In this document: in pieces, positions 1 through 64,000 of the stretch
Position numbering within the stretch: position 1 is the stretch's first letter
Layout of the letters: the number at the start of each line of letters is the position of its first letter
NCBI RefSeq assembly: GCF_018622995.1
Contig: NZ_CP076022.1
Location: 1,302,001 to 1,366,000, forward strand
Origin: Arthrobacter jiangjiafuii
GTDB taxonomy: Bacteria; Actinomycetota; Actinomycetes; Actinomycetales; Micrococcaceae
DNA length: 64,000 nucleotides
Direction: 5' to 3'
Made by a program: the position numbers and the translations under genes
Notes under the pieces: generated by a model
What the model saw: only the letters and a program-made list of their open reading frames with translations
The model's database searches: none
Told to the model about the DNA's origin: nothing

Positions 1-1
1 C

Positions 2-85
2 GTGGCGATGACCCGGCCCACACAGCGGCTGCGTCTTATTGCTGCACGCCCGGTTCCCGCTGGCATTGTCGAAGAAGAAGACTGA
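2..85 (+). CDS. possible C-terminal end of an upstream gene (partial)
   Basis: One forward frame is open from the window edge to a TGA at 83-85 and ends in an acidic tail (V-E-E-E-D). It would stop 13 bases before the tyrS start, which is a plausible spacing. Only about 27 codons are visible and I do not recognise the family, so this may be a chance open frame. Confidence 0.22.
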   Translation: MAMTRPTQRLRLIAARPVPAGIVEEED

Positions 86-98
86 TATTTTGGAAACC

Positions 99-1418
99 GT
101 GACTACCGAAACCCCAGCGGGCCTGAGCGCCCAGAAGAATGATCCGACTTTCGAGAACGTTTGGCAGGAACTGAAGTGGCGTGGCCTGGTCCACGTGTCC
201 ACTGACGAGGCCGAACTGGAGAAAATGCTCGCCGGGGATTCGATCACCTACTATTGCGGTTTTGATCCCACGGCTCCGAGCCTGCACCTGGGCAACCTGG
301 TGCAGCTGCTGACCATGCGCCGGCTGCAGCTGGCGGGCCACCGTCCGCTGGCCCTGGTGGGTGGCTCCACCGGACTGGTCGGAGATCCGCGCCCCACGGC
401 CGAGCGCACCATGAACACCAAGGAAACCGTCTCGGAATGGGTCGGTTACCTGCAGGGCCAGGTGCAGCGCTTCCTCAGCTTCGAGGGAGACAACGCGGCG
501 CAGATGGTCAACAACCTTGACTGGACGGCGCCGATGAGTGCCATCGACTTCCTCCGGGACATCGGCAAGCACTTCCGGGTCGGGACCATGATCAAGAAGG
601 AGATCGTTTCCTCGCGCCTGAATTCCGACGAGGGCATTTCCTACGCCGAGTTCAGCTACCAGGTGCTGCAGGGAATGGACTACCTCCAGCTCTTCCGCGA
701 CTACAACTGCGTGCTGGAAACCGGCGGTTCGGACCAGTGGGGCAACCTCACGGCCGGCACCGAACTGGTACGCAAGGTCGAGGGCAAGAGCGTCCATGCC
801 CTGGGCACCCCGTTGATCACCAACTCCGACGGCACCAAGTTCGGCAAGAGCGAGGGCAATGCCATCTGGCTGGACGGCACCATGACCAGCCCGTACGCGA
901 TGTACCAGTTCTGGCTGAACACCCCCGATGCCGACGTCGTGGACCGGCTCAAGGTCTTCACCTTCCTTTCGAAGGCGGAAATCGAAGAGCTGGCACACGC
1001 CGTGGCCGAAGAGCCGCACAAGCGCGCCGCTCAGCGCCGGCTCGCCTACGACGTCACGTCCCTGATCCACGGAACCGAAGCAACGGACAAGGTGATTGCG
1101 GCTTCCGCAGCATTGTTCGGCCAGGGCGAGATCTCCGAGCTGGATGAGGCGACGTTGACCGCTGCCACTGCCGAGCTTCCGCGCGTGGTTGTCGAGGCTG
1201 ACGGTTTGGGCATTATTGACCTGCTCGTGGCGTCCGGACTTTCCGCCAGCAACTCGGCTGCCCGGCGGACGGTGGCCGAGGGTGGCGCGTACGTGAACAA
1301 CCGCAAGGTCACGGACGCCGATACGGTAGTTGCCGGCAGCGAGTTGCTGCACGGTAAATACCTGCTGCTGCGCCGCGGAAAGCGGACGCTTGCAACGGTG
1401 GAAGTGGCAGCCGTATAG
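99..1418 (+). CDS. tyrS: tyrosine--tRNA ligase
   Basis: Cytoplasmic class I aminoacyl-tRNA synthetase that charges tRNA-Tyr with tyrosine. The class I signature appears as HLGN (about residues 63-66) after GFDPTAPS, and the KMSKS loop as KFGKS (near residue 247). A C-terminal S4 RNA-binding domain occupies about the last 65 residues, as in bacterial TyrRS. The length of 439 aa is slightly above the usual 420. The GTG at 99 is preferred because conserved sequence begins soon after it (QKNDPTFENVW); in-frame TTG at 90 and ATG at 39 are alternatives, and the ribosome binding site is weak (GGAA). The rRNA operon follows 650 bases downstream. The family assignment is very secure; only the start is uncertain. 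Confidence 0.96.
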   Translation: MTTETPAGLSAQKNDPTFENVWQELKWRGLVHVSTDEAELEKMLAGDSITYYCGFDPTAPSLHLGNLVQLLTMRRLQLAGHRPLALVGGSTGLVGDPRPTAERTMNTKETVSEWVGYLQGQVQRFLSFEGDNAAQMVNNLDWTAPMSAIDFLRDIGKHFRVGTMIKKEIVSSRLNSDEGISYAEFSYQVLQGMDYLQLFRDYNCVLETGGSDQWGNLTAGTELVRKVEGKSVHALGTPLITNSDGTKFGKSEGNAIWLDGTMTSPYAMYQFWLNTPDADVVDRLKVFTFLSKAEIEELAHAVAEEPHKRAAQRRLAYDVTSLIHGTEATDKVIAASAALFGQGEISELDEATLTAATAELPRVVVEADGLGIIDLLVASGLSASNSAARRTVAEGGAYVNNRKVTDADTVVAGSELLHGKYLLLRRGKRTLATVEVAAV

Positions 1419-1441
1419 TTTTATCGGCCCTGTTGAAGGCT

Positions 1442-1500
1442 GGCTTCGCGCTCTCGTCGGCCCGGATTTTCCGGGGCCGCCGGGCAGCGGAAGCCGGCTT
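1442..1500 (+). terminator. probable tyrS terminator hairpin
   Basis: An imperfect stem starts 24 bases after the tyrS stop. Outer arms are GGCTTC (1442-1447) and GAAGCC (1490-1495). An inner GC-rich stem lies at 1458-1479 (CGGCCCGGA / TCCGGGGCCG, one bulge). A short T-rich stretch follows (ggctttctt). It would separate tyrS transcription from the rRNA promoters. Confidence 0.5.
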
Positions 1501-1603
1501 TCTTCGTTTCCAACCAGCGGCCTCCCCGGCAGGTCCGGGGGCAGGCGGCACGGACTGCAGGCGGTGAGTTTGAGCAAAGTGCAGGAGGTCACACTCCGAG
1601 GGT

Positions 1604-1632
1604 TTGCACCGGCCGCAGGGGCTGTGTAAAGT
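1604..1632 (+). promoter_or_regulatory. rRNA operon promoter P1
   Basis: Sigma-70-type elements: -35 TTGCAC (1604-1609), an exact 17-bp spacer, and -10 TAAAGT (1627-1632). It lies about 440 bp before 16S on the same strand. Read directly from the sequence; activity is inferred. Confidence 0.6.
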
Positions 1633-1781
1633 TATGTGAGTTGCTCCGGTGAGCGCGAGACAGACACTGCGAAGTGGATCTGCAAGTGAGACTCCCGGAA
1701 CGAGCAGCAAAACCCAACACACGGTAACGGACAAGATCCGGATGCTTTGTGGCGGGTTCAGCCGGACAAAATGAAGCAGAC

Positions 1782-1798
1782 TTCGGGAATATCCCGAA
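1782..1798. promoter_or_regulatory. perfect inverted repeat abutting rRNA promoter P2
   Basis: TTCGGGA-ATA-TCCCGAA is a perfect 7+3+7 palindrome that ends on the base before the -35 box of P2. A symmetric protein-binding site here could activate or repress P2; a short RNA hairpin in transcripts from P1 is the alternative. No binding protein can be named from sequence. Confidence 0.5.
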
Positions 1799-1828
1799 TT
1801 GCCAAATACGGTCCGGATGGAATAGAAT
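1799..1828 (+). promoter_or_regulatory. rRNA operon promoter P2
   Basis: Elements are TTGCCA (1799-1804), an 18-bp spacer, and TAGAAT (1823-1828), about 245 bp before 16S. Two tandem promoters are common for actinobacterial rRNA operons. Confidence 0.55.
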
Positions 1829-1898
1829 AAAGAAACACTGCAGCGAAGAGAAAAGAAAAAACAAGTAATTGTTTTCTCCGAGTATTTCGTATGCATCT

Positions 1899-1926
1899 GT
1901 TGTTTGAGAACTCAATAGTGTGCCAA
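1899..1926 (+). promoter_or_regulatory. boxA-like antitermination element and 5' arm of pre-16S processing stem
   Basis: The motif TGTTTGAGAACTC matches the NusB/NusE boxA of actinobacterial rRNA leaders. The stretch 1899-1926 is also largely complementary to 3817-3844 downstream of 16S (TTGGCACACTG side), so the two should form the stem that brackets 16S for RNase III. A second copy of the motif precedes 23S at 3971. Confidence 0.75.
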
Positions 1927-1966
1927 GTTTATTGATACCAATTTATTTTAATTGGTTGAACTGGTT

Positions 1967-2001
1967 CTTCCGCCCACCCCGTGGGTGGGAAGGACTTTTT
2001 T
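1967..2001 (+). terminator. terminator-like hairpin inside the rRNA leader
   Basis: A strong stem (CCCACCC / GGGTGGG, 1973-1989) with partial outer pairing CTT/AAG is followed by a run of six T (about 1996-2001). It sits between boxA and 16S. It looks like an intrinsic terminator that Nus-modified polymerase would have to read through. The structure is seen; the function is inferred. Confidence 0.4.
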
Positions 2002-2072
2002 AGCTGGTTTCGAATTTAGTGCAGGACCGTGCAGCCAATTTTCCTTGGCTCCGGTGCTGTGTCTGTAACACA

Positions 2073-7257
<5,185 letters not shown>

Positions 7258-7531
7258 ACCACAACCTCACCTGGACGGACACGACTTCAAACGGTCCGTC
7301 AAAGTATAAAGGGTGTTGTTAGATCATGTGCTGCTTGCGTCCACTATGTGGTTCCCGGATAACAAACCCGTGTGGTTTGTCACCCGTGGAACCGGTATCA
7401 ACCGTCTCTTAACCGGGACGTGCGTGCCGTATAATTACAGTTATATATTGCATCGAAACACTACGCGTGTTTTTGTTGTGACCATTGATTTCCCCTCACC
7501 CAGGTTTGTTATGGGTGGTGTGGGTGGAAGG
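7258..7531 (+). other. 23S-5S spacer with pre-23S processing arm
   Basis: This spacer is transcribed and non-coding. The stretch 7333-7354 (GCTTGCGTCCACTATGTGG...) is complementary to 3979-4000 upstream of 23S and closes the RNase III stem. The rest has no gene or tRNA that I can see. Confidence 0.75.
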
Positions 7532-7650
7532 GTTACGGCGGTCATAGCGTGGGGGAAACGCCCGGTCCCATTCCGAACCCGGAAGCTAAGACCCACAGCG
7601 CCGATGGTACTGCATCCGGGAGGATGTGGGAGAGTAGGTCACCGCCGGAC
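7532..7650 (+). rRNA. rrf: 5S ribosomal RNA
   Basis: About 119 nt from GTTACGGCGGTCATAGCG to GTCACCGCCGGAC. The terminal strands (ACGGCGGTC / ACCGCCG) pair as helix I, and the conserved CCCATTCCGAACCCGGAAG loop is intact. Confidence 0.95.
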
Positions 7651-7665
7651 AATCTTTACGGTTGA

Positions 7666-7758
7666 AATACACCGGTTGTTCAGAGGCTGAGGTCCGTACC
7701 AGTGATGGTACGGACCTCAGCTGTTTAACCGGTGGTAATACACTGGTTGTTCAGAGGC
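7666..7758 (+). repeat. 22-bp direct repeat framing a duplicated terminator unit
   Basis: AATACAC(C/T)GGTTGTTCAGAGGC occurs at 7666-7687 and 7737-7758, identical in 21 of 22 positions with a 71-bp period. Each copy is followed at once by a perfect hairpin of different sequence and then by a TGTTTAACC-like tail. The terminator region thus looks like a tandem duplication in which the stems later diverged or were replaced. Confidence 0.85.
7687..7720 (+). terminator. rRNA operon terminator T1
   Basis: A perfect 14-bp stem (CTGAGGTCCGTACC / GGTACGGACCTCAG) with a 6-nt loop AGTGAT lies 36 bases after 5S. The following sequence is CTGTTTAACC, so the T tract is short, as is common in actinobacteria. 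Confidence 0.85.
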
Positions 7759-7788
7759 GTGGGGCCCCGCATTCGTGCGGGGCCCCAC
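7759..7788 (+). terminator. rRNA operon terminator T2
   Basis: A perfect 12-bp stem (GTGGGGCCCCGC / GCGGGGCCCCAC) with a 6-nt loop ATTCGT, then ATGTTTAACC. It lies 38 bases after T1 and is preceded by the second copy of the 22-bp direct repeat. Confidence 0.85.
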
Positions 7789-7834
7789 ATGTTTAACCAC
7801 CGAGTTGTGGCCACTGTTCGATAGTCTCGTCTGC

Positions 7835-8152
7835 ATGCGTGCATACGAGACCGATCATGCTGAGCCCCGGGAGTCGATGGATTCGCCCAACTACCGGGTT
7901 AATTTCTGGGTTAAACCACGTCCCGGATATGGATGGAACCTGGATGCCTACGTGCTCACTGAATCCGGGGATATTACCGAGGTACTGCGGTGGGTGGAGG
8001 AGCACGCGGACGGACGGCGTTTCGAAGTCTTCGCTGAAACCGATGAGGAGCCGGTCCTGCCGCTCGGAACCCCTCGGACCAGCGGACTGGTTCGCCTGCT
8101 GGGAAGCAACCCAAATACTGGTATCTCCGGAGAGATATCTCTCAAAGAGTGA
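7835..8152 (+). CDS. small conserved-looking hypothetical protein
   Basis: A predicted soluble, acidic protein of 105 aa. The middle reads like a small alpha/beta domain (RVNFWVKPRPGYGWNLDAYVL, then ITEVLRWVEEHADGRRFEVFAE). I do not recognise the family. The start at ATG 7835 lacks a Shine-Dalgarno site and may be leaderless. The ATG at 7877 (MDSPNYRV, 91 aa) has GGGAG just upstream but too close. It stands alone between the rRNA terminators and the repeat protein. Confidence 0.6.
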   Translation: MRAYETDHAEPRESMDSPNYRVNFWVKPRPGYGWNLDAYVLTESGDITEVLRWVEEHADGRRFEVFAETDEEPVLPLGTPRTSGLVRLLGSNPNTGISGEISLKE

Positions 8153-8421
8153 CTACGCGCCACCTTGTTCCGGCTCCGGTGCTGGAAACGATGCCGGCAC
8201 CCACTCTGCCTGCTTCGTCTGAGCGGTAATCCGATAGGTGGGGAGTCTCACCTAATCCGGACAGTCCCTTCGGCACGTGGCGACGCTACCCGGACCAGGC
8301 TGGACTAGAATTGCCTTGTGCCCGTTTTGGGCCCCACGACTTTAGAACTTTATATATCCATAGTGACGAGCGACTGCAGTAAATTCCGTTGGTCGGCTCA
8401 CGACGAGAGGAACTCACCAGC
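8153..8421 (+). other. gene-free interval upstream of the repeat protein gene
   Basis: Contains an inverted repeat TAGGTG-N8-CACCTA (8235-8254) flanked on both sides by TAATCCG. An AT-rich patch at 8341-8365 precedes the Shine-Dalgarno GAGAGGAA of the next gene. No clear terminator and no further gene seen. Confidence 0.4.
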
Positions 8422-10629
8422 ATGTCAGAGCAAAATAACAGGGATCAGCGCGGCAGCGAAGGAAACAGCGCCGCCCGCAGCAGCAGCTCGTCCGACCGAC
8501 GCGACGACCGGGGCCGCCCGGCCACGAACGACCGCAACGCACCCAAGCGCTTCGAAGACCGTAAGCCCTCCTTTGGAGGCCGGCCGGCACGCGACGGCGA
8601 GCGTAAGTCTTTCGGTGAGCGAGGCGCTTCGTCGGAGCGCAAGCCGTATTCCAAGGACCGTAAGCCGTCTTTCGGTGGCGATGACCGTCGTCCCCCGCGT
8701 GATGGTGACCGTAAGCCCTCCTTCGGAGATCGTCCGGCACGTGATGGTGACCGTAAGCCCTCCTTCGGAGATCGTCCTCCCCGTGATGGTGAGCGCAAGC
8801 CTTTCGGTGACCGCGGAGATCGTAAGCCTTCGTTCGGCGGCGGGGATGACCGCCGGCCGGCACGAGACAACGATCGTAAGCCGTCCTTTGGCGACCGCTC
8901 CGAGCGCAATGACCGCGCCAGCCGTGGCAGTGATGATCGTCGTCCTCCCCGTGATGGTGAGCGTAAGTCGTTCGGCGACCGTGGGGATCGTAAGCCGTCC
9001 TTTGGGGATCGTAAGCCTTCGTTCGGTGGCGATGATCGTCGTCCTCCCCGTGATGGTGAGCGTAAGTCCTTCGGTGATCGTGGCGATCGTAAGCCGTCCT
9101 TCGGTGACCGGCCTGCCCGCGGTGGCGATGATCGTCGTCCTCCCCGTGATGGTGAGCGTAAGTCGTTCGGCGACCGTGGGGATCGTAAGCCGTCCTTCGG
9201 GGATCGTAAGCCTTCGTTCGGTGGGGACGATCGTCGTCCTCCCCGTGATGGTGAGCGTAAGTCGTTCGGTGATCGTGGGGATCGTAAGCCGTCGTTCGGG
9301 GATCGTAAGCCTTCGTTCGGTGGGGACGATCGTCGTCCTCCCCGTGATGGTGAGCGTAAGTCGTTCGGTGATCGTGGGGATCGTAAGCCGTCGTTCGGCG
9401 ATCGTAAGCCTTCGTTCGGTGGGGACGATCGTCGTCCTCCCCGTGATGGTGAGCGTAAGTCCTTCGGTGATCGTGGCGATCGTAAGCCGTCCTTCGGTGA
9501 CCGGCCTGCCCGCGGTGGCGATGACCGTCGTCCGGCACGCGACTCCGCACCCCGTTCCTTCTCCAACGACCGTCCGGCCCGCGGCGAGGATGCACCCGTC
9601 GTCGAGCGCAAGCACAACGCCCGCGACCTGCGCAGCGCCAACCGCCCCGACCGCGAGCGTTCGCCGGAAATCGACGACGACGTCACAGGCCAGGAGCTGG
9701 ACAAGGTTACCCGTGCCCAGTTGCGCATCCTGGAGGAAGTCAGCGGTGAGTGGGTCTCCAAGCACCTGGTCATGGCAGGCCGCCTGATCGACATCGATCC
9801 CGAGCTGGCTTTCCAGCACGCCCTGGCAGCAAGCCGCCGCGGCGGACGTATGGCAGCAGTGCGTGAAGCAGTTGCCCTCACCGCCTACGCCTCAGAGAAC
9901 TTCGCCGAGGCCCTGCGTGAATTCCGCACCTACCGCCGGATCAGCGGCTCCAACGACTACCTGGCCATGATGGCCGACTGCGAACGCGGCCTGGGTCGCC
10001 CGGACCGCGCCCTGGACATCTCCCGTTCGGACGAAGCCAAGTCACTGGATACCGCAGGCCAGGTGGACATGGCGATCGTGACCTCCGGTGCCCGCATGGA
10101 CATGGAGCAGTTCGACGCCGCAGTGACCGCATTGGAAATCCCGCAGCTGGATAAGAACCGTGCGTTCTCCTTCAGCCCGCGGCTCTTCCGCGCGTACGCC
10201 GATGCCCTCGAAGCTGCCGGCCGCATGGAAGAATCCGCACAGTGGAACGACCGCGCGCTGCTGGCCGAAAAGGCCCTGGGCGTCGGAGAATTCGCTGAGC
10301 CGGACATCTTCGACCTGGGCGAAGACGACGAGAACGAGAAGCCGGAGCGTCCGCGCCGCGGACGTGAAGACCGCGACGACCGCCCGGTCGCCGAACGCTC
10401 CGACACGCCGTTCGCTGCTCCGGTCGAGACCGCAGTTGCCGATGACGAGCTGGAACTGTCCGACGACATCGAGTCGCTGCCCTCGGACGAGGAAGAAGGC
10501 GTGATCGGCGTCCTCGAAGCAGAGGAAGAGGACGACGACAACACCGTTGAGATCCACGACGACGGCAACGACAACGACGAGTTCTCCGCTGACGCACCCG
10601 TTGGTGACGCCGACCAGGACCGCGCGTAA
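8422..10629 (+). CDS. TPR-like protein with R/FG-rich tandem-repeat N-terminus and acidic tail
   Basis: Three parts are visible in 735 aa. Residues 1 to about 415 are disordered and rich in R, D, K, P, G, S, F. They include six tandem 32/33-residue units (residues 171-366) built from DDRRPPRDGERKSFGD, RGDRKPSFGD and RKPSFGG blocks. Residues about 418-640 form a helical TPR-like domain (VTRAQLRILEEVSGEWVSKH; AFQHALAASRRGGR; FAEALREFRTYRRI). The last 95 residues are very acidic. Only the TPR part looks conserved: in M. tuberculosis a short TPR protein sits in the same tyrS-HAD-tlyA neighbourhood (recalled). ATG 8422 follows GAGAGGAA. A scaffold or RNA/protein-binding role is inference only. Confidence 0.85.
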   Translation: MSEQNNRDQRGSEGNSAARSSSSSDRRDDRGRPATNDRNAPKRFEDRKPSFGGRPARDGERKSFGERGASSERKPYSKDRKPSFGGDDRRPPRDGDRKPSFGDRPARDGDRKPSFGDRPPRDGERKPFGDRGDRKPSFGGGDDRRPARDNDRKPSFGDRSERNDRASRGSDDRRPPRDGERKSFGDRGDRKPSFGDRKPSFGGDDRRPPRDGERKSFGDRGDRKPSFGDRPARGGDDRRPPRDGERKSFGDRGDRKPSFGDRKPSFGGDDRRPPRDGERKSFGDRGDRKPSFGDRKPSFGGDDRRPPRDGERKSFGDRGDRKPSFGDRKPSFGGDDRRPPRDGERKSFGDRGDRKPSFGDRPARGGDDRRPARDSAPRSFSNDRPARGEDAPVVERKHNARDLRSANRPDRERSPEIDDDVTGQELDKVTRAQLRILEEVSGEWVSKHLVMAGRLIDIDPELAFQHALAASRRGGRMAAVREAVALTAYASENFAEALREFRTYRRISGSNDYLAMMADCERGLGRPDRALDISRSDEAKSLDTAGQVDMAIVTSGARMDMEQFDAAVTALEIPQLDKNRAFSFSPRLFRAYADALEAAGRMEESAQWNDRALLAEKALGVGEFAEPDIFDLGEDDENEKPERPRRGREDRDDRPVAERSDTPFAAPVETAVADDELELSDDIESLPSDEEEGVIGVLEAEEEDDDNTVEIHDDGNDNDEFSADAPVGDADQDRA
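8932..9519 (+). repeat. six in-frame tandem repeats of 99/96 bp
   Basis: Units begin at 8932, 9031, 9127, 9226, 9325 and 9424, with lengths 99, 96, 99, 99, 99 and 96 bp. The two 96-bp units carry the alternative ending FGDRPARGG in place of FGDRKPSFGG. Units are nearly identical in DNA, including synonymous sites, which points to recent expansion or homogenisation. All lengths are multiples of three, so copy-number change would keep the frame. Confidence 0.95.
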
Positions 10630-10633
10630 CCCC

Positions 10634-11632
10634 ATGCCGGGCACCCCGCTGATAGCCGGATACGATGCCGTCCTGTCCGATTTGGACGGCGTCGTCTATG
10701 CGGGTCCGCATGCCATACCCGGAGCCGTCGAGGCGTTGCAGCGCCTCGACGGCGCCGGTGTGCAGCTGGCCTACGTCACCAACAACGCCTCGCGTTCCTC
10801 GGAAGCGGTGGCGGCGCACCTGCGCGAGTTGGGGGCGCCGGCTACGGCGGAAACCGTGTTCGGCTCGGCGCAGGCCGGCGCCGAACTGCTGGCCGGACAG
10901 GTGCCGGCCGGTGCCACTGTCCTCGTCACGGGAAGTGCCTGGCTCCTGGAGCAGGTCCGTGAACAGGGCCTGGTTCCTGTTGCGTCGGCTGATGAGGCGC
11001 CCGACGCCGTCATCCAGGGTTTTGACCCCGGACTCGGCTGGAAGGACCTCGCCGAGGCGGCGTTCGCCGTCGGCCGCGGTGCAGTGTGGGTCGCCACCAA
11101 TACCGATATGTCCATCCCCCAGGCACGGGGGATTGCTCCCGGAAACGGAACGCTGGTGGCCGCCGTTGCGGCAGCCACCGGCAGGACTCCGCTGGTGGCC
11201 GGCAAGCCAGAGGCCCCGCTTTTCCTGACGGCAGCACGCCACTTGGGTGCGCAGGCACCCCTGGTGGTGGGCGACCGCCTGGATACCGACATCCTCGGCG
11301 GCAACAACGCCGGATACGCCACTGCGATGGTGCTCACCGGTGTCGATACCCCGCAGACCGCATTGGCCGCGCGCACGCAGGAGCGGCCTGCCTTCCTGCT
11401 GAAGGACCTCGACTCCCTGTATCACCCGTATCCGGAAACCGTCTTCGAGGACGGCATGTACCGCTGCGGCAGTGCTACGGCGCGGGTGCTTGGTGACACG
11501 GTGGAGATCTCCGGAGACAGTGCCGATCTCAACAGCTGGCGGGCCGCGTGTGCGGCCTGGTGGGAGGCCCGTCCGCAGGAGGACAGCGCCACCGCGCCGG
11601 TGCTCAGCTGGACTGTCACCGCCGGCGGATAA
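10634..11632 (+). CDS. HAD superfamily class IIA (NagD-like) phosphatase
   Basis: Predicted cytosolic Mg2+-dependent phosphohydrolase of 332 aa. HAD motif I is DLDGVVY (about residue 16), motif II VTNNASRSSE, the motif III lysine lies in GKPEAPLF, and motif IV is VGDRLDTDILGGNNAG. This is the NagD/PNPase-like arrangement with a C2 cap. ATG 10634 is four bases past the previous stop, so the two genes are co-transcribed. The same HAD gene precedes tlyA in other actinobacteria (from memory). The substrate cannot be told from sequence. Confidence 0.88.
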   Translation: MPGTPLIAGYDAVLSDLDGVVYAGPHAIPGAVEALQRLDGAGVQLAYVTNNASRSSEAVAAHLRELGAPATAETVFGSAQAGAELLAGQVPAGATVLVTGSAWLLEQVREQGLVPVASADEAPDAVIQGFDPGLGWKDLAEAAFAVGRGAVWVATNTDMSIPQARGIAPGNGTLVAAVAAATGRTPLVAGKPEAPLFLTAARHLGAQAPLVVGDRLDTDILGGNNAGYATAMVLTGVDTPQTALAARTQERPAFLLKDLDSLYHPYPETVFEDGMYRCGSATARVLGDTVEISGDSADLNSWRAACAAWWEARPQEDSATAPVLSWTVTAGG

Positions 11633-11695
11633 GCTGGGTTCAGAGCACAGAGGAAGACACGTCGTTGCAGGAATGCCTGTGACGCCACGAAAGAA

Positions 11696-11926
11696 ATGGG
11701 CAGCCGCCAGATGGAAATCAACGCCGCACAGCCTGCCGTCCCGGCGTATCCCACGCCTGCGGAGGGCTTGCCGGAGCCGCAGTCTGCGGACCCGGCAGTT
11801 GAGGCGATTCTGGAGGCCCTGGGCACCCTCGCCGAGACGCCTGTTCGCGAACATCACGCCGTGTACAGCGCACTCCACGACAGCCTGCTGGCTGAATTGA
11901 ACGCCGAACCGTCAGAGGAGCACTAG
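11696..11926 (+). CDS. small conserved protein upstream of tlyA
   Basis: A 76-aa acidic protein without signal peptide or membrane segment. The N-terminal half is Pro/Ala-rich; the C-terminal half is helical (VEAILEALGTLAETPVREHH, then HDSLLAELNAE). Its stop is three bases before tlyA, and a short protein occupies the same place in M. tuberculosis as I recall. ATG 11711 is an alternative start. Function unknown. Confidence 0.7.
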   Translation: MGSRQMEINAAQPAVPAYPTPAEGLPEPQSADPAVEAILEALGTLAETPVREHHAVYSALHDSLLAELNAEPSEEH

Positions 11927-11929
11927 GAC

Positions 11930-12811
11930 GTGGCAAGACTGGACCAGGAACTGGTGGCCAGGGGACTGGCCCGCTCCCGGACGCATGCGGCCAAGCTCAT
12001 CAGCGCCGGCCGTATTTCCCGTGCGGGCACGGTTCTGGGCAAGGCTTCGGCGGCCGTCGCCGCGGATGATCCGCTGACGGTGCTCGACGACGGCGTCCCC
12101 GACTACGTGAGCCGGGCCGGCCATAAGCTGGCCGGAGCCCTCGACGCCTTCCCACAGGTGAAGCCTGAGGGGCTGCGCTGCCTCGACGCCGGAGCCTCCA
12201 CCGGAGGCTTTACCGACGTCCTGCTGCGCCGGGGCGCCGACCGCGTGGTGGCCGTCGACGTCGGACACGACCAGTTGGTGGACGTGCTGCGCCAGGACCC
12301 ACGCGTCGACGTCCACGAGGGGATGAACGTCCGGTATCTGGAACCCGAGGCCATCGGCGGCCCGGCAGACCTGACCGTTGCCGACCTCTCCTTTATTTCC
12401 CTGACCCTGGTCATCGGCCCGCTGGCAGCAGCCACCCGCCCGGGCGGCAGCCTGCTGCTTATGGTCAAGCCGCAGTTTGAAGTCGGCCGTGAGAAGCTGG
12501 AGAAGGCCGGCGTCGTCCTTGATCCGCTAAAGCACCGGATGGCGGTGGCACGCGTGGTTGCCGCGGCGATGTCCGAAAACCTCCGGGTCGCAGGGCTGGC
12601 CCGCAGCCCGCTGCCGGGACAGAACGGCAACGTGGAGTTCTTCCTCTGGCTGCAGGTACCGCAGGCGCAGGATCCGGCGGAAGAACGCTTCGAAGATCCA
12701 CAGAGTGCCGCACGCAGTTTGGTGGATGCGGCCTTTGACGGGTTTGATGGACCCGGACCTGAGCCGGTAACGGATCGGTTTGCGCAGGCGGCACGCTCCA
12801 CAGGAGACTGA
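11930..12811 (+). CDS. tlyA: TlyA family rRNA (cytidine-2'-O)-methyltransferase
   Basis: Known members 2'-O-methylate cytidines in 16S and 23S rRNA and make ribosomes sensitive to capreomycin/viomycin; the family is often annotated as hemolysin. An N-terminal S4 domain (about residues 2-60: LDQELVARGLARSRTHAAKLI) precedes an FtsJ-type SAM fold with CLDAGASTGGFTDVLL, VAVDVGHDQL and VADLSFISL, then KPQFEVGREK. 293 aa, slightly longer than usual. GTG start after GAGGAG. Adjacent to nadK and recN, the usual actinobacterial order. Confidence 0.93.
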   Translation: MARLDQELVARGLARSRTHAAKLISAGRISRAGTVLGKASAAVAADDPLTVLDDGVPDYVSRAGHKLAGALDAFPQVKPEGLRCLDAGASTGGFTDVLLRRGADRVVAVDVGHDQLVDVLRQDPRVDVHEGMNVRYLEPEAIGGPADLTVADLSFISLTLVIGPLAAATRPGGSLLLMVKPQFEVGREKLEKAGVVLDPLKHRMAVARVVAAAMSENLRVAGLARSPLPGQNGNVEFFLWLQVPQAQDPAEERFEDPQSAARSLVDAAFDGFDGPGPEPVTDRFAQAARSTGD

Positions 12812-12877
12812 CGGCAGAACACTGACGGCGGAGTTCCAACCAGTTCCCACCCGGGAGCGGAACAGGATGTTACAGAC

Positions 12878-13852
12878 ATGAGCAGACGGATACTCGTGCT
12901 GGCCCATACGGGCCGGCAGGCTGCCATGACTGCCGCGCAGGAAGCCTGCACCCAGCTGCATGCCTCCGGACTGATTCCGGTCATGCGCCGGAGGGACCTT
13001 GAAGACATCCAGGCCGTGTACGGCGTCCTGACCGCCCCCACCGAGATCCTCGACGAAGACGTCATGCTGGACGGCGTTGACCTGGGCATGGTGCTCGGCG
13101 GCGACGGCACGATCCTCCGGGCGGCGGAGCTGGTCCGCGGCACCGACGTGCCGCTGCTTGGCGTCAACCTGGGGCATGTGGGATTCCTGGCCGAAAGCGA
13201 ACGCGCCGACCTGGCACAGACAGTGCACTGGGTGGTCGAACGGGCCTACTCGGTGGAAGAACGCATGACCATCGACGTCAAGGTCTGGTTCGAGGACCGG
13301 ATGATCGCCCACACCTGGGCGCTCAATGAAGCAGCCATCGAAAAATCCGACCGCCAGCGCATGCTCGAAGTGGTGGTGGAAGTAGACGCCCGGCCCATCA
13401 GCTCCTTCGGCTGCGACGGCATTGTCCTGGCCACACCCACCGGCTCCACCGCGTATTCCTTCTCGGCAGGCGGCCCGGTGGTCTGGCCCGAGGTGGAGGC
13501 GCTGCTGATCACGCCCATCAGCGCCCACGCGCTTTTCGCCCGGCCGCTCGTCGTCGCGCCCACCTCGCTCCTGGCCGTGGAAATCCTGACCCGGACGGAC
13601 GCCGCCGGCGTACTCTGGTGCGACGGCCGGCGCAGCGTCGAGCTGCCGCCGGGAGCCCGCGTGGAAGTGACACGCTCCGACGTCCCGGTCCGGCTGGCCC
13701 GCACGCACGCCACCCCCTTCTCCGAACGCCTGGTCCGCAAGTTCCAGCTCCCCACCCAGGGCTGGCGCGGTCCGGCCGGTGCGCCCGGCGAGCACTCGGA
13801 AAGCGTGGAGCTCACACCCCGCACCGTTGAAAGTGGAGGAGTGGCCCCATGA
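12878..13852 (+). CDS. nadK: NAD kinase
   Basis: Phosphorylates NAD to NADP in the cytosol. The diagnostic GGDGT motif is at residues 74-78, followed by NLGHVGFLAE. The second conserved block is GCDGIVLATPTGSTAYSFSAGG. 324 aa, with a C-terminal tail of about 30 residues beyond the catalytic domain. Its stop overlaps the recN start by four bases (ATGA), so translation is probably coupled. A 66-base gap separates it from tlyA. Confidence 0.95.
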   Translation: MSRRILVLAHTGRQAAMTAAQEACTQLHASGLIPVMRRRDLEDIQAVYGVLTAPTEILDEDVMLDGVDLGMVLGGDGTILRAAELVRGTDVPLLGVNLGHVGFLAESERADLAQTVHWVVERAYSVEERMTIDVKVWFEDRMIAHTWALNEAAIEKSDRQRMLEVVVEVDARPISSFGCDGIVLATPTGSTAYSFSAGGPVVWPEVEALLITPISAHALFARPLVVAPTSLLAVEILTRTDAAGVLWCDGRRSVELPPGARVEVTRSDVPVRLARTHATPFSERLVRKFQLPTQGWRGPAGAPGEHSESVELTPRTVESGGVAP

Positions 13853-15576
13853 TCGAGGAAATCCGCATCCGCGACCTCGGTGTCATCACCGACGCCACCC
13901 TGGACCTGGGGCCCGGTTTTACCGTGGTCACCGGTGAAACCGGCGCCGGTAAAACCATGGTCATCACCGCGCTGGGCATGCTGCTGGGCGCCCGGACCGA
14001 CGCCGGTGCCGTCCGCACCGGAGCCAAGGCCGCACTGGCCGAAGCCGTGGTGCGGCTGCCGCCGGACAACGCGGCAGTCGCCCGCGCCGAAGACGCCGGC
14101 GCGGAACTGGAAACGTACGACGGCGTGACCGAGCTGCTGCTCGCCCGCACCGTTAACGCCGCAGGACGCAGCCGGGCCCACGTGGGCGGCCGTTCGGCAC
14201 CGGTAGGGGTATTGGCCGAGGTGGGCCAGCATCTGGTCGCCGTGCACGGCCAGTCCGACCAGCTTCGGCTCAAAAGCACCGCAGCCCAGCGCGAGGCGCT
14301 GGACAAGTACGCCGGACCGGCCCTGGCCTCCGCGCTCACCTCCTACCAGACGGACTATGCCCGCTGGCGGGCAGCTGTCACCGAGCTGGCTACGCTGCGC
14401 GAGCAGGCCCGCGAACGGGTCCGGGAAGCCGAATACCTCTCTGCGTCACTGGAGGAAATCGACGCCCTGGAGCTGCTGCCGGGGGAGGACGAGGCACTCA
14501 AGACCGAAGCCACCCGGCTGAACAACTTCGAGGAACTGCGCACAGCAGCAGAGGGTGCGCACCAGGCCCTGATTGCCGGCGATTTCTCTGACGGCTCCGA
14601 TGCGACGTCCCTGGTGGACGGCGCCAAGCGGCAGCTGGAACTTGCCGGAGAGCATGATCCGGCGCTGGCGGATTCCGCCAAGCGGCTGGCCGAGGTGGGA
14701 TACATCCTGTCCGACATCGCCACCGAGCTGGCCAGCTACAGCGCTTCGCTGGACGGCGAGGGCCCGGAACGGCTCGCCGAGGTTGAGTCCCGGCGCGCCG
14801 AAATCTCGGCGCTCACCCGCAAGTTCGCCCCTTCCGTAGACGAAGTCCTGGAATGGGCCGACACCAGCCGCATCAGGCTGGCGGAACTGGGGGACGACAG
14901 CACCCGGATCGAGGCGCTCGAGGCGGAAATCACCGACCTGCGCTCCAAGCTGGGTGTTGAAGCAGCCGGCCTGACCAAATTGCGCACCGAGGCCGCTGCC
15001 GAACTGGCGCAGCGGGTCAGCGACGAGCTCTCCGCCCTGGCCATGGCCAACGCAAACCTGCTCATCGAAGTCACCCCCGTCGAAGAGCTGGGCCTGCACG
15101 GAGCGGACACCATCTCGTTCCTCCTGCAGCCGCACCCCGGCGCACCGGCCCGTCCCCTGGGCAAGGGCGCCTCCGGCGGCGAACTCTCACGTGTGATGCT
15201 GGCCATCGAGGTGGTCCTGGCTGCGGTGGACCCGGTGCCGACCTTCATCTTCGACGAAGTCGACTCCGGCGTGGGCGGCAAGGCCGCCGTCGAAATCGGC
15301 CGCCGCCTGGCCATGCTGGCCAAGCATGTCCAGGTGATAGTGGTCACCCACCTTCCGCAGGTGGCCGCGTTTGCCGACCATCACATCCGTGTCATCAAGA
15401 TGTCCGAAACGGGGGAAGATGGAAGCGGCGTCACCGCCAGCGACGTGACCGTCCTGGACGATGCAGAGCGGATCAAGGAACTTGCCAGGATGCTTGCCGG
15501 CCAGGAGGACTCCGAGTCCGCCCGGGCGCACGCCGTCGAACTCCTGGCCGCGGCAGGACACCCTCCGCATGAATAA
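13849..15576 (+). CDS. recN: DNA repair protein RecN
   Basis: SMC-like ATPase involved in double-strand-break repair. Walker A is GETGAGKT (residues 29-36), the ABC signature is [15 protein letters not shown], Walker B is [13 protein letters not shown], and [15 protein letters not shown] forms the switch region. A long coiled-coil centre lies between. 575 aa, normal length. Starts at ATG inside the nadK stop. Confidence 0.96.
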
Positions 15577-15625
15577 ACCCAGTACAGACAAATCCGAACT
15601 ACAAAAGGTGATAGGCTCGAACTCC

Positions 15626-17302
<1,677 letters not shown>

Positions 17303-17309
17303 CAACACC

Positions 17310-17978
17310 ATGAGCGAGACCAGAGGGTTCGCCGACGCCCAGAGTCCCCGCCGCCTGTTGAGTTCCTCCGTGGAATACACCGGGCGCGTCTGGGACGTGG
17401 TCAGTGAGAAGTTCCAACTGACCGACGACGGCGAACCCCTGGTCCGCGACTACATCCGTCACCCCGGTGCGGTAGCCATCCTGGCACTGAACGACGACGG
17501 CCAGGTGCTGCTGATCAACCAGTACCGGCATCCGGTGCGGATGACCCTGTGGGAAATCCCCGCCGGACTGCTGGACATCGACGGCGAAGACTTCCAGGTG
17601 GGTGCCGCCCGCGAGTTGGCCGAAGAAGCCGACATCCAGGCAACCGAGTGGAACGTCCTGACCGATTTGTTCCTCTCGCCGGGTTCCTCGCGGGAGGCCC
17701 TGCGCATCTATCTGGCGCGCGGCATCACCGAGGTCCCCGAAGCGGACCGCCATGAGCGCACCCACGAGGAAGCTGAAATCTCCACCATGTGGGTGGACCT
17801 CGACGACGCCGTGGAAGCGGCGCTCCAGGGCCGGCTGCACAGTCCGTCCGCCGTCGCCGGAATCCTGGCCGCAGCGGCAGCCCGTCCCTCGGGCTTCGCG
17901 AACCTGCGCCCGGCAGATGCTCCCTGGCCCGAACACCACTCCCAGCACCCGACCTGGCCGCAGGGCCCCGTTCTTTAG
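17310..17978 (+). CDS. Nudix hydrolase, ADP-ribose pyrophosphatase type
   Basis: Predicted to cleave ADP-ribose or related nucleoside diphosphate sugars. The Nudix box spans about residues 86-108 (GLLDIDGED... AARELAEEADI). The upstream QVLLINQYRHPVRMTLWEIPAG is typical of the ADPRase branch, as is a Pro about 15 residues after the box (LSPGSS). 222 aa. Starts 8 bases after pyrG and lies between pyrG and xerD, the order I recall for M. tuberculosis. Confidence 0.88.
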   Translation: MSETRGFADAQSPRRLLSSSVEYTGRVWDVVSEKFQLTDDGEPLVRDYIRHPGAVAILALNDDGQVLLINQYRHPVRMTLWEIPAGLLDIDGEDFQVGAARELAEEADIQATEWNVLTDLFLSPGSSREALRIYLARGITEVPEADRHERTHEEAEISTMWVDLDDAVEAALQGRLHSPSAVAGILAAAAARPSGFANLRPADAPWPEHHSQHPTWPQGPVL

Positions 17979-17991
17979 GACTTGACCCGCT

Positions 17992-19269
17992 ATGGCCGCC
18001 TCGAATCTCCCTGCTGGCGGACCTGTTCCTGCGCCCGGAACCCCGTCGTCACTGAACGACACCATCCGCTTCGATTACCGTCCCAACGCCACCCTGCGGC
18101 TGGATTCACCTGCCGAACTGCTGCGCGCTGCGCTGGCCGAAGATAAAGGCAGGGGAGAAGCGGCGGCAGACCTGGCAGACGGCTCGGAGACTGGCCCCGA
18201 AGGCAGCCCTGAAGCGACCGCACCGAAAGCGCCCAAGGGACCCAAGCAGCCCCCGCAGCCAAAGGAACCCAAGCAGCCTAAGGAACCCAAACCGCCCGTG
18301 GCCAAGGGGCCGTCCGCAGCGGATGAACTGCGCTCCACCGCCGTTGGCCGCGCCATTGGCGGCTACCTCCAGCACATGGCCGTGGAACGCGGCCTGGCCG
18401 TGAACACCTTGGACGCCTACCGCCGCGACCTGCTGCGCTACGCCCGGTTCCTGGCCTCCCGCGGCGCGGACGACGTCGCGCGCATCACCCGGCACGACGT
18501 CACCGCCTTCGCCCAGTCGATAGTCGAGGGTTCCGACGGCGCCTCCGCCCTGAGCGTGCGCTCCGCCGCCCGCACCGTCGTCGCCGTCCGGGGCCTGCAC
18601 AAGTTCTGGGCACTGGAGGGCCTGACCACAGCCGACCCTGCCGCCGACGTCCATCCGCCGCTGCCCGGCAAGCGGTTGCCCAAGGCCATCAGCGTCAACG
18701 AGGTCACCCGGATCCTGGATGCGATTTCCACCGAGACGCCCACCGGTCTGCGGGATAAGGCGCTGCTGGAGTTCCTCTACTCCACCGGGGCACGCATCAG
18801 CGAGGCCGTGGGCCTGGACATCGACGACCTGTCCCTGGAACGGATTCCCGCCAATGGCCCCGATGTGGTGCGGCTGTTCGGTAAGGGCTCCAAGGAGCGC
18901 CTGGTGCCGCTGGGCTCCTACGCTGCCCGCGCACTGGACGAGTACCTGGTCCGCGGCCGGCCTGCAGCCTCCGTGAAGGGCAAGGGCACCCCGGCACTGT
19001 TCCTGAATGCGCGCGGCGGACGCCTCAGCCGGCAGAGCGCCTGGACCATCCTGAAGAATGCGGCAGAGAAGGCCCAGATTGGCCGCGACGTGTCCCCGCA
19101 TACGCTGCGCCACTCCTTTGCCACGCACCTGCTCGAAGGCGGCGCCGATGTCCGTGTGGTGCAGGAACTGCTGGGGCACGCCTCCGTGACCACCACCCAG
19201 GTCTACACGCTGGTGACCGCCGAAACGCTGCGCGAGGTCTACGCCGCCGCGCACCCGCGGGCGCTGTGA
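17992..19269 (+). CDS. xerD: tyrosine recombinase XerD with a long N-terminal extension
   Basis: Chromosome-dimer-resolution recombinase by context and sequence. Catalytic residues are visible: R268 (GARISE), K301 (GKGSKER), H370 and R373 (HTLRHSF), H396 ([13 protein letters not shown]) and Y405. The SAM-like core-binding domain starts near residue 118 ([19 protein letters not shown]). Unusual is the first ~115 residues, a low-complexity P/K/E-rich segment with several KEPKQP-like steps, absent from typical ~300-aa XerD. ATG 17992 lies 13 bases past the previous stop after AGGA. A start nearer residue 108 cannot be excluded but has no better ribosome binding site. Confidence 0.9.
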
Positions 19270-19787
19270 CCTCGGACGAGGCAGCCACCGGTATCCCGGC
19301 CCCGCCCACGCGGGCCGTACCCGTGGTGCTCTGCTTTCTGATGCGCGGGATCCCGGAGCGCGGCGCCGAGGTCCTGATGGGGCTGAAGCAGACCGGCTTC
19401 GGAATCGGCCGGATCGTCACCCTCGGCGGGCATGTGGAACCGGGGGAGACCCCGGCCCAGGCAGCCGTGCGGGAAGTCTTCGAGGAATCCGGCGTCACCG
19501 TGGCCGAAGCAGCCCTTGAGCAGGCCGGCACCATTGAATTCATCTTCCCGGCCCGCCCGGAATGGGACATGTCCACCGTGGTTTACCGGGCATGGAGCTG
19601 GGACGGGGAGCCTGCGCCGTCGGCCGAGATCATTCCAGCCTGGTACCCGGTGGATAAGGTGCCGTACGCCCGGATGTGGCCCGACTCCGCGCACTGGATG
19701 CCCGAGGTGCTCGCCGGACGGACCTTCTCCGCCGTCGTCACCCTGGCCGCTGACAACGAAAGTGTTGCCAGCGTCGTCTTTTCCTAG
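19266..19787 (+). CDS. Nudix hydrolase, MutT/MTH1-like 8-oxo-dGTP diphosphatase
   Basis: Likely nucleotide-pool sanitising enzyme of 173 aa. The Nudix box is complete ([20 protein letters not shown], then SGV) and preceded by [13 protein letters not shown], which resembles the MTH1 substrate loop. C-terminal [15 protein letters not shown] and [16 protein letters not shown] also fit MTH1-like members. GTG start overlaps the xerD TGA by four bases, so the two are co-translated. Last gene of the tlyA-xerD run; a large hairpin follows. Confidence 0.82.
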
Positions 19788-19832
19788 GCTGCCGGCTGCC
19801 GCAGCCGCAGAAAAGGTAACGGGCAACCGAAA

Positions 19833-19912
19833 GGGCCCCGGAGTAAGGCGGCTTTAATATTTCCTGCGAGCTCTGCGAGCACGGAAATTTCGTTGCCGCC
19901 GTTCCGGGGCCC
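19833..19912. terminator. large convergent hairpin between the second Nudix gene and prpC
   Basis: A long imperfect stem: perfect 10-bp outer arms GGGCCCCGGA (19833-19842) / TCCGGGGCCC (19903-19912), then GGCGGC / GCCGCC, then AATATTTCC / GGAAATTT near the loop. It lies between convergent genes and could terminate both strands. At 80 bp it is much longer than an ordinary terminator. A separate palindrome GGCCCGCGGGCC follows at 19917-19928. Confidence 0.65.
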
Positions 19913-19941
19913 AACAGGCCCGCGGGCCCAACGGCTGGTGC

Positions 19942-21075
19942 TTAGCCCAGGTGCCGTTCCTCCGTGCCGTCGTAGGCGCTGAGGGGACGGATCAGGGAGT
20001 TGGCCTCCAGCTGCTCCATGATGTGCGCGGTCCAGCCGGTGATCCGGGCTGCCACGAACAGGGGAGTGAACGTGGGGGTGTCAAAGCCCATCAGGTGGTA
20101 GACCGGTCCGGCCGGGTAGTCCAGGTTCGGCAGGATGTTCTTGCGCTCACCCATGGCCGATTCCAGTGCCGTGTACAGCTCGCCCAGGTCGGCACGGTCA
20201 TAGTGCTTGACCATCTTGTCCATCGAGGCCTTCATGGTGGGCACCCGCGAGTCGCCGTTCTTGTACACGCGGTGGCCGAAGCCCATGATCTTCTTCTTGT
20301 CCGCCAGCGCGGCATCCAGCCAGCCCGCGGCATGTTCGGCGACGTCGCCCTCGCCGGCACTGGAGATGATCTCCTCGAACGTGTGCATCACTGCCTCGTT
20401 GGCACCGCCGTGCAGCGGTCCCTTCAGCGCGCCGATGGCACCGGTCACGGCCGAATGCAGGTCCGACAGGGTGGACGTGATGACCCGGCCGGTGAACGTG
20501 GAAGCGTTGAACGAGTGCTCCGCATACAGGATCATCGACACGTTGAACGCCTCCACCACCTCGGGGGCGGCTTCCTCACCGAATGTCATCCAGAGGAAGT
20601 TCGCCGAGTAGTCCAGGTCATCCCGGGGCTCCACGACGTCCTCGCCGCGCCGGCGGCGCTGGTCGTAGGCGACGACGGCGGGCATGGCGGCGAACAGGCT
20701 GACCGACTTTTCCATGTTGGCCTGCAGCGAGGAATCATCGGCCTGTTCGTGCTGGGCGCCAAGGACAGACGCCGCGGTGCGGCAGACATCCATCGGATGG
20801 CAGGTCAGCGGAAGGGCGTCGATGACGGCCTTCAGCTCAGGGGAGAGCGCGCGCTGGGACCGCTCGCCGTCGGTGAATTCGGCCAGCTCATCCGTGGTGG
20901 GCAGTTCGCCGTTCCACAGCAGGTACGCGACCTCTTCGAAACTGCAGTGAGCTGCCAGTTCCTGGACGGGGTAGCCGCGGTACAGCAGCGAGTTGGTCTC
21001 AGGGTTGACCTTGGAGATCTTGGTGGTGTCGACGAGGACACCGGCCAGTCCCTTGTGGATCTGCTCATCGGTCAT
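19942..21075 (-). CDS. prpC: 2-methylcitrate synthase (citrate synthase family)
   Basis: Condenses propionyl-CoA with oxaloacetate in the methylcitrate cycle. The citrate synthase signature is present as GFGHRVYKNGDSRVP, with the catalytic His region LHGGANEAV and the second-half Asp in MGFDTPTFTPLF. 377 aa, the short type-II length typical of PrpC. Start ATG at 21075 is chosen because GGAG lies nine bases upstream and homology begins at TDEQIHKGLAGV. Third gene of prpDBC; the prp context favours methylcitrate over citrate synthase. Confidence 0.92.
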   Translation of the reverse strand: MTDEQIHKGLAGVLVDTTKISKVNPETNSLLYRGYPVQELAAHCSFEEVAYLLWNGELPTTDELAEFTDGERSQRALSPELKAVIDALPLTCHPMDVCRTAASVLGAQHEQADDSSLQANMEKSVSLFAAMPAVVAYDQRRRRGEDVVEPRDDLDYSANFLWMTFGEEAAPEVVEAFNVSMILYAEHSFNASTFTGRVITSTLSDLHSAVTGAIGALKGPLHGGANEAVMHTFEEIISSAGEGDVAEHAAGWLDAALADKKKIMGFGHRVYKNGDSRVPTMKASMDKMVKHYDRADLGELYTALESAMGERKNILPNLDYPAGPVYHLMGFDTPTFTPLFVAARITGWTAHIMEQLEANSLIRPLSAYDGTEERHLG

Positions 21076-21127
21076 AACGGAAGACTCCTTTGTCACGGTG
21101 GTTTTCAGTTGGTTCCGGCTCAGGGTT

Positions 21128-22033
21128 TTAGTGCTGGCCCGGGACCTGGAAGTTGAACACGGAGGTATCGAAGCGGTTATAGGCTTCATAATCCACCAGA
21201 TCGTACAAACGTGCACGCGTCAGCATGTTCGGCACATCTTCCTGCTGGGTGCCCTTGGCCTTGATGGTGTCCAGGGTGCGCTCCGCGGCGCCCATGGCAC
21301 TGCGCAGCAGGGTGACGGGGTAGATCACCATGTTCACGCCGACCGAAGCCAGTTCCTCGTACGTGAACAGGTCGCTCTTGCCGAACTCGGTCATGTTGGC
21401 CAGGATCGGGACGTCGACGGCGGCGCGCATCGCGGCGAATTCCTCCAGCGACTTCATCGCCTCGGGGAAGATGGCGTCGGCTCCGGCGTCGACCAGTGCC
21501 CGGGCACGGTCCTGGGCGGCTTCGAGTCCGTCCACGGCGCGGATGTCGGTGCGGGCCATGATGAGGAAGTTCGGGTCACGGCGGGCGTCGGCAGCGGCGC
21601 GGATCCGCTTGGTGGCGGTGTCCAGGTCGACGACGTTCTTGCCGTCCAGATGGCCGCAGCGCTTGGGGTTGAACTGGTCCTCAATGTGGCAGCCGGCCAG
21701 GCCGGCGTTTTCCAGTTCCTGGATGGAGCGGGCCACGTTCATCGGCTCGCCGAAGCCGGTGTCGGCATCCACGATCGCGGGCAGGTCCGTCATCCGGGCG
21801 ATCTGCCCGGCCCGGGTGGCCACCTCGGTCAGCGTGGTCAGGCCGATGTCGGGCAGGCCCAGGTCGTTGGCCAGGACAGCGCCGGAGATGTAAACGCCGT
21901 CGAACCCCTTTTCCTCGATCAGGCGGGCCGAGAGCGGGTTGAAGGCGCCCGGGAACTGCTGCAGGGTGCCGGAGGCCAGGCCTTCACGGAAGGCGATCCG
22001 CTTGGCTTCGGGGGATACGGAGGAATACAGCAT
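21128..22033 (-). CDS. prpB: methylisocitrate lyase
   Basis: Splits 2-methylisocitrate into pyruvate and succinate. PEP-mutase/isocitrate-lyase superfamily barrel with IVDADTGFGEP (Mg2+ site) and the catalytic loop KRCGHLDGK. 301 aa, the normal length. One base separates its ATG from the prpD stop and 52 bases separate it from prpC, so all three should be one transcript. Confidence 0.95.
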   Translation of the reverse strand: MLYSSVSPEAKRIAFREGLASGTLQQFPGAFNPLSARLIEEKGFDGVYISGAVLANDLGLPDIGLTTLTEVATRAGQIARMTDLPAIVDADTGFGEPMNVARSIQELENAGLAGCHIEDQFNPKRCGHLDGKNVVDLDTATKRIRAAADARRDPNFLIMARTDIRAVDGLEAAQDRARALVDAGADAIFPEAMKSLEEFAAMRAAVDVPILANMTEFGKSDLFTYEELASVGVNMVIYPVTLLRSAMGAAERTLDTIKAKGTQQEDVPNMLTRARLYDLVDYEAYNRFDTSVFNFQVPGQH

Positions 22034-22034
22034 G

Positions 22035-23552
22035 TTAGAAGAGTCCCTTCGGGGCGTTGGCCGGGTCGATGACGCCGTCGGCCGCGGTGATGTTCAGGGC
22101 ATCCAGCTCACCGGCGGCCAGTTCGGGCAGGCGCTGGACGGTGCTGAGGAAGCGCTCGATCTCTTCCTCGGAGACCAGGCCGGCGGCCAGGGTGCGGAAC
22201 TTGTTGATGTATTCGGCGCGGGCAAACGGCTTGGCGCCGAGGGGATGCGCGTCGGCAACGGCGATTTCGTCGGTGATGACGGTGCCGTCGGTCAGCACGA
22301 TCGTCACCTTGCCGCCGAAGGCCTTTTCGCTGATGTCCAGCGAGTGGTAACGGCGGGTCCATTCCGGATCCTCCACGGTGGTGACCTTGTGCCACAGTTC
22401 AACTGTGTCGGGGCGGCCGGCGCGCTCGGGGGCGTAGGAGTCCACGTGGTGCCAGGCGCCGTCCTGCAGGGCGACGGTGAAGATGTACGGAATGGAGTGG
22501 TCCAGGGTTTCGCGCGAGGCCGTGGGATCGTACTTCTGCGGATCGTTGGCGCCGGAGCCGATCACATAGTGGGTGTGGTGCGAGGTGGCGATCAGCACGG
22601 AAGCCACGTTGGCGGTGTCGGCGGCCTCGGGGTGTTCGCGGTGGATCTTCCGGGCCAGGTCGATCCAGGCCTGGGCCTGGTACTCGGCGGAGTGTTCCTT
22701 GGTGTAGGTGTCCAGGATGGCGCGCTTGGCTTCGCCGGCCTCGGGCAGCGGCACTTCGTAGGCGGCGTCGGGGCCGTCCAGCATCCAGGCGATAACGCCG
22801 TCTTCACCCTCATAGATCGGGGTGGGGGAGGTCTGCCCGCGCATCGCACGGTCCACGGCTTCGACGGCCATCTTGCCGGCGAAGGCCGGAGCGTGTGCCT
22901 TCCAGGTGGAGATTTCACCCTTCCGGGACTGCCGGGTGGCGGTGGTGGTGTGCAGGGCCTGGCCGACGGCCTGGAAGATGGTGTCGACGTCGAGGCCCAG
23001 CAGGGTGCCGATGCCGGCTGCGGCGGACGGGCCGAGGTGTGCCACATGGTCGATCTTGTGCTTGTGCAGGCAGATGGCCTTGACCAGGTCCACCTGGATC
23101 TCGTAGCCGGTGGCGATGCCGCGGATCAGGTCGGCGCCGGAGGCACCGGTGTGCTGCGCGACGGCGAGCAGCGGCGGGATGTTGTCGCCGGGGTGGGAGT
23201 ACTCCGCAGCCAGGAAGGTGTCGTGGTAGTCCAGTTCCCGCACGGCCACGCCGTTGGCCCAGGCGGCCCACTCCGGGGAGGTCTTCTGCCCCACGCCGAA
23301 GACGGCCGAGCCGTTGCCGTTGGCGGAGGGGGAGAAGGACAAGGCCTGGGTGCGCGCGGCAACGATGGGCGCGCGGTTCAGGGAGGCAATGGCGACCGAG
23401 GCGTTGTCGATGATGCGGTTGATGACCATGTCGGTGACCTCGTCGGTCACGGCAACGGGATCGGCGGCGACCTCGGCAATCTTGTAGGCCAGCTGGTCTT
23501 CGCGGGCCAGGTTCTCGTCGCTGCGGTGGACCCGCACCTTGTGGAGATTCAT
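22035..23552 (-). CDS. prpD: 2-methylcitrate dehydratase (MmgE/PrpD family)
   Basis: Dehydrates 2-methylcitrate in the methylcitrate cycle. Typical PrpD features are [11 protein letters not shown] near the N-terminus, [20 protein letters not shown], the lysine-rich block [20 protein letters not shown], and the C-terminal [10 protein letters not shown]. 505 aa. Start at ATG 23552 behind AAAGGAC. First structural gene after the GntR regulator, 76 bases downstream of it. Confidence 0.94.
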
Positions 23553-23628
23553 GTTGTGTCCTTTCGGGGGACTGTTCCGGATATCGGGGAAGGGTGTCGT
23601 TGGGAAGCTAGGTGTTCCGGGAAGGGCG

Positions 23629-24279
23629 TCAGCCCGGCGGAGAAGTGGCGGCGAGGAAGTGCTCCAGGCTCTTGTGCAGATGGACCGAGGTGGCTGCGGC
23701 GGCCAGTGCGGGATCACGGGCGGCAATGGCCGCGGCAATCGTGGCGTGTTCTCCGGCGGTGGCGAGCAGCCGCTCGGGGTTGTCCTTGGCCAGCCGGCGG
23801 ACGCGGGCCAGATGCAGCCGGACGTTGGCCAGGGCCTGGGCGAGGTAGGCGTTGGCCGCAGCGGTGTCGATCGCCTCGTCCAGGCGGGCCACCAGCGCGT
23901 AGTAGCCCGAGCGAGAGGGATCGCTTCCGTCCTGCACGATCAGCTCGGCTGCGTTTTCGAATTCCCGCCGCAGCTCCTGGAAAACGCCCGGTTCGCCGCG
24001 GCTGGCGGCGAGGGAAGCAGCCTTGCATTCCAGGGCCTGGCGGAGTTCGAACAGCTCGGCCACAGTATCCGGGGAGATTTGCGTGACGACGACGCCGCGT
24101 CCACTGTGCGGTGCAGTGAGCCCGTCCGCGGTGAGCCGGCTCAGGGCCTCGCGCAGCGGAGTCCGGGAGATGCCCAGCCGCTGGGACTGTTCCACCTCGC
24201 CCAGCACGGTTCCCGGCGGGAGCTGTCCGGTGACAATGTCTTCGCGGAGCGCCCGGTAGGCGCGGTCGCTGGCCCTCAT
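23629..24279 (-). CDS. GntR family transcriptional regulator (FCD type), likely prp regulator
   Basis: DNA-binding repressor of the FadR/FCD branch, 216 aa. The winged helix-turn-helix is N-terminal ([40 protein letters not shown]). The helical FCD ligand domain follows with [10 protein letters not shown] and conserved His/Asp positions ([17 protein letters not shown]). ATG 24279 has an ideal GGAAGGAG upstream. It heads the prpDBC transcript, and its promoter overlaps one of two TGTATACA palindromes, so autoregulation is likely. The ligand is unknown; a methylcitrate-cycle metabolite is a guess from context. Confidence 0.88.
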
Positions 24280-24348
24280 GGACGCTCCTTCCACTGGCGG
24301 ACTGCTGCTGCGGGGGCATTGGTCCATAGATGTGATGTGTTCCACCAG

Positions 24349-24356
24349 TGTATACA
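24349..24356. promoter_or_regulatory. operator O1 (TGTATACA)
   Basis: Perfect 8-bp palindrome covering the -10 box of the reverse-strand promoter for gntR-prpDBC. An identical site lies at 24413-24420. The form TGTATACA is close to what FadR/FCD regulators usually bind. Confidence 0.65.
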
Positions 24357-24379
24357 CAGGAGCACATTCTGAATGTCAA
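24351..24379 (-). promoter_or_regulatory. promoter of gntR-prpDBC
   Basis: Read on the reverse strand: -35 TTGACA (24379-24374), exactly 17 bp, then -10 TGTATA (24356-24351). A near-consensus promoter whose -10 is inside palindrome O1, so repressor binding would block polymerase. Confidence 0.75.
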
Positions 24380-24412
24380 ATCCCAGAAGATTCCTGAAGG
24401 AAAGTTTCGTCT

Positions 24413-24420
24413 TGTATACA
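24413..24420. promoter_or_regulatory. operator O2 (TGTATACA)
   Basis: Second identical palindrome, 64 bp centre to centre from O1 (about six helical turns). It lies just upstream of the probable prpE promoter, so one dimer at each site could control both divergent units, perhaps with looping. Confidence 0.6.
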
Positions 24421-24428
24421 TACTGGGC

Positions 24429-24458
24429 TTGTGGAGTGTTGATCAACTGGCCTAGGGT
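24429..24458 (+). promoter_or_regulatory. probable prpE promoter
   Basis: TTGTGG (24429-24434), 18 bp, TAGGGT (24453-24458), 31 bases before the prpE ATG. Weaker match than the opposite promoter; assigned from position and spacing. Confidence 0.4.
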
Positions 24459-24489
24459 GACGGGTATCACATCGGATCGAGGAGGATTC

Positions 24490-26481
24490 ATGAGCTCTGG
24501 CCTGGATGCAGCAAACGAAGCACCGGATACCTCCGGCCCCCGCCCCGAAAGCGCTGCGGCAGGCGCGGCAATGGCTGCCGGCGGGGATTACGCGCAGGCC
24601 TATGCCCGCAGCCTGGACGATCCCGAAGGGTTCTGGCTGGAAGCCGCCTCGCTGGTGGACTGGGACAGCGCACCGCTGCAGGCCCTGGATGATTCCGCCG
24701 CACCGCTGTACCGCTGGTTCCCGGACGGCCGGATGAACACCTCCTATAACGCCCTGGACCGGCACGTGGCCGCAGGCAGGGGAGAGGCAGACGCCCTGAT
24801 CTACGATTCCGCGATGCTCGGTTTCGCCCGGACCTATTCCTACGCAGAGCTGCTCGCCGAGGTGGAGACCTTTGCCGGCGTGCTCCGCGGGCTGGGGGTG
24901 GAGCGCGGAGACCGGGTCATCATCTACCTGCCGATGATCCCGCAGGCCGTGATCGCGATGCTCGCCGCCGCCCGGCTCGGTGCCGTGCACTCAGTGGTGT
25001 TCGGCGGCTTCGCCCCGAAGGAGCTGGCGGCCCGGATCGACGACGCCCGGCCCGCCGTCGTCGTGACGGCCAGCGGCGGACTGGAGCCGCGGCGCGCTGT
25101 CGAGTACCTGCCGCACGTGGCCGATGCGCTCGCCGCCGCCACCCACCGGGTGAACCACGTGGTGGTCGCCGCCCGGGATGGGTTTGCGCACACGTTCGAG
25201 GATTACGACGGCGCGGACGGCACCGCGTGGCATGACTGGGATGCGCTCGCCGCCGTCGCGGCACCGGCCGGCCCGGTGTCGGTGGCAGCAACCGATCCGC
25301 TGTACATCCTCTACACCTCCGGCACCACCGGCGCGCCCAAAGGAGTGGTGCGGGACAACGGCGGCCACGCCGTGGCACTGGCATGGTCGATGCGCAACAT
25401 TTACGACGTCGGCCCGGGCCAGGTGATGTGGACCGCCTCCGACGTGGGCTGGGTGGTGGGGCACTCCTACATTGTGTATGCGCCGCTGATAGCCGGTGCC
25501 ACGACCGTGCTGTACGAGGGCAAGCCGGTGGGCACGCCCGACGCCGGGGCGTTCTGGCGCGTGGCCGGGCAGCACGGGGTCGATGCTCTGTTTACAGCGC
25601 CCACGGCACTGCGGGCGATCCGCAAGGCCGATCCGGAGGCCGCCCTGATGGCGGGTTCGGACCTGTCCAAGCTGCGCACCCTCTTTGTTGCCGGGGAGCG
25701 GCTGGACCCGGAAACCTTCGCCTGGGCCGGCAAGGCACTGGGTGTGCCGGTGGTGGATCACTGGTGGCAGACCGAAACCGGCTGGGCGATCTGTGCCAAC
25801 CCGCAGGGCCTTCAACCGCTGCCGATCAAGGCCGGATCCGCCACCGTGCCGGTGCCGGGCTTCTCCCTGGCGGTCGTGGACGGCGAGGGTGTGGAGGTTC
25901 CCGCCGGCGAGGAGGGGAACATTGTGCTGAGGCTGCCGCTGCCGCCGGGCACGCTGGCCACGCTGTGGGGCAGTGACGACCGGTTCCGGTCCTCCTACCT
26001 GGAGATCTTCGAGGGCTGCTACACCACCGGCGACTCGGGCTATGTGGACCGGGACGGCTACGTGTTCATCATGGGCCGCACCGATGACGTCATCAATGTG
26101 TCAGGCCACCGGCTCTCCACCGGCGCCATGGAACAGGTCGTGGCCGCCCATCCGGCGGTGGCGGAGTGCGCCGTGATCGGCGTGGCTGATTCGCTCAAGG
26201 GCCAGCGGCCGTGCGGCTACGTGGTGCTGAAGAGCGGGTCGTTCCTGGGTGTGGAGGAGCTCCGCGCGGATCTGGTGAAGCTGGTGCGCGAGGCCATCGG
26301 GCCGGTGGCGGACTTCAAGGACGTGCAGGTGGTTCAGGCGCTGCCCAAGACCCGCTCCGGCAAGATCCTGCGCAAGACGATGCGCCAGATCGCCGACGGC
26401 GATGCCTACACCGTGCCCTCGACCATTGAGGATCCCGCGGTCATCGAGGCCCTGGCGCCGCTGCTGCGGCCGGGCGGATAG
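24490..26481 (+). CDS. prpE: propionyl-CoA synthetase (acyl-CoA synthetase, AMP-forming)
   Basis: Activates propionate (possibly acetate) to its CoA ester, feeding the methylcitrate cycle. ANL superfamily motifs: YTSGTTGAPKG (A3), WWQTETGW (A5), YTTGDSGYVDRDGYVFIMGR (A7/A8) and the catalytic lysine in KTRSGKILRK (A10). The N-terminal ACS domain (AQAYARSLDDPEGFWLEAA) and DVGWVVGHSYIVYAPL fit the PrpE/ACSS3 branch. 663 aa, with about 33 extra N-terminal residues. ATG follows GGAGGA. Divergent from gntR-prpDBC. Confidence 0.9.
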   Translation: MSSGLDAANEAPDTSGPRPESAAAGAAMAAGGDYAQAYARSLDDPEGFWLEAASLVDWDSAPLQALDDSAAPLYRWFPDGRMNTSYNALDRHVAAGRGEADALIYDSAMLGFARTYSYAELLAEVETFAGVLRGLGVERGDRVIIYLPMIPQAVIAMLAAARLGAVHSVVFGGFAPKELAARIDDARPAVVVTASGGLEPRRAVEYLPHVADALAAATHRVNHVVVAARDGFAHTFEDYDGADGTAWHDWDALAAVAAPAGPVSVAATDPLYILYTSGTTGAPKGVVRDNGGHAVALAWSMRNIYDVGPGQVMWTASDVGWVVGHSYIVYAPLIAGATTVLYEGKPVGTPDAGAFWRVAGQHGVDALFTAPTALRAIRKADPEAALMAGSDLSKLRTLFVAGERLDPETFAWAGKALGVPVVDHWWQTETGWAICANPQGLQPLPIKAGSATVPVPGFSLAVVDGEGVEVPAGEEGNIVLRLPLPPGTLATLWGSDDRFRSSYLEIFEGCYTTGDSGYVDRDGYVFIMGRTDDVINVSGHRLSTGAMEQVVAAHPAVAECAVIGVADSLKGQRPCGYVVLKSGSFLGVEELRADLVKLVREAIGPVADFKDVQVVQALPKTRSGKILRKTMRQIADGDAYTVPSTIEDPAVIEALAPLLRPGG

Positions 26482-26485
26482 CGGG

Positions 26486-27151
26486 CTAGCGGGTCCCGCC
26501 GGCCCTCACCCGGTCGATGATCGCGCCGATGCGGGCGTGCTTCTCCGCAGGCCCGGCGACTTGGGCGCAGGTGGGGCCTCCTTCGGTGGCCCCCCAGGGC
26601 ACCAGGACATCGAAATCGAGACTGCAGACGAGCGCGAGGCTGTCGAGGTAGTCGCTGCGCAGCCCCGGGTCCAGGACAACCGCCTTCCACTGGCCGTCTT
26701 CGATCCAGATGAAATCCCCGGTGAAGAGATAGCGGTGTGTGCCGTTATCCCAGAGGTAGGAAGTCGTTCCGGCCGTATGCCCGGGGGTGGGGATGACTTC
26801 GAGGTCGTCGTCGATCATCTGCCGGTTGGTGAAAACGCCCGCAACGTCCAGTGACGCCGAGACCTCGGATTGGTCCTCTCGGTGAATCCAGACGGGCACG
26901 TCCAGTCCCGGCTGGCCGTACATCGCTTCGTGGAAGTGATTAACCAGAAGGCGGATGGGTTTGCCGAGGGCGAGGATCGACGCGGCGGACTCGCTCACGC
27001 CGGGGGAGTTGTACACGATCACGTTGCCCTGCGGGCGCTCGAGAACGTAAGAGCGCAGCAGCACGTTCTGCTGGTAGGGGAGCCGGGATGCCGGGGTGGT
27101 GAGGAGTCCGTCCATCGGTGAGACCAGGGAAGAGCCTTCACTGGAGGTCAC
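26486..27151 (-). CDS. metallo-beta-lactamase fold hydrolase, altered metal motif
   Basis: A 221-aa protein of the MBL fold. TPGHTAGTTSYLW and LFTGDFIWIEDGQW match the third and fourth metal-binding blocks. The first block, normally HxHxDH, reads HFHEAMYG, so the Asp and third His are missing; the enzyme may bind one metal or have changed chemistry. GTG 27151 is chosen for the GGGAGG five bases upstream; upstream in-frame sequence has no homology-like features. Convergent with prpE, only four bases apart. Substrate unknown. Confidence 0.75.
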   Translation of the reverse strand: MTSSEGSSLVSPMDGLLTTPASRLPYQQNVLLRSYVLERPQGNVIVYNSPGVSESAASILALGKPIRLLVNHFHEAMYGQPGLDVPVWIHREDQSEVSASLDVAGVFTNRQMIDDDLEVIPTPGHTAGTTSYLWDNGTHRYLFTGDFIWIEDGQWKAVVLDPGLRSDYLDSLALVCSLDFDVLVPWGATEGGPTCAQVAGPAEKHARIGAIIDRVRAGGTR

Positions 27152-27284
27152 TTTTTCCTCCCGCCGCTGCCGAGAGATGGGCGCCGCACTACCTGCCCAA
27201 CTACTGTCTGCCCAACTGTGAAGGCAACGCCGGCATTTCGGAAGAGCTGATGCTTGACTGATCCTTGGCGGGGCCCTCCCGCAG

Positions 27285-27803
27285 CTATTCGGTGGGAATC
27301 CAGTAGCGGCGCTTGCCGTTCCGGACGTCCTCGAGGACGCCGCCGTTCTTTTCGATGGTTGCCCGGGAGCCGGGGTTGTCTTCATCGCAGGTGAGCAGGA
27401 GCGGGGATATTTTCAGCGCCCGGGCGATGGGCACCGCCTCCTTCAACGCCCGGGCGGCGTGCCCGCGGCGGCGGGCCGAGGGGCGAACGCTGTAGCCGAT
27501 ATGGCCTCCCTCGTTGAAGAGGAAGTCGTTCAGTTCGTGCCGGATGGCGAGTGACCCGACAACGGCCTGCCCATCGGTAATCCAGAGATAGGTGCAGGGA
27601 ACGTAGCCGGGCTTCTGTACGGTTTCGGGAAGGGCAGCGGCGAGGAGCTCGGCGACAAATGCCCGGAAGGCGGCGGGATCCTTGAGGTCCGCCAGGGACC
27701 AGTCCTCGCCGCCCGCACCATCACGGTGGGCGCCGTCGAATTCAGCGGCGCATTCCAGCCAGGACGAGTGGTGGATCGCGTCCGGCAGCACAAGAGTTCT
27801 CAT
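27285..27803 (-). CDS. GNAT family N-acetyltransferase
   Basis: 172 aa. The acetyl-CoA pyrophosphate loop is visible as SVRPSARRRGHAARALKEAV, preceded by beta strands VGSLAIRHELNDFLFNEGGHIGY and followed by LLTCDEDNPGSRATIEKNGG. The C-terminus (GKRRYWIPTE) fits a family of small GNATs common in actinobacteria. The acceptor substrate is not predictable. Confidence 0.85.
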   Translation of the reverse strand: MRTLVLPDAIHHSSWLECAAEFDGAHRDGAGGEDWSLADLKDPAAFRAFVAELLAAALPETVQKPGYVPCTYLWITDGQAVVGSLAIRHELNDFLFNEGGHIGYSVRPSARRRGHAARALKEAVPIARALKISPLLLTCDEDNPGSRATIEKNGGVLEDVRNGKRRYWIPTE

Positions 27804-27871
27804 TCCGAGAGCCTAACCGTGGCAGCAGCAAATCCCGGGACCCACCTGTCACCACAACCCCAGGCAGTCTG

Positions 27872-29251
27872 TCAGGCCTGCGGCAGCGGAACCGGATGGC
27901 TGAAGCGGAAGAGGTTCTGCGGATCGTAGGTGGCCTTGGCGGTCTGAAGCCGCCCGTACACCTCCGGCTCCCAGGCGGGGAACGCCTCCCCGCCGTCGCG
28001 GGCAGGACCCCGGAAATTCACTAAAGATCCGGCCACATAAGGTTCGACGGCGGTACCGAACCGTTCCAGGGCTGCTGCCGTTGCATCGGCGACCGGGGGA
28101 ACATTCAGGCCGGCAGACCAGATGTGGAACGCCGCGCCGCGTCCGGAAATCGAATCCTCTACCGGCGGGTCGGTGGCCAGTGCCCCGCCCATGAGCCGTA
28201 TTTCCGTCAGTGCCAACGGTGTTTTCGAGCCCGGACCAATCTGGTTCAAGAGTTCATCTGCCAGTTCCTCCGGCAGCGACGTCAGCAGGGTAGCGCGCTC
28301 CATGCTGGGAACCGGCTCATCCGGATCCATATGGATGCTGCCCACGTCCAGGTAGTTCATCGGCCCGACGGTATCCATGATGGGTTGTGCCGCGCGGCGC
28401 ATGGGCTCGATCAGCGTGTCTCCCTGTTCCTGGCTGCCGAAGAGCGCAAACCGCAGATGCACAGGTGAGGTGCCGCGCCGGTCCTCGGGCAGGAAGGGCA
28501 CATCCGGAAAGTGCAGGAAGGCCAGGGAGGCCGAGGCATCCGATGGCAACTGTGCCGTCCAGTCGCGGAAGGCCTCCAGCACCTCCGGTCCGGCGGCCTC
28601 CGGATACATGATCGCGCCGCCGTAAAACTCCTGATAGGGGGTTAGATCCAGCGTCATTGACGTAATGACCCCGAAATTGCCCTTGCCGCCGCGCAATGCC
28701 GTGAAGAGCGCCGAGTCCTCGCCGTCGGCTTCCACATGGCGCAGCCTGCCGTCGGGAGTAACAACATCGATGGAGCGCACATGGTCGGTGGCAAAGCCCA
28801 GCGCACGTCCCATCAGCGGCAAGCCTCCACCGGTGGCATAGCCCACCGTGCCCACCCGGCCGGAGGAGCCGTGTGGGGCAGTCAGTCCGTGAGGTACCGC
28901 CTGGTCCAGCACCTGGCCCCAACGAACCCCGGCACCGACGGTGACGCTTTGGGCGTCGGGGTCAACGGTCAGGTCCTGCAAGCGGGACGTGTTGATCATC
29001 AGCCCCTCGTCCATCTCGGTCGCAGCGCCGTGTCCGGTGGCCTGGATCCCCACGGGGACGCCGTGCTGTGCTGCCCACTGGACCGCGTGCTCGACGTCTT
29101 CGGCGTTTACCGCTCCGAGGGCGGCGTCGGGGCGCTGGGTCAGTGCGGGGTTGAATCCTGCCGTGGCGGCGGCGTATTCGGGGTCTCCCGGGCTGCTCAA
29201 CGTGCCGCGAACAACACTGCGGAGGGCTTCAAGGTCTGAATCCTGAATCAT
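27872..29251 (-). CDS. FAD-linked oxidase (berberine-bridge-enzyme-like)
   Basis: 459 aa with a PCMH-type FAD domain followed by the BBE C-terminal segment. The flavin loop reads PVGIQATGHGAATEMDEGL; its His is the usual 8-alpha-FAD attachment site. VGTVGYATGGGLPLMGRALG covers the second attachment region but has no Cys, so attachment would be single. The C-terminal YGRLQTAKATYDPQNLFRF is the BBE signature region. No signal peptide. ATG 29251 has GGAG at eight bases; an upstream GTG would add three residues. Likely oxidises a sugar or secondary metabolite; unassigned. Confidence 0.85.
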   Translation of the reverse strand: MIQDSDLEALRSVVRGTLSSPGDPEYAAATAGFNPALTQRPDAALGAVNAEDVEHAVQWAAQHGVPVGIQATGHGAATEMDEGLMINTSRLQDLTVDPDAQSVTVGAGVRWGQVLDQAVPHGLTAPHGSSGRVGTVGYATGGGLPLMGRALGFATDHVRSIDVVTPDGRLRHVEADGEDSALFTALRGGKGNFGVITSMTLDLTPYQEFYGGAIMYPEAAGPEVLEAFRDWTAQLPSDASASLAFLHFPDVPFLPEDRRGTSPVHLRFALFGSQEQGDTLIEPMRRAAQPIMDTVGPMNYLDVGSIHMDPDEPVPSMERATLLTSLPEELADELLNQIGPGSKTPLALTEIRLMGGALATDPPVEDSISGRGAAFHIWSAGLNVPPVADATAAALERFGTAVEPYVAGSLVNFRGPARDGGEAFPAWEPEVYGRLQTAKATYDPQNLFRFSHPVPLPQA

Positions 29252-29312
29252 GGGACACACTCCGGTAGGCGGGCAGGCCGGAGGGGAAGCACCACAGCCT
29301 GCGGCTGGCTGA

Positions 29313-29343
29313 TGTTAATGCAAGGCAAAACCTGTTAACGCAA
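29313..29343. promoter_or_regulatory. direct repeat TGTTAAYGCAA upstream of the FAD oxidase
   Basis: TGTTAATGCAA (29313-29323) and TGTTAACGCAA (29333-29343), identical in 10 of 11 positions with a 20-bp period (two helical turns). They lie 62-92 bp upstream of the reverse-strand ATG at 29251. Plausible activator or repressor half-sites; no factor identified. Confidence 0.35.
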
Positions 29344-29403
29344 CACCAAAACGGTAGGCATCGACAGCCGCTTTCGGTAGCCTGTCCCGAAATTCCGTGC
29401 GCG

Positions 29404-30093
29404 TCAGGTGCCCAGCAGGCGGCGTTCGTGGGCGAATGCCACCAGTTGAAGCCGGGTGCCCAGTTCCAGCTTGTCCAACACACTGCGCAGGTGGGTTTTG
29501 ATGGTGGCCTCGGAAACGAACAGGGCCTGCGCCATGTCGCCGTTGCTGAGCCCCTTCGCCGCCAGGAGAAAGACATCCCGTTCCCTGACCGACAAGACGT
29601 CGAGGACGGCCAGGTCGGGACCGGGCGCAGGGTTGCTGCGCGCGGCATGTTCGAAGAGAGAGTGGATGGATCCCGGGGCAATCACCGAGTAGCCGGAGTG
29701 CACGGTGCGGATGGCAGCCAGGAGGAATTCCGGTTCCGCACTCTTGAGCAGGTATCCACTCGCTCCGGCCTGCACGGCCTGGACCACTGCCTGATCCCGG
29801 TTGAACGTGGTCAGGGCGATGATCCTGGGCTTGTCCGTTCCTTCGGCAGTTGCCTGCTGCACGATCCGCCGCGTTGCCCCGACTCCGTCCAGGACCGGCA
29901 TCCGCAGATCCATCAGCATGACGTCCGGACGCCGTTGCGCCGCCAGCAGTACGGCCTTCTCCCCGTCAGCGGCCTCTCCGACCAGCTCCAGGTCGGCCTG
30001 GCTCTCGATGAGCATGCGGATGCCGGCCCGGAACAGCGGCTGGTCGTCCACCAGGGCCACGGTAATGCGGGTCCCGGCCTCAGCCACGGTCAT
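29404..30093 (-). CDS. NarL/FixJ family response regulator
   Basis: 229 aa. The receiver domain (about residues 10-130) has VALVDDQPLF (acidic pair), phospho-acceptor Asp in VMLMDLRMP, Thr in ALTTF and Lys in LLKSAEPE. A LuxR-type helix-turn-helix follows at the C-terminus (LSVRERDVFLLAAKGLSNGD, then VSEATIKTHLRSVLDKL). ATG 30093 has GGAA upstream and lies inside the end of the kinase gene (14-base overlap), showing a two-component operon. Confidence 0.9.
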   Translation of the reverse strand: MTVAEAGTRITVALVDDQPLFRAGIRMLIESQADLELVGEAADGEKAVLLAAQRRPDVMLMDLRMPVLDGVGATRRIVQQATAEGTDKPRIIALTTFNRDQAVVQAVQAGASGYLLKSAEPEFLLAAIRTVHSGYSVIAPGSIHSLFEHAARSNPAPGPDLAVLDVLSVRERDVFLLAAKGLSNGDMAQALFVSEATIKTHLRSVLDKLELGTRLQLVAFAHERRLLGT

Positions 30094-31486
30094 CTGCTTC
30101 CTGCCCGGAGGCTTCCGATGCTGGCGCGGCCGGCAGCGAAACCCCTGCTGTTGCCAGGGCCGGCCGGGCGGCGGGAGCCGCAGCCTCATCGACGGTTCCG
30201 CCGGCAGCAGAGCCTGCGGGTTCCTCAGTGGCATCCCGCGAACCAAAGGGAATAAACGCGGTGACCCGGAAGTGCTCACCGTCCGGCCCGGCGGTTAGCC
30301 AGCCGCCGGCCAGATGGGCGCGTTCACGCATTCCGGCCAGCCCGCGCCCTACCCGGGGTGTGGACCTGTCAGCAGGATCCGCCTGTCCGGCAGGTGCGGC
30401 AGGGGCGGTTGTCGACGCCACATGCAGGGTCAGGCCGGGCCCGCTCCAGTCGAAGTGGAGCCGCACGTCAGTGCCGCGTCCGCCGTGCTTGAGCGCGTTT
30501 GTCAGGCATTCCTGAACAATCCGGAAGACCGCCATTTCCTGTCCGCCGGAGAGCTCCACCGGCGTGCCGGACTCACTGGACGCAATTTTCAGGCTGCCGC
30601 GCTGCATGCCGTCAATCAGTGCGGGAATGTCGCTCAGCCGTGGCTGGGGTGCCACCATGCCGTCGTCCCGGACGCCTTCGATGACCCGCTGGGCATCCAC
30701 CAGGGCGCTGCGGGCGGACCGTGCGATGGTATCCAGTGCGTTCAGGATGGCCTTGGGCTGATCCTTGCTCAGGTAGCGGGTGCCGTCGGCCTGGGCGGCA
30801 ATGACAGCCAAGGAATGGGCGAGGACGTCGTGCAGGTCGCGGGCAATCCGGATGCGTTCCTGCTCCACGACCAGGTCGATCTCGGTTTCCTTCAAACTGT
30901 TCTGGGCCTGCTCGCGGGCCCGGAACAGACTGCCCCGCTCCTGGTACAGGGCAAGGAGGAGCCCGACGGCGGAACAGGCTGCGGCGATCAGCAGGAGCAG
31001 CGCAAAGAGCTGCCACCCGTTGTTCTGCAGCATCCAGCGGTCACCCGCCGTTGCCGGCATAAACCAGCCGACGCCGTCGCCGTAGCGCCACGAGAGCATG
31101 AGGAATGCCATGACGGCCGCGGCGGCCGTATTGGTTCCCGCCGCGATGAACCGGATCCGGCGCGGGGCGGTCCAGAGAATGAAGCCCAGGGCGATGAACG
31201 AGCCGACATAGATGGCCCAATGATTCGGAGCCATCGGCGGAATGAGCGCAAAAAGCTGCCCGGCAAGGAGGGAGGCAGTGAACCCCAGGGATACCAGGGG
31301 TTTCCAGGTGGCAGTGGCAATAGCCAGGGTCATCAGGACCAGCGGCCAGAACCCTTCCCACATCAGCAGCGACCCGCCCATCCTGCCGGCCTCGCCAACA
31401 CACCAGAGTGAGAAGAAAACAACGGCTGCCACAGGGGCACCCCAAAGCCGTGCATATTTCAGAATTTGTTCCATGCCTGTCACCAT
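30080..31486 (-). CDS. NarL-type sensor histidine kinase (HisKA_3)
   Basis: About 468 aa. Five or so hydrophobic segments fill residues 10-175, with no large extracellular sensor loop. HisKA_3 dimerisation/phosphorylation follows (EQERIRIARDLHDVLAHSLA, His in LHD) and then an ATPase domain (N box ECLTNALKHGG; G box GRGLAGMRERAHLAGG). A ~45-residue Ala/Pro-rich tail ends the protein. The start is uncertain: ATG 31486, GTG 31483 or ATG 31474. Intramembrane-sensing kinases of this type often answer envelope stress; the signal here is unknown. Confidence 0.85.
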   Translation of the reverse strand: MVTGMEQILKYARLWGAPVAAVVFFSLWCVGEAGRMGGSLLMWEGFWPLVLMTLAIATATWKPLVSLGFTASLLAGQLFALIPPMAPNHWAIYVGSFIALGFILWTAPRRIRFIAAGTNTAAAAVMAFLMLSWRYGDGVGWFMPATAGDRWMLQNNGWQLFALLLLIAAACSAVGLLLALYQERGSLFRAREQAQNSLKETEIDLVVEQERIRIARDLHDVLAHSLAVIAAQADGTRYLSKDQPKAILNALDTIARSARSALVDAQRVIEGVRDDGMVAPQPRLSDIPALIDGMQRGSLKIASSESGTPVELSGGQEMAVFRIVQECLTNALKHGGRGTDVRLHFDWSGPGLTLHVASTTAPAAPAGQADPADRSTPRVGRGLAGMRERAHLAGGWLTAGPDGEHFRVTAFIPFGSRDATEEPAGSAAGGTVDEAAAPAARPALATAGVSLPAAPASEASGQEADDRG

Positions 31487-31623
31487 ATCCACGGCCGAGA
31501 CTCCATTTGCCCCAACCGCCTGAAATCTCAACCTCAAAGCCAGATCTTTCATTCTGTGAGCCAGTATTCGGGCCGGGACCGGGACCCGATGCATCAAAAG
31601 GACGGCGTATTTAACTTCGACCA

Positions 31624-33042
31624 TTAAGCATCCGGACGGCAGGCAAGTTCATATCCGCCGGCCTCGAAAGTCATGGCGTATTCCGTCAGCGGGTGCGTCT
31701 TCAGGGCAATATCGATGACATTTCCCCATTCAGCGGGAGTGCCCCCGGCAATACGATCGATGAGAACACAGTCGGGGTCGGGGTTCGTGTTGCCGATCCA
31801 GTACACCTGGTGGCTGTCGACGAGATAGCTCATCAGCCCGATGTCCGATACAACGCTGGCTCCAGCAGGTACAGAGGCAAGCGCCGCCGCTGCTGCATCG
31901 GCCCGGGGCTCCCACTCCCCGGCCTTCGGGTCAATGACGCCCGGCAGCGGCAGGCCGGGTTGGAGCAGCAAGGCGGCGGTACCGGCGATGGCGGCGCCAT
32001 GGGAGGCATAGGAATTAACCCATGACCAGCGGCTGGGATTCCCCTGCCTCACGGCGTCGAGGAGAGCGACGAATGCGATCGGCATGAGGATGGCACTGTA
32101 GTGCCAAGTGGGCCCCCAATAACCATCGTTGGTGGACAGGAACCGCCATGCCAGCGTGGGAACCATTACCAGGGCAACGGGGGAGCGCAGGATCAGCCCG
32201 CCGGTGAGAACGAGGAGCAGCAGCAGCGTCTCGCCCTTTGACCGGTTGAAGAGCGAGGCGGGGTCGGTGAGGACCGCAAGCGGGTTTGCCTTGTCGGCGT
32301 AGGCCCAGGCTCCGGCCGGGTTGAGCATGGGCAGGACGACCAGGGTCGCAACAAGAAACCAGCCGAAACCCCACATTGCCAGCCACAGTCCGGCCGGGGT
32401 GCGCGCCCGCCAGACGATGAGGATGCCAACCGCTGCCACAGTCAGCCCGAGGTCCTCCTTCACGAACACCAGCGGTGCCGCCCAGATGGCTGCCGCCTTC
32501 CAACGGCCCTCAAGAACAGCGATGAGGCTGCCGGTAAGGAGGGGAACGGCCAAGGCAATCTCGTGGAACTGGGCCTCCGCGGCGTGCTGCAATCCCCAGC
32601 TCAGTCCGAACGCGAGACCCAGAACGACGCCGGCTGCCGCGCCGAGCTGCCGTTGCGCTGCCCGGGTGAACATGCCTGCGGCGGCAGCGAAGCACAGAGC
32701 CTGGACGACGAGGAGGGTGAAGGCATGGGGAAAGGCGGCGTAGACCGGAGCCAGGAGTGCGAGCAGCGGGTGGAAATGGTCACCAAGGAGGTTGTAGCCC
32801 TCACCCTTCACCGTCACAATCGGCGCCTGTAGCTGCGAATACCGGTCCAGGAGCTGGGCGAAAATGCTCAGGTCCCACGACTTCACGGCAAACTGCGACC
32901 ATTGCCAGGCCGCGAATGCGATATATGCCGTGCCGACGGCTATTGCCACTGCCACCGGCGCCCAGCGGGAATAGCCGTGGCGGACAGCGCCCCGGCGGCG
33001 GGAACCCTGAATAGCCGGCGCCGTCCCGGTTGGCGTGTTCAT
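31624..33042 (-). CDS. DUF2079 family polytopic membrane protein
   Basis: About 472 aa with nine to eleven hydrophobic segments. An early loop carries conserved charged/aromatic residues (WDLSIFAQLLDRYSQ, then GEGYNLLGDHFHPLLALLAP), typical of DUF2079 and reminiscent of GT-C glycosyltransferases. The soluble C-terminus (ASVVSDIGLMSYLVDSHQVYWIG) also fits the family. Substrate unknown. ATG 33042 is preferred; an in-frame TTG at 33066 is possible. It lies 137 bases upstream of the kinase on the same strand. Confidence 0.8.
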   Translation of the reverse strand: MNTPTGTAPAIQGSRRRGAVRHGYSRWAPVAVAIAVGTAYIAFAAWQWSQFAVKSWDLSIFAQLLDRYSQLQAPIVTVKGEGYNLLGDHFHPLLALLAPVYAAFPHAFTLLVVQALCFAAAAGMFTRAAQRQLGAAAGVVLGLAFGLSWGLQHAAEAQFHEIALAVPLLTGSLIAVLEGRWKAAAIWAAPLVFVKEDLGLTVAAVGILIVWRARTPAGLWLAMWGFGWFLVATLVVLPMLNPAGAWAYADKANPLAVLTDPASLFNRSKGETLLLLLVLTGGLILRSPVALVMVPTLAWRFLSTNDGYWGPTWHYSAILMPIAFVALLDAVRQGNPSRWSWVNSYASHGAAIAGTAALLLQPGLPLPGVIDPKAGEWEPRADAAAAALASVPAGASVVSDIGLMSYLVDSHQVYWIGNTNPDPDCVLIDRIAGGTPAEWGNVIDIALKTHPLTEYAMTFEAGGYELACRPDA

Positions 33043-33128
33043 CACGGAAATGAGACTAACGCCCAATTTCCGCTTTGTCGGATAATTGCCTTCTGGATAA
33101 TCCGAAACAGATTGTCAAAGCGAGGACA

Positions 33129-33818
33129 TTACCGCCGCCAGCTGTACTCCAGTTCCGGCCGGCCGCGGGTGCCGTAGCGCGGAGTACGCAGCACTGCACG
33201 CTGGGCACCCAGATGCTCCAGGTACCGGCGGACGGTGATCCGGGACATCGTCAGCGCCGCTGAGACTTCGCTGGCGGACAGCGGCGCGTCAGCAGCCTTC
33301 AACAATTCCGAGACGGCCTTCAGGGTGTCCGGGGAAAGACCCTTGGGGAGCACGGCAGGGACGTTGGGCCGCAGTGCGGCGAGGGCACGGTCCACTTCGG
33401 ATTGGGTGGCGGAGACGCCCTGTCCGGCCAGGTTCAGGTGGTATTCCCGGTAGGAGGCGAGCTTGGCGCTGAATGCCGAATAGGTGAAGGGCTTGATCAG
33501 ATACTGCGCGATACCGGCGGACATGGCACTGCGCACGACGGCGAGGTCCCGCACGGCGGTAATGGCGATGACATCCGCCGGAACCCCGGCACCGCGGATC
33601 CGGCGCAGCACGTCGAGCCCGTGCAGGTCAGGGAGGTTCATGTCCAGGAGGACCAGGTCGGTGGGGGAGGCGCTCAGGGATGTGATCGCGTCGGTGCCGG
33701 AATGCACGACGCCGCCGAGGGCAAACCCGGGGCTGCGGCGCACGTACTCGGCGTGCGCCTCCGCCACAATGGCGTCGTCCTCGACCACCAGGACAGTGAT
33801 GTTCCGCTCGGCGTTCAC
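33129..33818 (-). CDS. CitB/DcuR-type response regulator, likely controls dctA
   Basis: 229 aa. Receiver domain with VVEDDAIVAE, phospho-Asp in LVLLDMNLPD, and Lys in YLIKPFTYS. The C-terminal DNA-binding part (LSASEVSAALTMSRITVRRYLEHL) is the DcuR/CitB type. GTG start overlaps the sensor TGA by four bases. With the sensor it forms a pair divergent from dctA, the normal layout for C4-dicarboxylate or citrate uptake control. Confidence 0.9.
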   Translation of the reverse strand: MNAERNITVLVVEDDAIVAEAHAEYVRRSPGFALGGVVHSGTDAITSLSASPTDLVLLDMNLPDLHGLDVLRRIRGAGVPADVIAITAVRDLAVVRSAMSAGIAQYLIKPFTYSAFSAKLASYREYHLNLAGQGVSATQSEVDRALAALRPNVPAVLPKGLSPDTLKAVSELLKAADAPLSASEVSAALTMSRITVRRYLEHLGAQRAVLRTPRYGTRGRPELEYSWRR

Positions 33819-35563
33819 GGCGAGACCCCGCGGCTGCCGGAAGCAGGGCTGCCGGAAGCAGACAAATTGTCAGCCGCGGGAAGCGGGAGCAGCACCGTAA
33901 AGCGCGCCCCGCAGCCAGGTGAACCGCCCGGATCAAGCTGCAGGGTTCCGCCCAGGCGCAAGACCGCCTGGCGTACCAGCGGCAACCCGATGCCCCGGCC
34001 CGTGGCACCGGTCCCTGAGGGCAAAAGCACCTTGGGATCCTTGGTGCTGAAGCCCTGGTCAAAGACCTGGCTGGCGTCCAGCTCCGTTATACCTGGCCCG
34101 TTGTCCTGCACAGTGATCTCGAAACAGTCCCGGCCGCTGCTGTCGACCAGAGCGAACCGCGTTTTCACCGCGGCATCCGGAAGGCCTTGCACGGCGTCGA
34201 AGGCGTTATCGACCAGGTTCCCGACAATCGTGACCAGCTCGCCCGGATTCAGCTCCAGCGGGACGGTCGAACCCGCCTGCGCCAGGTCCATGGCCAGGGC
34301 GATGCCGCGCTCGCGGGCCTGCGCCGATTTGCCGGCCAGCAGCGCGGCCAGGGCGGGCTCACCGATGGCGGATACGACGTCGTCCGCCAGCTGCTGTGAC
34401 TGCTCCAGGTCGCGGGTGGCGAACTCCAGGGCGTCGCTGTGCCGGTTCAGCTCGATCAGCGATACGACGGTGTGCAGCCGGTTGGCGTGTTCGTGGGCCT
34501 GCGCCTGGAGGGCATCGGTCAGGGTGCGCATGGACTGCAGTTCTCCGGTCAGGGCTTCAATATCAGTGTGGTCGCGCAGGGTGGTCACGGTGCCCAGGCG
34601 CTTGGCCGGCGGCATGGTCCGCCTTACGGTGCGGGCCAGCGGACGACGCCGGACGCCCGCGCCTGGCTCCGGTGGAGCCAGAGCGGGGGACTGGTTCACC
34701 ACCAGGATGCGGTCGTGAGCGAAGTGGAACTCGTCCTCCGCGCTCCGCCCTTCGTGCAACAGGTCAGCCAGGGGCCCCGGCAGTCCCAGCGTCCGGGGAT
34801 CCCGGGGCCGGCCGCCCCCGCCGGGAGGCAGGCCCAGAAGTGCTGCGGCCTGGTCGTTGTACAGGACAAGTTCGCCGTCGTTGTTCAGCAGCAGCAGGCC
34901 TTCGCGCAAGGAATGCAGGGCGGAGTCGTAAAACGTGAACATGCTCTGCAGTTCGTCGGGACGGCGGTCATGGGTGGTGCGCCGCAGATAGCGGCTGAGC
35001 AGATAGGAGGCGAGGGCGCCGCAGGCCAGTGCGCCCAGCGAGATGAGGAAGACCGCCGGCAGCTGTGCGTTGCGGGCTACGGCGACGCGGTCCACGGTGA
35101 TGCCCGCCGCCACCAGGGCAACAACTTCTCCGTCCGGATCCAGCACCGGGACGATGGCCCGCACCGAGGGCCCCAGGGTGCCGGCATAGGTTTCAGAAAA
35201 GGAGTGTCCGTCCAGTGCCTGGTCCACGGAGCCGATATAGGCCTTGCCGATCTGGTCATCGCTGCGGTGGGTAAACCGGGTGCGGTCCGGCGCCATGATG
35301 GTCAGGAAGTCGATGTGGGCGGCGTCCATGACGGCCCGCGCGAAGGGCTGCAGGGTGCTGCTCGGGTCCGGGGCAGTTGCTGCCTGGAGCACAAAGGGAT
35401 CCGCGGCAACGGTTCCGGCCACGGCAAGCATCCTCTCGGCGGTTTCCTCGTAGCTGTCCTGCTCGGCCTGGTGGTAGAGCGCCAGCGAAAGCCCGAGGGA
35501 CAGGCACACGAGAAAAGCCAGCTGCCCGATGAGCAGCCGGCTTGCCAAGCTCCATTTCCGCAC
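33815..35563 (-). CDS. CitA/DcuS-type sensor histidine kinase
   Basis: 582 aa, membrane-bound. One N-terminal membrane helix (LLIGQLAFLVCLSLGLSLAL), a periplasmic-type PAS sensor (about residues 35-165, with FVLQAATAPDP, DFLTIMAPDRTRFTH and GPSVRAIVPVLDPDGEVVAL), a second helix (about 170-190), a cytoplasmic PAS (EGLLLLNNDGELVLYNDQAA), phospho-His in QAHEHANRLHTVVSLIEL, then N box NLVDNAFDAV and G boxes. GTG 35563 is preceded by AAGGAAA. Senses a carboxylate outside the cell; C4-dicarboxylate from dctA next door. Confidence 0.9.
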   Translation of the reverse strand: MRKWSLASRLLIGQLAFLVCLSLGLSLALYHQAEQDSYEETAERMLAVAGTVAADPFVLQAATAPDPSSTLQPFARAVMDAAHIDFLTIMAPDRTRFTHRSDDQIGKAYIGSVDQALDGHSFSETYAGTLGPSVRAIVPVLDPDGEVVALVAAGITVDRVAVARNAQLPAVFLISLGALACGALASYLLSRYLRRTTHDRRPDELQSMFTFYDSALHSLREGLLLLNNDGELVLYNDQAAALLGLPPGGGGRPRDPRTLGLPGPLADLLHEGRSAEDEFHFAHDRILVVNQSPALAPPEPGAGVRRRPLARTVRRTMPPAKRLGTVTTLRDHTDIEALTGELQSMRTLTDALQAQAHEHANRLHTVVSLIELNRHSDALEFATRDLEQSQQLADDVVSAIGEPALAALLAGKSAQARERGIALAMDLAQAGSTVPLELNPGELVTIVGNLVDNAFDAVQGLPDAAVKTRFALVDSSGRDCFEITVQDNGPGITELDASQVFDQGFSTKDPKVLLPSGTGATGRGIGLPLVRQAVLRLGGTLQLDPGGSPGCGARFTVLLPLPAADNLSASGSPASGSRGVSP

Positions 35564-35577
35564 TTAATTTCCTTTTG

Positions 35578-35624
35578 CTCAATGCAATTGAGAACAGTAT
35601 GACCACAATCGTGACAGCCGTCAC
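35578..35624. promoter_or_regulatory. divergent dct control region with two inverted repeats
   Basis: CTCAAT-GCA-ATTGAG (35578-35592), a perfect 6+3+6 repeat, lies just upstream of the sensor-kinase ribosome binding site. GTGAC-AGCC-GTCAC (35611-35624) lies between that and dctA. These are the best candidates for response-regulator sites in the 194-bp divergent gap. No confident promoter boxes were found for dctA. Confidence 0.45.
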
Positions 35625-35757
35625 AGGAGGGGCTGACGATGAATACGAATGACTTCAGTTTCCGGCGATTCCCGTACGGCTCCGCGCATGGCGGAGAACC
35701 GCAGTCTCGGTGCCGCCAAGGGACAGATCAGCAACCAAGCCTAGGAGCAGCACACAC

Positions 35758-37137
35758 ATGGCATCTGCCACTATTCCCAAAGGCGCCGGCTCACCGAAGA
35801 GCCCGCGCAAGAAGGACAGAACCCACTTTTTGTACATTGCAGTAATTCTTGCCGTGGTGCTCGGCGCCACCCTGGGCCTGGTCCAGCCTGAATTCGCCAA
35901 AGAGCTGAAGCCTGTCGGCACCGCATTCATCGGCCTGATCAAAATGATGATCGCGCCGGTCATCTTCTGCACAATTGTCCTCGGCATCGGCTCGATCGCC
36001 AAAGCAGCAACCGTGGGCAAGGTCGGCGGACTGGCCCTGGGCTACTTCATCCTCATGTCCACCTTCGCCCTGGCCATCGGCCTGGTTGTCGGCAACCTCA
36101 TCGATCCGGGTGAGGGCCTGAACATCGCGGGCAGCGCCGACAAGGCTCCGACGGTTGCCGAAGACGCCGAAGGCATGGCCGGGTTCCTCCTGAGCATCAT
36201 CCCCACGACCCTGCTGGCCTCGCTGACCGGCGAGAGCATCCTGCAGACCCTCTTCGTGGCACTGCTGGTCGGTTTCGCACTGCAGAAGATGGGCTCCACC
36301 GGGGCCCCGATCCTGACCCTGATCGGCCAGCTCCAAAAGCTGGTCTTCCGCATCCTGGGCATGGTCATGTGGCTGGCCCCCATTGGCGCCTTCGGCGCGA
36401 TTGCCGCCGTCGTCGGTGAAACCGGCGTCGAAGCCATCAAGAGCATGGCAGTACTGATGATCGCCTTCTACGTCACCTGTGCACTGTTCATCGCCATCAT
36501 CCTCGGCGGCGTGCTGAAGCTGTGCACCGGCGTGAACATCTTCAAGCTCATGCGCTACCTGGGCCGTGAATACCTGCTCATCTTCTCCACCTCCTCCTCC
36601 GAGGTGGCCCTGCCGCGCCTGATCGCCAAGATGGAGCACCTGGGTATTTCCAAGCCGGTGGTCGGCGTGACCGTACCCACCGGGTACTCGTTCAACCTGG
36701 ACGGCACCGCCATCTACCTCACGATGGCCTCCCTGTTCGTGGCCTCGGCCATGAACATGCCGCTGGAACTGGGTGAGCAGATCTCACTCCTGGTCTTCAT
36801 GATCATCGCTTCCAAGGGCGCTGCCGGTGTCACCGGCGCCGGCCTGGCCACTCTGGCCGGCGGCCTGCAGTCCCACCGCCCGGACCTGGTCGAGGGTGTT
36901 GGCCTGATCGTCGGCATCGACCGCTTCATGTCCGAAGCACGTGCGCTGACCAACTTCACCGGAAACGCCGTCGCCACCGTCCTGATCGGTACCTGGACCA
37001 AGGAAATCGACAAGGAGCAGGTCAATGCGGTCCTGAATCGCGAACGCCCGTTCGACGAATCCACCATGGACGACGGCCATGCGGAGCCCGCAGCTCCCGC
37101 CGCCGAGCCCGAACTGGAAACCACGGCAACCCGCTAA
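35758..37137 (+). CDS. dctA: dicarboxylate:cation symporter DctA
   Basis: Imports C4-dicarboxylates (succinate, fumarate, malate) with H+ or Na+. SLC1/GltP fold: about eight transmembrane helices, the serine-rich hairpin FSTSSSEVALPRLIAKME, and the binding motif GYSFNLDGTAIYLTMASLF. Transport-domain helix 8 region is visible as GIDRFMSEARALTNFTGNAVA. 459 aa, with a hydrophilic C-terminal tail of about 40 residues. ATG follows AGGAG. Propionate breakdown by the prp genes yields succinate and pyruvate, so the neighbours are metabolically compatible. Confidence 0.94.
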   Translation: MASATIPKGAGSPKSPRKKDRTHFLYIAVILAVVLGATLGLVQPEFAKELKPVGTAFIGLIKMMIAPVIFCTIVLGIGSIAKAATVGKVGGLALGYFILMSTFALAIGLVVGNLIDPGEGLNIAGSADKAPTVAEDAEGMAGFLLSIIPTTLLASLTGESILQTLFVALLVGFALQKMGSTGAPILTLIGQLQKLVFRILGMVMWLAPIGAFGAIAAVVGETGVEAIKSMAVLMIAFYVTCALFIAIILGGVLKLCTGVNIFKLMRYLGREYLLIFSTSSSEVALPRLIAKMEHLGISKPVVGVTVPTGYSFNLDGTAIYLTMASLFVASAMNMPLELGEQISLLVFMIIASKGAAGVTGAGLATLAGGLQSHRPDLVEGVGLIVGIDRFMSEARALTNFTGNAVATVLIGTWTKEIDKEQVNAVLNRERPFDESTMDDGHAEPAAPAAEPELETTATR

Positions 37138-37185
37138 GGCTTCAGTGCAGTAAGACCGGCTCCGGAGCAGTTGCTCAGGACCGTT

Positions 37186-37233
37186 CGCCCCCAGGGCGCC
37201 GGTGCAGATAATGCGCCGGCGCCCTGGGGCGTT
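37186..37233 (+). terminator. dctA terminator
   Basis: Long GC-rich stem, GCCCC(C)AGGGCGCCGG (37186-37201) / CCGGCGCCCTGGGGC (37216-37230), followed by GTTT, 49 bases after the dctA stop. One bulged C. The remaining ~230 bp up to parA hold only the possible promoter listed next. Confidence 0.8.
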
Positions 37234-37388
37234 TAATATCCGCGGCGCAAAACGTCTTTACATCAATGGTGTTTAGCGTCGGGGCGATTAAAAGGGCGCG
37301 GTGCAGCAGCGCCGGATGCTTCCTCCAAACGAAGCTTCTACCTCTAGTTGAGAGTCAAGGCTCGCGGCCGTTCAGCGACGCCGATTCG

Positions 37389-37416
37389 TTGTATGGGTGT
37401 TGCACGGCTGTAATCT
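37389..37416 (+). promoter_or_regulatory. possible parA promoter
   Basis: TTGTAT (37389-37394), 16 bp, TAATCT (37411-37416), about 50 bases before the parA GTG. Spacing is one short of ideal; tentative. Confidence 0.33.
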
Positions 37417-37466
37417 TGACAAGGACAGCCCGCAGGACAGCTAGAAACGGAAGCGTGGATTAATAC

Positions 37467-38366
37467 GTGAGCAGCGAACAGGGTTCAACAACTCTGCAGG
37501 ACGCAACACAGGACGCAGCCGACTCCGTCATGGGGCCGACCGGGCGCCCGCTGACGGAATTCCCCGAACCTCCGGTGCTCAGCTCCCACGGCCCCGCCCG
37601 GATCATCGCCATGGTGAACCAGAAGGGCGGCGTGGGTAAAACCACGTCCACCATCAACCTCGGCGCCGCACTGGCTGAAGCGGGCCGCAAGGTCCTCCTT
37701 GTGGACTTCGACCCGCAGGGCGCGCTCTCCGCAGGTCTGGGCACCAACCCGCACGAGCTGGACCTCACGGTCTACAACGTGCTGATGGACCGCAAGGTGG
37801 ACATCCGCGAGGCCATCCACCAGACGGGCATCGAGAACATCGACCTGCTGCCGGCCAACATCGACCTCTCCGCCGCCGAAGTGCAGCTGGTCAACGAGGT
37901 CGCCCGCGAACAGGTCCTGGAACGCGCATTGCGCAAGGTCTCCGATGAGTACGACGTCATCCTCATCGACTGCCAGCCGTCCCTGGGGCTGCTGACGGTG
38001 AACGCCCTTACCGCAGCGCACGGCGTGATCATCCCGCTGATCTGCGAGTTCTTTGCCCTGCGCGCCGTAGCGCTTCTGGTGGAGACCATCGAGAAGGTCC
38101 AGGACCGACTGAATCCCGGACTGCAGATCGACGGCGTCCTGGCCACCATGTACGACGCGCGGACCCTCCACAGCCGGGAGGTCATCTCCCGGTTGGTCGA
38201 GGCCTTCGGAGACAAGGTCTTCGAAACCGTCATCAAGCGGACCATCAAGTTCGCCGATGCCACCGTGGCCGCTGAGCCGATCACCACCTATGCGGGCAAC
38301 CACCCCGGCGCCGACTCCTACCGCCGTCTCGCCAAGGAACTGATCGCCCGCGGCGGCGCCCCCTAA
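37467..38366 (+). CDS. ParA family ATPase
   Basis: Deviant Walker A ATPase of 299 aa: MVNQKGGVGKTTSTINL (near residue 49), VLLVDFDPQGALS, and DVILIDCQPSLGLLTVNAL (Walker B). No partner parB is adjacent; instead scpA and scpB follow directly, the usual place of this chromosomal ParA paralogue in actinobacteria. It probably acts in nucleoid organisation with the condensin subunits, not as the origin-segregating ParA. GTG start; the first ~45 residues are poorly conserved. Confidence 0.9.
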   Translation: MSSEQGSTTLQDATQDAADSVMGPTGRPLTEFPEPPVLSSHGPARIIAMVNQKGGVGKTTSTINLGAALAEAGRKVLLVDFDPQGALSAGLGTNPHELDLTVYNVLMDRKVDIREAIHQTGIENIDLLPANIDLSAAEVQLVNEVAREQVLERALRKVSDEYDVILIDCQPSLGLLTVNALTAAHGVIIPLICEFFALRAVALLVETIEKVQDRLNPGLQIDGVLATMYDARTLHSREVISRLVEAFGDKVFETVIKRTIKFADATVAAEPITTYAGNHPGADSYRRLAKELIARGGAP

Positions 38367-38372
38367 GCACCC

Positions 38373-39344
38373 GTGCATCCCGGCCCACAAGACAGAGGCC
38401 CACAGGAGACCGGCCCGCAGGAGACCGGCCCCGGACCCGCTCCGTCCGTCCGCGGCAGCTTCCGGGTCCGGCTGGAGAAATTCACCGGACCGTTCGATGT
38501 CCTGCTGGGCCTGATTTCCAAGCACGAACTGGACATCACCGAGATAGCCCTGGCCGCCGTCACCGACGACTTCATCGCGCACATCCGCGCCCTGGGCGAG
38601 GAAAGCCAGGACTGGGCCCTCGACGAGGCCAGCGAATTCCTGGTGATTGCCGCCACTCTGCTGGACCTGAAGGCAGCCCGGCTGCTGCCCGCCGGAGACG
38701 TGGAGGACGCCGAGGATGTTGCCCTCCTGGAAGCCCGCGACCTGCTGTTCGCCCGGCTGCTGCAGTACCGGGCGTTCAAGGAAATCGCTGTCATCCTGGA
38801 TGACCGGCTGCACGCCGAAGCGGAACGGTTTCCACGGCAGGTCACCCTGGAACCACACCTGGCAGCCATGCTGCCGGATCTGATCTGGCGCACCGGCCCC
38901 GCAGACTTCGCCGCCCTGGCCGCGAAGGCCCTGACGCCCCGGGAGCCTGCGCCCACCACGGTGGGCCTGACCCATCTGCATGCACCCGCGGTCAGCGTCC
39001 GTGAGCAGGCCGGCATCATTGCCCACCGGCTCATGGCCGCCGGAAAGCTCACCTTTACCGCCCTGGTCGACGACGCCGGCGCCCCGGTTGCGGTGGCCCG
39101 GTTCCTGGCGCTGCTGGAACTGTTCCGTGACGGCGCCGTGTCCTTCGACCAGCCCGACCCGCTGGGGCAGCTGCTGATCAGCTGGACGGCGGCCCCGGGA
39201 GCCTGGCCGCTCCGCACCGCCGGGACTGAGCGCGGGACTGAGAGCGGGGCTGGGCGAGGACACGGCGACGGAACCGACCGAGAGTACGAACCAGCCGAGA
39301 GCACTGACCCACTGGAGAGCCATGCAGCAGAACCCGTCCGATGA
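38373..39344 (+). CDS. scpA: segregation and condensation protein A
   Basis: Kleisin subunit of the SMC-ScpAB condensin. Conserved N-terminus FRVRLEKFTGPFDVLLGLI (about residue 30) and KHELDITEIALAAVTDDFIAH; C-terminal winged helix (VARFLALLELFRDGAVSFDQ). 323 aa, longer than usual because of a Pro/Gly-rich N-terminus with a repeated PQETG and a charged C-terminal tail of about 50 residues. GTG 38373 lies six bases after parA but has no clear ribosome binding site. Overlaps scpB by 23 bases. Confidence 0.93.
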   Translation: MHPGPQDRGPQETGPQETGPGPAPSVRGSFRVRLEKFTGPFDVLLGLISKHELDITEIALAAVTDDFIAHIRALGEESQDWALDEASEFLVIAATLLDLKAARLLPAGDVEDAEDVALLEARDLLFARLLQYRAFKEIAVILDDRLHAEAERFPRQVTLEPHLAAMLPDLIWRTGPADFAALAAKALTPREPAPTTVGLTHLHAPAVSVREQAGIIAHRLMAAGKLTFTALVDDAGAPVAVARFLALLELFRDGAVSFDQPDPLGQLLISWTAAPGAWPLRTAGTERGTESGAGRGHGDGTDREYEPAESTDPLESHAAEPVR

Positions 39345-39945
39345 ACCCGCCGTGGATGTGGATGTCCGGGCCGCCGTCGAAGCGGTCCTGATGGTCATCG
39401 ACGAACCGGTCACCGCAGCCGAGCTGGCGGGCGTCCTGGAAGTTCCGGCGGAGGAGGTCCTTGACATCCTGTCGGAACTGCAGCGGGAGTATGACGGTTA
39501 TACTGGGGGAGGACCCGGTGGCACAGTACGTGGTTTTACTTCAATGCGAGGTTTTGAACTACGGGATGTGGCCGGCGGCTGGCGGATCTACTCCCGCGCC
39601 GAGTTTGCACCCGTGGTCTCGAAGTTTGTCCTGGGCGGCCAGAGTGCACGTTTGACTCAGGCCGCACTGGAAACCCTGGCAGTGATTGCCTACCGGCAGC
39701 CTGTATCCAGGGCGCGGGTATCTGCTATCCGGGGCGTCAATGTTGACTCCGTCGTACGGACCCTGGTCCAGCGCGGACTCATCGGCGAAGCCGGGGTGGA
39801 AGCCGAGAGCGGCTCAATGATGTACCGGACCACACCGTACTTCCTGGAGCGGCTCGGACTGGGCAACCTCGACGAACTTCCGCGGCTCGCACCGCACCTG
39901 CCCGGGCTGGAAAACCTGGCTGAATTTGAAGACACTACTTACTAA
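39322..39945 (+). CDS. scpB: segregation and condensation protein B
   Basis: Winged-helix dimer that binds the ScpA kleisin, 207 aa. Characteristic segments are RAAVEAVLMVIDEPVTAAEL and LTQAALETLAVIAYRQPVSR, then IRGVNVDSVVRTLVQRGLI. GGAG lies just upstream of ATG 39322 inside scpA, suggesting coupled translation. Confidence 0.95.
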   Translation: MQQNPSDEPAVDVDVRAAVEAVLMVIDEPVTAAELAGVLEVPAEEVLDILSELQREYDGYTGGGPGGTVRGFTSMRGFELRDVAGGWRIYSRAEFAPVVSKFVLGGQSARLTQAALETLAVIAYRQPVSRARVSAIRGVNVDSVVRTLVQRGLIGEAGVEAESGSMMYRTTPYFLERLGLGNLDELPRLAPHLPGLENLAEFEDTTY

Positions 39946-39968
39946 CCGCTACACCCGAAGGATTTTTC

Positions 39969-41228
39969 ATGACACAGGCACCCCGCTCCGGATCCGGATC
40001 AGGCCGCAACAACCCGCGCAGCGGGGGAGCAGCCGGCGGCAGGTCCTTCGGCAAGGGCTCCAAGCCCGCCGGTAACCGTACCGGCGCCCCGCGCGCCGGC
40101 GGCCGCTCCGGCGGACCCCGCGATTCCGAAATGACTGCCGGTGAATTCCGCGCCAACGGCTACAAGGCCCGCGACGAATCCGCCGAAAACCGTCCCGCGA
40201 AGTTCCGCTCCGCGGCATCGCGCGCTTTTGACGGCAAGGGCTCTGGCGCGTCCAAGGGCTCCTCGGATTCCAAGCCGGGAGCCGGCCAGTTCAAGCCCGA
40301 AGGGTACAAGGCCGGCGCGCCCAAGCAGTACGGCACCAAGGGCGGCGGATCCTCCCGCACCGGCGGACCCCAGGCAGGCCAGCGCAAGAGCGGCGACCGT
40401 GCGTTCCGCAACGAGCGCTTCGGCCAGAACCTGGGCGCCGTCAAGCACACCAACACGCGCCGTCCGGCCAAGCCCGCCGTCTCCGAGCACCACGACCCCG
40501 AGGGCATCCGCCTGCAGAAGGTCATGGCCCAGGCCGGCGTCGCATCTCGCCGCGTCTGCGAAGACATGATCCGCGAAGGCCGCGTTGAGGTCGACGGCGA
40601 GGTCGTCACCGAGGTCGGCGTCCGCGTCGACCCGCAGAACGTCACCGTCCACGTGGACGGCATGCGCCTGCAGTTGGACGAGAACCTGAAGTACTACGTC
40701 TTCAACAAGCCCAACGGCGTGGTCTGCACCATGGATGACCCCGAGGGCCGTCCGTGCATCAGTGACTACCTGAAGAGCACCAACAAGCACGAGCGCCTCT
40801 TCCATGTGGGCCGCCTCGACACCAACACCGAGGGCCTGCTGCTCCTGACGAACGACGGCGAGCTGGCCAACCGCCTCACGCACCCGTCCTACGAGGTGCC
40901 CAAGACGTACCTGGTCCAGGTCCGCGGACCCATGGCCCACGGTGTCGGCGCGCAGATGCGCGAAGGCATGGAGCTTGAGGACGGCTTCGCCAGCGTTGAC
41001 TCCTTCAAGCTGGTCGACTCCACCCCGGGCCACCTGCTCGTCGAGGTTGTCCTGCACTCCGGGCGTAACCGCATCGTGCGCCGCCTGTTCGACGCCGTCG
41101 GCCACCCGGTCGAGCGCCTGGTCCGCACCCAGGTGGGGCCGATCCGCGTGAACGACCAGCGCCAGGGCAGCATCCGTGTGCTCGGCCGCACGGAAGTGGG
41201 CCACCTGCTGGCCTCCGTAGGCCTCTAA
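39969..41228 (+). CDS. rluB: 23S rRNA pseudouridine synthase (RluB/RsuA family) with basic disordered N-terminus
   Basis: Isomerises a uridine in rRNA, most likely near position 2605 of 23S by family. An S4 domain (GIRLQKVMAQAGVASRRVCE) is followed by the catalytic motif GRLDTNTEGLLLLTNDG with the nucleophilic Asp, then KTYLVQVRG and GRNRIVRRLFDAVGHPVERLVR. The first ~175 of 419 residues are low-complexity, rich in G, K, R, S, A, with repeated FRANGYKA/FKPEGYKA-like elements. Such basic tails may help rRNA binding. In the usual parA-scpAB-rluB-cmk order. Confidence 0.92.
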   Translation: MTQAPRSGSGSGRNNPRSGGAAGGRSFGKGSKPAGNRTGAPRAGGRSGGPRDSEMTAGEFRANGYKARDESAENRPAKFRSAASRAFDGKGSGASKGSSDSKPGAGQFKPEGYKAGAPKQYGTKGGGSSRTGGPQAGQRKSGDRAFRNERFGQNLGAVKHTNTRRPAKPAVSEHHDPEGIRLQKVMAQAGVASRRVCEDMIREGRVEVDGEVVTEVGVRVDPQNVTVHVDGMRLQLDENLKYYVFNKPNGVVCTMDDPEGRPCISDYLKSTNKHERLFHVGRLDTNTEGLLLLTNDGELANRLTHPSYEVPKTYLVQVRGPMAHGVGAQMREGMELEDGFASVDSFKLVDSTPGHLLVEVVLHSGRNRIVRRLFDAVGHPVERLVRTQVGPIRVNDQRQGSIRVLGRTEVGHLLASVGL

Positions 41229-41231
41229 GGC

Positions 41232-42341
41232 GTGGGCGCGGCACAGGGTTCCGCCACGCATCTTTCCGGTCCGGTCCTCGTGATCGGCACCGGCCTGCTC
41301 GGCACCAGCATCGGTCTGGGGCTGCGCCGGCACGGAGTGGATGTGGTGTTGTCCGACATCTCGCCCTCGACGGCGGCAGTGGCCCGGGACATCGGTGCCG
41401 GCCGGCTGCTCGAGAGCGTCGAGGAGGGGTTCGCCCCGGAACTCGTTGTCGTTGCCGCGCCTCCGGACGTCACCGCCGCGCTCACCGCGCAGGCGCTGAA
41501 GGACTGGCCCGACGCCGTCGTCGTCGACATTGCCAGCGTCAAGGGCGCGGTCCTCGAGGACCTGCGCTCCACCGGCGCTGACCTGAGCCGCTACGTGGGC
41601 ACCCATCCGATGGCCGGCCGGGAGAAATCCGGGCCGGTCGCCGCACTGGGCGAGCTGTTCACCTCCATGCCGTGGGTGATTTGCGCGGCAGCGGAAAGTT
41701 CTCCGCACGCGGTCAAATGCGCGGAGTCCCTGGCCATCGACCTGGGCGCCGTGGTTTCACGCATGAGCGCCGAGGAGCATGACCAGTCCGTGGCGCTGGT
41801 TTCGCACCTGCCGCAGATCATGTCCTCGCTGGTGGCCAGCCGCCTGCAGGACACCCCGGGGCAGGCCATGGCGCTGGCCGGCAACGGGCTGCGCGACGTG
41901 ACCCGGATCGCCGCCAGCGATCCCCGGCTCTGGGTGCAGATCCTCTCCGGCAATGCCCCCCGCCTGGTGGAAATCCTCTACGGGGTACGCGAGGACCTGA
42001 ACCGGCTCATCCATACGCTGGAGGACCCGCTGGCCGACGGCGCCCGGCTGGACATGGCGCAGCTGATCTCCGAAGGCAACACCGGGCAGGCCCGCATCCC
42101 GGGCAAGCACGGCGCGCCGCCGCAGTCCTTCGCCAGCTTCACCGTCCTGGTGGATGACACCCCGGGACAGATTGCGCGCCTGCTCACCGACATCGGTGAG
42201 ATCGGCGTGAACCTGGAAGATCTCCGACTGGAGCACTCCTCCGGCCAGCAGGTGGGACGCGCGGAGATCTCCGTGCTGCCCAGCCGCCTGCAGAATTTGG
42301 TACACGAATTGAGCACCCGCGGGTGGAAGGTAGTGCAGTGA
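41232..42341 (+). CDS. tyrA: prephenate dehydrogenase with C-terminal ACT domain
   Basis: Oxidises prephenate to 4-hydroxyphenylpyruvate in tyrosine synthesis. Rossmann motif VIGTGLLGTSIGLGLRRHG near residue 17; active-site segments VVDIASVKGAV and YVGTHPMAGREKSGP, with His in LVSHLPQ. The last ~75 residues (FTVLVDDTPGQIARLLTDIG... NLEDLRLEHS) form an ACT-like regulatory domain, probably for tyrosine feedback. 369 aa. GTG start three bases after rluB; stop overlaps cmk. Confidence 0.92.
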   Translation: MGAAQGSATHLSGPVLVIGTGLLGTSIGLGLRRHGVDVVLSDISPSTAAVARDIGAGRLLESVEEGFAPELVVVAAPPDVTAALTAQALKDWPDAVVVDIASVKGAVLEDLRSTGADLSRYVGTHPMAGREKSGPVAALGELFTSMPWVICAAAESSPHAVKCAESLAIDLGAVVSRMSAEEHDQSVALVSHLPQIMSSLVASRLQDTPGQAMALAGNGLRDVTRIAASDPRLWVQILSGNAPRLVEILYGVREDLNRLIHTLEDPLADGARLDMAQLISEGNTGQARIPGKHGAPPQSFASFTVLVDDTPGQIARLLTDIGEIGVNLEDLRLEHSSGQQVGRAEISVLPSRLQNLVHELSTRGWKVVQ

Positions 42342-43039
42342 GCGAAGAACGCAATCCGGCCCTGTTCCGGCTGGGCAAGCCCCTGGTGGTGGCCATCGAC
42401 GGCCCCTCCGGTTCGGGCAAGTCCAGCATCAGCCGGGAAGCCGCCCGCCGCCTCCACGCGGCGTACCTAGACACCGGCGCCATGTACCGCGCCGTGACGC
42501 TGTACTGCATGGAGGCCGGGATTGACCTCGAGGACTCCGTGGCAGTGGAAGCCGCCACCCGCAACGCCGACATTGAACTCAGCACCTCTCCGGATGCCGA
42601 GTGGGTCCGGGTCAGCGGCCGCGACGTCACCGACGCCATCCGTGAACCGTCCGTGTCCTCATCGGTCAGTGCCGTAGCCACCACGCTGGGCGCCCGCGCC
42701 GAGCTGGTCCGCCGCCAGCAGCAGATGATCGCCGACTCCGGGCTGCGCATCGTGGCCGAGGGCCGGGACATCACCACCGTCGTCGCGCCCCATGCCGAGG
42801 TGCGGATCCTGCTGACCGCCTCCGAGGAGGCACGGCTGCGCCGCCGCGGCGTCCAGCTCGGCGGCACGCAAAGCGCCGCGCAGCTCAAGGAACAGGTCAT
42901 CACCCGCGACGCCAAGGATTCCACCGTGGTGAATTTCCAGCAGGCGGCCGACGGCGTGGTCACCATCGATTCCTCCGACCTGGACTTCGAAGAGACCGTC
43001 CAGGCGGTATTGAAAGTGGTTTACGCCACCACGCACTAG
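42338..43039 (+). CDS. cmk: cytidylate kinase
   Basis: Phosphorylates CMP/dCMP. P-loop GPSGSGKSSISRE (near residue 22), YLDTGAMYRAVTLYC, GRDITTVVAPHAEVRILLTA, and the LID arginines (RRRGVQL; TRDAKDS). 233 aa. GTG 42338 overlaps the tyrA TGA by four bases and has GGAAGG seven bases upstream; a further in-frame GTG at 42323 is less likely. Together with pyrG at 15.6 kb it supplies cytidine nucleotides. Confidence 0.95.
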   Translation: MSEERNPALFRLGKPLVVAIDGPSGSGKSSISREAARRLHAAYLDTGAMYRAVTLYCMEAGIDLEDSVAVEAATRNADIELSTSPDAEWVRVSGRDVTDAIREPSVSSSVSAVATTLGARAELVRRQQQMIADSGLRIVAEGRDITTVVAPHAEVRILLTASEEARLRRRGVQLGGTQSAAQLKEQVITRDAKDSTVVNFQQAADGVVTIDSSDLDFEETVQAVLKVVYATTH

Positions 43040-43067
43040 GACACCAACAGCATCAGCACGCCAACGT

Positions 43068-43097
43068 GCACCGACGGGCCAAATGTCCCGGCGGTGC
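43068..43097 (+). terminator. hairpin after cmk
   Basis: GCACCGACGGG (43068-43078) / CCCGGCGGTGC (43087-43097), one mismatch, 8-nt loop, no T tract. May attenuate or end the parA-cmk transcript ahead of der; the 193-bp gap to der otherwise shows no gene. Confidence 0.42.
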
Positions 43098-43232
43098 CGC
43101 ACGTGTTTCAATGGACAGGTGGAAACTGCGGTGTCATCGCCCGCGGAACCCCCTTACACACACTTACCGGGCTGAACTGTCCGGCGACGGCCTGCTTGCA
43201 GTGCTGCAGACCTCAACGGAAAGAAAGCAAAA

Positions 43233-44786
43233 ATGACGAACTCCTCATATTCCGGCACCGCCGGCGACGAGACGGGCCACGAAGAATACATCCCGGCCGG
43301 AGAGGACCAGGTTAACGAACGCCTGGCCAACATGGACGACGCCGAAGCCGAGCTGCGCGCCTCAACGCTGCGCTCCGGCCTGGACGACTACGAACTCGAC
43401 GAAGAAGACGCAGCCCTGCTGGCCGGCGGCTTCGACGAGTACGACGACGACGCCCCGCTCCGCCAGGACCCGGTAGTTGCCATCGTGGGACGGCCGAACG
43501 TCGGCAAGTCGACGCTGGTCAACCGTATCCTCGGCCGCCGCGAAGCCGTCGTCGAGGACACCCCCGGCGTCACCCGTGACCGCGTTTCCTACCCGGCCAC
43601 CTGGAACGGCGTGAACTTCACGCTCGTGGACACCGGTGGCTGGGAGCACGACGCCCGCGGCATCCATGCCCGCGTTGCCGGCCAGGCCGAGGTTGCCGTC
43701 GACGTCGCCGACGCCGTTCTGCTCGTGGTGGACGCCACGGTAGGCATCACCGCCACCGACGAAGCCGTGGTCCGCATGCTCCGCGGCAAGGGCAAGCCCG
43801 TCATCGTCGTCGCCAACAAGGTTGATGACATCCAGAACGAAGCCGATGCCTCGCAGCTCTGGGGCCTCGGCTTCGGCGAGCCGTACCCGGTCTCGGCCCT
43901 GCACGGCCGCGGTACCGGCGACATGCTCGATGCCATGATGGACGTGCTGCCCGAGTACTCGGCCTACGGCGGACTGGACAAGTCCGGCGGCCCGCGCCGC
44001 ATCGCGCTGATCGGACGCCCGAACGTGGGTAAGTCCTCGCTCCTGAACAAGCTGGCCGGAACCGAGCGCGTTGTCGTTGACGACACCGCCGGCACCACCC
44101 GCGACCCGGTTGATGAGCTCATTGAGCTCGGCGGCCGCACCTGGCGCTTCGTGGATACCGCCGGTATCCGCCGCCGCCAGCACATGGCCCAGGGTGCCGA
44201 CTTCTACGCCTCGCTGCGTACCCAGTCCGCCCTGGAAAAGGCCGAGGTTGCTGTTGTGCTCCTGGCAGTGGATGAAGTCCTGTCCGAACAGGATGTCCGC
44301 ATCCTGCAGCTTGCCATCGAGTCCGGCCGCGCCCTGGTGCTGGCCTTCAACAAGTGGGACCTGCTCGACGACGAACGCCGCCGCTACCTGCAGATCGAGA
44401 TTGAGCGCGACCTGGCCCACGTTGAGTGGGCCCCGCACGTGAACATCTCCGCCATGACCGGCTGGCACAAGGACAAGCTTGTTCCCGCCCTGGACACCGC
44501 TCTGGAGAGCTGGGACAAGCGCATCCCCACCGGCAAGCTCAACGCCTTCCTGGGCGAGCTCGTGGCAGCGCACCCGCACCCGGTCCGCGGCGGCAAGCAG
44601 CCCCGCATCCTCTTCGGCACGCAGGCTTCCTCCCGCCCGCCGAAGTTCGTGCTCTTCACCACCGGCTTCCTGGATCCGGGCTACCGCCGCTTCATCACCC
44701 GCCGGCTGCGCGAAACGTTCGGCTTCGAGGGCACGCCCATCGAGGTCAACATGCGCGTCCGCGAAAAGCGCGGCAAGAACCGCTAG
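43233..44786 (+). CDS. der: ribosome-associated GTPase Der (EngA)
   Basis: Double GTPase for 50S assembly. First G domain: [14 protein letters not shown] (near residue 86), [16 protein letters not shown]. Second: [14 protein letters not shown] (near residue 260), [19 protein letters not shown]. The KH-like C-terminus ends in [14 protein letters not shown]. 517 aa, about 70 longer than E. coli because of an acidic N-terminal extension ([20 protein letters not shown]), common in actinobacteria. ATG follows GGAAAGAAAG. Confidence 0.96.
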
Positions 44787-44793
44787 TATTGGT

Positions 44794-44828
44794 GCCCCGG
44801 ACGCCCCTGCGGCGTCCGGGGCTTTCCC
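44794..44828 (+). terminator. der terminator
   Basis: Perfect 12-bp stem GCCCCGGACGCC / GGCGTCCGGGGC, loop CCTGC, then TTTCCC, starting eight bases after the der stop. Confidence 0.85.
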
Positions 44829-44900
44829 GATTCGGGAAATCCGCCAATCATGAGGTAGAGTATTCGAGTTGCTTCGGCCGGATTCAAACCGGCCAAACAG

Positions 44901-44974
44901 CGGGTTGTGGCGCAGCTTGGTAGCGCACCTGACTGGGGGTCAGGGGGTCGCAGGTTCAAATCCTGTCAACCCGA
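44901..44974 (+). tRNA. tRNA-Pro (anticodon GGG)
   Basis: Cloverleaf of 74 nt: acceptor CGGGTTG / CAACCCG, D arm GCGC-AGCTTGGTA-GCGC, anticodon stem CCTGA / TCAGG with loop CTGGGGG (anticodon GGG, reads CCC), T arm with GTTCAAATC. CCA is not encoded. A terminator follows at once. Confidence 0.95.
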
Positions 44975-44980
44975 CAAATA

Positions 44981-45012
44981 GCCCGGCGGAACGAAAGTTC
45001 TGTCGGGCTTTT
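44981..45012 (+). terminator. tRNA-Pro terminator
   Basis: GCCCGGCGGAAC / GTTCTGTCGGGC with a GAAA tetraloop and two G-U pairs, followed by TTTT. Confidence 0.82.
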
Positions 45013-45037
45013 GTCGTTTAAAGTGCCGTAAAGCAAC

Positions 45038-45679
45038 CTAGTCCTCGCCGCCGAAGAAGCCGCCGTCGAGGATCCGGTTGTAGCGCAGCCGCAGCGCGCG
45101 TTCAGTGCTCGCTGCGAGTGTTGCCAGCAGAAGCCAGATATTCGCCCCGGCCGAGAGGTGGATGGGGCTGGTGAACGCGCCGATCCTCTCCGCCAGGGGC
45201 GGGAACTGCGTGACCTGCTCGATGATCTGCGGCACGCCCATCAAGAGGGCGGCCACGAGGACAACCGCCGAAGCGAGGCCCACGGCCCGGCTCAGCGCGG
45301 GGTTGCTCCGGTCCAGGCGGGCGCGCCGGCCCTCAGCCGAGGCGGGATCGGGTACCAGCTGCCGCTCCGTCCCGTCATAGCCCACATAGTGGCAGCGTTT
45401 GAGTCCGTAACCGCTGACCTCGACCTCGATGATGCCACCGGGCACCGGAAACGCTGCCGGGAGCGAGGATCGGGCCCGGTTGACGCCGTCGCGGTAAAGC
45501 TGCGCGTACACCTCGCCATCCTCATCGCCTCCGTGCCTGACGTCGACGGACCAGGTCTCCGGTACGCCGTCCTCGCCGGTGAGGCGCAGATGGAAGAGTG
45601 AACGCGTGAACAGCTGCCACCAGCGAAAGCCCGGCAGCGAATGGCCGTCGCCGGGCTTCACCGTCTTGTTGTGTGCCAT
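45038..45679 (-). CDS. hypothetical protein with two C-terminal membrane segments
   Basis: 213 aa. A soluble N-terminal half rich in aromatic residues (GFRWWQLFTRSLFHLRL; TWSVDVRHGGDEDGEVYAQL) looks like a beta-sandwich-type domain. Two hydrophobic segments follow (AVGLASAVVLVAALLMGVPQ and ANIWLLLATLAASTERAL). No family recognised. ATG 45679 follows GAGGAAC. Its start is 57 bases downstream of the PF06695-like gene on the same strand, so co-transcription is possible. Confidence 0.6.
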   Translation of the reverse strand: MAHNKTVKPGDGHSLPGFRWWQLFTRSLFHLRLTGEDGVPETWSVDVRHGGDEDGEVYAQLYRDGVNRARSSLPAAFPVPGGIIEVEVSGYGLKRCHYVGYDGTERQLVPDPASAEGRRARLDRSNPALSRAVGLASAVVLVAALLMGVPQIIEQVTQFPPLAERIGAFTSPIHLSAGANIWLLLATLAASTERALRLRYNRILDGGFFGGED

Positions 45680-45736
45680 TTTGTTCCTCTCGGAGTTCAC
45701 CGCCCGGACCTCTGCGGTCCGGGCGGCCGCTGTGGA

Positions 45737-46318
45737 TCAGACCCCGACGACGTAAGTGAGGGCGGCCCAGACCGACACGGTGATAACAGTAGTCCAGAGT
45801 ATGATCGCTACTGCCTGCCAGAGCAGCACCCAGCCTCGGGATGTTCCGCTGGCGATGAGGATCGCGGAAGTGAATTGGGTCGGGATCGCGAGTGGGCCGA
45901 GGATGCTCGCGCCGGGGACACCAAAGCGCACGAGCCACTTCTTGAAGCGCTGCTGGCCCTTGCTCTCGCGCCGGGCCGGTGGAGTCTCTTCCAACATGGG
46001 ACTCCCGCCATAACCGGCAGGCCCCGGGACCAGAGCGGCGTTCCGGGCCGCTGCCCGTCCCCGGTTGTGCTTTACGACGGCGGTGCGGGTCCGGGAGGCG
46101 AAGAGCACCACGAGGAGCACGCTCAGGAAATTACCGGCGGCGGCAGCGATGCCGGCAACGATGGGGTTCAGGCCGCCGACGAGGCCGATCACGGAGGCTC
46201 CTTCGCCCTCGATGAACGGAACTGCCCCGGCGAGCATGACGATAAAGGGCCGGAGGATTTCGGGCACTTGGGCCGCCAGCTCCTGGAAGTTGACGACCAT
46301 TTCCTGGATGGGATTCAT
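45737..46318 (-). CDS. small-multidrug-export-like membrane protein (PF06695 type)
   Basis: 193 aa. Hydrophobic segments around IVMLAGAVPFIEGEGASVIG, AGIAAAAGNFLSVLLVVLFA, VPGASILGPLAIPTQFTSAI and WQAVAIILWTTVITVSVWAA. The acidic motif in PFIEGEGA and the GP-IPT segment match what I recall of the Small_multi-drg_exporter family; transport has been shown for few members, so the name may mislead. A basic cytoplasmic linker (about residues 85-110) is unusual. Start at ATG 46318 after GAGG. Confidence 0.6.
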   Translation of the reverse strand: MNPIQEMVVNFQELAAQVPEILRPFIVMLAGAVPFIEGEGASVIGLVGGLNPIVAGIAAAAGNFLSVLLVVLFASRTRTAVVKHNRGRAAARNAALVPGPAGYGGSPMLEETPPARRESKGQQRFKKWLVRFGVPGASILGPLAIPTQFTSAILIASGTSRGWVLLWQAVAIILWTTVITVSVWAALTYVVGV

Positions 46319-46461
46319 GGGAGGGACCTCTTTCATGGGTGGTGTGTGGATTTGGGCCTTCTTGGCTACAAGAATCGCCCCGGCGGCGGTGCCTTCGCGT
46401 CGGTAGGGGTCCCTGAATTGCTGCCGCTTCATGCCTACCGGTACGGGTTGGCCGACTTCGT

Positions 46462-46490
46462 TTGCGTCGGTGACAATTGCCTAATAGGGT
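46462..46490 (+). promoter_or_regulatory. probable promoter of the LAL regulator
   Basis: TTGCGT (46462-46467), 17 bp, TAGGGT (46485-46490), 30 bases before the GTG start at 46520. Confidence 0.45.
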
Positions 46491-46519
46491 GCCGGCATGC
46501 TCTGAAGGGAGGGGCACTG

Positions 46520-49261
46520 GTGGATTTCCTGGGTCGGCGCGCCGAGCGCGCAACAGTCGATAACCTCCTCTCCCGGGCACGAGCCGGGCTAAGTGGGGCA
46601 ATCGTGGTGCGCGGGGAAGCGGGTATCGGCAAGACGGTGCTGCTCGAGCACGCCCGAGGCGCGGCGGAATCCTCGGGGTTCCGGGTGGTGTCCTCGGTCG
46701 GGGTGGAGTCTGAGACGCAGTTCGCTTTTGCTGGCCTGCATCAGTTGTGTGCACCTCTCCTGGACCACGTTGGTGCCCTGCCCGAGCCGCAGCGGACCGC
46801 TCTGGGCGTGGCGTTCGGGCAGCAAAGCGGTACGGTTCCGGACCGGTTCCTGATAGGGCTGGCCACCCTCAATCTGTTGGCCGAGGTCGCCGAGGAAGGG
46901 CCCCTGCTGTGCCTCGTCGACGATGCACAGTGGCTGGACGAGGCATCCGCACAGGTCCTCACGTTCGTGGCGCGACGGGTAGCGGCCGAACGGATGGCGC
47001 TGGTGTTCGCGCTGCGGGACCCCACCGACCGCGACATGGGCATGTTCGAAGGTATACCTGTCGTATGCCTGGGCGGCCTCGATGAGAACGACGCGCGGGC
47101 GTTGCTGGCAGCGGCCGCGCACACACCCCTGGACAACGGGATGCGGGACCGGGTCATCGCCGAGGCGTGTGGGAACCCCCTCGCACTCCTGGAGCTGGCC
47201 CGAAGCGCGCCGGCGGCATGGCAGGCCGGCGGGTTCGAGCTGCCCGAGCTGCCGGGCACCACGCACCGGATCGAGGACACCTTTCGGCGCCGCTCAGGCA
47301 GCCTGCCGGTGCCAACCCAAACGTTGCTGCTGGTTGCTGCGCTCGATTCGACCGGCGAGGTGGACCTGCTGTGGCGTGCGGCCGCGCATCTGGGGATCGC
47401 CTACGAGTCCGCGGCGCCCGCGGAAGCCGCCGGACTTCTGGAGATCGATACCCGGGTGCGGTTTCGTCATCCGCTGGTGCGTTCGGCTGTGCTGCGGGCC
47501 GCCTCCCCTCTGGAGCGTCGCCGTGCGCATGACGCGCTGGCCGCCGCCACCGATCCGGACGTCGACCCCGACCGCCGCGCCTGGCACCGGGCTCAGGCCG
47601 TGCTGGGCACCGACGAGGACGCCGCCGCTGGGCTGGTGCGGTCAGCAGACCGGGCGCGTGCCCGCGGCGGGCTGGCCGCCGCGGCGGCGTTCATGGAGCA
47701 TGCGGCCAGGCTGACCCCTGACCCTGCCGCCCGTGCGGGCCGGGCGCTGGAGGCCGCGCACGCCAAGCAGGAGGCTGGTGCGTCCGAGGACGCCTTGGAG
47801 TTGCTGAAGATCGCTGCGGCCGGTCCGCTCGATCCCTTGCAGCAGGCGCGCCTCGAACTGCTGCGTGCCCGGATCGCGTTTCATCTCGTCCGGGACAGTA
47901 TCGGCGGGGGAATGCTGCTGCACGCAGCCAGGAGCCTCGCCCCGCGGGATGCGGCGCTGTCCCGCGAGACCTATCTTCATGCGCTCGAAGCGGCGATTGT
48001 CACCGGCAACTTCGTCCGGGGCCGCAGCATACCGGAAGTTGCCGAGGCTGCCCGGGCGGCGCCCACTCCTACATGGCCGCAGAGGCCGGTGGATCTGTTG
48101 CTCGATGGGTTGGTTGAGACGTTCACGCAGGGGTACGCGGCCGGCCTGCCCGGGCGGCGGAGGGCGTTGGAGGCCTTCGTTCATGAGCCGGACGCTGACA
48201 CGGTGGACGGCGCCAACGGCTGCCGCTGGGGGTGGCTCGCCATCCGAACTGCGATGTCAGTGTTCGACGACGAGTCACTTCGCTCGTTGGCCATCCGCAA
48301 TGTCCGAGTGACGAGGGAGGCCGGCGCTCTGGCCACGCTCCCTGCCGCGCTTCTTGGCCAGTCCATCATGCTGGTCCTCTCCGGTGAGATCGCCCGGGCT
48401 GCCGAGCAGAATGCATCCGCGGCGGCGACCGGGGCTGTGCCTTTGCTCCACGCCCAGCTCGTCCTCTCCGCTTGGCGCGGCCATCCAACCGAGACCGCCG
48501 AGGCCCACGCGGCCATTGTCCGGAAGGCCGCCGGACCAGCGCACGGCACCGAAGAATCCTTGACGCAGTACGCCATGTCCGTGCTGCACAACGGTCTCGG
48601 TGATTACCCTGCGGCTTATGCCGCTGGGAAACGGGCCTACGACTCCGAAGCGTGGCGGTTCAACAACATGGCCCACTCCGAATTCATCGAAGCGGCCTGC
48701 CGTTCCGGCCGGCAGGATAGCGCGGCCGAAGCGCTGGAGCAGCTCAGCACACGGGCCCTCGCCAGCGGCACCCCCTGGGGGCTCGGCCTGGCGGCACGTG
48801 CACGTGCCCTGACCAGCGCCGGGTCGAAGGCAGAGGAAAGCTACCGTGAAGCCATAGAGCAGCTCGGACGCTGCCGGATGGCCGCCCACCTCGCCCGCAC
48901 CCACCTCGTCTATGGTGAGTGGCTTCGCCGCGAGGGCCGTCGCCAGGACGCCCGGGAACAGCTCCGCACCGCACACGGGATGCTGTTGGATATGGGCGCG
49001 GACGCGTTCGCACTGCGTGCCGGCCGCGAGCTGCGCGCCACCGGCGAGCACCCCCGCAAGCGAAGCGCCCAGCCAACCGACTCCCTCACCGCCCACGAGC
49101 TGCACATCGCCCGGCTGGTGGCCACCGGCGCAACCTCCCGCGAAGTCGCTACGGAACTCTTTCTCAGCCCGCGCACCATAGACGCCCATTTGCGCAGCAT
49201 CTTTCGCAAGGTCGGCATCACCTCCCGGCGGCAACTCCGGGAGCTGCCCCTTCCCCGATGA
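46520..49261 (+). CDS. LAL-type LuxR family transcriptional regulator (large ATP-binding)
   Basis: 913 aa. N-terminal ATPase: Walker A GEAGIGKT (residues 32-39), Walker B LLCLVDDAQWLDEAS (about 130), then sensor residues. The middle ~500 residues are helical TPR-like repeats. The C-terminal LuxR helix-turn-helix is complete (LTAHELHIARLVATGATSRE; LSPRTIDAHLRSIFRKVGIT). GTG 46520 has GGGAGGGG six bases upstream; open sequence extends much farther 5' but lies opposite the divergent gene. LAL/MalT-like activators respond to small molecules and often control adjacent genes; targets may be the divergent membrane genes. Confidence 0.9.
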   Translation: MDFLGRRAERATVDNLLSRARAGLSGAIVVRGEAGIGKTVLLEHARGAAESSGFRVVSSVGVESETQFAFAGLHQLCAPLLDHVGALPEPQRTALGVAFGQQSGTVPDRFLIGLATLNLLAEVAEEGPLLCLVDDAQWLDEASAQVLTFVARRVAAERMALVFALRDPTDRDMGMFEGIPVVCLGGLDENDARALLAAAAHTPLDNGMRDRVIAEACGNPLALLELARSAPAAWQAGGFELPELPGTTHRIEDTFRRRSGSLPVPTQTLLLVAALDSTGEVDLLWRAAAHLGIAYESAAPAEAAGLLEIDTRVRFRHPLVRSAVLRAASPLERRRAHDALAAATDPDVDPDRRAWHRAQAVLGTDEDAAAGLVRSADRARARGGLAAAAAFMEHAARLTPDPAARAGRALEAAHAKQEAGASEDALELLKIAAAGPLDPLQQARLELLRARIAFHLVRDSIGGGMLLHAARSLAPRDAALSRETYLHALEAAIVTGNFVRGRSIPEVAEAARAAPTPTWPQRPVDLLLDGLVETFTQGYAAGLPGRRRALEAFVHEPDADTVDGANGCRWGWLAIRTAMSVFDDESLRSLAIRNVRVTREAGALATLPAALLGQSIMLVLSGEIARAAEQNASAAATGAVPLLHAQLVLSAWRGHPTETAEAHAAIVRKAAGPAHGTEESLTQYAMSVLHNGLGDYPAAYAAGKRAYDSEAWRFNNMAHSEFIEAACRSGRQDSAAEALEQLSTRALASGTPWGLGLAARARALTSAGSKAEESYREAIEQLGRCRMAAHLARTHLVYGEWLRREGRRQDAREQLRTAHGMLLDMGADAFALRAGRELRATGEHPRKRSAQPTDSLTAHELHIARLVATGATSREVATELFLSPRTIDAHLRSIFRKVGITSRRQLRELPLPR

Positions 49262-49262
49262 A

Positions 49263-49313
49263 CCTTGGCTCGTTGCAACACAGCCCGTTGGAGCCCAAGG
49301 GGACCCGCGGGCT
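49263..49313. terminator. overlapping hairpins between convergent genes
   Basis: CCTTGGCTC (49263-49271) can pair with GAGCCCAAGG (49291-49300, one bulge), and AGCCCG (49282-49287) with CGGGCT (49308-49313). The two overlap and would be mutually exclusive. No long T tract. Confidence 0.35.
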
Positions 49314-49318
49314 GCCGC

Positions 49319-50581
49319 TTAGTGGATCCGGCGCCGCGAGCGGAGGCGGGTTTCCTCCCCGCCGGGGGTGCTGTCCCCGTGGCCGGCAGCGTAACGCCCG
49401 CCGAGAGGTCCCGCCGAGATGCCGTGCGCAACCACGCTGAGCAACACAGTCATGGTGACGGCAGCGACCGCGGTACCGACGGGCCCCGACTCGCCGAGTT
49501 CCTCAATAGCCAGGAGCACGAAGACGACGGAGGCGAGGCCGCGGGGCCCGAACCAGCCCACGAACAATACCGTCGAGGTATCCAATCCGGTCTTCGGCAG
49601 CGAAAGGGCAACCGGCAGCATCCGGATCACCGTCAGGCTCAGGACCGCGTACACGAGAGTCGACACAGAGAGATGGTCCAACGCGACCGGCACGAGGGCG
49701 GCGCCGAAGATAAACCACACTCCGAGTGAGAGCACCTCGCCCAACAGCTCCGGAAGCTCGCCCACCTCGTCCACGCTGGCAACGTCACGGGGCAGACCTG
49801 CACCGAACGCGATCCCCGCAACGAACGCCGCGATGAAGCCGTTGCCGCTGAGGGCCAAGGCCAGCGAGAAGCTGGCGAGGGCCACAGCCAGCGTGGCCAG
49901 GCGCCGGCCGCCGGGAAGGATCCACCGGCGCCGCGCCCCGAACGCGATGGCCTTCGCACCACCGAATCCCGCTACGAGGCCGACAAGGATCGCGACGGCC
50001 ACTTCGAGCAGCGGCCTAACGACCGAGTCATGGCCGCTGCCGACGCCGAGCTCAGCCGCCGTGAGCGAGAGCGCGAAGACGACGGCGGGGGTCACTATGC
50101 CGTCGTTGAGTCCGCTTTCCACGTTGAGGGTCCTGCGGATACGCATTGGAATCCGCTTATCGTTGATGACCTGGATGCTCAGGGCTGCGTCGGTGGGGGC
50201 CAGAGCGGCACCGACGAATCCGGCCAGTGCCCAGGTGAAGTCGCCGAACAGCAGCGCCGCCGCGAGGGCACCGAGGATCAGGGTGAGGGGAAGGCCGATC
50301 AGCAGCAGGCGCGCGGGTACACGGATGTCCCGGCGAAGTGCGGTGACGTCCACCCGCGCTGCGTCCGAGAACAGGAGCAGGGCCAGCGTCACCTCGGCGA
50401 GAAGGTGGACCGACGGCGTTTCAACGTTGATCGGGAGCGCTCCCCAGTCCTGGTTGGACAGGAGGAACCCGGCGATTGTGAGGACGATCGGGCCGGTGAT
50501 GTTCCACCGCGCGAGGCGGTCCGAGAACACGGCCCAGGCAAAGACCACGAGCATGAGTGCGGCGAACGCTGCCGGTGTCAT
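49319..50581 (-). CDS. cation:proton antiporter, CPA1/NhaP-like
   Basis: 420 aa, about 12 membrane helices. The ion-binding helices are recognisable: GAALAPTDAALSIQVI (TD) and NVESGLNDGIVTPAVVFAL (ND), the CPA1 pattern. Likely exchanges Na+ or K+ for H+ in pH and salt homeostasis. Ends in a short basic tail (RLRSRRRIH). Starts ATG 50581, just after the broken hydrolase gene on the same strand. Confidence 0.88.
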   Translation of the reverse strand: MTPAAFAALMLVVFAWAVFSDRLARWNITGPIVLTIAGFLLSNQDWGALPINVETPSVHLLAEVTLALLLFSDAARVDVTALRRDIRVPARLLLIGLPLTLILGALAAALLFGDFTWALAGFVGAALAPTDAALSIQVINDKRIPMRIRRTLNVESGLNDGIVTPAVVFALSLTAAELGVGSGHDSVVRPLLEVAVAILVGLVAGFGGAKAIAFGARRRWILPGGRRLATLAVALASFSLALALSGNGFIAAFVAGIAFGAGLPRDVASVDEVGELPELLGEVLSLGVWFIFGAALVPVALDHLSVSTLVYAVLSLTVIRMLPVALSLPKTGLDTSTVLFVGWFGPRGLASVVFVLLAIEELGESGPVGTAVAAVTMTVLLSVVAHGISAGPLGGRYAAGHGDSTPGGEETRLRSRRRIH

Positions 50582-50605
50582 CAGATGGTCCTCTCCGAAG
50601 CTCCA

Positions 50606-50818
50606 CTACTGCACGAGCGACGCCAGATCCTCGGCCACCGCAGCCATCCGCCCCTGAAACTGGTGGCCGCCCCTCTCGTGCCGCCAGGCTGCAGCTGACA
50701 TGTCCTCGTCGGGGAACCGAGACATCGTGACTGCCTGTCCCGACAGGGTTCGCAGTTGATCGGCCATCGGCTGGTCCTCCGCCCACCCGCCGGCACCGTG
50801 CACAAAGAGGATTCCCAT
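50606..50818 (-). pseudogene. alpha/beta hydrolase gene with internal deletion
   Basis: The 70-aa product begins like a small alpha/beta hydrolase (GILFVHGAGGWAEDQPMADQL; SRFPDEDMSAAAW) and ends like the C-terminus of the same family (GGHQFQGRMAAVAEDLASLV, with the catalytic His). The central ~110 residues, including the nucleophile elbow GHSxG, are missing. The frame is kept across the junction near residue 47. GGAG precedes ATG 50818. Most likely a non-functional remnant after in-frame deletion. Confidence 0.6.
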
Positions 50819-50883
50819 GCTGTCTCCGTTGATCCGGGTGCTGTTGGAAGACCACGGTTCGAGGCTAGCCCACAGGGGCACGG

Positions 50884-51504
50884 CTATCGAGGGACTTCGG
50901 CCAGCTCGGCCCGCAGATCGGTGTCACCGGTGTGGTGAACGGTCTGCAGGCCCAAGGCCTGGGCCGCGGAAATATTCGCCGCATTGTCGTCGATGAAAAC
51001 GATGTCCCGGGGCGGCACGCCCAGATCACCTGCCACGTATTCGAAGATCCGGGGGTCGGGTTTGAGCATGCGCAGCTGCCCGCTGAAGTACAGCCTGGAG
51101 AAGAGTCCGGGCCATTGCGCCGTGGCCGTGTAGTTCCGCGACATGGCCGCGGGCATGTTTGAGAGCAGGGCCAGCTGCGCGCCTTCCTTTGTGAGCGTCT
51201 CCAGCACGGACAGGGTTTTCGGATTGAGGTGCGCCCATTGTGCGGCGTCGAGGGCTTCCAGCGTTCGGACCTCATCCGCGCCGGCAGTCCTGCCCAGTAC
51301 GGCACTCCAGTACTGTGCAGGCGTCAGCGTTCCGGCGTCAAAGCCTTCGCGGTGGGTCCAATAGGGGCTTGAAGCGGCCTCCAGATCCAGGTCCAACCCG
51401 GTGGCCCGCTGCAACGCCAGCCAATCCCGGGGCTCCGGGGCCGTGGAGATCACCATGCCGTAGTCAAAGAGGTACCAAAGCCCTGGGCGGGACAGGCGGC
51501 TCAT
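50884..51504 (-). CDS. HAD superfamily hydrolase (YihX-like)
   Basis: 206 aa. Motif I is YLFDYGMV, with Gly in place of the second Asp as in YihX (FDLGNV), then LLSNMPA (motif II), KPDPRIFEYVAGDLG (motif III) and VFIDDNAANISAAQALG (motif IV). A helical cap lies at about residues 20-85. Predicted sugar-phosphate phosphatase, substrate unknown. Its ATG overlaps the TetR stop by four bases, so it is co-expressed with that regulator. Confidence 0.82.
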   Translation of the reverse strand: MSRLSRPGLWYLFDYGMVISTAPEPRDWLALQRATGLDLDLEAASSPYWTHREGFDAGTLTPAQYWSAVLGRTAGADEVRTLEALDAAQWAHLNPKTLSVLETLTKEGAQLALLSNMPAAMSRNYTATAQWPGLFSRLYFSGQLRMLKPDPRIFEYVAGDLGVPPRDIVFIDDNAANISAAQALGLQTVHHTGDTDLRAELAEVPR

Positions 51505-52130
51505 TCTTGCCCCCTGCGCGACGGGACGGGTGGAGACAGGCCCGCTGCGACGGAATTGAAGCTGGCGAGGGCCTGCCCGACCACCTCGCCCGGCCCCCGG
51601 GTCTGCTCATGCAGCGCCCACCATGCCAGGGCCTCGGTGATGGTGGTCTGCACGGCAGCACCCATCACCCACGGGACGAGGCTGCCGGCAGGTTCCCCGA
51701 GCCTGTCGCCGATGAAACCGATGAGCTGCGCTCTCCACAGTTCGAAGGTCTCCGGCCGTGCGGCGCGCAGCTCCGGGGTCGTGGCGATCAGCCTCAGCCG
51801 TGCCCGGTCGATGGCGTTGTCGTCGGCGTTCTGGTCAAAAACAGCCACCACGCCTGCGGTGATTGCCTCGATCACGGGCAGCTCTGCGTTTGCATGACGC
51901 AACCCTTCGCTGAGCGCGTCCAGGGAGCTTTCGATCCCGCCCCAGACGATGTCCGCTTTCGCCGGGAAATAGCGGTGCAGGGTCCGGACGCTCAGACCTA
52001 ATTCGGAGGCTATCTGGCTCATGGAAGCTTGTTGGTATCCCACGCGCAGGATGATACCGAGTGCCCGGGCTCGCAGGTCGGTTATTTGGGCCAGCGGGGG
52101 GCGCCCCCGGCGCGGTCGGCTTTCTGTCAT
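51501..52130 (-). CDS. TetR family transcriptional regulator
   Basis: 209 aa. Basic N-terminal arm (RPRRGRPPLAQ), then helix-turn-helix (MSQIASELGLSVRTLHRYFP AK region), and a helical ligand domain with an acidic TetR_C-type end. Divergent from the SDR gene across an 80-bp gap holding a palindrome, so it likely represses itself (with the HAD gene) and the SDR/flavin dehydrogenase pair. Confidence 0.88.
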   Translation of the reverse strand: MTESRPRRGRPPLAQITDLRARALGIILRVGYQQASMSQIASELGLSVRTLHRYFPAKADIVWGGIESSLDALSEGLRHANAELPVIEAITAGVVAVFDQNADDNAIDRARLRLIATTPELRAARPETFELWRAQLIGFIGDRLGEPAGSLVPWVMGAAVQTTITEALAWWALHEQTRGPGEVVGQALASFNSVAAGLSPPVPSRRGQE

Positions 52131-52167
52131 ACCCTCACGCTAGCTGTTCCCTCCGGAGGTTATTTAA

Positions 52168-52180
52168 GACATACTCTGTC
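52168..52180. promoter_or_regulatory. candidate TetR operator
   Basis: GACA-TACTC-TGTC, 4+5+4 inverted repeat in the TetR/SDR divergent gap. It ends on the first base of CATAAT (52180-52185), a likely -10 for the SDR gene. Confidence 0.42.
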
Positions 52181-52210
52181 ATAATCGTTTCCCGCCGCCT
52201 GGAGGTCGCT

Positions 52211-53038
52211 GTGCCGTTTCCGTTCCCCGATGTCTCTTCCCGCCCGATCAGCGAACTGTTGTCCCTGACCGGACGGAATGCCGTCATTACCGGCGGGGCC
52301 CAGGGACTGGGCAAAGCGATCGCGCTGCGCCTGGCAGAAGCCGGCGCGAACATCCTGATCGCTGACATCAACGCTGACCTCGCGGCTTCGGCGGCCAACG
52401 ACATAAGTTCACGCTTTCCGGTCAAGGCCATAGGCAGCGGTATCGATGTGTCCGAGGAGGATTCCGTTGCCGCCGGGGCTGAGCGTGCCGTGGCGGAGTT
52501 CGGCGGCCTGGATATCTGGGTGAACAACGCAGGCCTGTTTCCCAGCGTCGCCGCCGAGGAAATGCCTGTGGATGACTGGGACCGGGTGTTCGCCGTGAAC
52601 ACCCGGGGCGTCTTCCTGGGATCGCGCGTGGCGGCCAAGCGCATGACCGGCGCCGGCGGCGTCATTATCAATATCGTCTCCACTGCAGGCTTCACGGCTC
52701 CTGCCCCTGGACTGGCAGCGTACGTCAGCTCAAAACACGCCGTGCGCGGCATGACGAAGGCCATGGCCCTCGAGTTTGCCCCGAAGGGGATACGTGTCCT
52801 CGGGGTGGCACCTTCGTTCGTCCCGACTGAAGGCAATCTCGCGATGGCTGCAGCGATGGCCGAGCAGGCGGCCGCCGCGGGAATGGAGCTTCCCACTATG
52901 GATGTCATGCAGCACAGCCTGATCGGAAGGCTGGGAACGGCAGATGACATTGCGCGTGTCGTCCTGTTCGCAGCAAGCGACCTCTCAACCATCATGACCG
53001 GCAGCGTTCTGCTCGCCGACGCCGGCGAAACCATTTAG
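52211..53038 (+). CDS. short-chain dehydrogenase/reductase
   Basis: 275 aa NAD(P)-dependent oxidoreductase. Cofactor motif VITGGAQGLGKAIAL (TGxxxGxG), NNAG in WVNNAGLFPS, catalytic Ser in NIVSTAGF, and YVSSK (Tyr/Lys). Asp after the second strand (LIADIN) favours NAD+. GTG 52211 has GGAGG five bases upstream. Followed 74 bases later by a flavin dehydrogenase; the pair may oxidise an alcohol and then introduce a double bond in a ring substrate. Confidence 0.88.
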   Translation: MPFPFPDVSSRPISELLSLTGRNAVITGGAQGLGKAIALRLAEAGANILIADINADLAASAANDISSRFPVKAIGSGIDVSEEDSVAAGAERAVAEFGGLDIWVNNAGLFPSVAAEEMPVDDWDRVFAVNTRGVFLGSRVAAKRMTGAGGVIINIVSTAGFTAPAPGLAAYVSSKHAVRGMTKAMALEFAPKGIRVLGVAPSFVPTEGNLAMAAAMAEQAAAAGMELPTMDVMQHSLIGRLGTADDIARVVLFAASDLSTIMTGSVLLADAGETI

Positions 53039-53112
53039 CGGACGCATTCCCGCCGAAGCAGCGGAACCCGGCACAACCAACCACATCACCAATGGCTCAA
53101 CGAGGAGACGCA

Positions 53113-54747
53113 GTGAACGCAGCAGGCAAGAACGAATCAGGCACCAACAATGACCGGTTCGACGTCGTCATCGTCGGCTTCGGCGGGGCCGGTGCGGCAG
53201 CGGCGATAGAGGCCGCCGACAACGGTGCGCGTGTCCTGGTCCTGGACAGGGCGTACGGCGGTGGCGCCAGCGCCCTGTCCGGCGGGGTGGTTTACGCCGG
53301 TGGCGGGACCCGCCAGCAGCGCGAGGCCGGATACGGGGACACTGCGGAGAACCTCTATGCCTATCTCCGCATGGAGGCAGGTGACGCAGTGGACGAGGCG
53401 ACCCTGCGCCGGTTCTGCGACCAGAGCCCGGGGATGATTCCGTGGCTGGAGGAGCAGGGGGCGACCTTCGCGGGGAGTCTGGCCCCGTACAAGACCTCCT
53501 ATCCAACCGACAAGCATTATCTGTACTTCTCCGGAAACGAGAAGGCCTACCCGTACCGGGACGCGGCGCAGCCGGCACCGCGCGGCCATCGAACCGTCGC
53601 GAAGGGGCTGTCCTCCGGGAAGGTTCTGTGGACCCGGCTGGCCGAGTCCGCGGCGCGCAAGGGCGTCACCTTCGCCCCGCTGGCCCGGGTCACTGACCTG
53701 ATTGTTCAGGATGGCGCCGTCGTCGGCGTGAAGTACCGGGTCCTGGAGCAGTCACACCCAAACGCTGCCGAGCATCGGCGGCTGACCAGCCGCACGCAGA
53801 AAATCGGCAACTGGGCGCCGGGGCTGGTGAAGAAGTCCACAGACAAAATTGAGCAGCTCTGGAACGCCGGGGCAGTGGAGCGGGAAGTCCGTGCCGCCGC
53901 GGTCATCCTGGCCGCCGGCGGTTTCATCTACAACAAGGAGTGGGTGGCCAAGTACGCCCCGCAGTTCACCGGCATCTCTCCCTTGGGGACACCAGCCGAC
54001 GACGGCGGCGGCATCCAGCTGGGCCTGGACGCGGGAGCAGACGTGGGCCGGATGGATAAGGTCACGGCCTGGCGGTTCCTCACCCCGCCCAGTTCCTTTG
54101 TGGAGGGCATTACAGTAGGCCTCGACGGAAGGCGGATCACAAACGAGGATCTGTACGGCGCGACGCACGGCGATGTGCTGATGCGCGGGTTCGGCGGCAA
54201 AGGCTGGGCCGTTTACGACGCCGTGAGCTGGGGGAAGTCACGCCGCCAGTTCTGGTCGCAGACCCAGATTTTCCAGAAGCTGCAGGCGGTTTTCCTGTTC
54301 ACCATCGGCCACACGAGCGCGAAAAGCGTCAGTGCCCTCGCTGCGAAGATCGGCGTGGACCCGGACGGACTCCACAAGAGTGTGGAGGAGTACAACATGG
54401 GGATAGCCTCCGGCCAGGGCGATCCCGCGCACAAAGCCCCCGATCTGTGCCAGCCGATCCTGAAACCGCCGTTCCGCGCCTTCAACATTTCGGACGACGC
54501 CTCGCCGTTCTTCCCCATCCCGGGGCTGACCCTGGGCGGACTCATCGTCGACGGGGAGTCAGGTCTGGTCAAAAGGGAGGACGGGACACAGATCTTCGGG
54601 CTGTACGCCGCGGGCCGCAATGCCGTTGGCGTGTGCTCGAACAGCTACATCAGCGGCCTCTCCCTTGCCGACTGCTTCTTCAGCGGGCGGCGGGCCGGTG
54701 CCCACGCTGCTGCACAGGCGGCCCGGCAGGGGATATCCGCCCCATAG
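53113..54747 (+). CDS. FAD-dependent dehydrogenase (FAD_binding_2; ketosteroid dehydrogenase-like)
   Basis: 544 aa. N-terminal dinucleotide motif VVIVGFGGAGAAAAIEAADN with the ribose Asp in VLDRAYGGG; flavin loop ALSGGVVYAGGGT; C-terminal FAD motif YAAGRNAVGVCSNSYISGLS. The layout resembles 3-ketosteroid-delta-1-dehydrogenases and fumarate-reductase-like flavoproteins; I cannot separate these by eye. No secretion signal. GTG 53113 with GAGGAG upstream. Likely in one transcript with the SDR. Confidence 0.82.
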   Translation: MNAAGKNESGTNNDRFDVVIVGFGGAGAAAAIEAADNGARVLVLDRAYGGGASALSGGVVYAGGGTRQQREAGYGDTAENLYAYLRMEAGDAVDEATLRRFCDQSPGMIPWLEEQGATFAGSLAPYKTSYPTDKHYLYFSGNEKAYPYRDAAQPAPRGHRTVAKGLSSGKVLWTRLAESAARKGVTFAPLARVTDLIVQDGAVVGVKYRVLEQSHPNAAEHRRLTSRTQKIGNWAPGLVKKSTDKIEQLWNAGAVEREVRAAAVILAAGGFIYNKEWVAKYAPQFTGISPLGTPADDGGGIQLGLDAGADVGRMDKVTAWRFLTPPSSFVEGITVGLDGRRITNEDLYGATHGDVLMRGFGGKGWAVYDAVSWGKSRRQFWSQTQIFQKLQAVFLFTIGHTSAKSVSALAAKIGVDPDGLHKSVEEYNMGIASGQGDPAHKAPDLCQPILKPPFRAFNISDDASPFFPIPGLTLGGLIVDGESGLVKREDGTQIFGLYAAGRNAVGVCSNSYISGLSLADCFFSGRRAGAHAAAQAARQGISAP

Positions 54748-54806
54748 CCTCCGCCGGCGCTACCCTAGGTACGGCAACCCGCACGCGTGCCTAGGGAGTG
54801 TGCCGC

Positions 54807-55976
54807 ATGACGCCCGGTCCAACCATGAAGCCCTGTTCCGATATCAGGTCCGGCCCCGACATCACATCCGGAGCCGGCAGGAAACGACGACGGATGGCCG
54901 CCTGGGCCGCCGTGGTCTTTGCCGTTGCCGCGGTGCCGGCCTGCACCGCGGCGCCATCCGCACCGGGCGAACCGGTGCCGCAGGAAACCTCCAGGGCATC
55001 ACCTGGCCTGTCCGGCGCCGTCGTACCCGGAGACCCCGACGTCATCAGCACCGGCCTCGACGCGCCGTGGGCGATCGCCTTCCACGATGGGGTTCCGCTC
55101 ATCAGTGAACGGGATTCAGGCCGGATCCTGGAGCTCGACGACGCCGGAAACACCCGCGAAGCCGGCGTCATCCAGGATGCTGCAGGGCGTGGGGAAGGGG
55201 GCCTCCTGGGCATCGCCGTGCAGGACGGATCGCTCTACACCTACTTCACTGCGGGCGCAGAGAACCGCATCGAACGCCGGGAAATCAGCGGCGGCCCCGG
55301 CTCCCTTGCCCTGGGTCCGGCTACAACCGTCCTGGACGGCATCCCGGCCGGACCGATCCACAACGGCGGCCGGATAGCGTTCGGCCCCGATGGGCTGCTG
55401 TACGCCACGACCGGGGATGCCGGTGACCGGGGCCGCGCCCAGGACCGTGACGCGCTCTCCGGCAAGATCCTGCGTATGGGCACCGACGGTGAGGCACCGG
55501 AGGACAACCCGTTCCCCGGATCCCTGGTGTACAGCTACGGGCACCGGAACCCGCAAGGTATCGCCTGGGACAGCAGCGGCACTATGTACGCCAGCGAATT
55601 CGGGCAGAACACCTGGGATGAACTGAACGTGATCACCCCCGGAGGGAACTACGGCTGGCCGGACGTCGAAGGGATCGCCGGAGAAGAGGGATTTATTGAT
55701 CCGGTCCAGCAATGGGACCCGGGTGACGCCAGTCCGAGCGGGATCGCCGTCGCGGGCGGGTCGATCTTCATCGCCAACCTCCGCGGGGAGCGGCTCCGGG
55801 AGGTGCCGCTGGACGGGCTCGACAGCTCGACCGAACACCTGGCCGCGGAGTACGGCAGGCTGCGCGACGTCGTCACTGCCCCCGACGGCACGCTCTGGGT
55901 GCTCACAAGCAACACCGACGGCCGCGGCACGCCCGGGCCCGACGATGACCGCGTGCTGGCCCTTAGGATCGGCTAG
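54807..55976 (+). CDS. PQQ-dependent sugar dehydrogenase-like lipoprotein
   Basis: 389 aa. A basic N-terminus and hydrophobic stretch (WAAVVFAVAAVPAC) end in the lipobox V-P-A-C, so it should be a membrane-anchored lipoprotein. The six-bladed propeller of the soluble glucose/sorbosone dehydrogenase family follows: LDAPWAIAFHDGVPLIS, GEGGLLGIAVQ, IHNGGRIAFGPDGLLYATTGD, YSYGHRNPQGIAWD, ASEFGQNTWDELNVITPGGN YGWP. The His/Arg cluster expected to bind PQQ is present (HNGGR, GHRNPQ). ATG 54807 lies eight bases after GGGAG; GTG 54798 is possible. Confidence 0.85.
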   Translation: MTPGPTMKPCSDIRSGPDITSGAGRKRRRMAAWAAVVFAVAAVPACTAAPSAPGEPVPQETSRASPGLSGAVVPGDPDVISTGLDAPWAIAFHDGVPLISERDSGRILELDDAGNTREAGVIQDAAGRGEGGLLGIAVQDGSLYTYFTAGAENRIERREISGGPGSLALGPATTVLDGIPAGPIHNGGRIAFGPDGLLYATTGDAGDRGRAQDRDALSGKILRMGTDGEAPEDNPFPGSLVYSYGHRNPQGIAWDSSGTMYASEFGQNTWDELNVITPGGNYGWPDVEGIAGEEGFIDPVQQWDPGDASPSGIAVAGGSIFIANLRGERLREVPLDGLDSSTEHLAAEYGRLRDVVTAPDGTLWVLTSNTDGRGTPGPDDDRVLALRIG

Positions 55977-56062
55977 CCGCCAGCGGCAGTCTCATCAGCC
56001 GGCGCACGGATCGCGGCGAGATCCTCGAAGCGGTCGGCGGTTGCCGGATGGACGGTGATCAT
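55973..56062 (-). pseudogene. N-terminal remnant of an acetyltransferase-like gene
   Basis: A 29-codon frame (M-I-T-V-H-P-A-T-A-D-R-F-E-D-L...) has a good ribosome binding site (GGAG) and the start typical of a GNAT-type family common in actinobacteria, then stops. Downstream bases belong to the preceding dehydrogenase gene on the opposite strand. The fit rests on about 18 residues. Confidence 0.35.
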
Positions 56063-56181
56063 CGGGCGCTCCTTCGATCTGATCCGGAACCTTACGCTTC
56101 ACTGCCGGGGCGGAGGTACCGTAGCGTGCCCTTCCATGCAGCGGAACCTGGTTTCGCCGCAGGCTGCGGTTGGAGGACAGC

Positions 56182-56919
56182 ATGAAGAATGAGTCCGGAG
56201 CATCCGGAAAGCCGGTGACGGAAGGCGCACGCAGGGTGTCGCTCGTCGAGCCCACCGCTGCGGGGTTCGTGGTCCTTGGCATTTCGACCGGAGCCTGGAA
56301 GACGCCCTTTCCACCTCGAAGAGCCGAACGCAGGCAGGCCCTGGCGGGGCTGTCGGGCCGGGCGGCCGCCCTGCGCGGCACCCCCGGTGTCCGCCAGGCA
56401 ACGGTGTTCGCGGCGGTCCTGCGTCCGCCCGGCCAGCCCAAGGAGGGGGAGGGACCGGCCGCAGCCTACGACGTCGTTCTCCTGGTGGTTACCGATTCAC
56501 CCGCCGTTGCCCGGGACGTTGCCGACGCAATTGCCGCCGAGGCGCCGCCGACCGCGGCCACTGAGCGGCTGATCCTCGCCGGTTCCAATGTCCGCAGCAT
56601 GGGGCCGGTTAGCCCGCGTCCCGGAGGAGTGTTCCTCTTCAACTTCTTCACCGGCCCCACCATGCAGGCCACCCTGGACGCCTGGCAGTACACCGCGGGC
56701 TGGTTTGAGCAGGAGACCCGGCTGGATAACTCAACGGTGATCCTTCCCGACGCGCAGAGCCATTCGCCGTTCCCCATCATCAACCACTGCCGCTGGAACA
56801 GCCTGCGCCAGGTGCTGCCCTCGCTCCTGTTCAAACGGTCTTTTCGAAGCTTCGTGCTGGCGGCCTTCAGCGAGGCCGGAGTAGTGCCGCATCCGATTCT
56901 GTACCGAGTGCATTCCTAG
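56182..56919 (+). CDS. hypothetical protein
   Basis: 245 aa, no signal peptide or membrane helix. An N-terminal alpha/beta part (GVRQATVFAAVLRPPG; AAAYDVVLLVVTDSPAVARDV) looks like a ferredoxin-like/dimeric barrel repeat. The second half has NFFTGPTMQATLDAWQYTAG, WFEQETRLDNSTVILP and INHCRWNSL. I do not know the family. ATG 56182 follows TTGGAGGAC. Same strand as the following drug-modification-like genes, 31 bases before the next start. Confidence 0.65.
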   Translation: MKNESGASGKPVTEGARRVSLVEPTAAGFVVLGISTGAWKTPFPPRRAERRQALAGLSGRAAALRGTPGVRQATVFAAVLRPPGQPKEGEGPAAAYDVVLLVVTDSPAVARDVADAIAAEAPPTAATERLILAGSNVRSMGPVSPRPGGVFLFNFFTGPTMQATLDAWQYTAGWFEQETRLDNSTVILPDAQSHSPFPIINHCRWNSLRQVLPSLLFKRSFRSFVLAAFSEAGVVPHPILYRVHS

Positions 56920-56950
56920 GCCGCCCGAACCAACCGAAAGGACGCTTCCC

Positions 56951-59211
<2,261 letters not shown>

Positions 59212-59260
59212 ACCGCTTCCAGCCTGTTCACGGGCAGCGGCGGGTGTGATCGTAAGGGGC

Positions 59261-59662
59261 ATGGAATCCATCCAGCGCCTGAGTCCGGAGGGACTCATCT
59301 CCAGTCCTGCCTTCAGTCATGTGGCCATCGTGCCGGCGGGGGCTGCCACGATCTACGTGGGCGGGCAGAACGCCGTCGCTGCCGACGGCTCGCTCGTGGG
59401 CGGAGACGATGTGGCCGCGCAGTCGATGTGGGCCATGGAAAACGCGAAAACGGCGCTCGCCGCTGCCGGGGCCGGCCTTGGCGACGTCGTGCAGTGGACA
59501 GTGCTCATTGTCGCAGGAGCCGACCTCAGGGCGGCATACGGGGCTATCGCCGGGCAGCTTGCGTCCGATGAGCCGCCGCTGGTGACGGCGGCGCAGGTCG
59601 CCGGGCTGGGCGTGCCGGGTGCGCTGGTGGAAATCAGCGCCGTAGCAGCCGTTCTGCCATGA
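59261..59662 (+). CDS. RidA family protein (reactive enamine/imine deaminase-like)
   Basis: 133 aa, trimeric RidA/YjgF fold expected. Features: YVGGQNAVAADGSLVGGDDV, AAAGAGLGDVVQWTVLI and VTAAQVAGLGVPGALVEISA. The canonical substrate Arg near residue 105 is replaced in this stretch, so it belongs to one of the Rid subgroups (Rid4-7), not RidA proper. ATG 59261 has AAGGGG very close upstream; in-frame GTG 59246 is an alternative start. Confidence 0.8.
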   Translation: MESIQRLSPEGLISSPAFSHVAIVPAGAATIYVGGQNAVAADGSLVGGDDVAAQSMWAMENAKTALAAAGAGLGDVVQWTVLIVAGADLRAAYGAIAGQLASDEPPLVTAAQVAGLGVPGALVEISAVAAVLP

Positions 59663-59710
59663 GTGTGACCGGGCTCGGCCCCGAACTGCCCTGCAGGTGA
59701 AAGGCGCATC

Positions 59711-60091
59711 ATGCCAAAGATCAGCTCGTTTGCCGTCTCCCTCAACGTCCCGGAGCCGGAGGCCTCTGCCGCCTTCCTCTCCGGGCATTTCGGCTACATA
59801 GCCGAGATGCAGAACGACGGCTTTGTTTCCCTCAGGCATCCGAACGGGGGATCGAACATCATCTTCCTCCGTGCCGGCCTGCCGACCTTCAAACCGGCGG
59901 AGATTGCCGGCCGTGCCCGGGAAGGGCTGCTGCTGGTACTCGTGGTGGACGCCATCGATGAGTACCACGAGCAGCTGGTGGCACAGGACATTGCTGTGGT
60001 TACGAGCCCGGAAACCGAACCCTGGGGCGAGCGGTTTGCCCAGTACCGGGATCCGAACGGGCTGATCGTGCAGCTCGTGCAGTGGGTCTGA
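59711..60091 (+). CDS. VOC superfamily (glyoxalase/bleomycin-resistance) protein
   Basis: 126 aa, two beta-alpha-beta-beta-beta modules: SFAVSLNVPEPEASAAFLSG with FVSLRHPNGGSNIIFL, then LVLVVDAIDEYHEQLVAQDI with WGERFAQYRDPNGLIVQLVQ. The final E of the metal site is replaced by Q (IVQLVQW), so it may bind ligand without metal, as in drug-binding members. AAAGG upstream of ATG. One base separates it from the next gene. Confidence 0.85.
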   Translation: MPKISSFAVSLNVPEPEASAAFLSGHFGYIAEMQNDGFVSLRHPNGGSNIIFLRAGLPTFKPAEIAGRAREGLLLVLVVDAIDEYHEQLVAQDIAVVTSPETEPWGERFAQYRDPNGLIVQLVQWV

Positions 60092-60092
60092 G

Positions 60093-60866
60093 ATGGCAGT
60101 GCGTTCGCCACGGGAGTGCTGCCTGCGGGACATCGGGGGCTTCACTGTTGTCCTGGCGGCCGTGACCGTTCCCTTCTACGTGATCGGTCCGCTGATCGGT
60201 TCCCTCTCCGCTGTGACACGGGGGAATCTGCCCGGGGCAGCCCTGGCCTTCGTGTGCCCGGCCGTGGCTGCCGCGGTTATCGCCGCACGGACCGGGGCGG
60301 GCGGGGCGTTGATCGGGCGCCTCGCACTGCGTCCGCGGGGAATCCTGCCGGCGGCGGCGGCGCTCGCCGTGATGCCGGCCGTGGTGGCGGTCTCCGCTGT
60401 CCTGACGACCAACGGGAAGGGCTTTGAAGCTCCCGGCCGGGGCACGGCGGTCCTGGCCGCCGTGTACCTCGTCAGTGCCGCCACCGAGGAGGTCGGTTGG
60501 ACAGCTTTCCTCCTGCCACGGGTCCTCCAGGTCAGCGCGGTGATTCCGGGGGCCCTCCTGATCGGGGTGATCTGGGCCCTCTGGCACGTGGCGTCCAATA
60601 TCCAGGCCGGGCACACCCCCTCCTGGATCGCCGGGCAGGTCTGCTTCACGGTCATGCTGCGGGTCCTGATGGTCCTGATCGCTGTGGGCTCGGGCGGATC
60701 GATGTGGCTCGCGGCCCTGACCAACGCCTCCTACAACTTCGCGTGGTCGCTTTCCCCCGGGGCAGGAGCCCACTACAACCCGTGGACGACGGCGCTGCTC
60801 ACGGCAGCTGCCGCCGTCGCGCTCTACGGGCTCATGCGGCGGATGGGCTGCCTCAGCGGAGCGTGA
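60093..60866 (+). CDS. CPBP family intramembrane protease/immunity-like protein
   Basis: 257 aa with about seven hydrophobic segments. The Abi/CPBP motifs are present: EEVGWTAFLLPRV (motif 1), IWALWHVASN (motif 2) and ALTNASYNFAW (motif 3, with Asn for the usual His/Asn). These proteins are putative membrane metalloproteases or self-immunity factors. Starts one base after the VOC gene, the last member of the run. Confidence 0.85.
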   Translation: MAVRSPRECCLRDIGGFTVVLAAVTVPFYVIGPLIGSLSAVTRGNLPGAALAFVCPAVAAAVIAARTGAGGALIGRLALRPRGILPAAAALAVMPAVVAVSAVLTTNGKGFEAPGRGTAVLAAVYLVSAATEEVGWTAFLLPRVLQVSAVIPGALLIGVIWALWHVASNIQAGHTPSWIAGQVCFTVMLRVLMVLIAVGSGGSMWLAALTNASYNFAWSLSPGAGAHYNPWTTALLTAAAAVALYGLMRRMGCLSGA

Positions 60867-61018
60867 CGGCGCGGCCCTGGGCATCGACGGGAAACGAGAC
60901 GTCGTGGGTGCCGCTGCGCCTCCCGCCCCCGTGTCACGAGGCCGGCGGATTCCAGCACACTGACGTGCTTGAAGACGGCCCGCGGCGTGAGCGCAAACGG
61001 TTCGGCCAGCTCCGCGGA
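60824..61018 (-). pseudogene. broken ArsR-family regulator
   Basis: The reverse strand encodes a clear ArsR helix-turn-helix segment (ELAEPFALTPRAVFKHVSVL, then ESAGLVTRGREAQRHPRRL; 61009 down to about 60893). It is preceded in frame by a TAA (61021-61019), and its continuation reads into CPBP coding sequence. A +1 frame just upstream (LAYLLDGLHRTEDFRG) may be the lost N-terminal part. Frameshift plus truncation fits decay. Confidence 0.55.
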
Positions 61019-61159
61019 TTACCCCTGAAGTCCTCAGTGCGGTGGAGGCCATCCAGCAGGTAGGCTAGGACAGCCGGTACGGCAAGATTTGTCAGCAGTA
61101 ACTGTGCGGCCAGCCAGCAATGATTGGTTGGCCGCATCTTTTGGGGAGGAAGAAACAAC

Positions 61160-61630
61160 ATGGCGGGCGAGCACAACAGCGTCGGACAGGCCGGCAACCG
61201 GCACGAGCCGGCCACGCAGGACACCACATCGATCAGCCTTCCGCCTCAGGGCGATGCCACCTCGGTGGAGCCGAAGCTGAGCGCGGATGAGCGCGCCGCC
61301 GTCGCGGCACTTCCTGCCGGCTCTGCACTGCTGATTGCCCACACCGGCCCGAACACCGGCGCCCGGTTCCTTTTGGACCAGGACGTGACTACGGCCGGAC
61401 GCCACCCGAATGCGGATGTTTTCCTTGACGATGTCACCGTCTCGCGCAAGCATGTTGAGTTCCGGCGGACGGCAGAGGGCTTCCGTGTGGTGGACTCCAT
61501 GAGCCTGAACGGCACCTACGTCAATAACGACCGCGTGGACACCCTGCTCCTGCGCACCGGCAGCGAGGTCCAGATTGGCAAGTTCCGGCTGACCTTTTAC
61601 GCTGCGCGGCCGGCAGCCCACCGGGCGTAG
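61160..61630 (+). CDS. garA: FHA domain protein, GarA/OdhI-like
   Basis: 156 aa. The FHA domain fills the C-terminal two-thirds: TGPNTGARFLLDQDVTTAGR HPNADVFLDD, then SRKHVEFRR and MSLNGTYVNNDRVD (phospho-Thr-binding residues R, S, H, N). N-terminal D21-T22-T23-S24 corresponds to the ETTS phosphorylation motif of GarA/OdhI, through which Ser/Thr kinases switch control of 2-oxoglutarate dehydrogenase and glutamate metabolism. Start after GGGGAGGAAG. Neighbours ftsR, DUF151 and MerR match the M. tuberculosis Rv1827-Rv1830 order as I recall. Confidence 0.9.
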   Translation: MAGEHNSVGQAGNRHEPATQDTTSISLPPQGDATSVEPKLSADERAAVAALPAGSALLIAHTGPNTGARFLLDQDVTTAGRHPNADVFLDDVTVSRKHVEFRRTAEGFRVVDSMSLNGTYVNNDRVDTLLLRTGSEVQIGKFRLTFYAARPAAHRA

Positions 61631-61693
61631 GGACAGCCGGTCGGAAGTTCCGCCCGGAGAACCACGGTAAGACTGAAGGAATAGGTAGCAGGT

Positions 61694-62464
61694 ATGTCAG
61701 CATCGCAGCCAGTCAGGCGCACCCTGGGCACGGGGCATGAGCGTCTGCGTGGCCGTGTGCTCAACATCGGGGAGGTCCTCGGTGAACTGAACGCCGATTT
61801 CCCCGGCATCAGCGCGTCCAAGATCCGCTTCCTGGAGGAGAAGGGCCTCGTCACTCCCCAGCGGACGGCCGCCGGCTACCGCAAATACACCACTGCCGAC
61901 GTCGAGCGGCTGCGGTTTGTGCTGGCACTGCAGCGGGACCAGTACCTGCCGCTGAAAATCATCAAGGATTACCTGGACGCCATCGACCGCGGCGAGCGTC
62001 CCGAATCCCTTCCCGGCGGCATGTCCCTCTCCCCGCGAGCGGTCTCTGAACAGCTGGCGGGGGAGCTGTCCGCCAGGACCCTCGCCCGGCCCCTCACCTT
62101 CAATGAACTCGTCCGGGAATCCGGTGCCTCAGCGGACCTGGTCCGCAACCTGGCCGGGTACGGGCTGATAGCGGCCGCCGAAAACGGTGCCGAATACGGC
62201 GCTTACGACCAGCATGCGCTGAAGGTGGCCAAGGCCTGCGCACAGCTCCAGGCCCACGGCATCGAGCCGCGGCACCTGCGTCCCTTCCGCGCGGCTGCCG
62301 ACCGTGAATTGGGGCTGGTGGAAAGCGTAGTGGCCCCACTGGCCTCGCGGCGCGACGTCGCCTCGAAGGCACGTGCGGCAGAAACCGCGCGGGAGATCAG
62401 TGATCTCTGCCTGAACCTGCACAGTGCCCTGGTCAACGGGCACATCGCACGAATGGAAGGCTGA
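61694..62464 (+). CDS. ftsR: MerR family regulator FtsR
   Basis: 256 aa. MerR-type winged helix: LNIGEVLGELNADFPGISAS, KIRFLEEKGLVTPQRTAAGYR, DVERLRFVLALQRDQYLPLK. The long helical C-terminal region has no Cys-rich metal site. Known homologues next to odhI/garA activate ftsZ expression (established for Corynebacterium FtsR). No clear ribosome binding site beyond AGGT before ATG 61694; 63-base gap after garA. Confidence 0.85.
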   Translation: MSASQPVRRTLGTGHERLRGRVLNIGEVLGELNADFPGISASKIRFLEEKGLVTPQRTAAGYRKYTTADVERLRFVLALQRDQYLPLKIIKDYLDAIDRGERPESLPGGMSLSPRAVSEQLAGELSARTLARPLTFNELVRESGASADLVRNLAGYGLIAAAENGAEYGAYDQHALKVAKACAQLQAHGIEPRHLRPFRAAADRELGLVESVVAPLASRRDVASKARAAETAREISDLCLNLHSALVNGHIARMEG

Positions 62465-62469
62465 GGAGC

Positions 62470-62970
62470 ATGCGCGAAGTCGAAGTGGTCGGTGTGCGGA
62501 TCGAGCTGCCGTCCAACCAGCCGCTGGTCCTGCTCAAGGAAATCAACGGCGAACGCCACCTGCCTATCTGGATCGGTGCCCCGGAAGCCAGCGCCATTGC
62601 CTTTGTCCAGCAGGGGATCGTTCCGCCCCGGCCCATGACCCATGATCTGCTGGCATCCGTGGTGGCAGCCTTGGGGCGAACTGTCAGTGAAGTGCGGCTG
62701 GTCTCAGTAGAGGACACCGTCTTCTATGCCGAGCTCGTTTTTGATAACGGCGTCACCGTCAGCTCCCGGGCCTCGGACGCGATAGCGGTAGCCCTGAGGG
62801 CCCCCTGTCCCATCTTGTGCGCCGATGCGGTGCTGGACGAAGCCGGCGTGCGGATCGCCGAGGCCGATGAGGACGAAGAAGACGAGGAAGATTCGGAAAA
62901 CGCCGAGAACGAACTCCGGCAGTTCCGGGAGTTCCTGGCCGATGTTGAGCCAGAGGACTTCGAGCGCTGA
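62470..62970 (+). CDS. bifunctional nuclease family protein (DUF151)
   Basis: 166 aa. The DUF151 core is residues 1-130: VEVVGVRIELPSNQPLVLLK, LPIWIGAPEASAIAFVQQG, RPMTHDLLASVVAALG and SSRASDAIAVALRAPCPIL. An acidic tail follows (EDEEDEEDSENAE). Plant and bacterial members have shown DNase/RNase activity; the role in actinobacteria is unclear. Starts six bases after ftsR with GAGGAG. Confidence 0.9.
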   Translation: MREVEVVGVRIELPSNQPLVLLKEINGERHLPIWIGAPEASAIAFVQQGIVPPRPMTHDLLASVVAALGRTVSEVRLVSVEDTVFYAELVFDNGVTVSSRASDAIAVALRAPCPILCADAVLDEAGVRIAEADEDEEDEEDSENAENELRQFREFLADVEPEDFER

Positions 62971-63003
62971 TTCGACACGCCTGCAGAAAAAGGGCTGGCA
63001 TCT

Positions 63004-63032
63004 TTGACCTTGGACCGGGTCGGATCTAACGT
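63004..63032 (+). promoter_or_regulatory. promoter of the downstream MerR gene
   Basis: TTGACC (63004-63009), exactly 17 bp, TAACGT (63027-63032). It leaves a leader of about 145 bases before the GTG at 63186; I see no obvious riboswitch in it. Confidence 0.55.
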
Positions 63033-63185
63033 CGAAGCTATAGAGTTCCCGTGGCACGGGCCTTCGCTATTCCTCTACCCGGGTTCTTCCCCTCAGAGAA
63101 TTTGCAGGGCACACTAAAGGCAGTCGTCCCCGACGCCTTGGTCCCGTGCCAACCCCCCTCTGGGAACCGCTACTAGGAGGCACAA

Positions 63186-63773
63186 GTGAGTCCGAAAGGC
63201 GATGCCGGCGAACGTACACACGCCGCTGCGCCGGGTAAAGTTCCCGGAGCCCAGGGCTTGCTGTTTACGGAGGATCTGCCCGTTCTCGACGAGGATGCAG
63301 GCTACCGTGGACCCACAGCCTGCAAGGCAGCCGGAATCACCTACCGGCAGCTCGACTACTGGGCCCGGACCGGCCTGGTTGAACCCGCAGTGCGCTCCGC
63401 GTCAGGGTCGGGCACGCAGCGGCTGTACGGTTTCCGCGACATCCTGGTGCTGAAGGTCGTCAAACGGCTCCTGGACACCGGCGTCTCGCTGCAGCAGATC
63501 CGCACCGCCGTCGAGCACCTGCGGGAGCGCGGCGTCGAAGACCTGGCCCAGATCACCCTGATGAGCGATGGCGCGAGTGTCTACGAATGCACCTCTGCAG
63601 ACGAGGTCATTGACCTGGTCCAGGGCGGACAGGGAGTCTTCGGCATCGCCGTCGGCCGTGTCTGGCGGGAAGTCGAAGGCAGCCTTGCCCAGCTGCCGAG
63701 CGAGCATGTGGATGAGCATTCCTTCCCCGGCGATGAACTAAGCCAGCGGCGGATCGCCCGCAAGATCAGCTAG
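63186..63773 (+). CDS. MerR family regulator (Rv1830-like)
   Basis: 195 aa. Helix-turn-helix GPTACKAAGITYRQLDYWAR, TGLVEPAVRSASGSGTQRLY and DILVLKVVKRLLDTGVSLQQ; coiled dimerisation helix IRTAVEHLRERGVEDL; then a small sensing-like domain (TLMSDGASVYECTSADEVID). No cysteine cluster for metals. GTG has an excellent GGAGG. The fourth gene of the garA block; homologues have been linked to cell division and growth. Confidence 0.88.
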   Translation: MSPKGDAGERTHAAAPGKVPGAQGLLFTEDLPVLDEDAGYRGPTACKAAGITYRQLDYWARTGLVEPAVRSASGSGTQRLYGFRDILVLKVVKRLLDTGVSLQQIRTAVEHLRERGVEDLAQITLMSDGASVYECTSADEVIDLVQGGQGVFGIAVGRVWREVEGSLAQLPSEHVDEHSFPGDELSQRRIARKIS

Positions 63774-63809
63774 CCTGCCCAAGACCGAAGGGCAACACAA
63801 AACCAAACA

Positions 63810-63850
63810 AAAAACTGCAGGCGCCAGGAAACCGGAGGCCTGCAGTTTTT
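63810..63850. terminator. bidirectional terminator
   Basis: AAAAACTGCAGGC (63810-63822) / GCCTGCAGTTTTT (63838-63850), perfect 13-bp arms. It has A's on one side and T's on the other, so it can end both the MerR transcript and the convergent gene. Confidence 0.88.
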
Positions 63851-63897
63851 GTTTCTGAGCCGCCGCCCGGCTGCGGAAGCAGCGGACGGCAGGAGGG

Positions 63898-64000
63898 CTA
63901 TCCCGCGCGGCGGATAACCCTGTTGCGGACGTTGCCGGTTTCCACGAGATTCTTCAGCAGTGCATCAAACGTAGAGGCGGCCTGCTTGGCGGATTCGCCG
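63898..64000 (-). CDS. C-terminal end of an unidentified gene (partial)
   Basis: Reverse-strand frame open to the window edge, stop TAG at 63898-63900. Visible residues include STFDALLKNLVETGNVRNRV and end IRRAG. The E-x-GNVR-x-x-VIRR pattern recalls the start of DUF4342-type domains, but the protein stops there, so this could be a truncated member or something else. It faces the bidirectional terminator as a real gene would. Confidence 0.5.
   Translation of the reverse strand, partial: GESAKQAASTFDALLKNLVETGNVRNRVIRRAG

Follow-up and report, generated by a model that had tools for sequence, protein, structure and literature searches.

A TPR protein with a long arginine-rich arm encoded behind an rRNA operon of Arthrobacter jiangjiafuii, and its possible link to ribosome biogenesis

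The window analysed here is a stretch of 64,000 nucleotides from Arthrobacter jiangjiafuii, an actinobacterium of the Micrococcaceae (positions 1,302,001 to 1,366,000 of contig NZ_CP076022.1, assembly GCF_018622995.1), whose genome is assembled as a single contig of 3,593,579 bases. Its first genes, all on the forward strand, are tyrS (39..1418; Pfam tRNA-synt_1b, E=9.5e-80), which is the upstream neighbour of an rRNA operon, the 16S (2073..3600), 23S (4096..7262) and 5S (7534..7650) rRNA genes located with Rfam, the last of these closing the operon, a gene for a protein with a disordered arm and a TPR domain (hereafter the arm-TPR gene), a HAD-IIA phosphatase gene (10634..11632, its ATG lying within a longer ORF, 10547-11632) and tlyA (11930..12811; NCBIfam TIGR00478, above cut-off), the gene for an rRNA 2'-O-methyltransferase. 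The arm-TPR ORF is unbroken from an ATG at 8422 to the stop at 10629 and encodes 735 amino acids. The protein begins with an R/D/G-rich arm (aa 1-409; 8422..9648), within which lie six tandem units of 32/33 residues (8932..9519), and continues into a TPR domain with helices from about aa 428 to 619 (9703..10278) and an acidic tail (aa 640-735; 10339..10626). On a charge-hydropathy plot the arm and the tail fall on the disordered side and the TPR middle on the folded side. Searches of the protein gave no match in NCBIfam or PHROGs and none to nuclease or helicase families, and query A1 matched nothing among PDB sequences.

Between the 5S gene and the start codon, folding predicts a strong hairpin with a 17 bp stem (7685..7722, forward strand), which is probably the terminator of the rRNA operon, and a second one with a 13 bp stem (7759..7788, forward strand); both are absent from a simple terminator scan, and a simple promoter and terminator scan of this gap found neither kind of signal. 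Alignment with relatives points to TAGAAT (8306..8311, forward strand) as a candidate -10 element, since 21 of 26 selected Micrococcaceae loci, the window's included, have TAGAAT or TAGACT at a distance of 110-132 nt upstream of the start. The ribosome-binding site GAGAGGA (8405..8411, forward strand), recognised from the sequence and the alignment, stands 10 nt from the ATG, and both site and start are common to the window gene and its relatives. A 91-aa ORF without a Pfam match lies between the rRNA hairpins and the arm-TPR gene (7877-8152), and weak similarity to it (40% over 45 aa) was seen in two relatives' loci. A hairpin after the 5S gene is usual among the loci, and in 13 of them it lies 26-42 nt from the start, leaving little room for a promoter (the 0 nt of L114 comes from a doubtful start call). 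In 11 genomes with several rRNA copies, the hairpin before the arm-TPR gene looks as stable as the others, in a comparison of 60-nt folds that cut part of the window's own hairpin, leave U-tracts unscored and take 5/6 copies for G162 and G405. As these hairpins are as stable as those at other copies, designed read-through from the rRNA operon is not claimed, and read-through from rRNA promoters is a possibility without support.

The repeat block of the arm is described by Tandem Repeats Finder with a period of 99 (6.1 copies, 8935-9533) and also with a period of 195. The units start at aa 171, 204, 236, 269, 302 and 335, have lengths of 33, 32, 33, 33, 33 and 32 aa, and are identical as protein over their first 25 residues. 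An earlier sequence-only reading of this DNA had described six near-identical units carrying SFG and DR/RG blocks, and the intact frame and the identity of the units bear this out; the whole protein contains 23 SFG, 24 FG, 48 DR and 17 RG motifs. The same reading saw in the arm a strongly positive disordered segment of about 400 residues. The 409 residues, the net charge of +35 and the disordered side of the plot agree with it, but the 118 K/R residues are accompanied by 83 D/E, so that the arm is a polyampholyte with a positive excess and not purely positive. It contains 90 Arg, 67 Asp, 59 Gly and 26 Phe.

At the DNA level, the 75 bases common to the units vary at eight sites, all eight of them third-position and synonymous, whereas only 24% of the possible single changes would be synonymous. 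Such synonymous-only variation shows that the repeats are under selection as protein sequence. Some pairs of units are nearly identical (one difference in 96 bases between those at 9031 and 9424 and one in 99 between those at 9226 and 9325), which fits recent duplication or homogenisation. Between species, arm dN/dS was below 1 in all 204 usable pairs, with a median of 0.26 and a maximum of 0.63, against a TPR median of 0.04; the 217 pairs compared, 13 of which were saturated, share at least 88% identical TPR residues and derive from 68 distinct arms of loci L007-L103. These cross-species values are biased downward because the amino-acid alignment picks the matching, a bias from which the in-register comparison of units is free. 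The repeat block (8932-9519) also has a codon usage of its own, CGT accounting for 40 of 44 Arg codons (9 of 31 in TPR plus tail) and GAT for 29 of 36 Asp codons (5 of 43 in TPR plus tail). ORFs of 393-478 aa on the minus strand (8414-9881) overlap the arm and are taken as by-products of the repeat codons. A search of the genome for further arm copies at E<=1 gave nothing beyond the known arm and two antisense frames that cover it, with composition filters that may hide others.

The domain that follows the arm is only faintly visible to profile searches of the whole window protein, whose sole TPR match was TPR_16 at E=0.05, below its cut-off; among members of the family, TPR_2 was matched at E<=0.01 by 34 of 60. 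The AlphaFold2 model of the domain (pLDDT 91.2, pTM 0.84) is a solenoid of stacked helix-turn-helix elements, as in the TPR superfamily, and matches solved TPR structures in VIA-align, in accordance with the TPR-like domain first proposed. MamA, TTC0263, Rap and LGN are matched as a general fold at 8-16% identity, and no functional inference is drawn from them. The acidic tail of about 95 residues proposed from sequence likewise holds, the 96 residues of aa 640-735 containing 36 D/E and 9 K/R. The tail carries a net negative charge in 119 of 121 proteins when a fixed domain length is used and in 151 of 156 when the alignment ends are used, and arm and tail charge are inversely correlated across the means of 24 families (rho -0.61, p 0.0017, with kinship ignored).

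The TPR part is a near-constant feature of the class Actinomycetes. Searches detected it in 147 of 149 Micrococcaceae genomes, in 99 of 100 genomes of the order, in 280 of 295 genomes of the class (15 were without a match) and in 61 of 149 genomes of the phylum, 13 of these belonging to the class. Positive genomes have one match each in the family and order searches, and five genomes have two in the class search. In the 28 relatives and the 12 class members inspected, arms are present that consist of quite different repeats or, in several cases, show no clear repeats. Among 14 loci inspected with uncalled start codons, most of those outside the class have short basic N-termini. So do the loci of group g47, which are taken for mycobacteria; there the N-terminus spans roughly 55 aa, and a long acidic tail is missing in the four inspected. 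Locus L099 (WNZI01000078.1), labelled Vibrio cholerae 35D, holds an Arthrobacter-like copy of the locus that is probably assembly contamination and whose arm-TPR frame appears to shift in its second half. The 11411-aa frame that seemed open in L331 (G603:C2:3114000-3123000) runs into a stretch of N and is therefore not a giant gene.

Arm statistics were taken from 164 loci (L007-L170), L001-L006 being excluded as overlapping loci of the window's own gene. Of these loci, 137 were retained, with 121 distinct arms; 18 were dropped for want of a called start, 8 for N in the frame (these two groups partly overlap) and 3 for arms shorter than 60 aa. The start codons of relatives were called by a simple score and some are doubtful. 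All 121 distinct arms are Arg-rich (Arg fraction 0.16-0.36), over lengths of 66-681 aa with a median of 297. Their median Asp content is 0.112, against 0.016 and 0.003 in the shifted frames of the same DNA, and their median aliphatic content 0.081, against 0.437 and 0.227. All 121 are net positive as well, with a median of 0.082 per residue, but the +1 and +2 frames are so too (medians 0.093 and 0.197 per residue); net positivity is thus weak evidence and was dropped as a proof of selection. Neither does the lack of in-frame stops count as evidence, because open frames were chosen by construction. The informative signs of selection on the arm are its Asp content, its aliphatic depletion and the synonymous variation of the units. 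The arm persists as a composition while motif, length and aromatic content change, and the initial view that only the TPR part is conserved at this locus is wrong. The FG spacing stressed there is local to this lineage, as the aromatic fraction of the arms ranges from 0.000 to 0.090 and FG is not kept; that emphasis is best given up.

The position of the gene behind an rRNA operon, which the sequence-only reading did not mention and the present analysis adds, was followed in 40 class loci picked for a spread of families and taken with as much as 6.5 kb of upstream DNA. An rRNA gene on the same strand lies upstream in 34 of them; in the other six (L147, L156, L161, L162, L164, L168) the contig breaks off within the frame or no further than 320 nt upstream of the called start. 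Among the 33 class loci with both a 5S gene and a called start, the gap between them is 73-400 nt in 31 and is long in two, 3893 nt (L140) and 4937 nt (L148). Over 171 distinct loci of all kinds, upstream rRNA was present in 104, and many of the other 67 are short of flanking DNA. Exceptions do exist, since eight named Micrococcaceae loci with more than 2.7 kb before the called start have no upstream rRNA, one of them (L065) having N in its frame. Outside the class, with flanks of at most 1.5 kb, a 5S gene was found upstream in 8 of 17 loci and a 16S gene alone in one more. As a control, the first sizeable co-directional genes behind two of this genome's five other rRNA operons were searched in 40 class genomes each and the best 30 loci of each were examined: rRNA lay within 1.5 kb in 0 of 29 and 0 of 29 relatives (0/58), the own genome's loci alone being positive, whereas class TPR loci with flanks equal to or shorter than those of the control had rRNA in 19 of 27 (L104-L130). 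In class genomes G352 and G158 the sole 23S match is the one preceding the arm-TPR gene. On these comparisons, the rRNA linkage can firmly be regarded as widely conserved with exceptions. Moreover, tlyA is often near: at 20 of the 40 class loci a match to it lies in the fetched DNA. Locus L330 (G606:C1:64000-71500) comes from a 0.8 Mb genome; there the TPR gene, which has a basic arm, ends about 15 nt or less from a tlyA match, and the 7.5 kb fetched contained no HAD-IIA match and no rRNA match. Gene order can persist without shared function. A location after the rRNA genes hints at a role in making or organising ribosomes.

Rv1692 of mycobacteria is presumably a HAD phosphatase, and on that assumption the order known for the Rv1691/MSMEG_3754 family, a TPR gene upstream of HAD-IIA and tlyA, is also found in the window; in loci L143, L144 and L164 of family f10, HAD and tlyA matches likewise lie downstream. 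The arm-TPR protein therefore apparently belongs to this family, the link being gene order and the TPR label and not direct alignment. The resemblance has a limit in the g47 loci, mycobacterial by inference, with their short N-terminus and missing long tail. The mycobacterial cluster consists of lprJ, Rv1691, Rv1692, Rv1693, tlyA, ppnK and recN (PMC3072309), the rrnB operon of mycobacteria follows tyrS (PMC10218544), and Rv1691 is also named in PMC11754781. According to PMC7092591, MSMEG_3754, the orthologue of Rv1691, was picked in M. smegmatis from the high-confidence list of a crosslinked pulldown made with the RNA polymerase beta subunit, which comprised 275 proteins, 214 of them of high confidence, and had 'ribosome' as its top enriched cellular-component term. 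With FLAG-MSMEG_3754 no visible DNA was recovered, for which its authors suggest too little DNA or an association with RNA (PMC7092591). A place on a list of 275 proteins is weak evidence. In the open-access PMC literature no description was found of the arm or of the linkage downstream of rRNA, and such a description may exist elsewhere.

The arm-TPR protein may best be seen as the variant with a long arm, found in Micrococcaceae, of a core protein of actinobacteria that would serve in the cytosol as a scaffold for pre-rRNA or for ribosomes being made, a tentative reading whose chances are put somewhat below even. The reading as a factor of rRNA or ribosome biogenesis is preferred because it joins the linkage, the tlyA neighbourhood, the chemistry of the arm and the pulldown. 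The RNA or ribosome link first suggested from charge and FG/RG spacing is in this sense plausible, although its support comes from the operon position in class-wide samples, from tlyA near in half of them and from the published pulldown of the apparent orthologue (PMC7092591), net positivity alone being weak. In such a scaffold, the Arg-rich disordered arm would bind RNA and further copies of the protein through many weak contacts, the TPR superhelix would dock a conserved protein partner, and the acidic tail would compete with RNA for the arm or link neighbouring copies. Tandem duplication would allow arm length and motif to drift, with selection holding the composition. Condensate formation would be a further, putative step beyond the role in ribosome biogenesis; by the charge-hydropathy plot only, the arm has the disordered multivalent region expected of a condensate scaffold. 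A still bolder proposal, held to be quite unlikely, is that of a 'nucleolar' organiser, a core protein encoded with the rRNA operon whose arm and tail would set up a compartment for ribosome assembly on pre-rRNA as it is made and whose TPR domain would recruit assembly factors, lineages re-inventing the arm by tandem duplication while its physical chemistry is kept.

The same pulldown could also speak for a factor on the transcription side, which would raise the local amount of RNA polymerase or of elongation factors at rRNA operons and not act on ribosome precursors. This is an unlikely explanation with an appreciable chance, since the beta subunit of RNA polymerase brought down what appears to be the mycobacterial orthologue (PMC7092591), the gene adjoins an rRNA operon, and RNA polymerase foci form at rRNA-operon clusters in E. 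coli (PMC5996182). However, the crosslinking, the prominence of the 'ribosome' term and the missing DNA in that study argue against it. Of similar, rather low probability is a general TPR adaptor, for instance of a chaperone or Clp protease, whose arm would be an entropic spacer or solubility tag and whose rRNA linkage would be a frozen accident. MSMEG_3754 does occur in the ClpC1 interactome (PMC10433963), the fold is matched by TPR proteins of many functions and some genomes are without the linkage. Yet a neutral spacer would need neither the R/D/G enrichment with aliphatic depletion that all 121 arms present nor purely synonymous variation among units, and a frozen accident sits poorly with the linkage recurring in 8 of 17 loci from outside the class.

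Composition also invites comparison with known disordered proteins. A component of mRNA-decay or RNA-chaperone bodies, akin to the disordered region that scaffolds RNase E bodies, would share with the window protein a charged, Arg-rich low-complexity region, an acidic tail and a possible RNA role; it is improbable, as no enzyme domain, nuclease or helicase family was matched in this protein, and its annotated neighbours comprise rRNA, a HAD phosphatase and tlyA, although decay genes may lie among the others at the relatives' loci. RGG/GAR proteins of the nucleolin type likewise have, on one polypeptide, a disordered arm rich in Arg and Gly and, apart from it, an acidic stretch, but the window protein has only 3 RGG in 735 aa, unclustered and one of them inside the TPR domain, its arm is an Asp-rich polyampholyte, a TPR domain takes the place of an RNA-recognition domain, and no homology is shown. 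The repeated SFG/FG of the Arthrobacter arm recalls FG nucleoporins, in which FG is set in spacers of low charge; the window arm, by contrast, is about half charged, and some relatives have arms without any aromatic residue. That the repeat arm is an artefact of assembly or frame is scarcely credible. Near-identical repeats are prone to copy-number error and long antisense ORFs cover the arm, but the genome is a single contig, the frame is open in relatives with different repeats, relatives share the ribosome-binding site and start, and variation between units is synonymous only, so that a wrong frame is already refuted.

The arm-TPR gene is thus a nearly universal, mostly single-copy gene of a bacterial class that includes antibiotic producers and major pathogens, it often stands beside the rRNA operon, and no assigned function for it was found in the literature. 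Arms of 66 to 681 residues occur naturally on one conserved domain, and this series would make it possible to test how the function of a disordered region is coded by composition and not by exact sequence. If the preferred reading of a scaffold for rRNA maturation is true, ribosome biogenesis in the phylum would gain a factor of its own.
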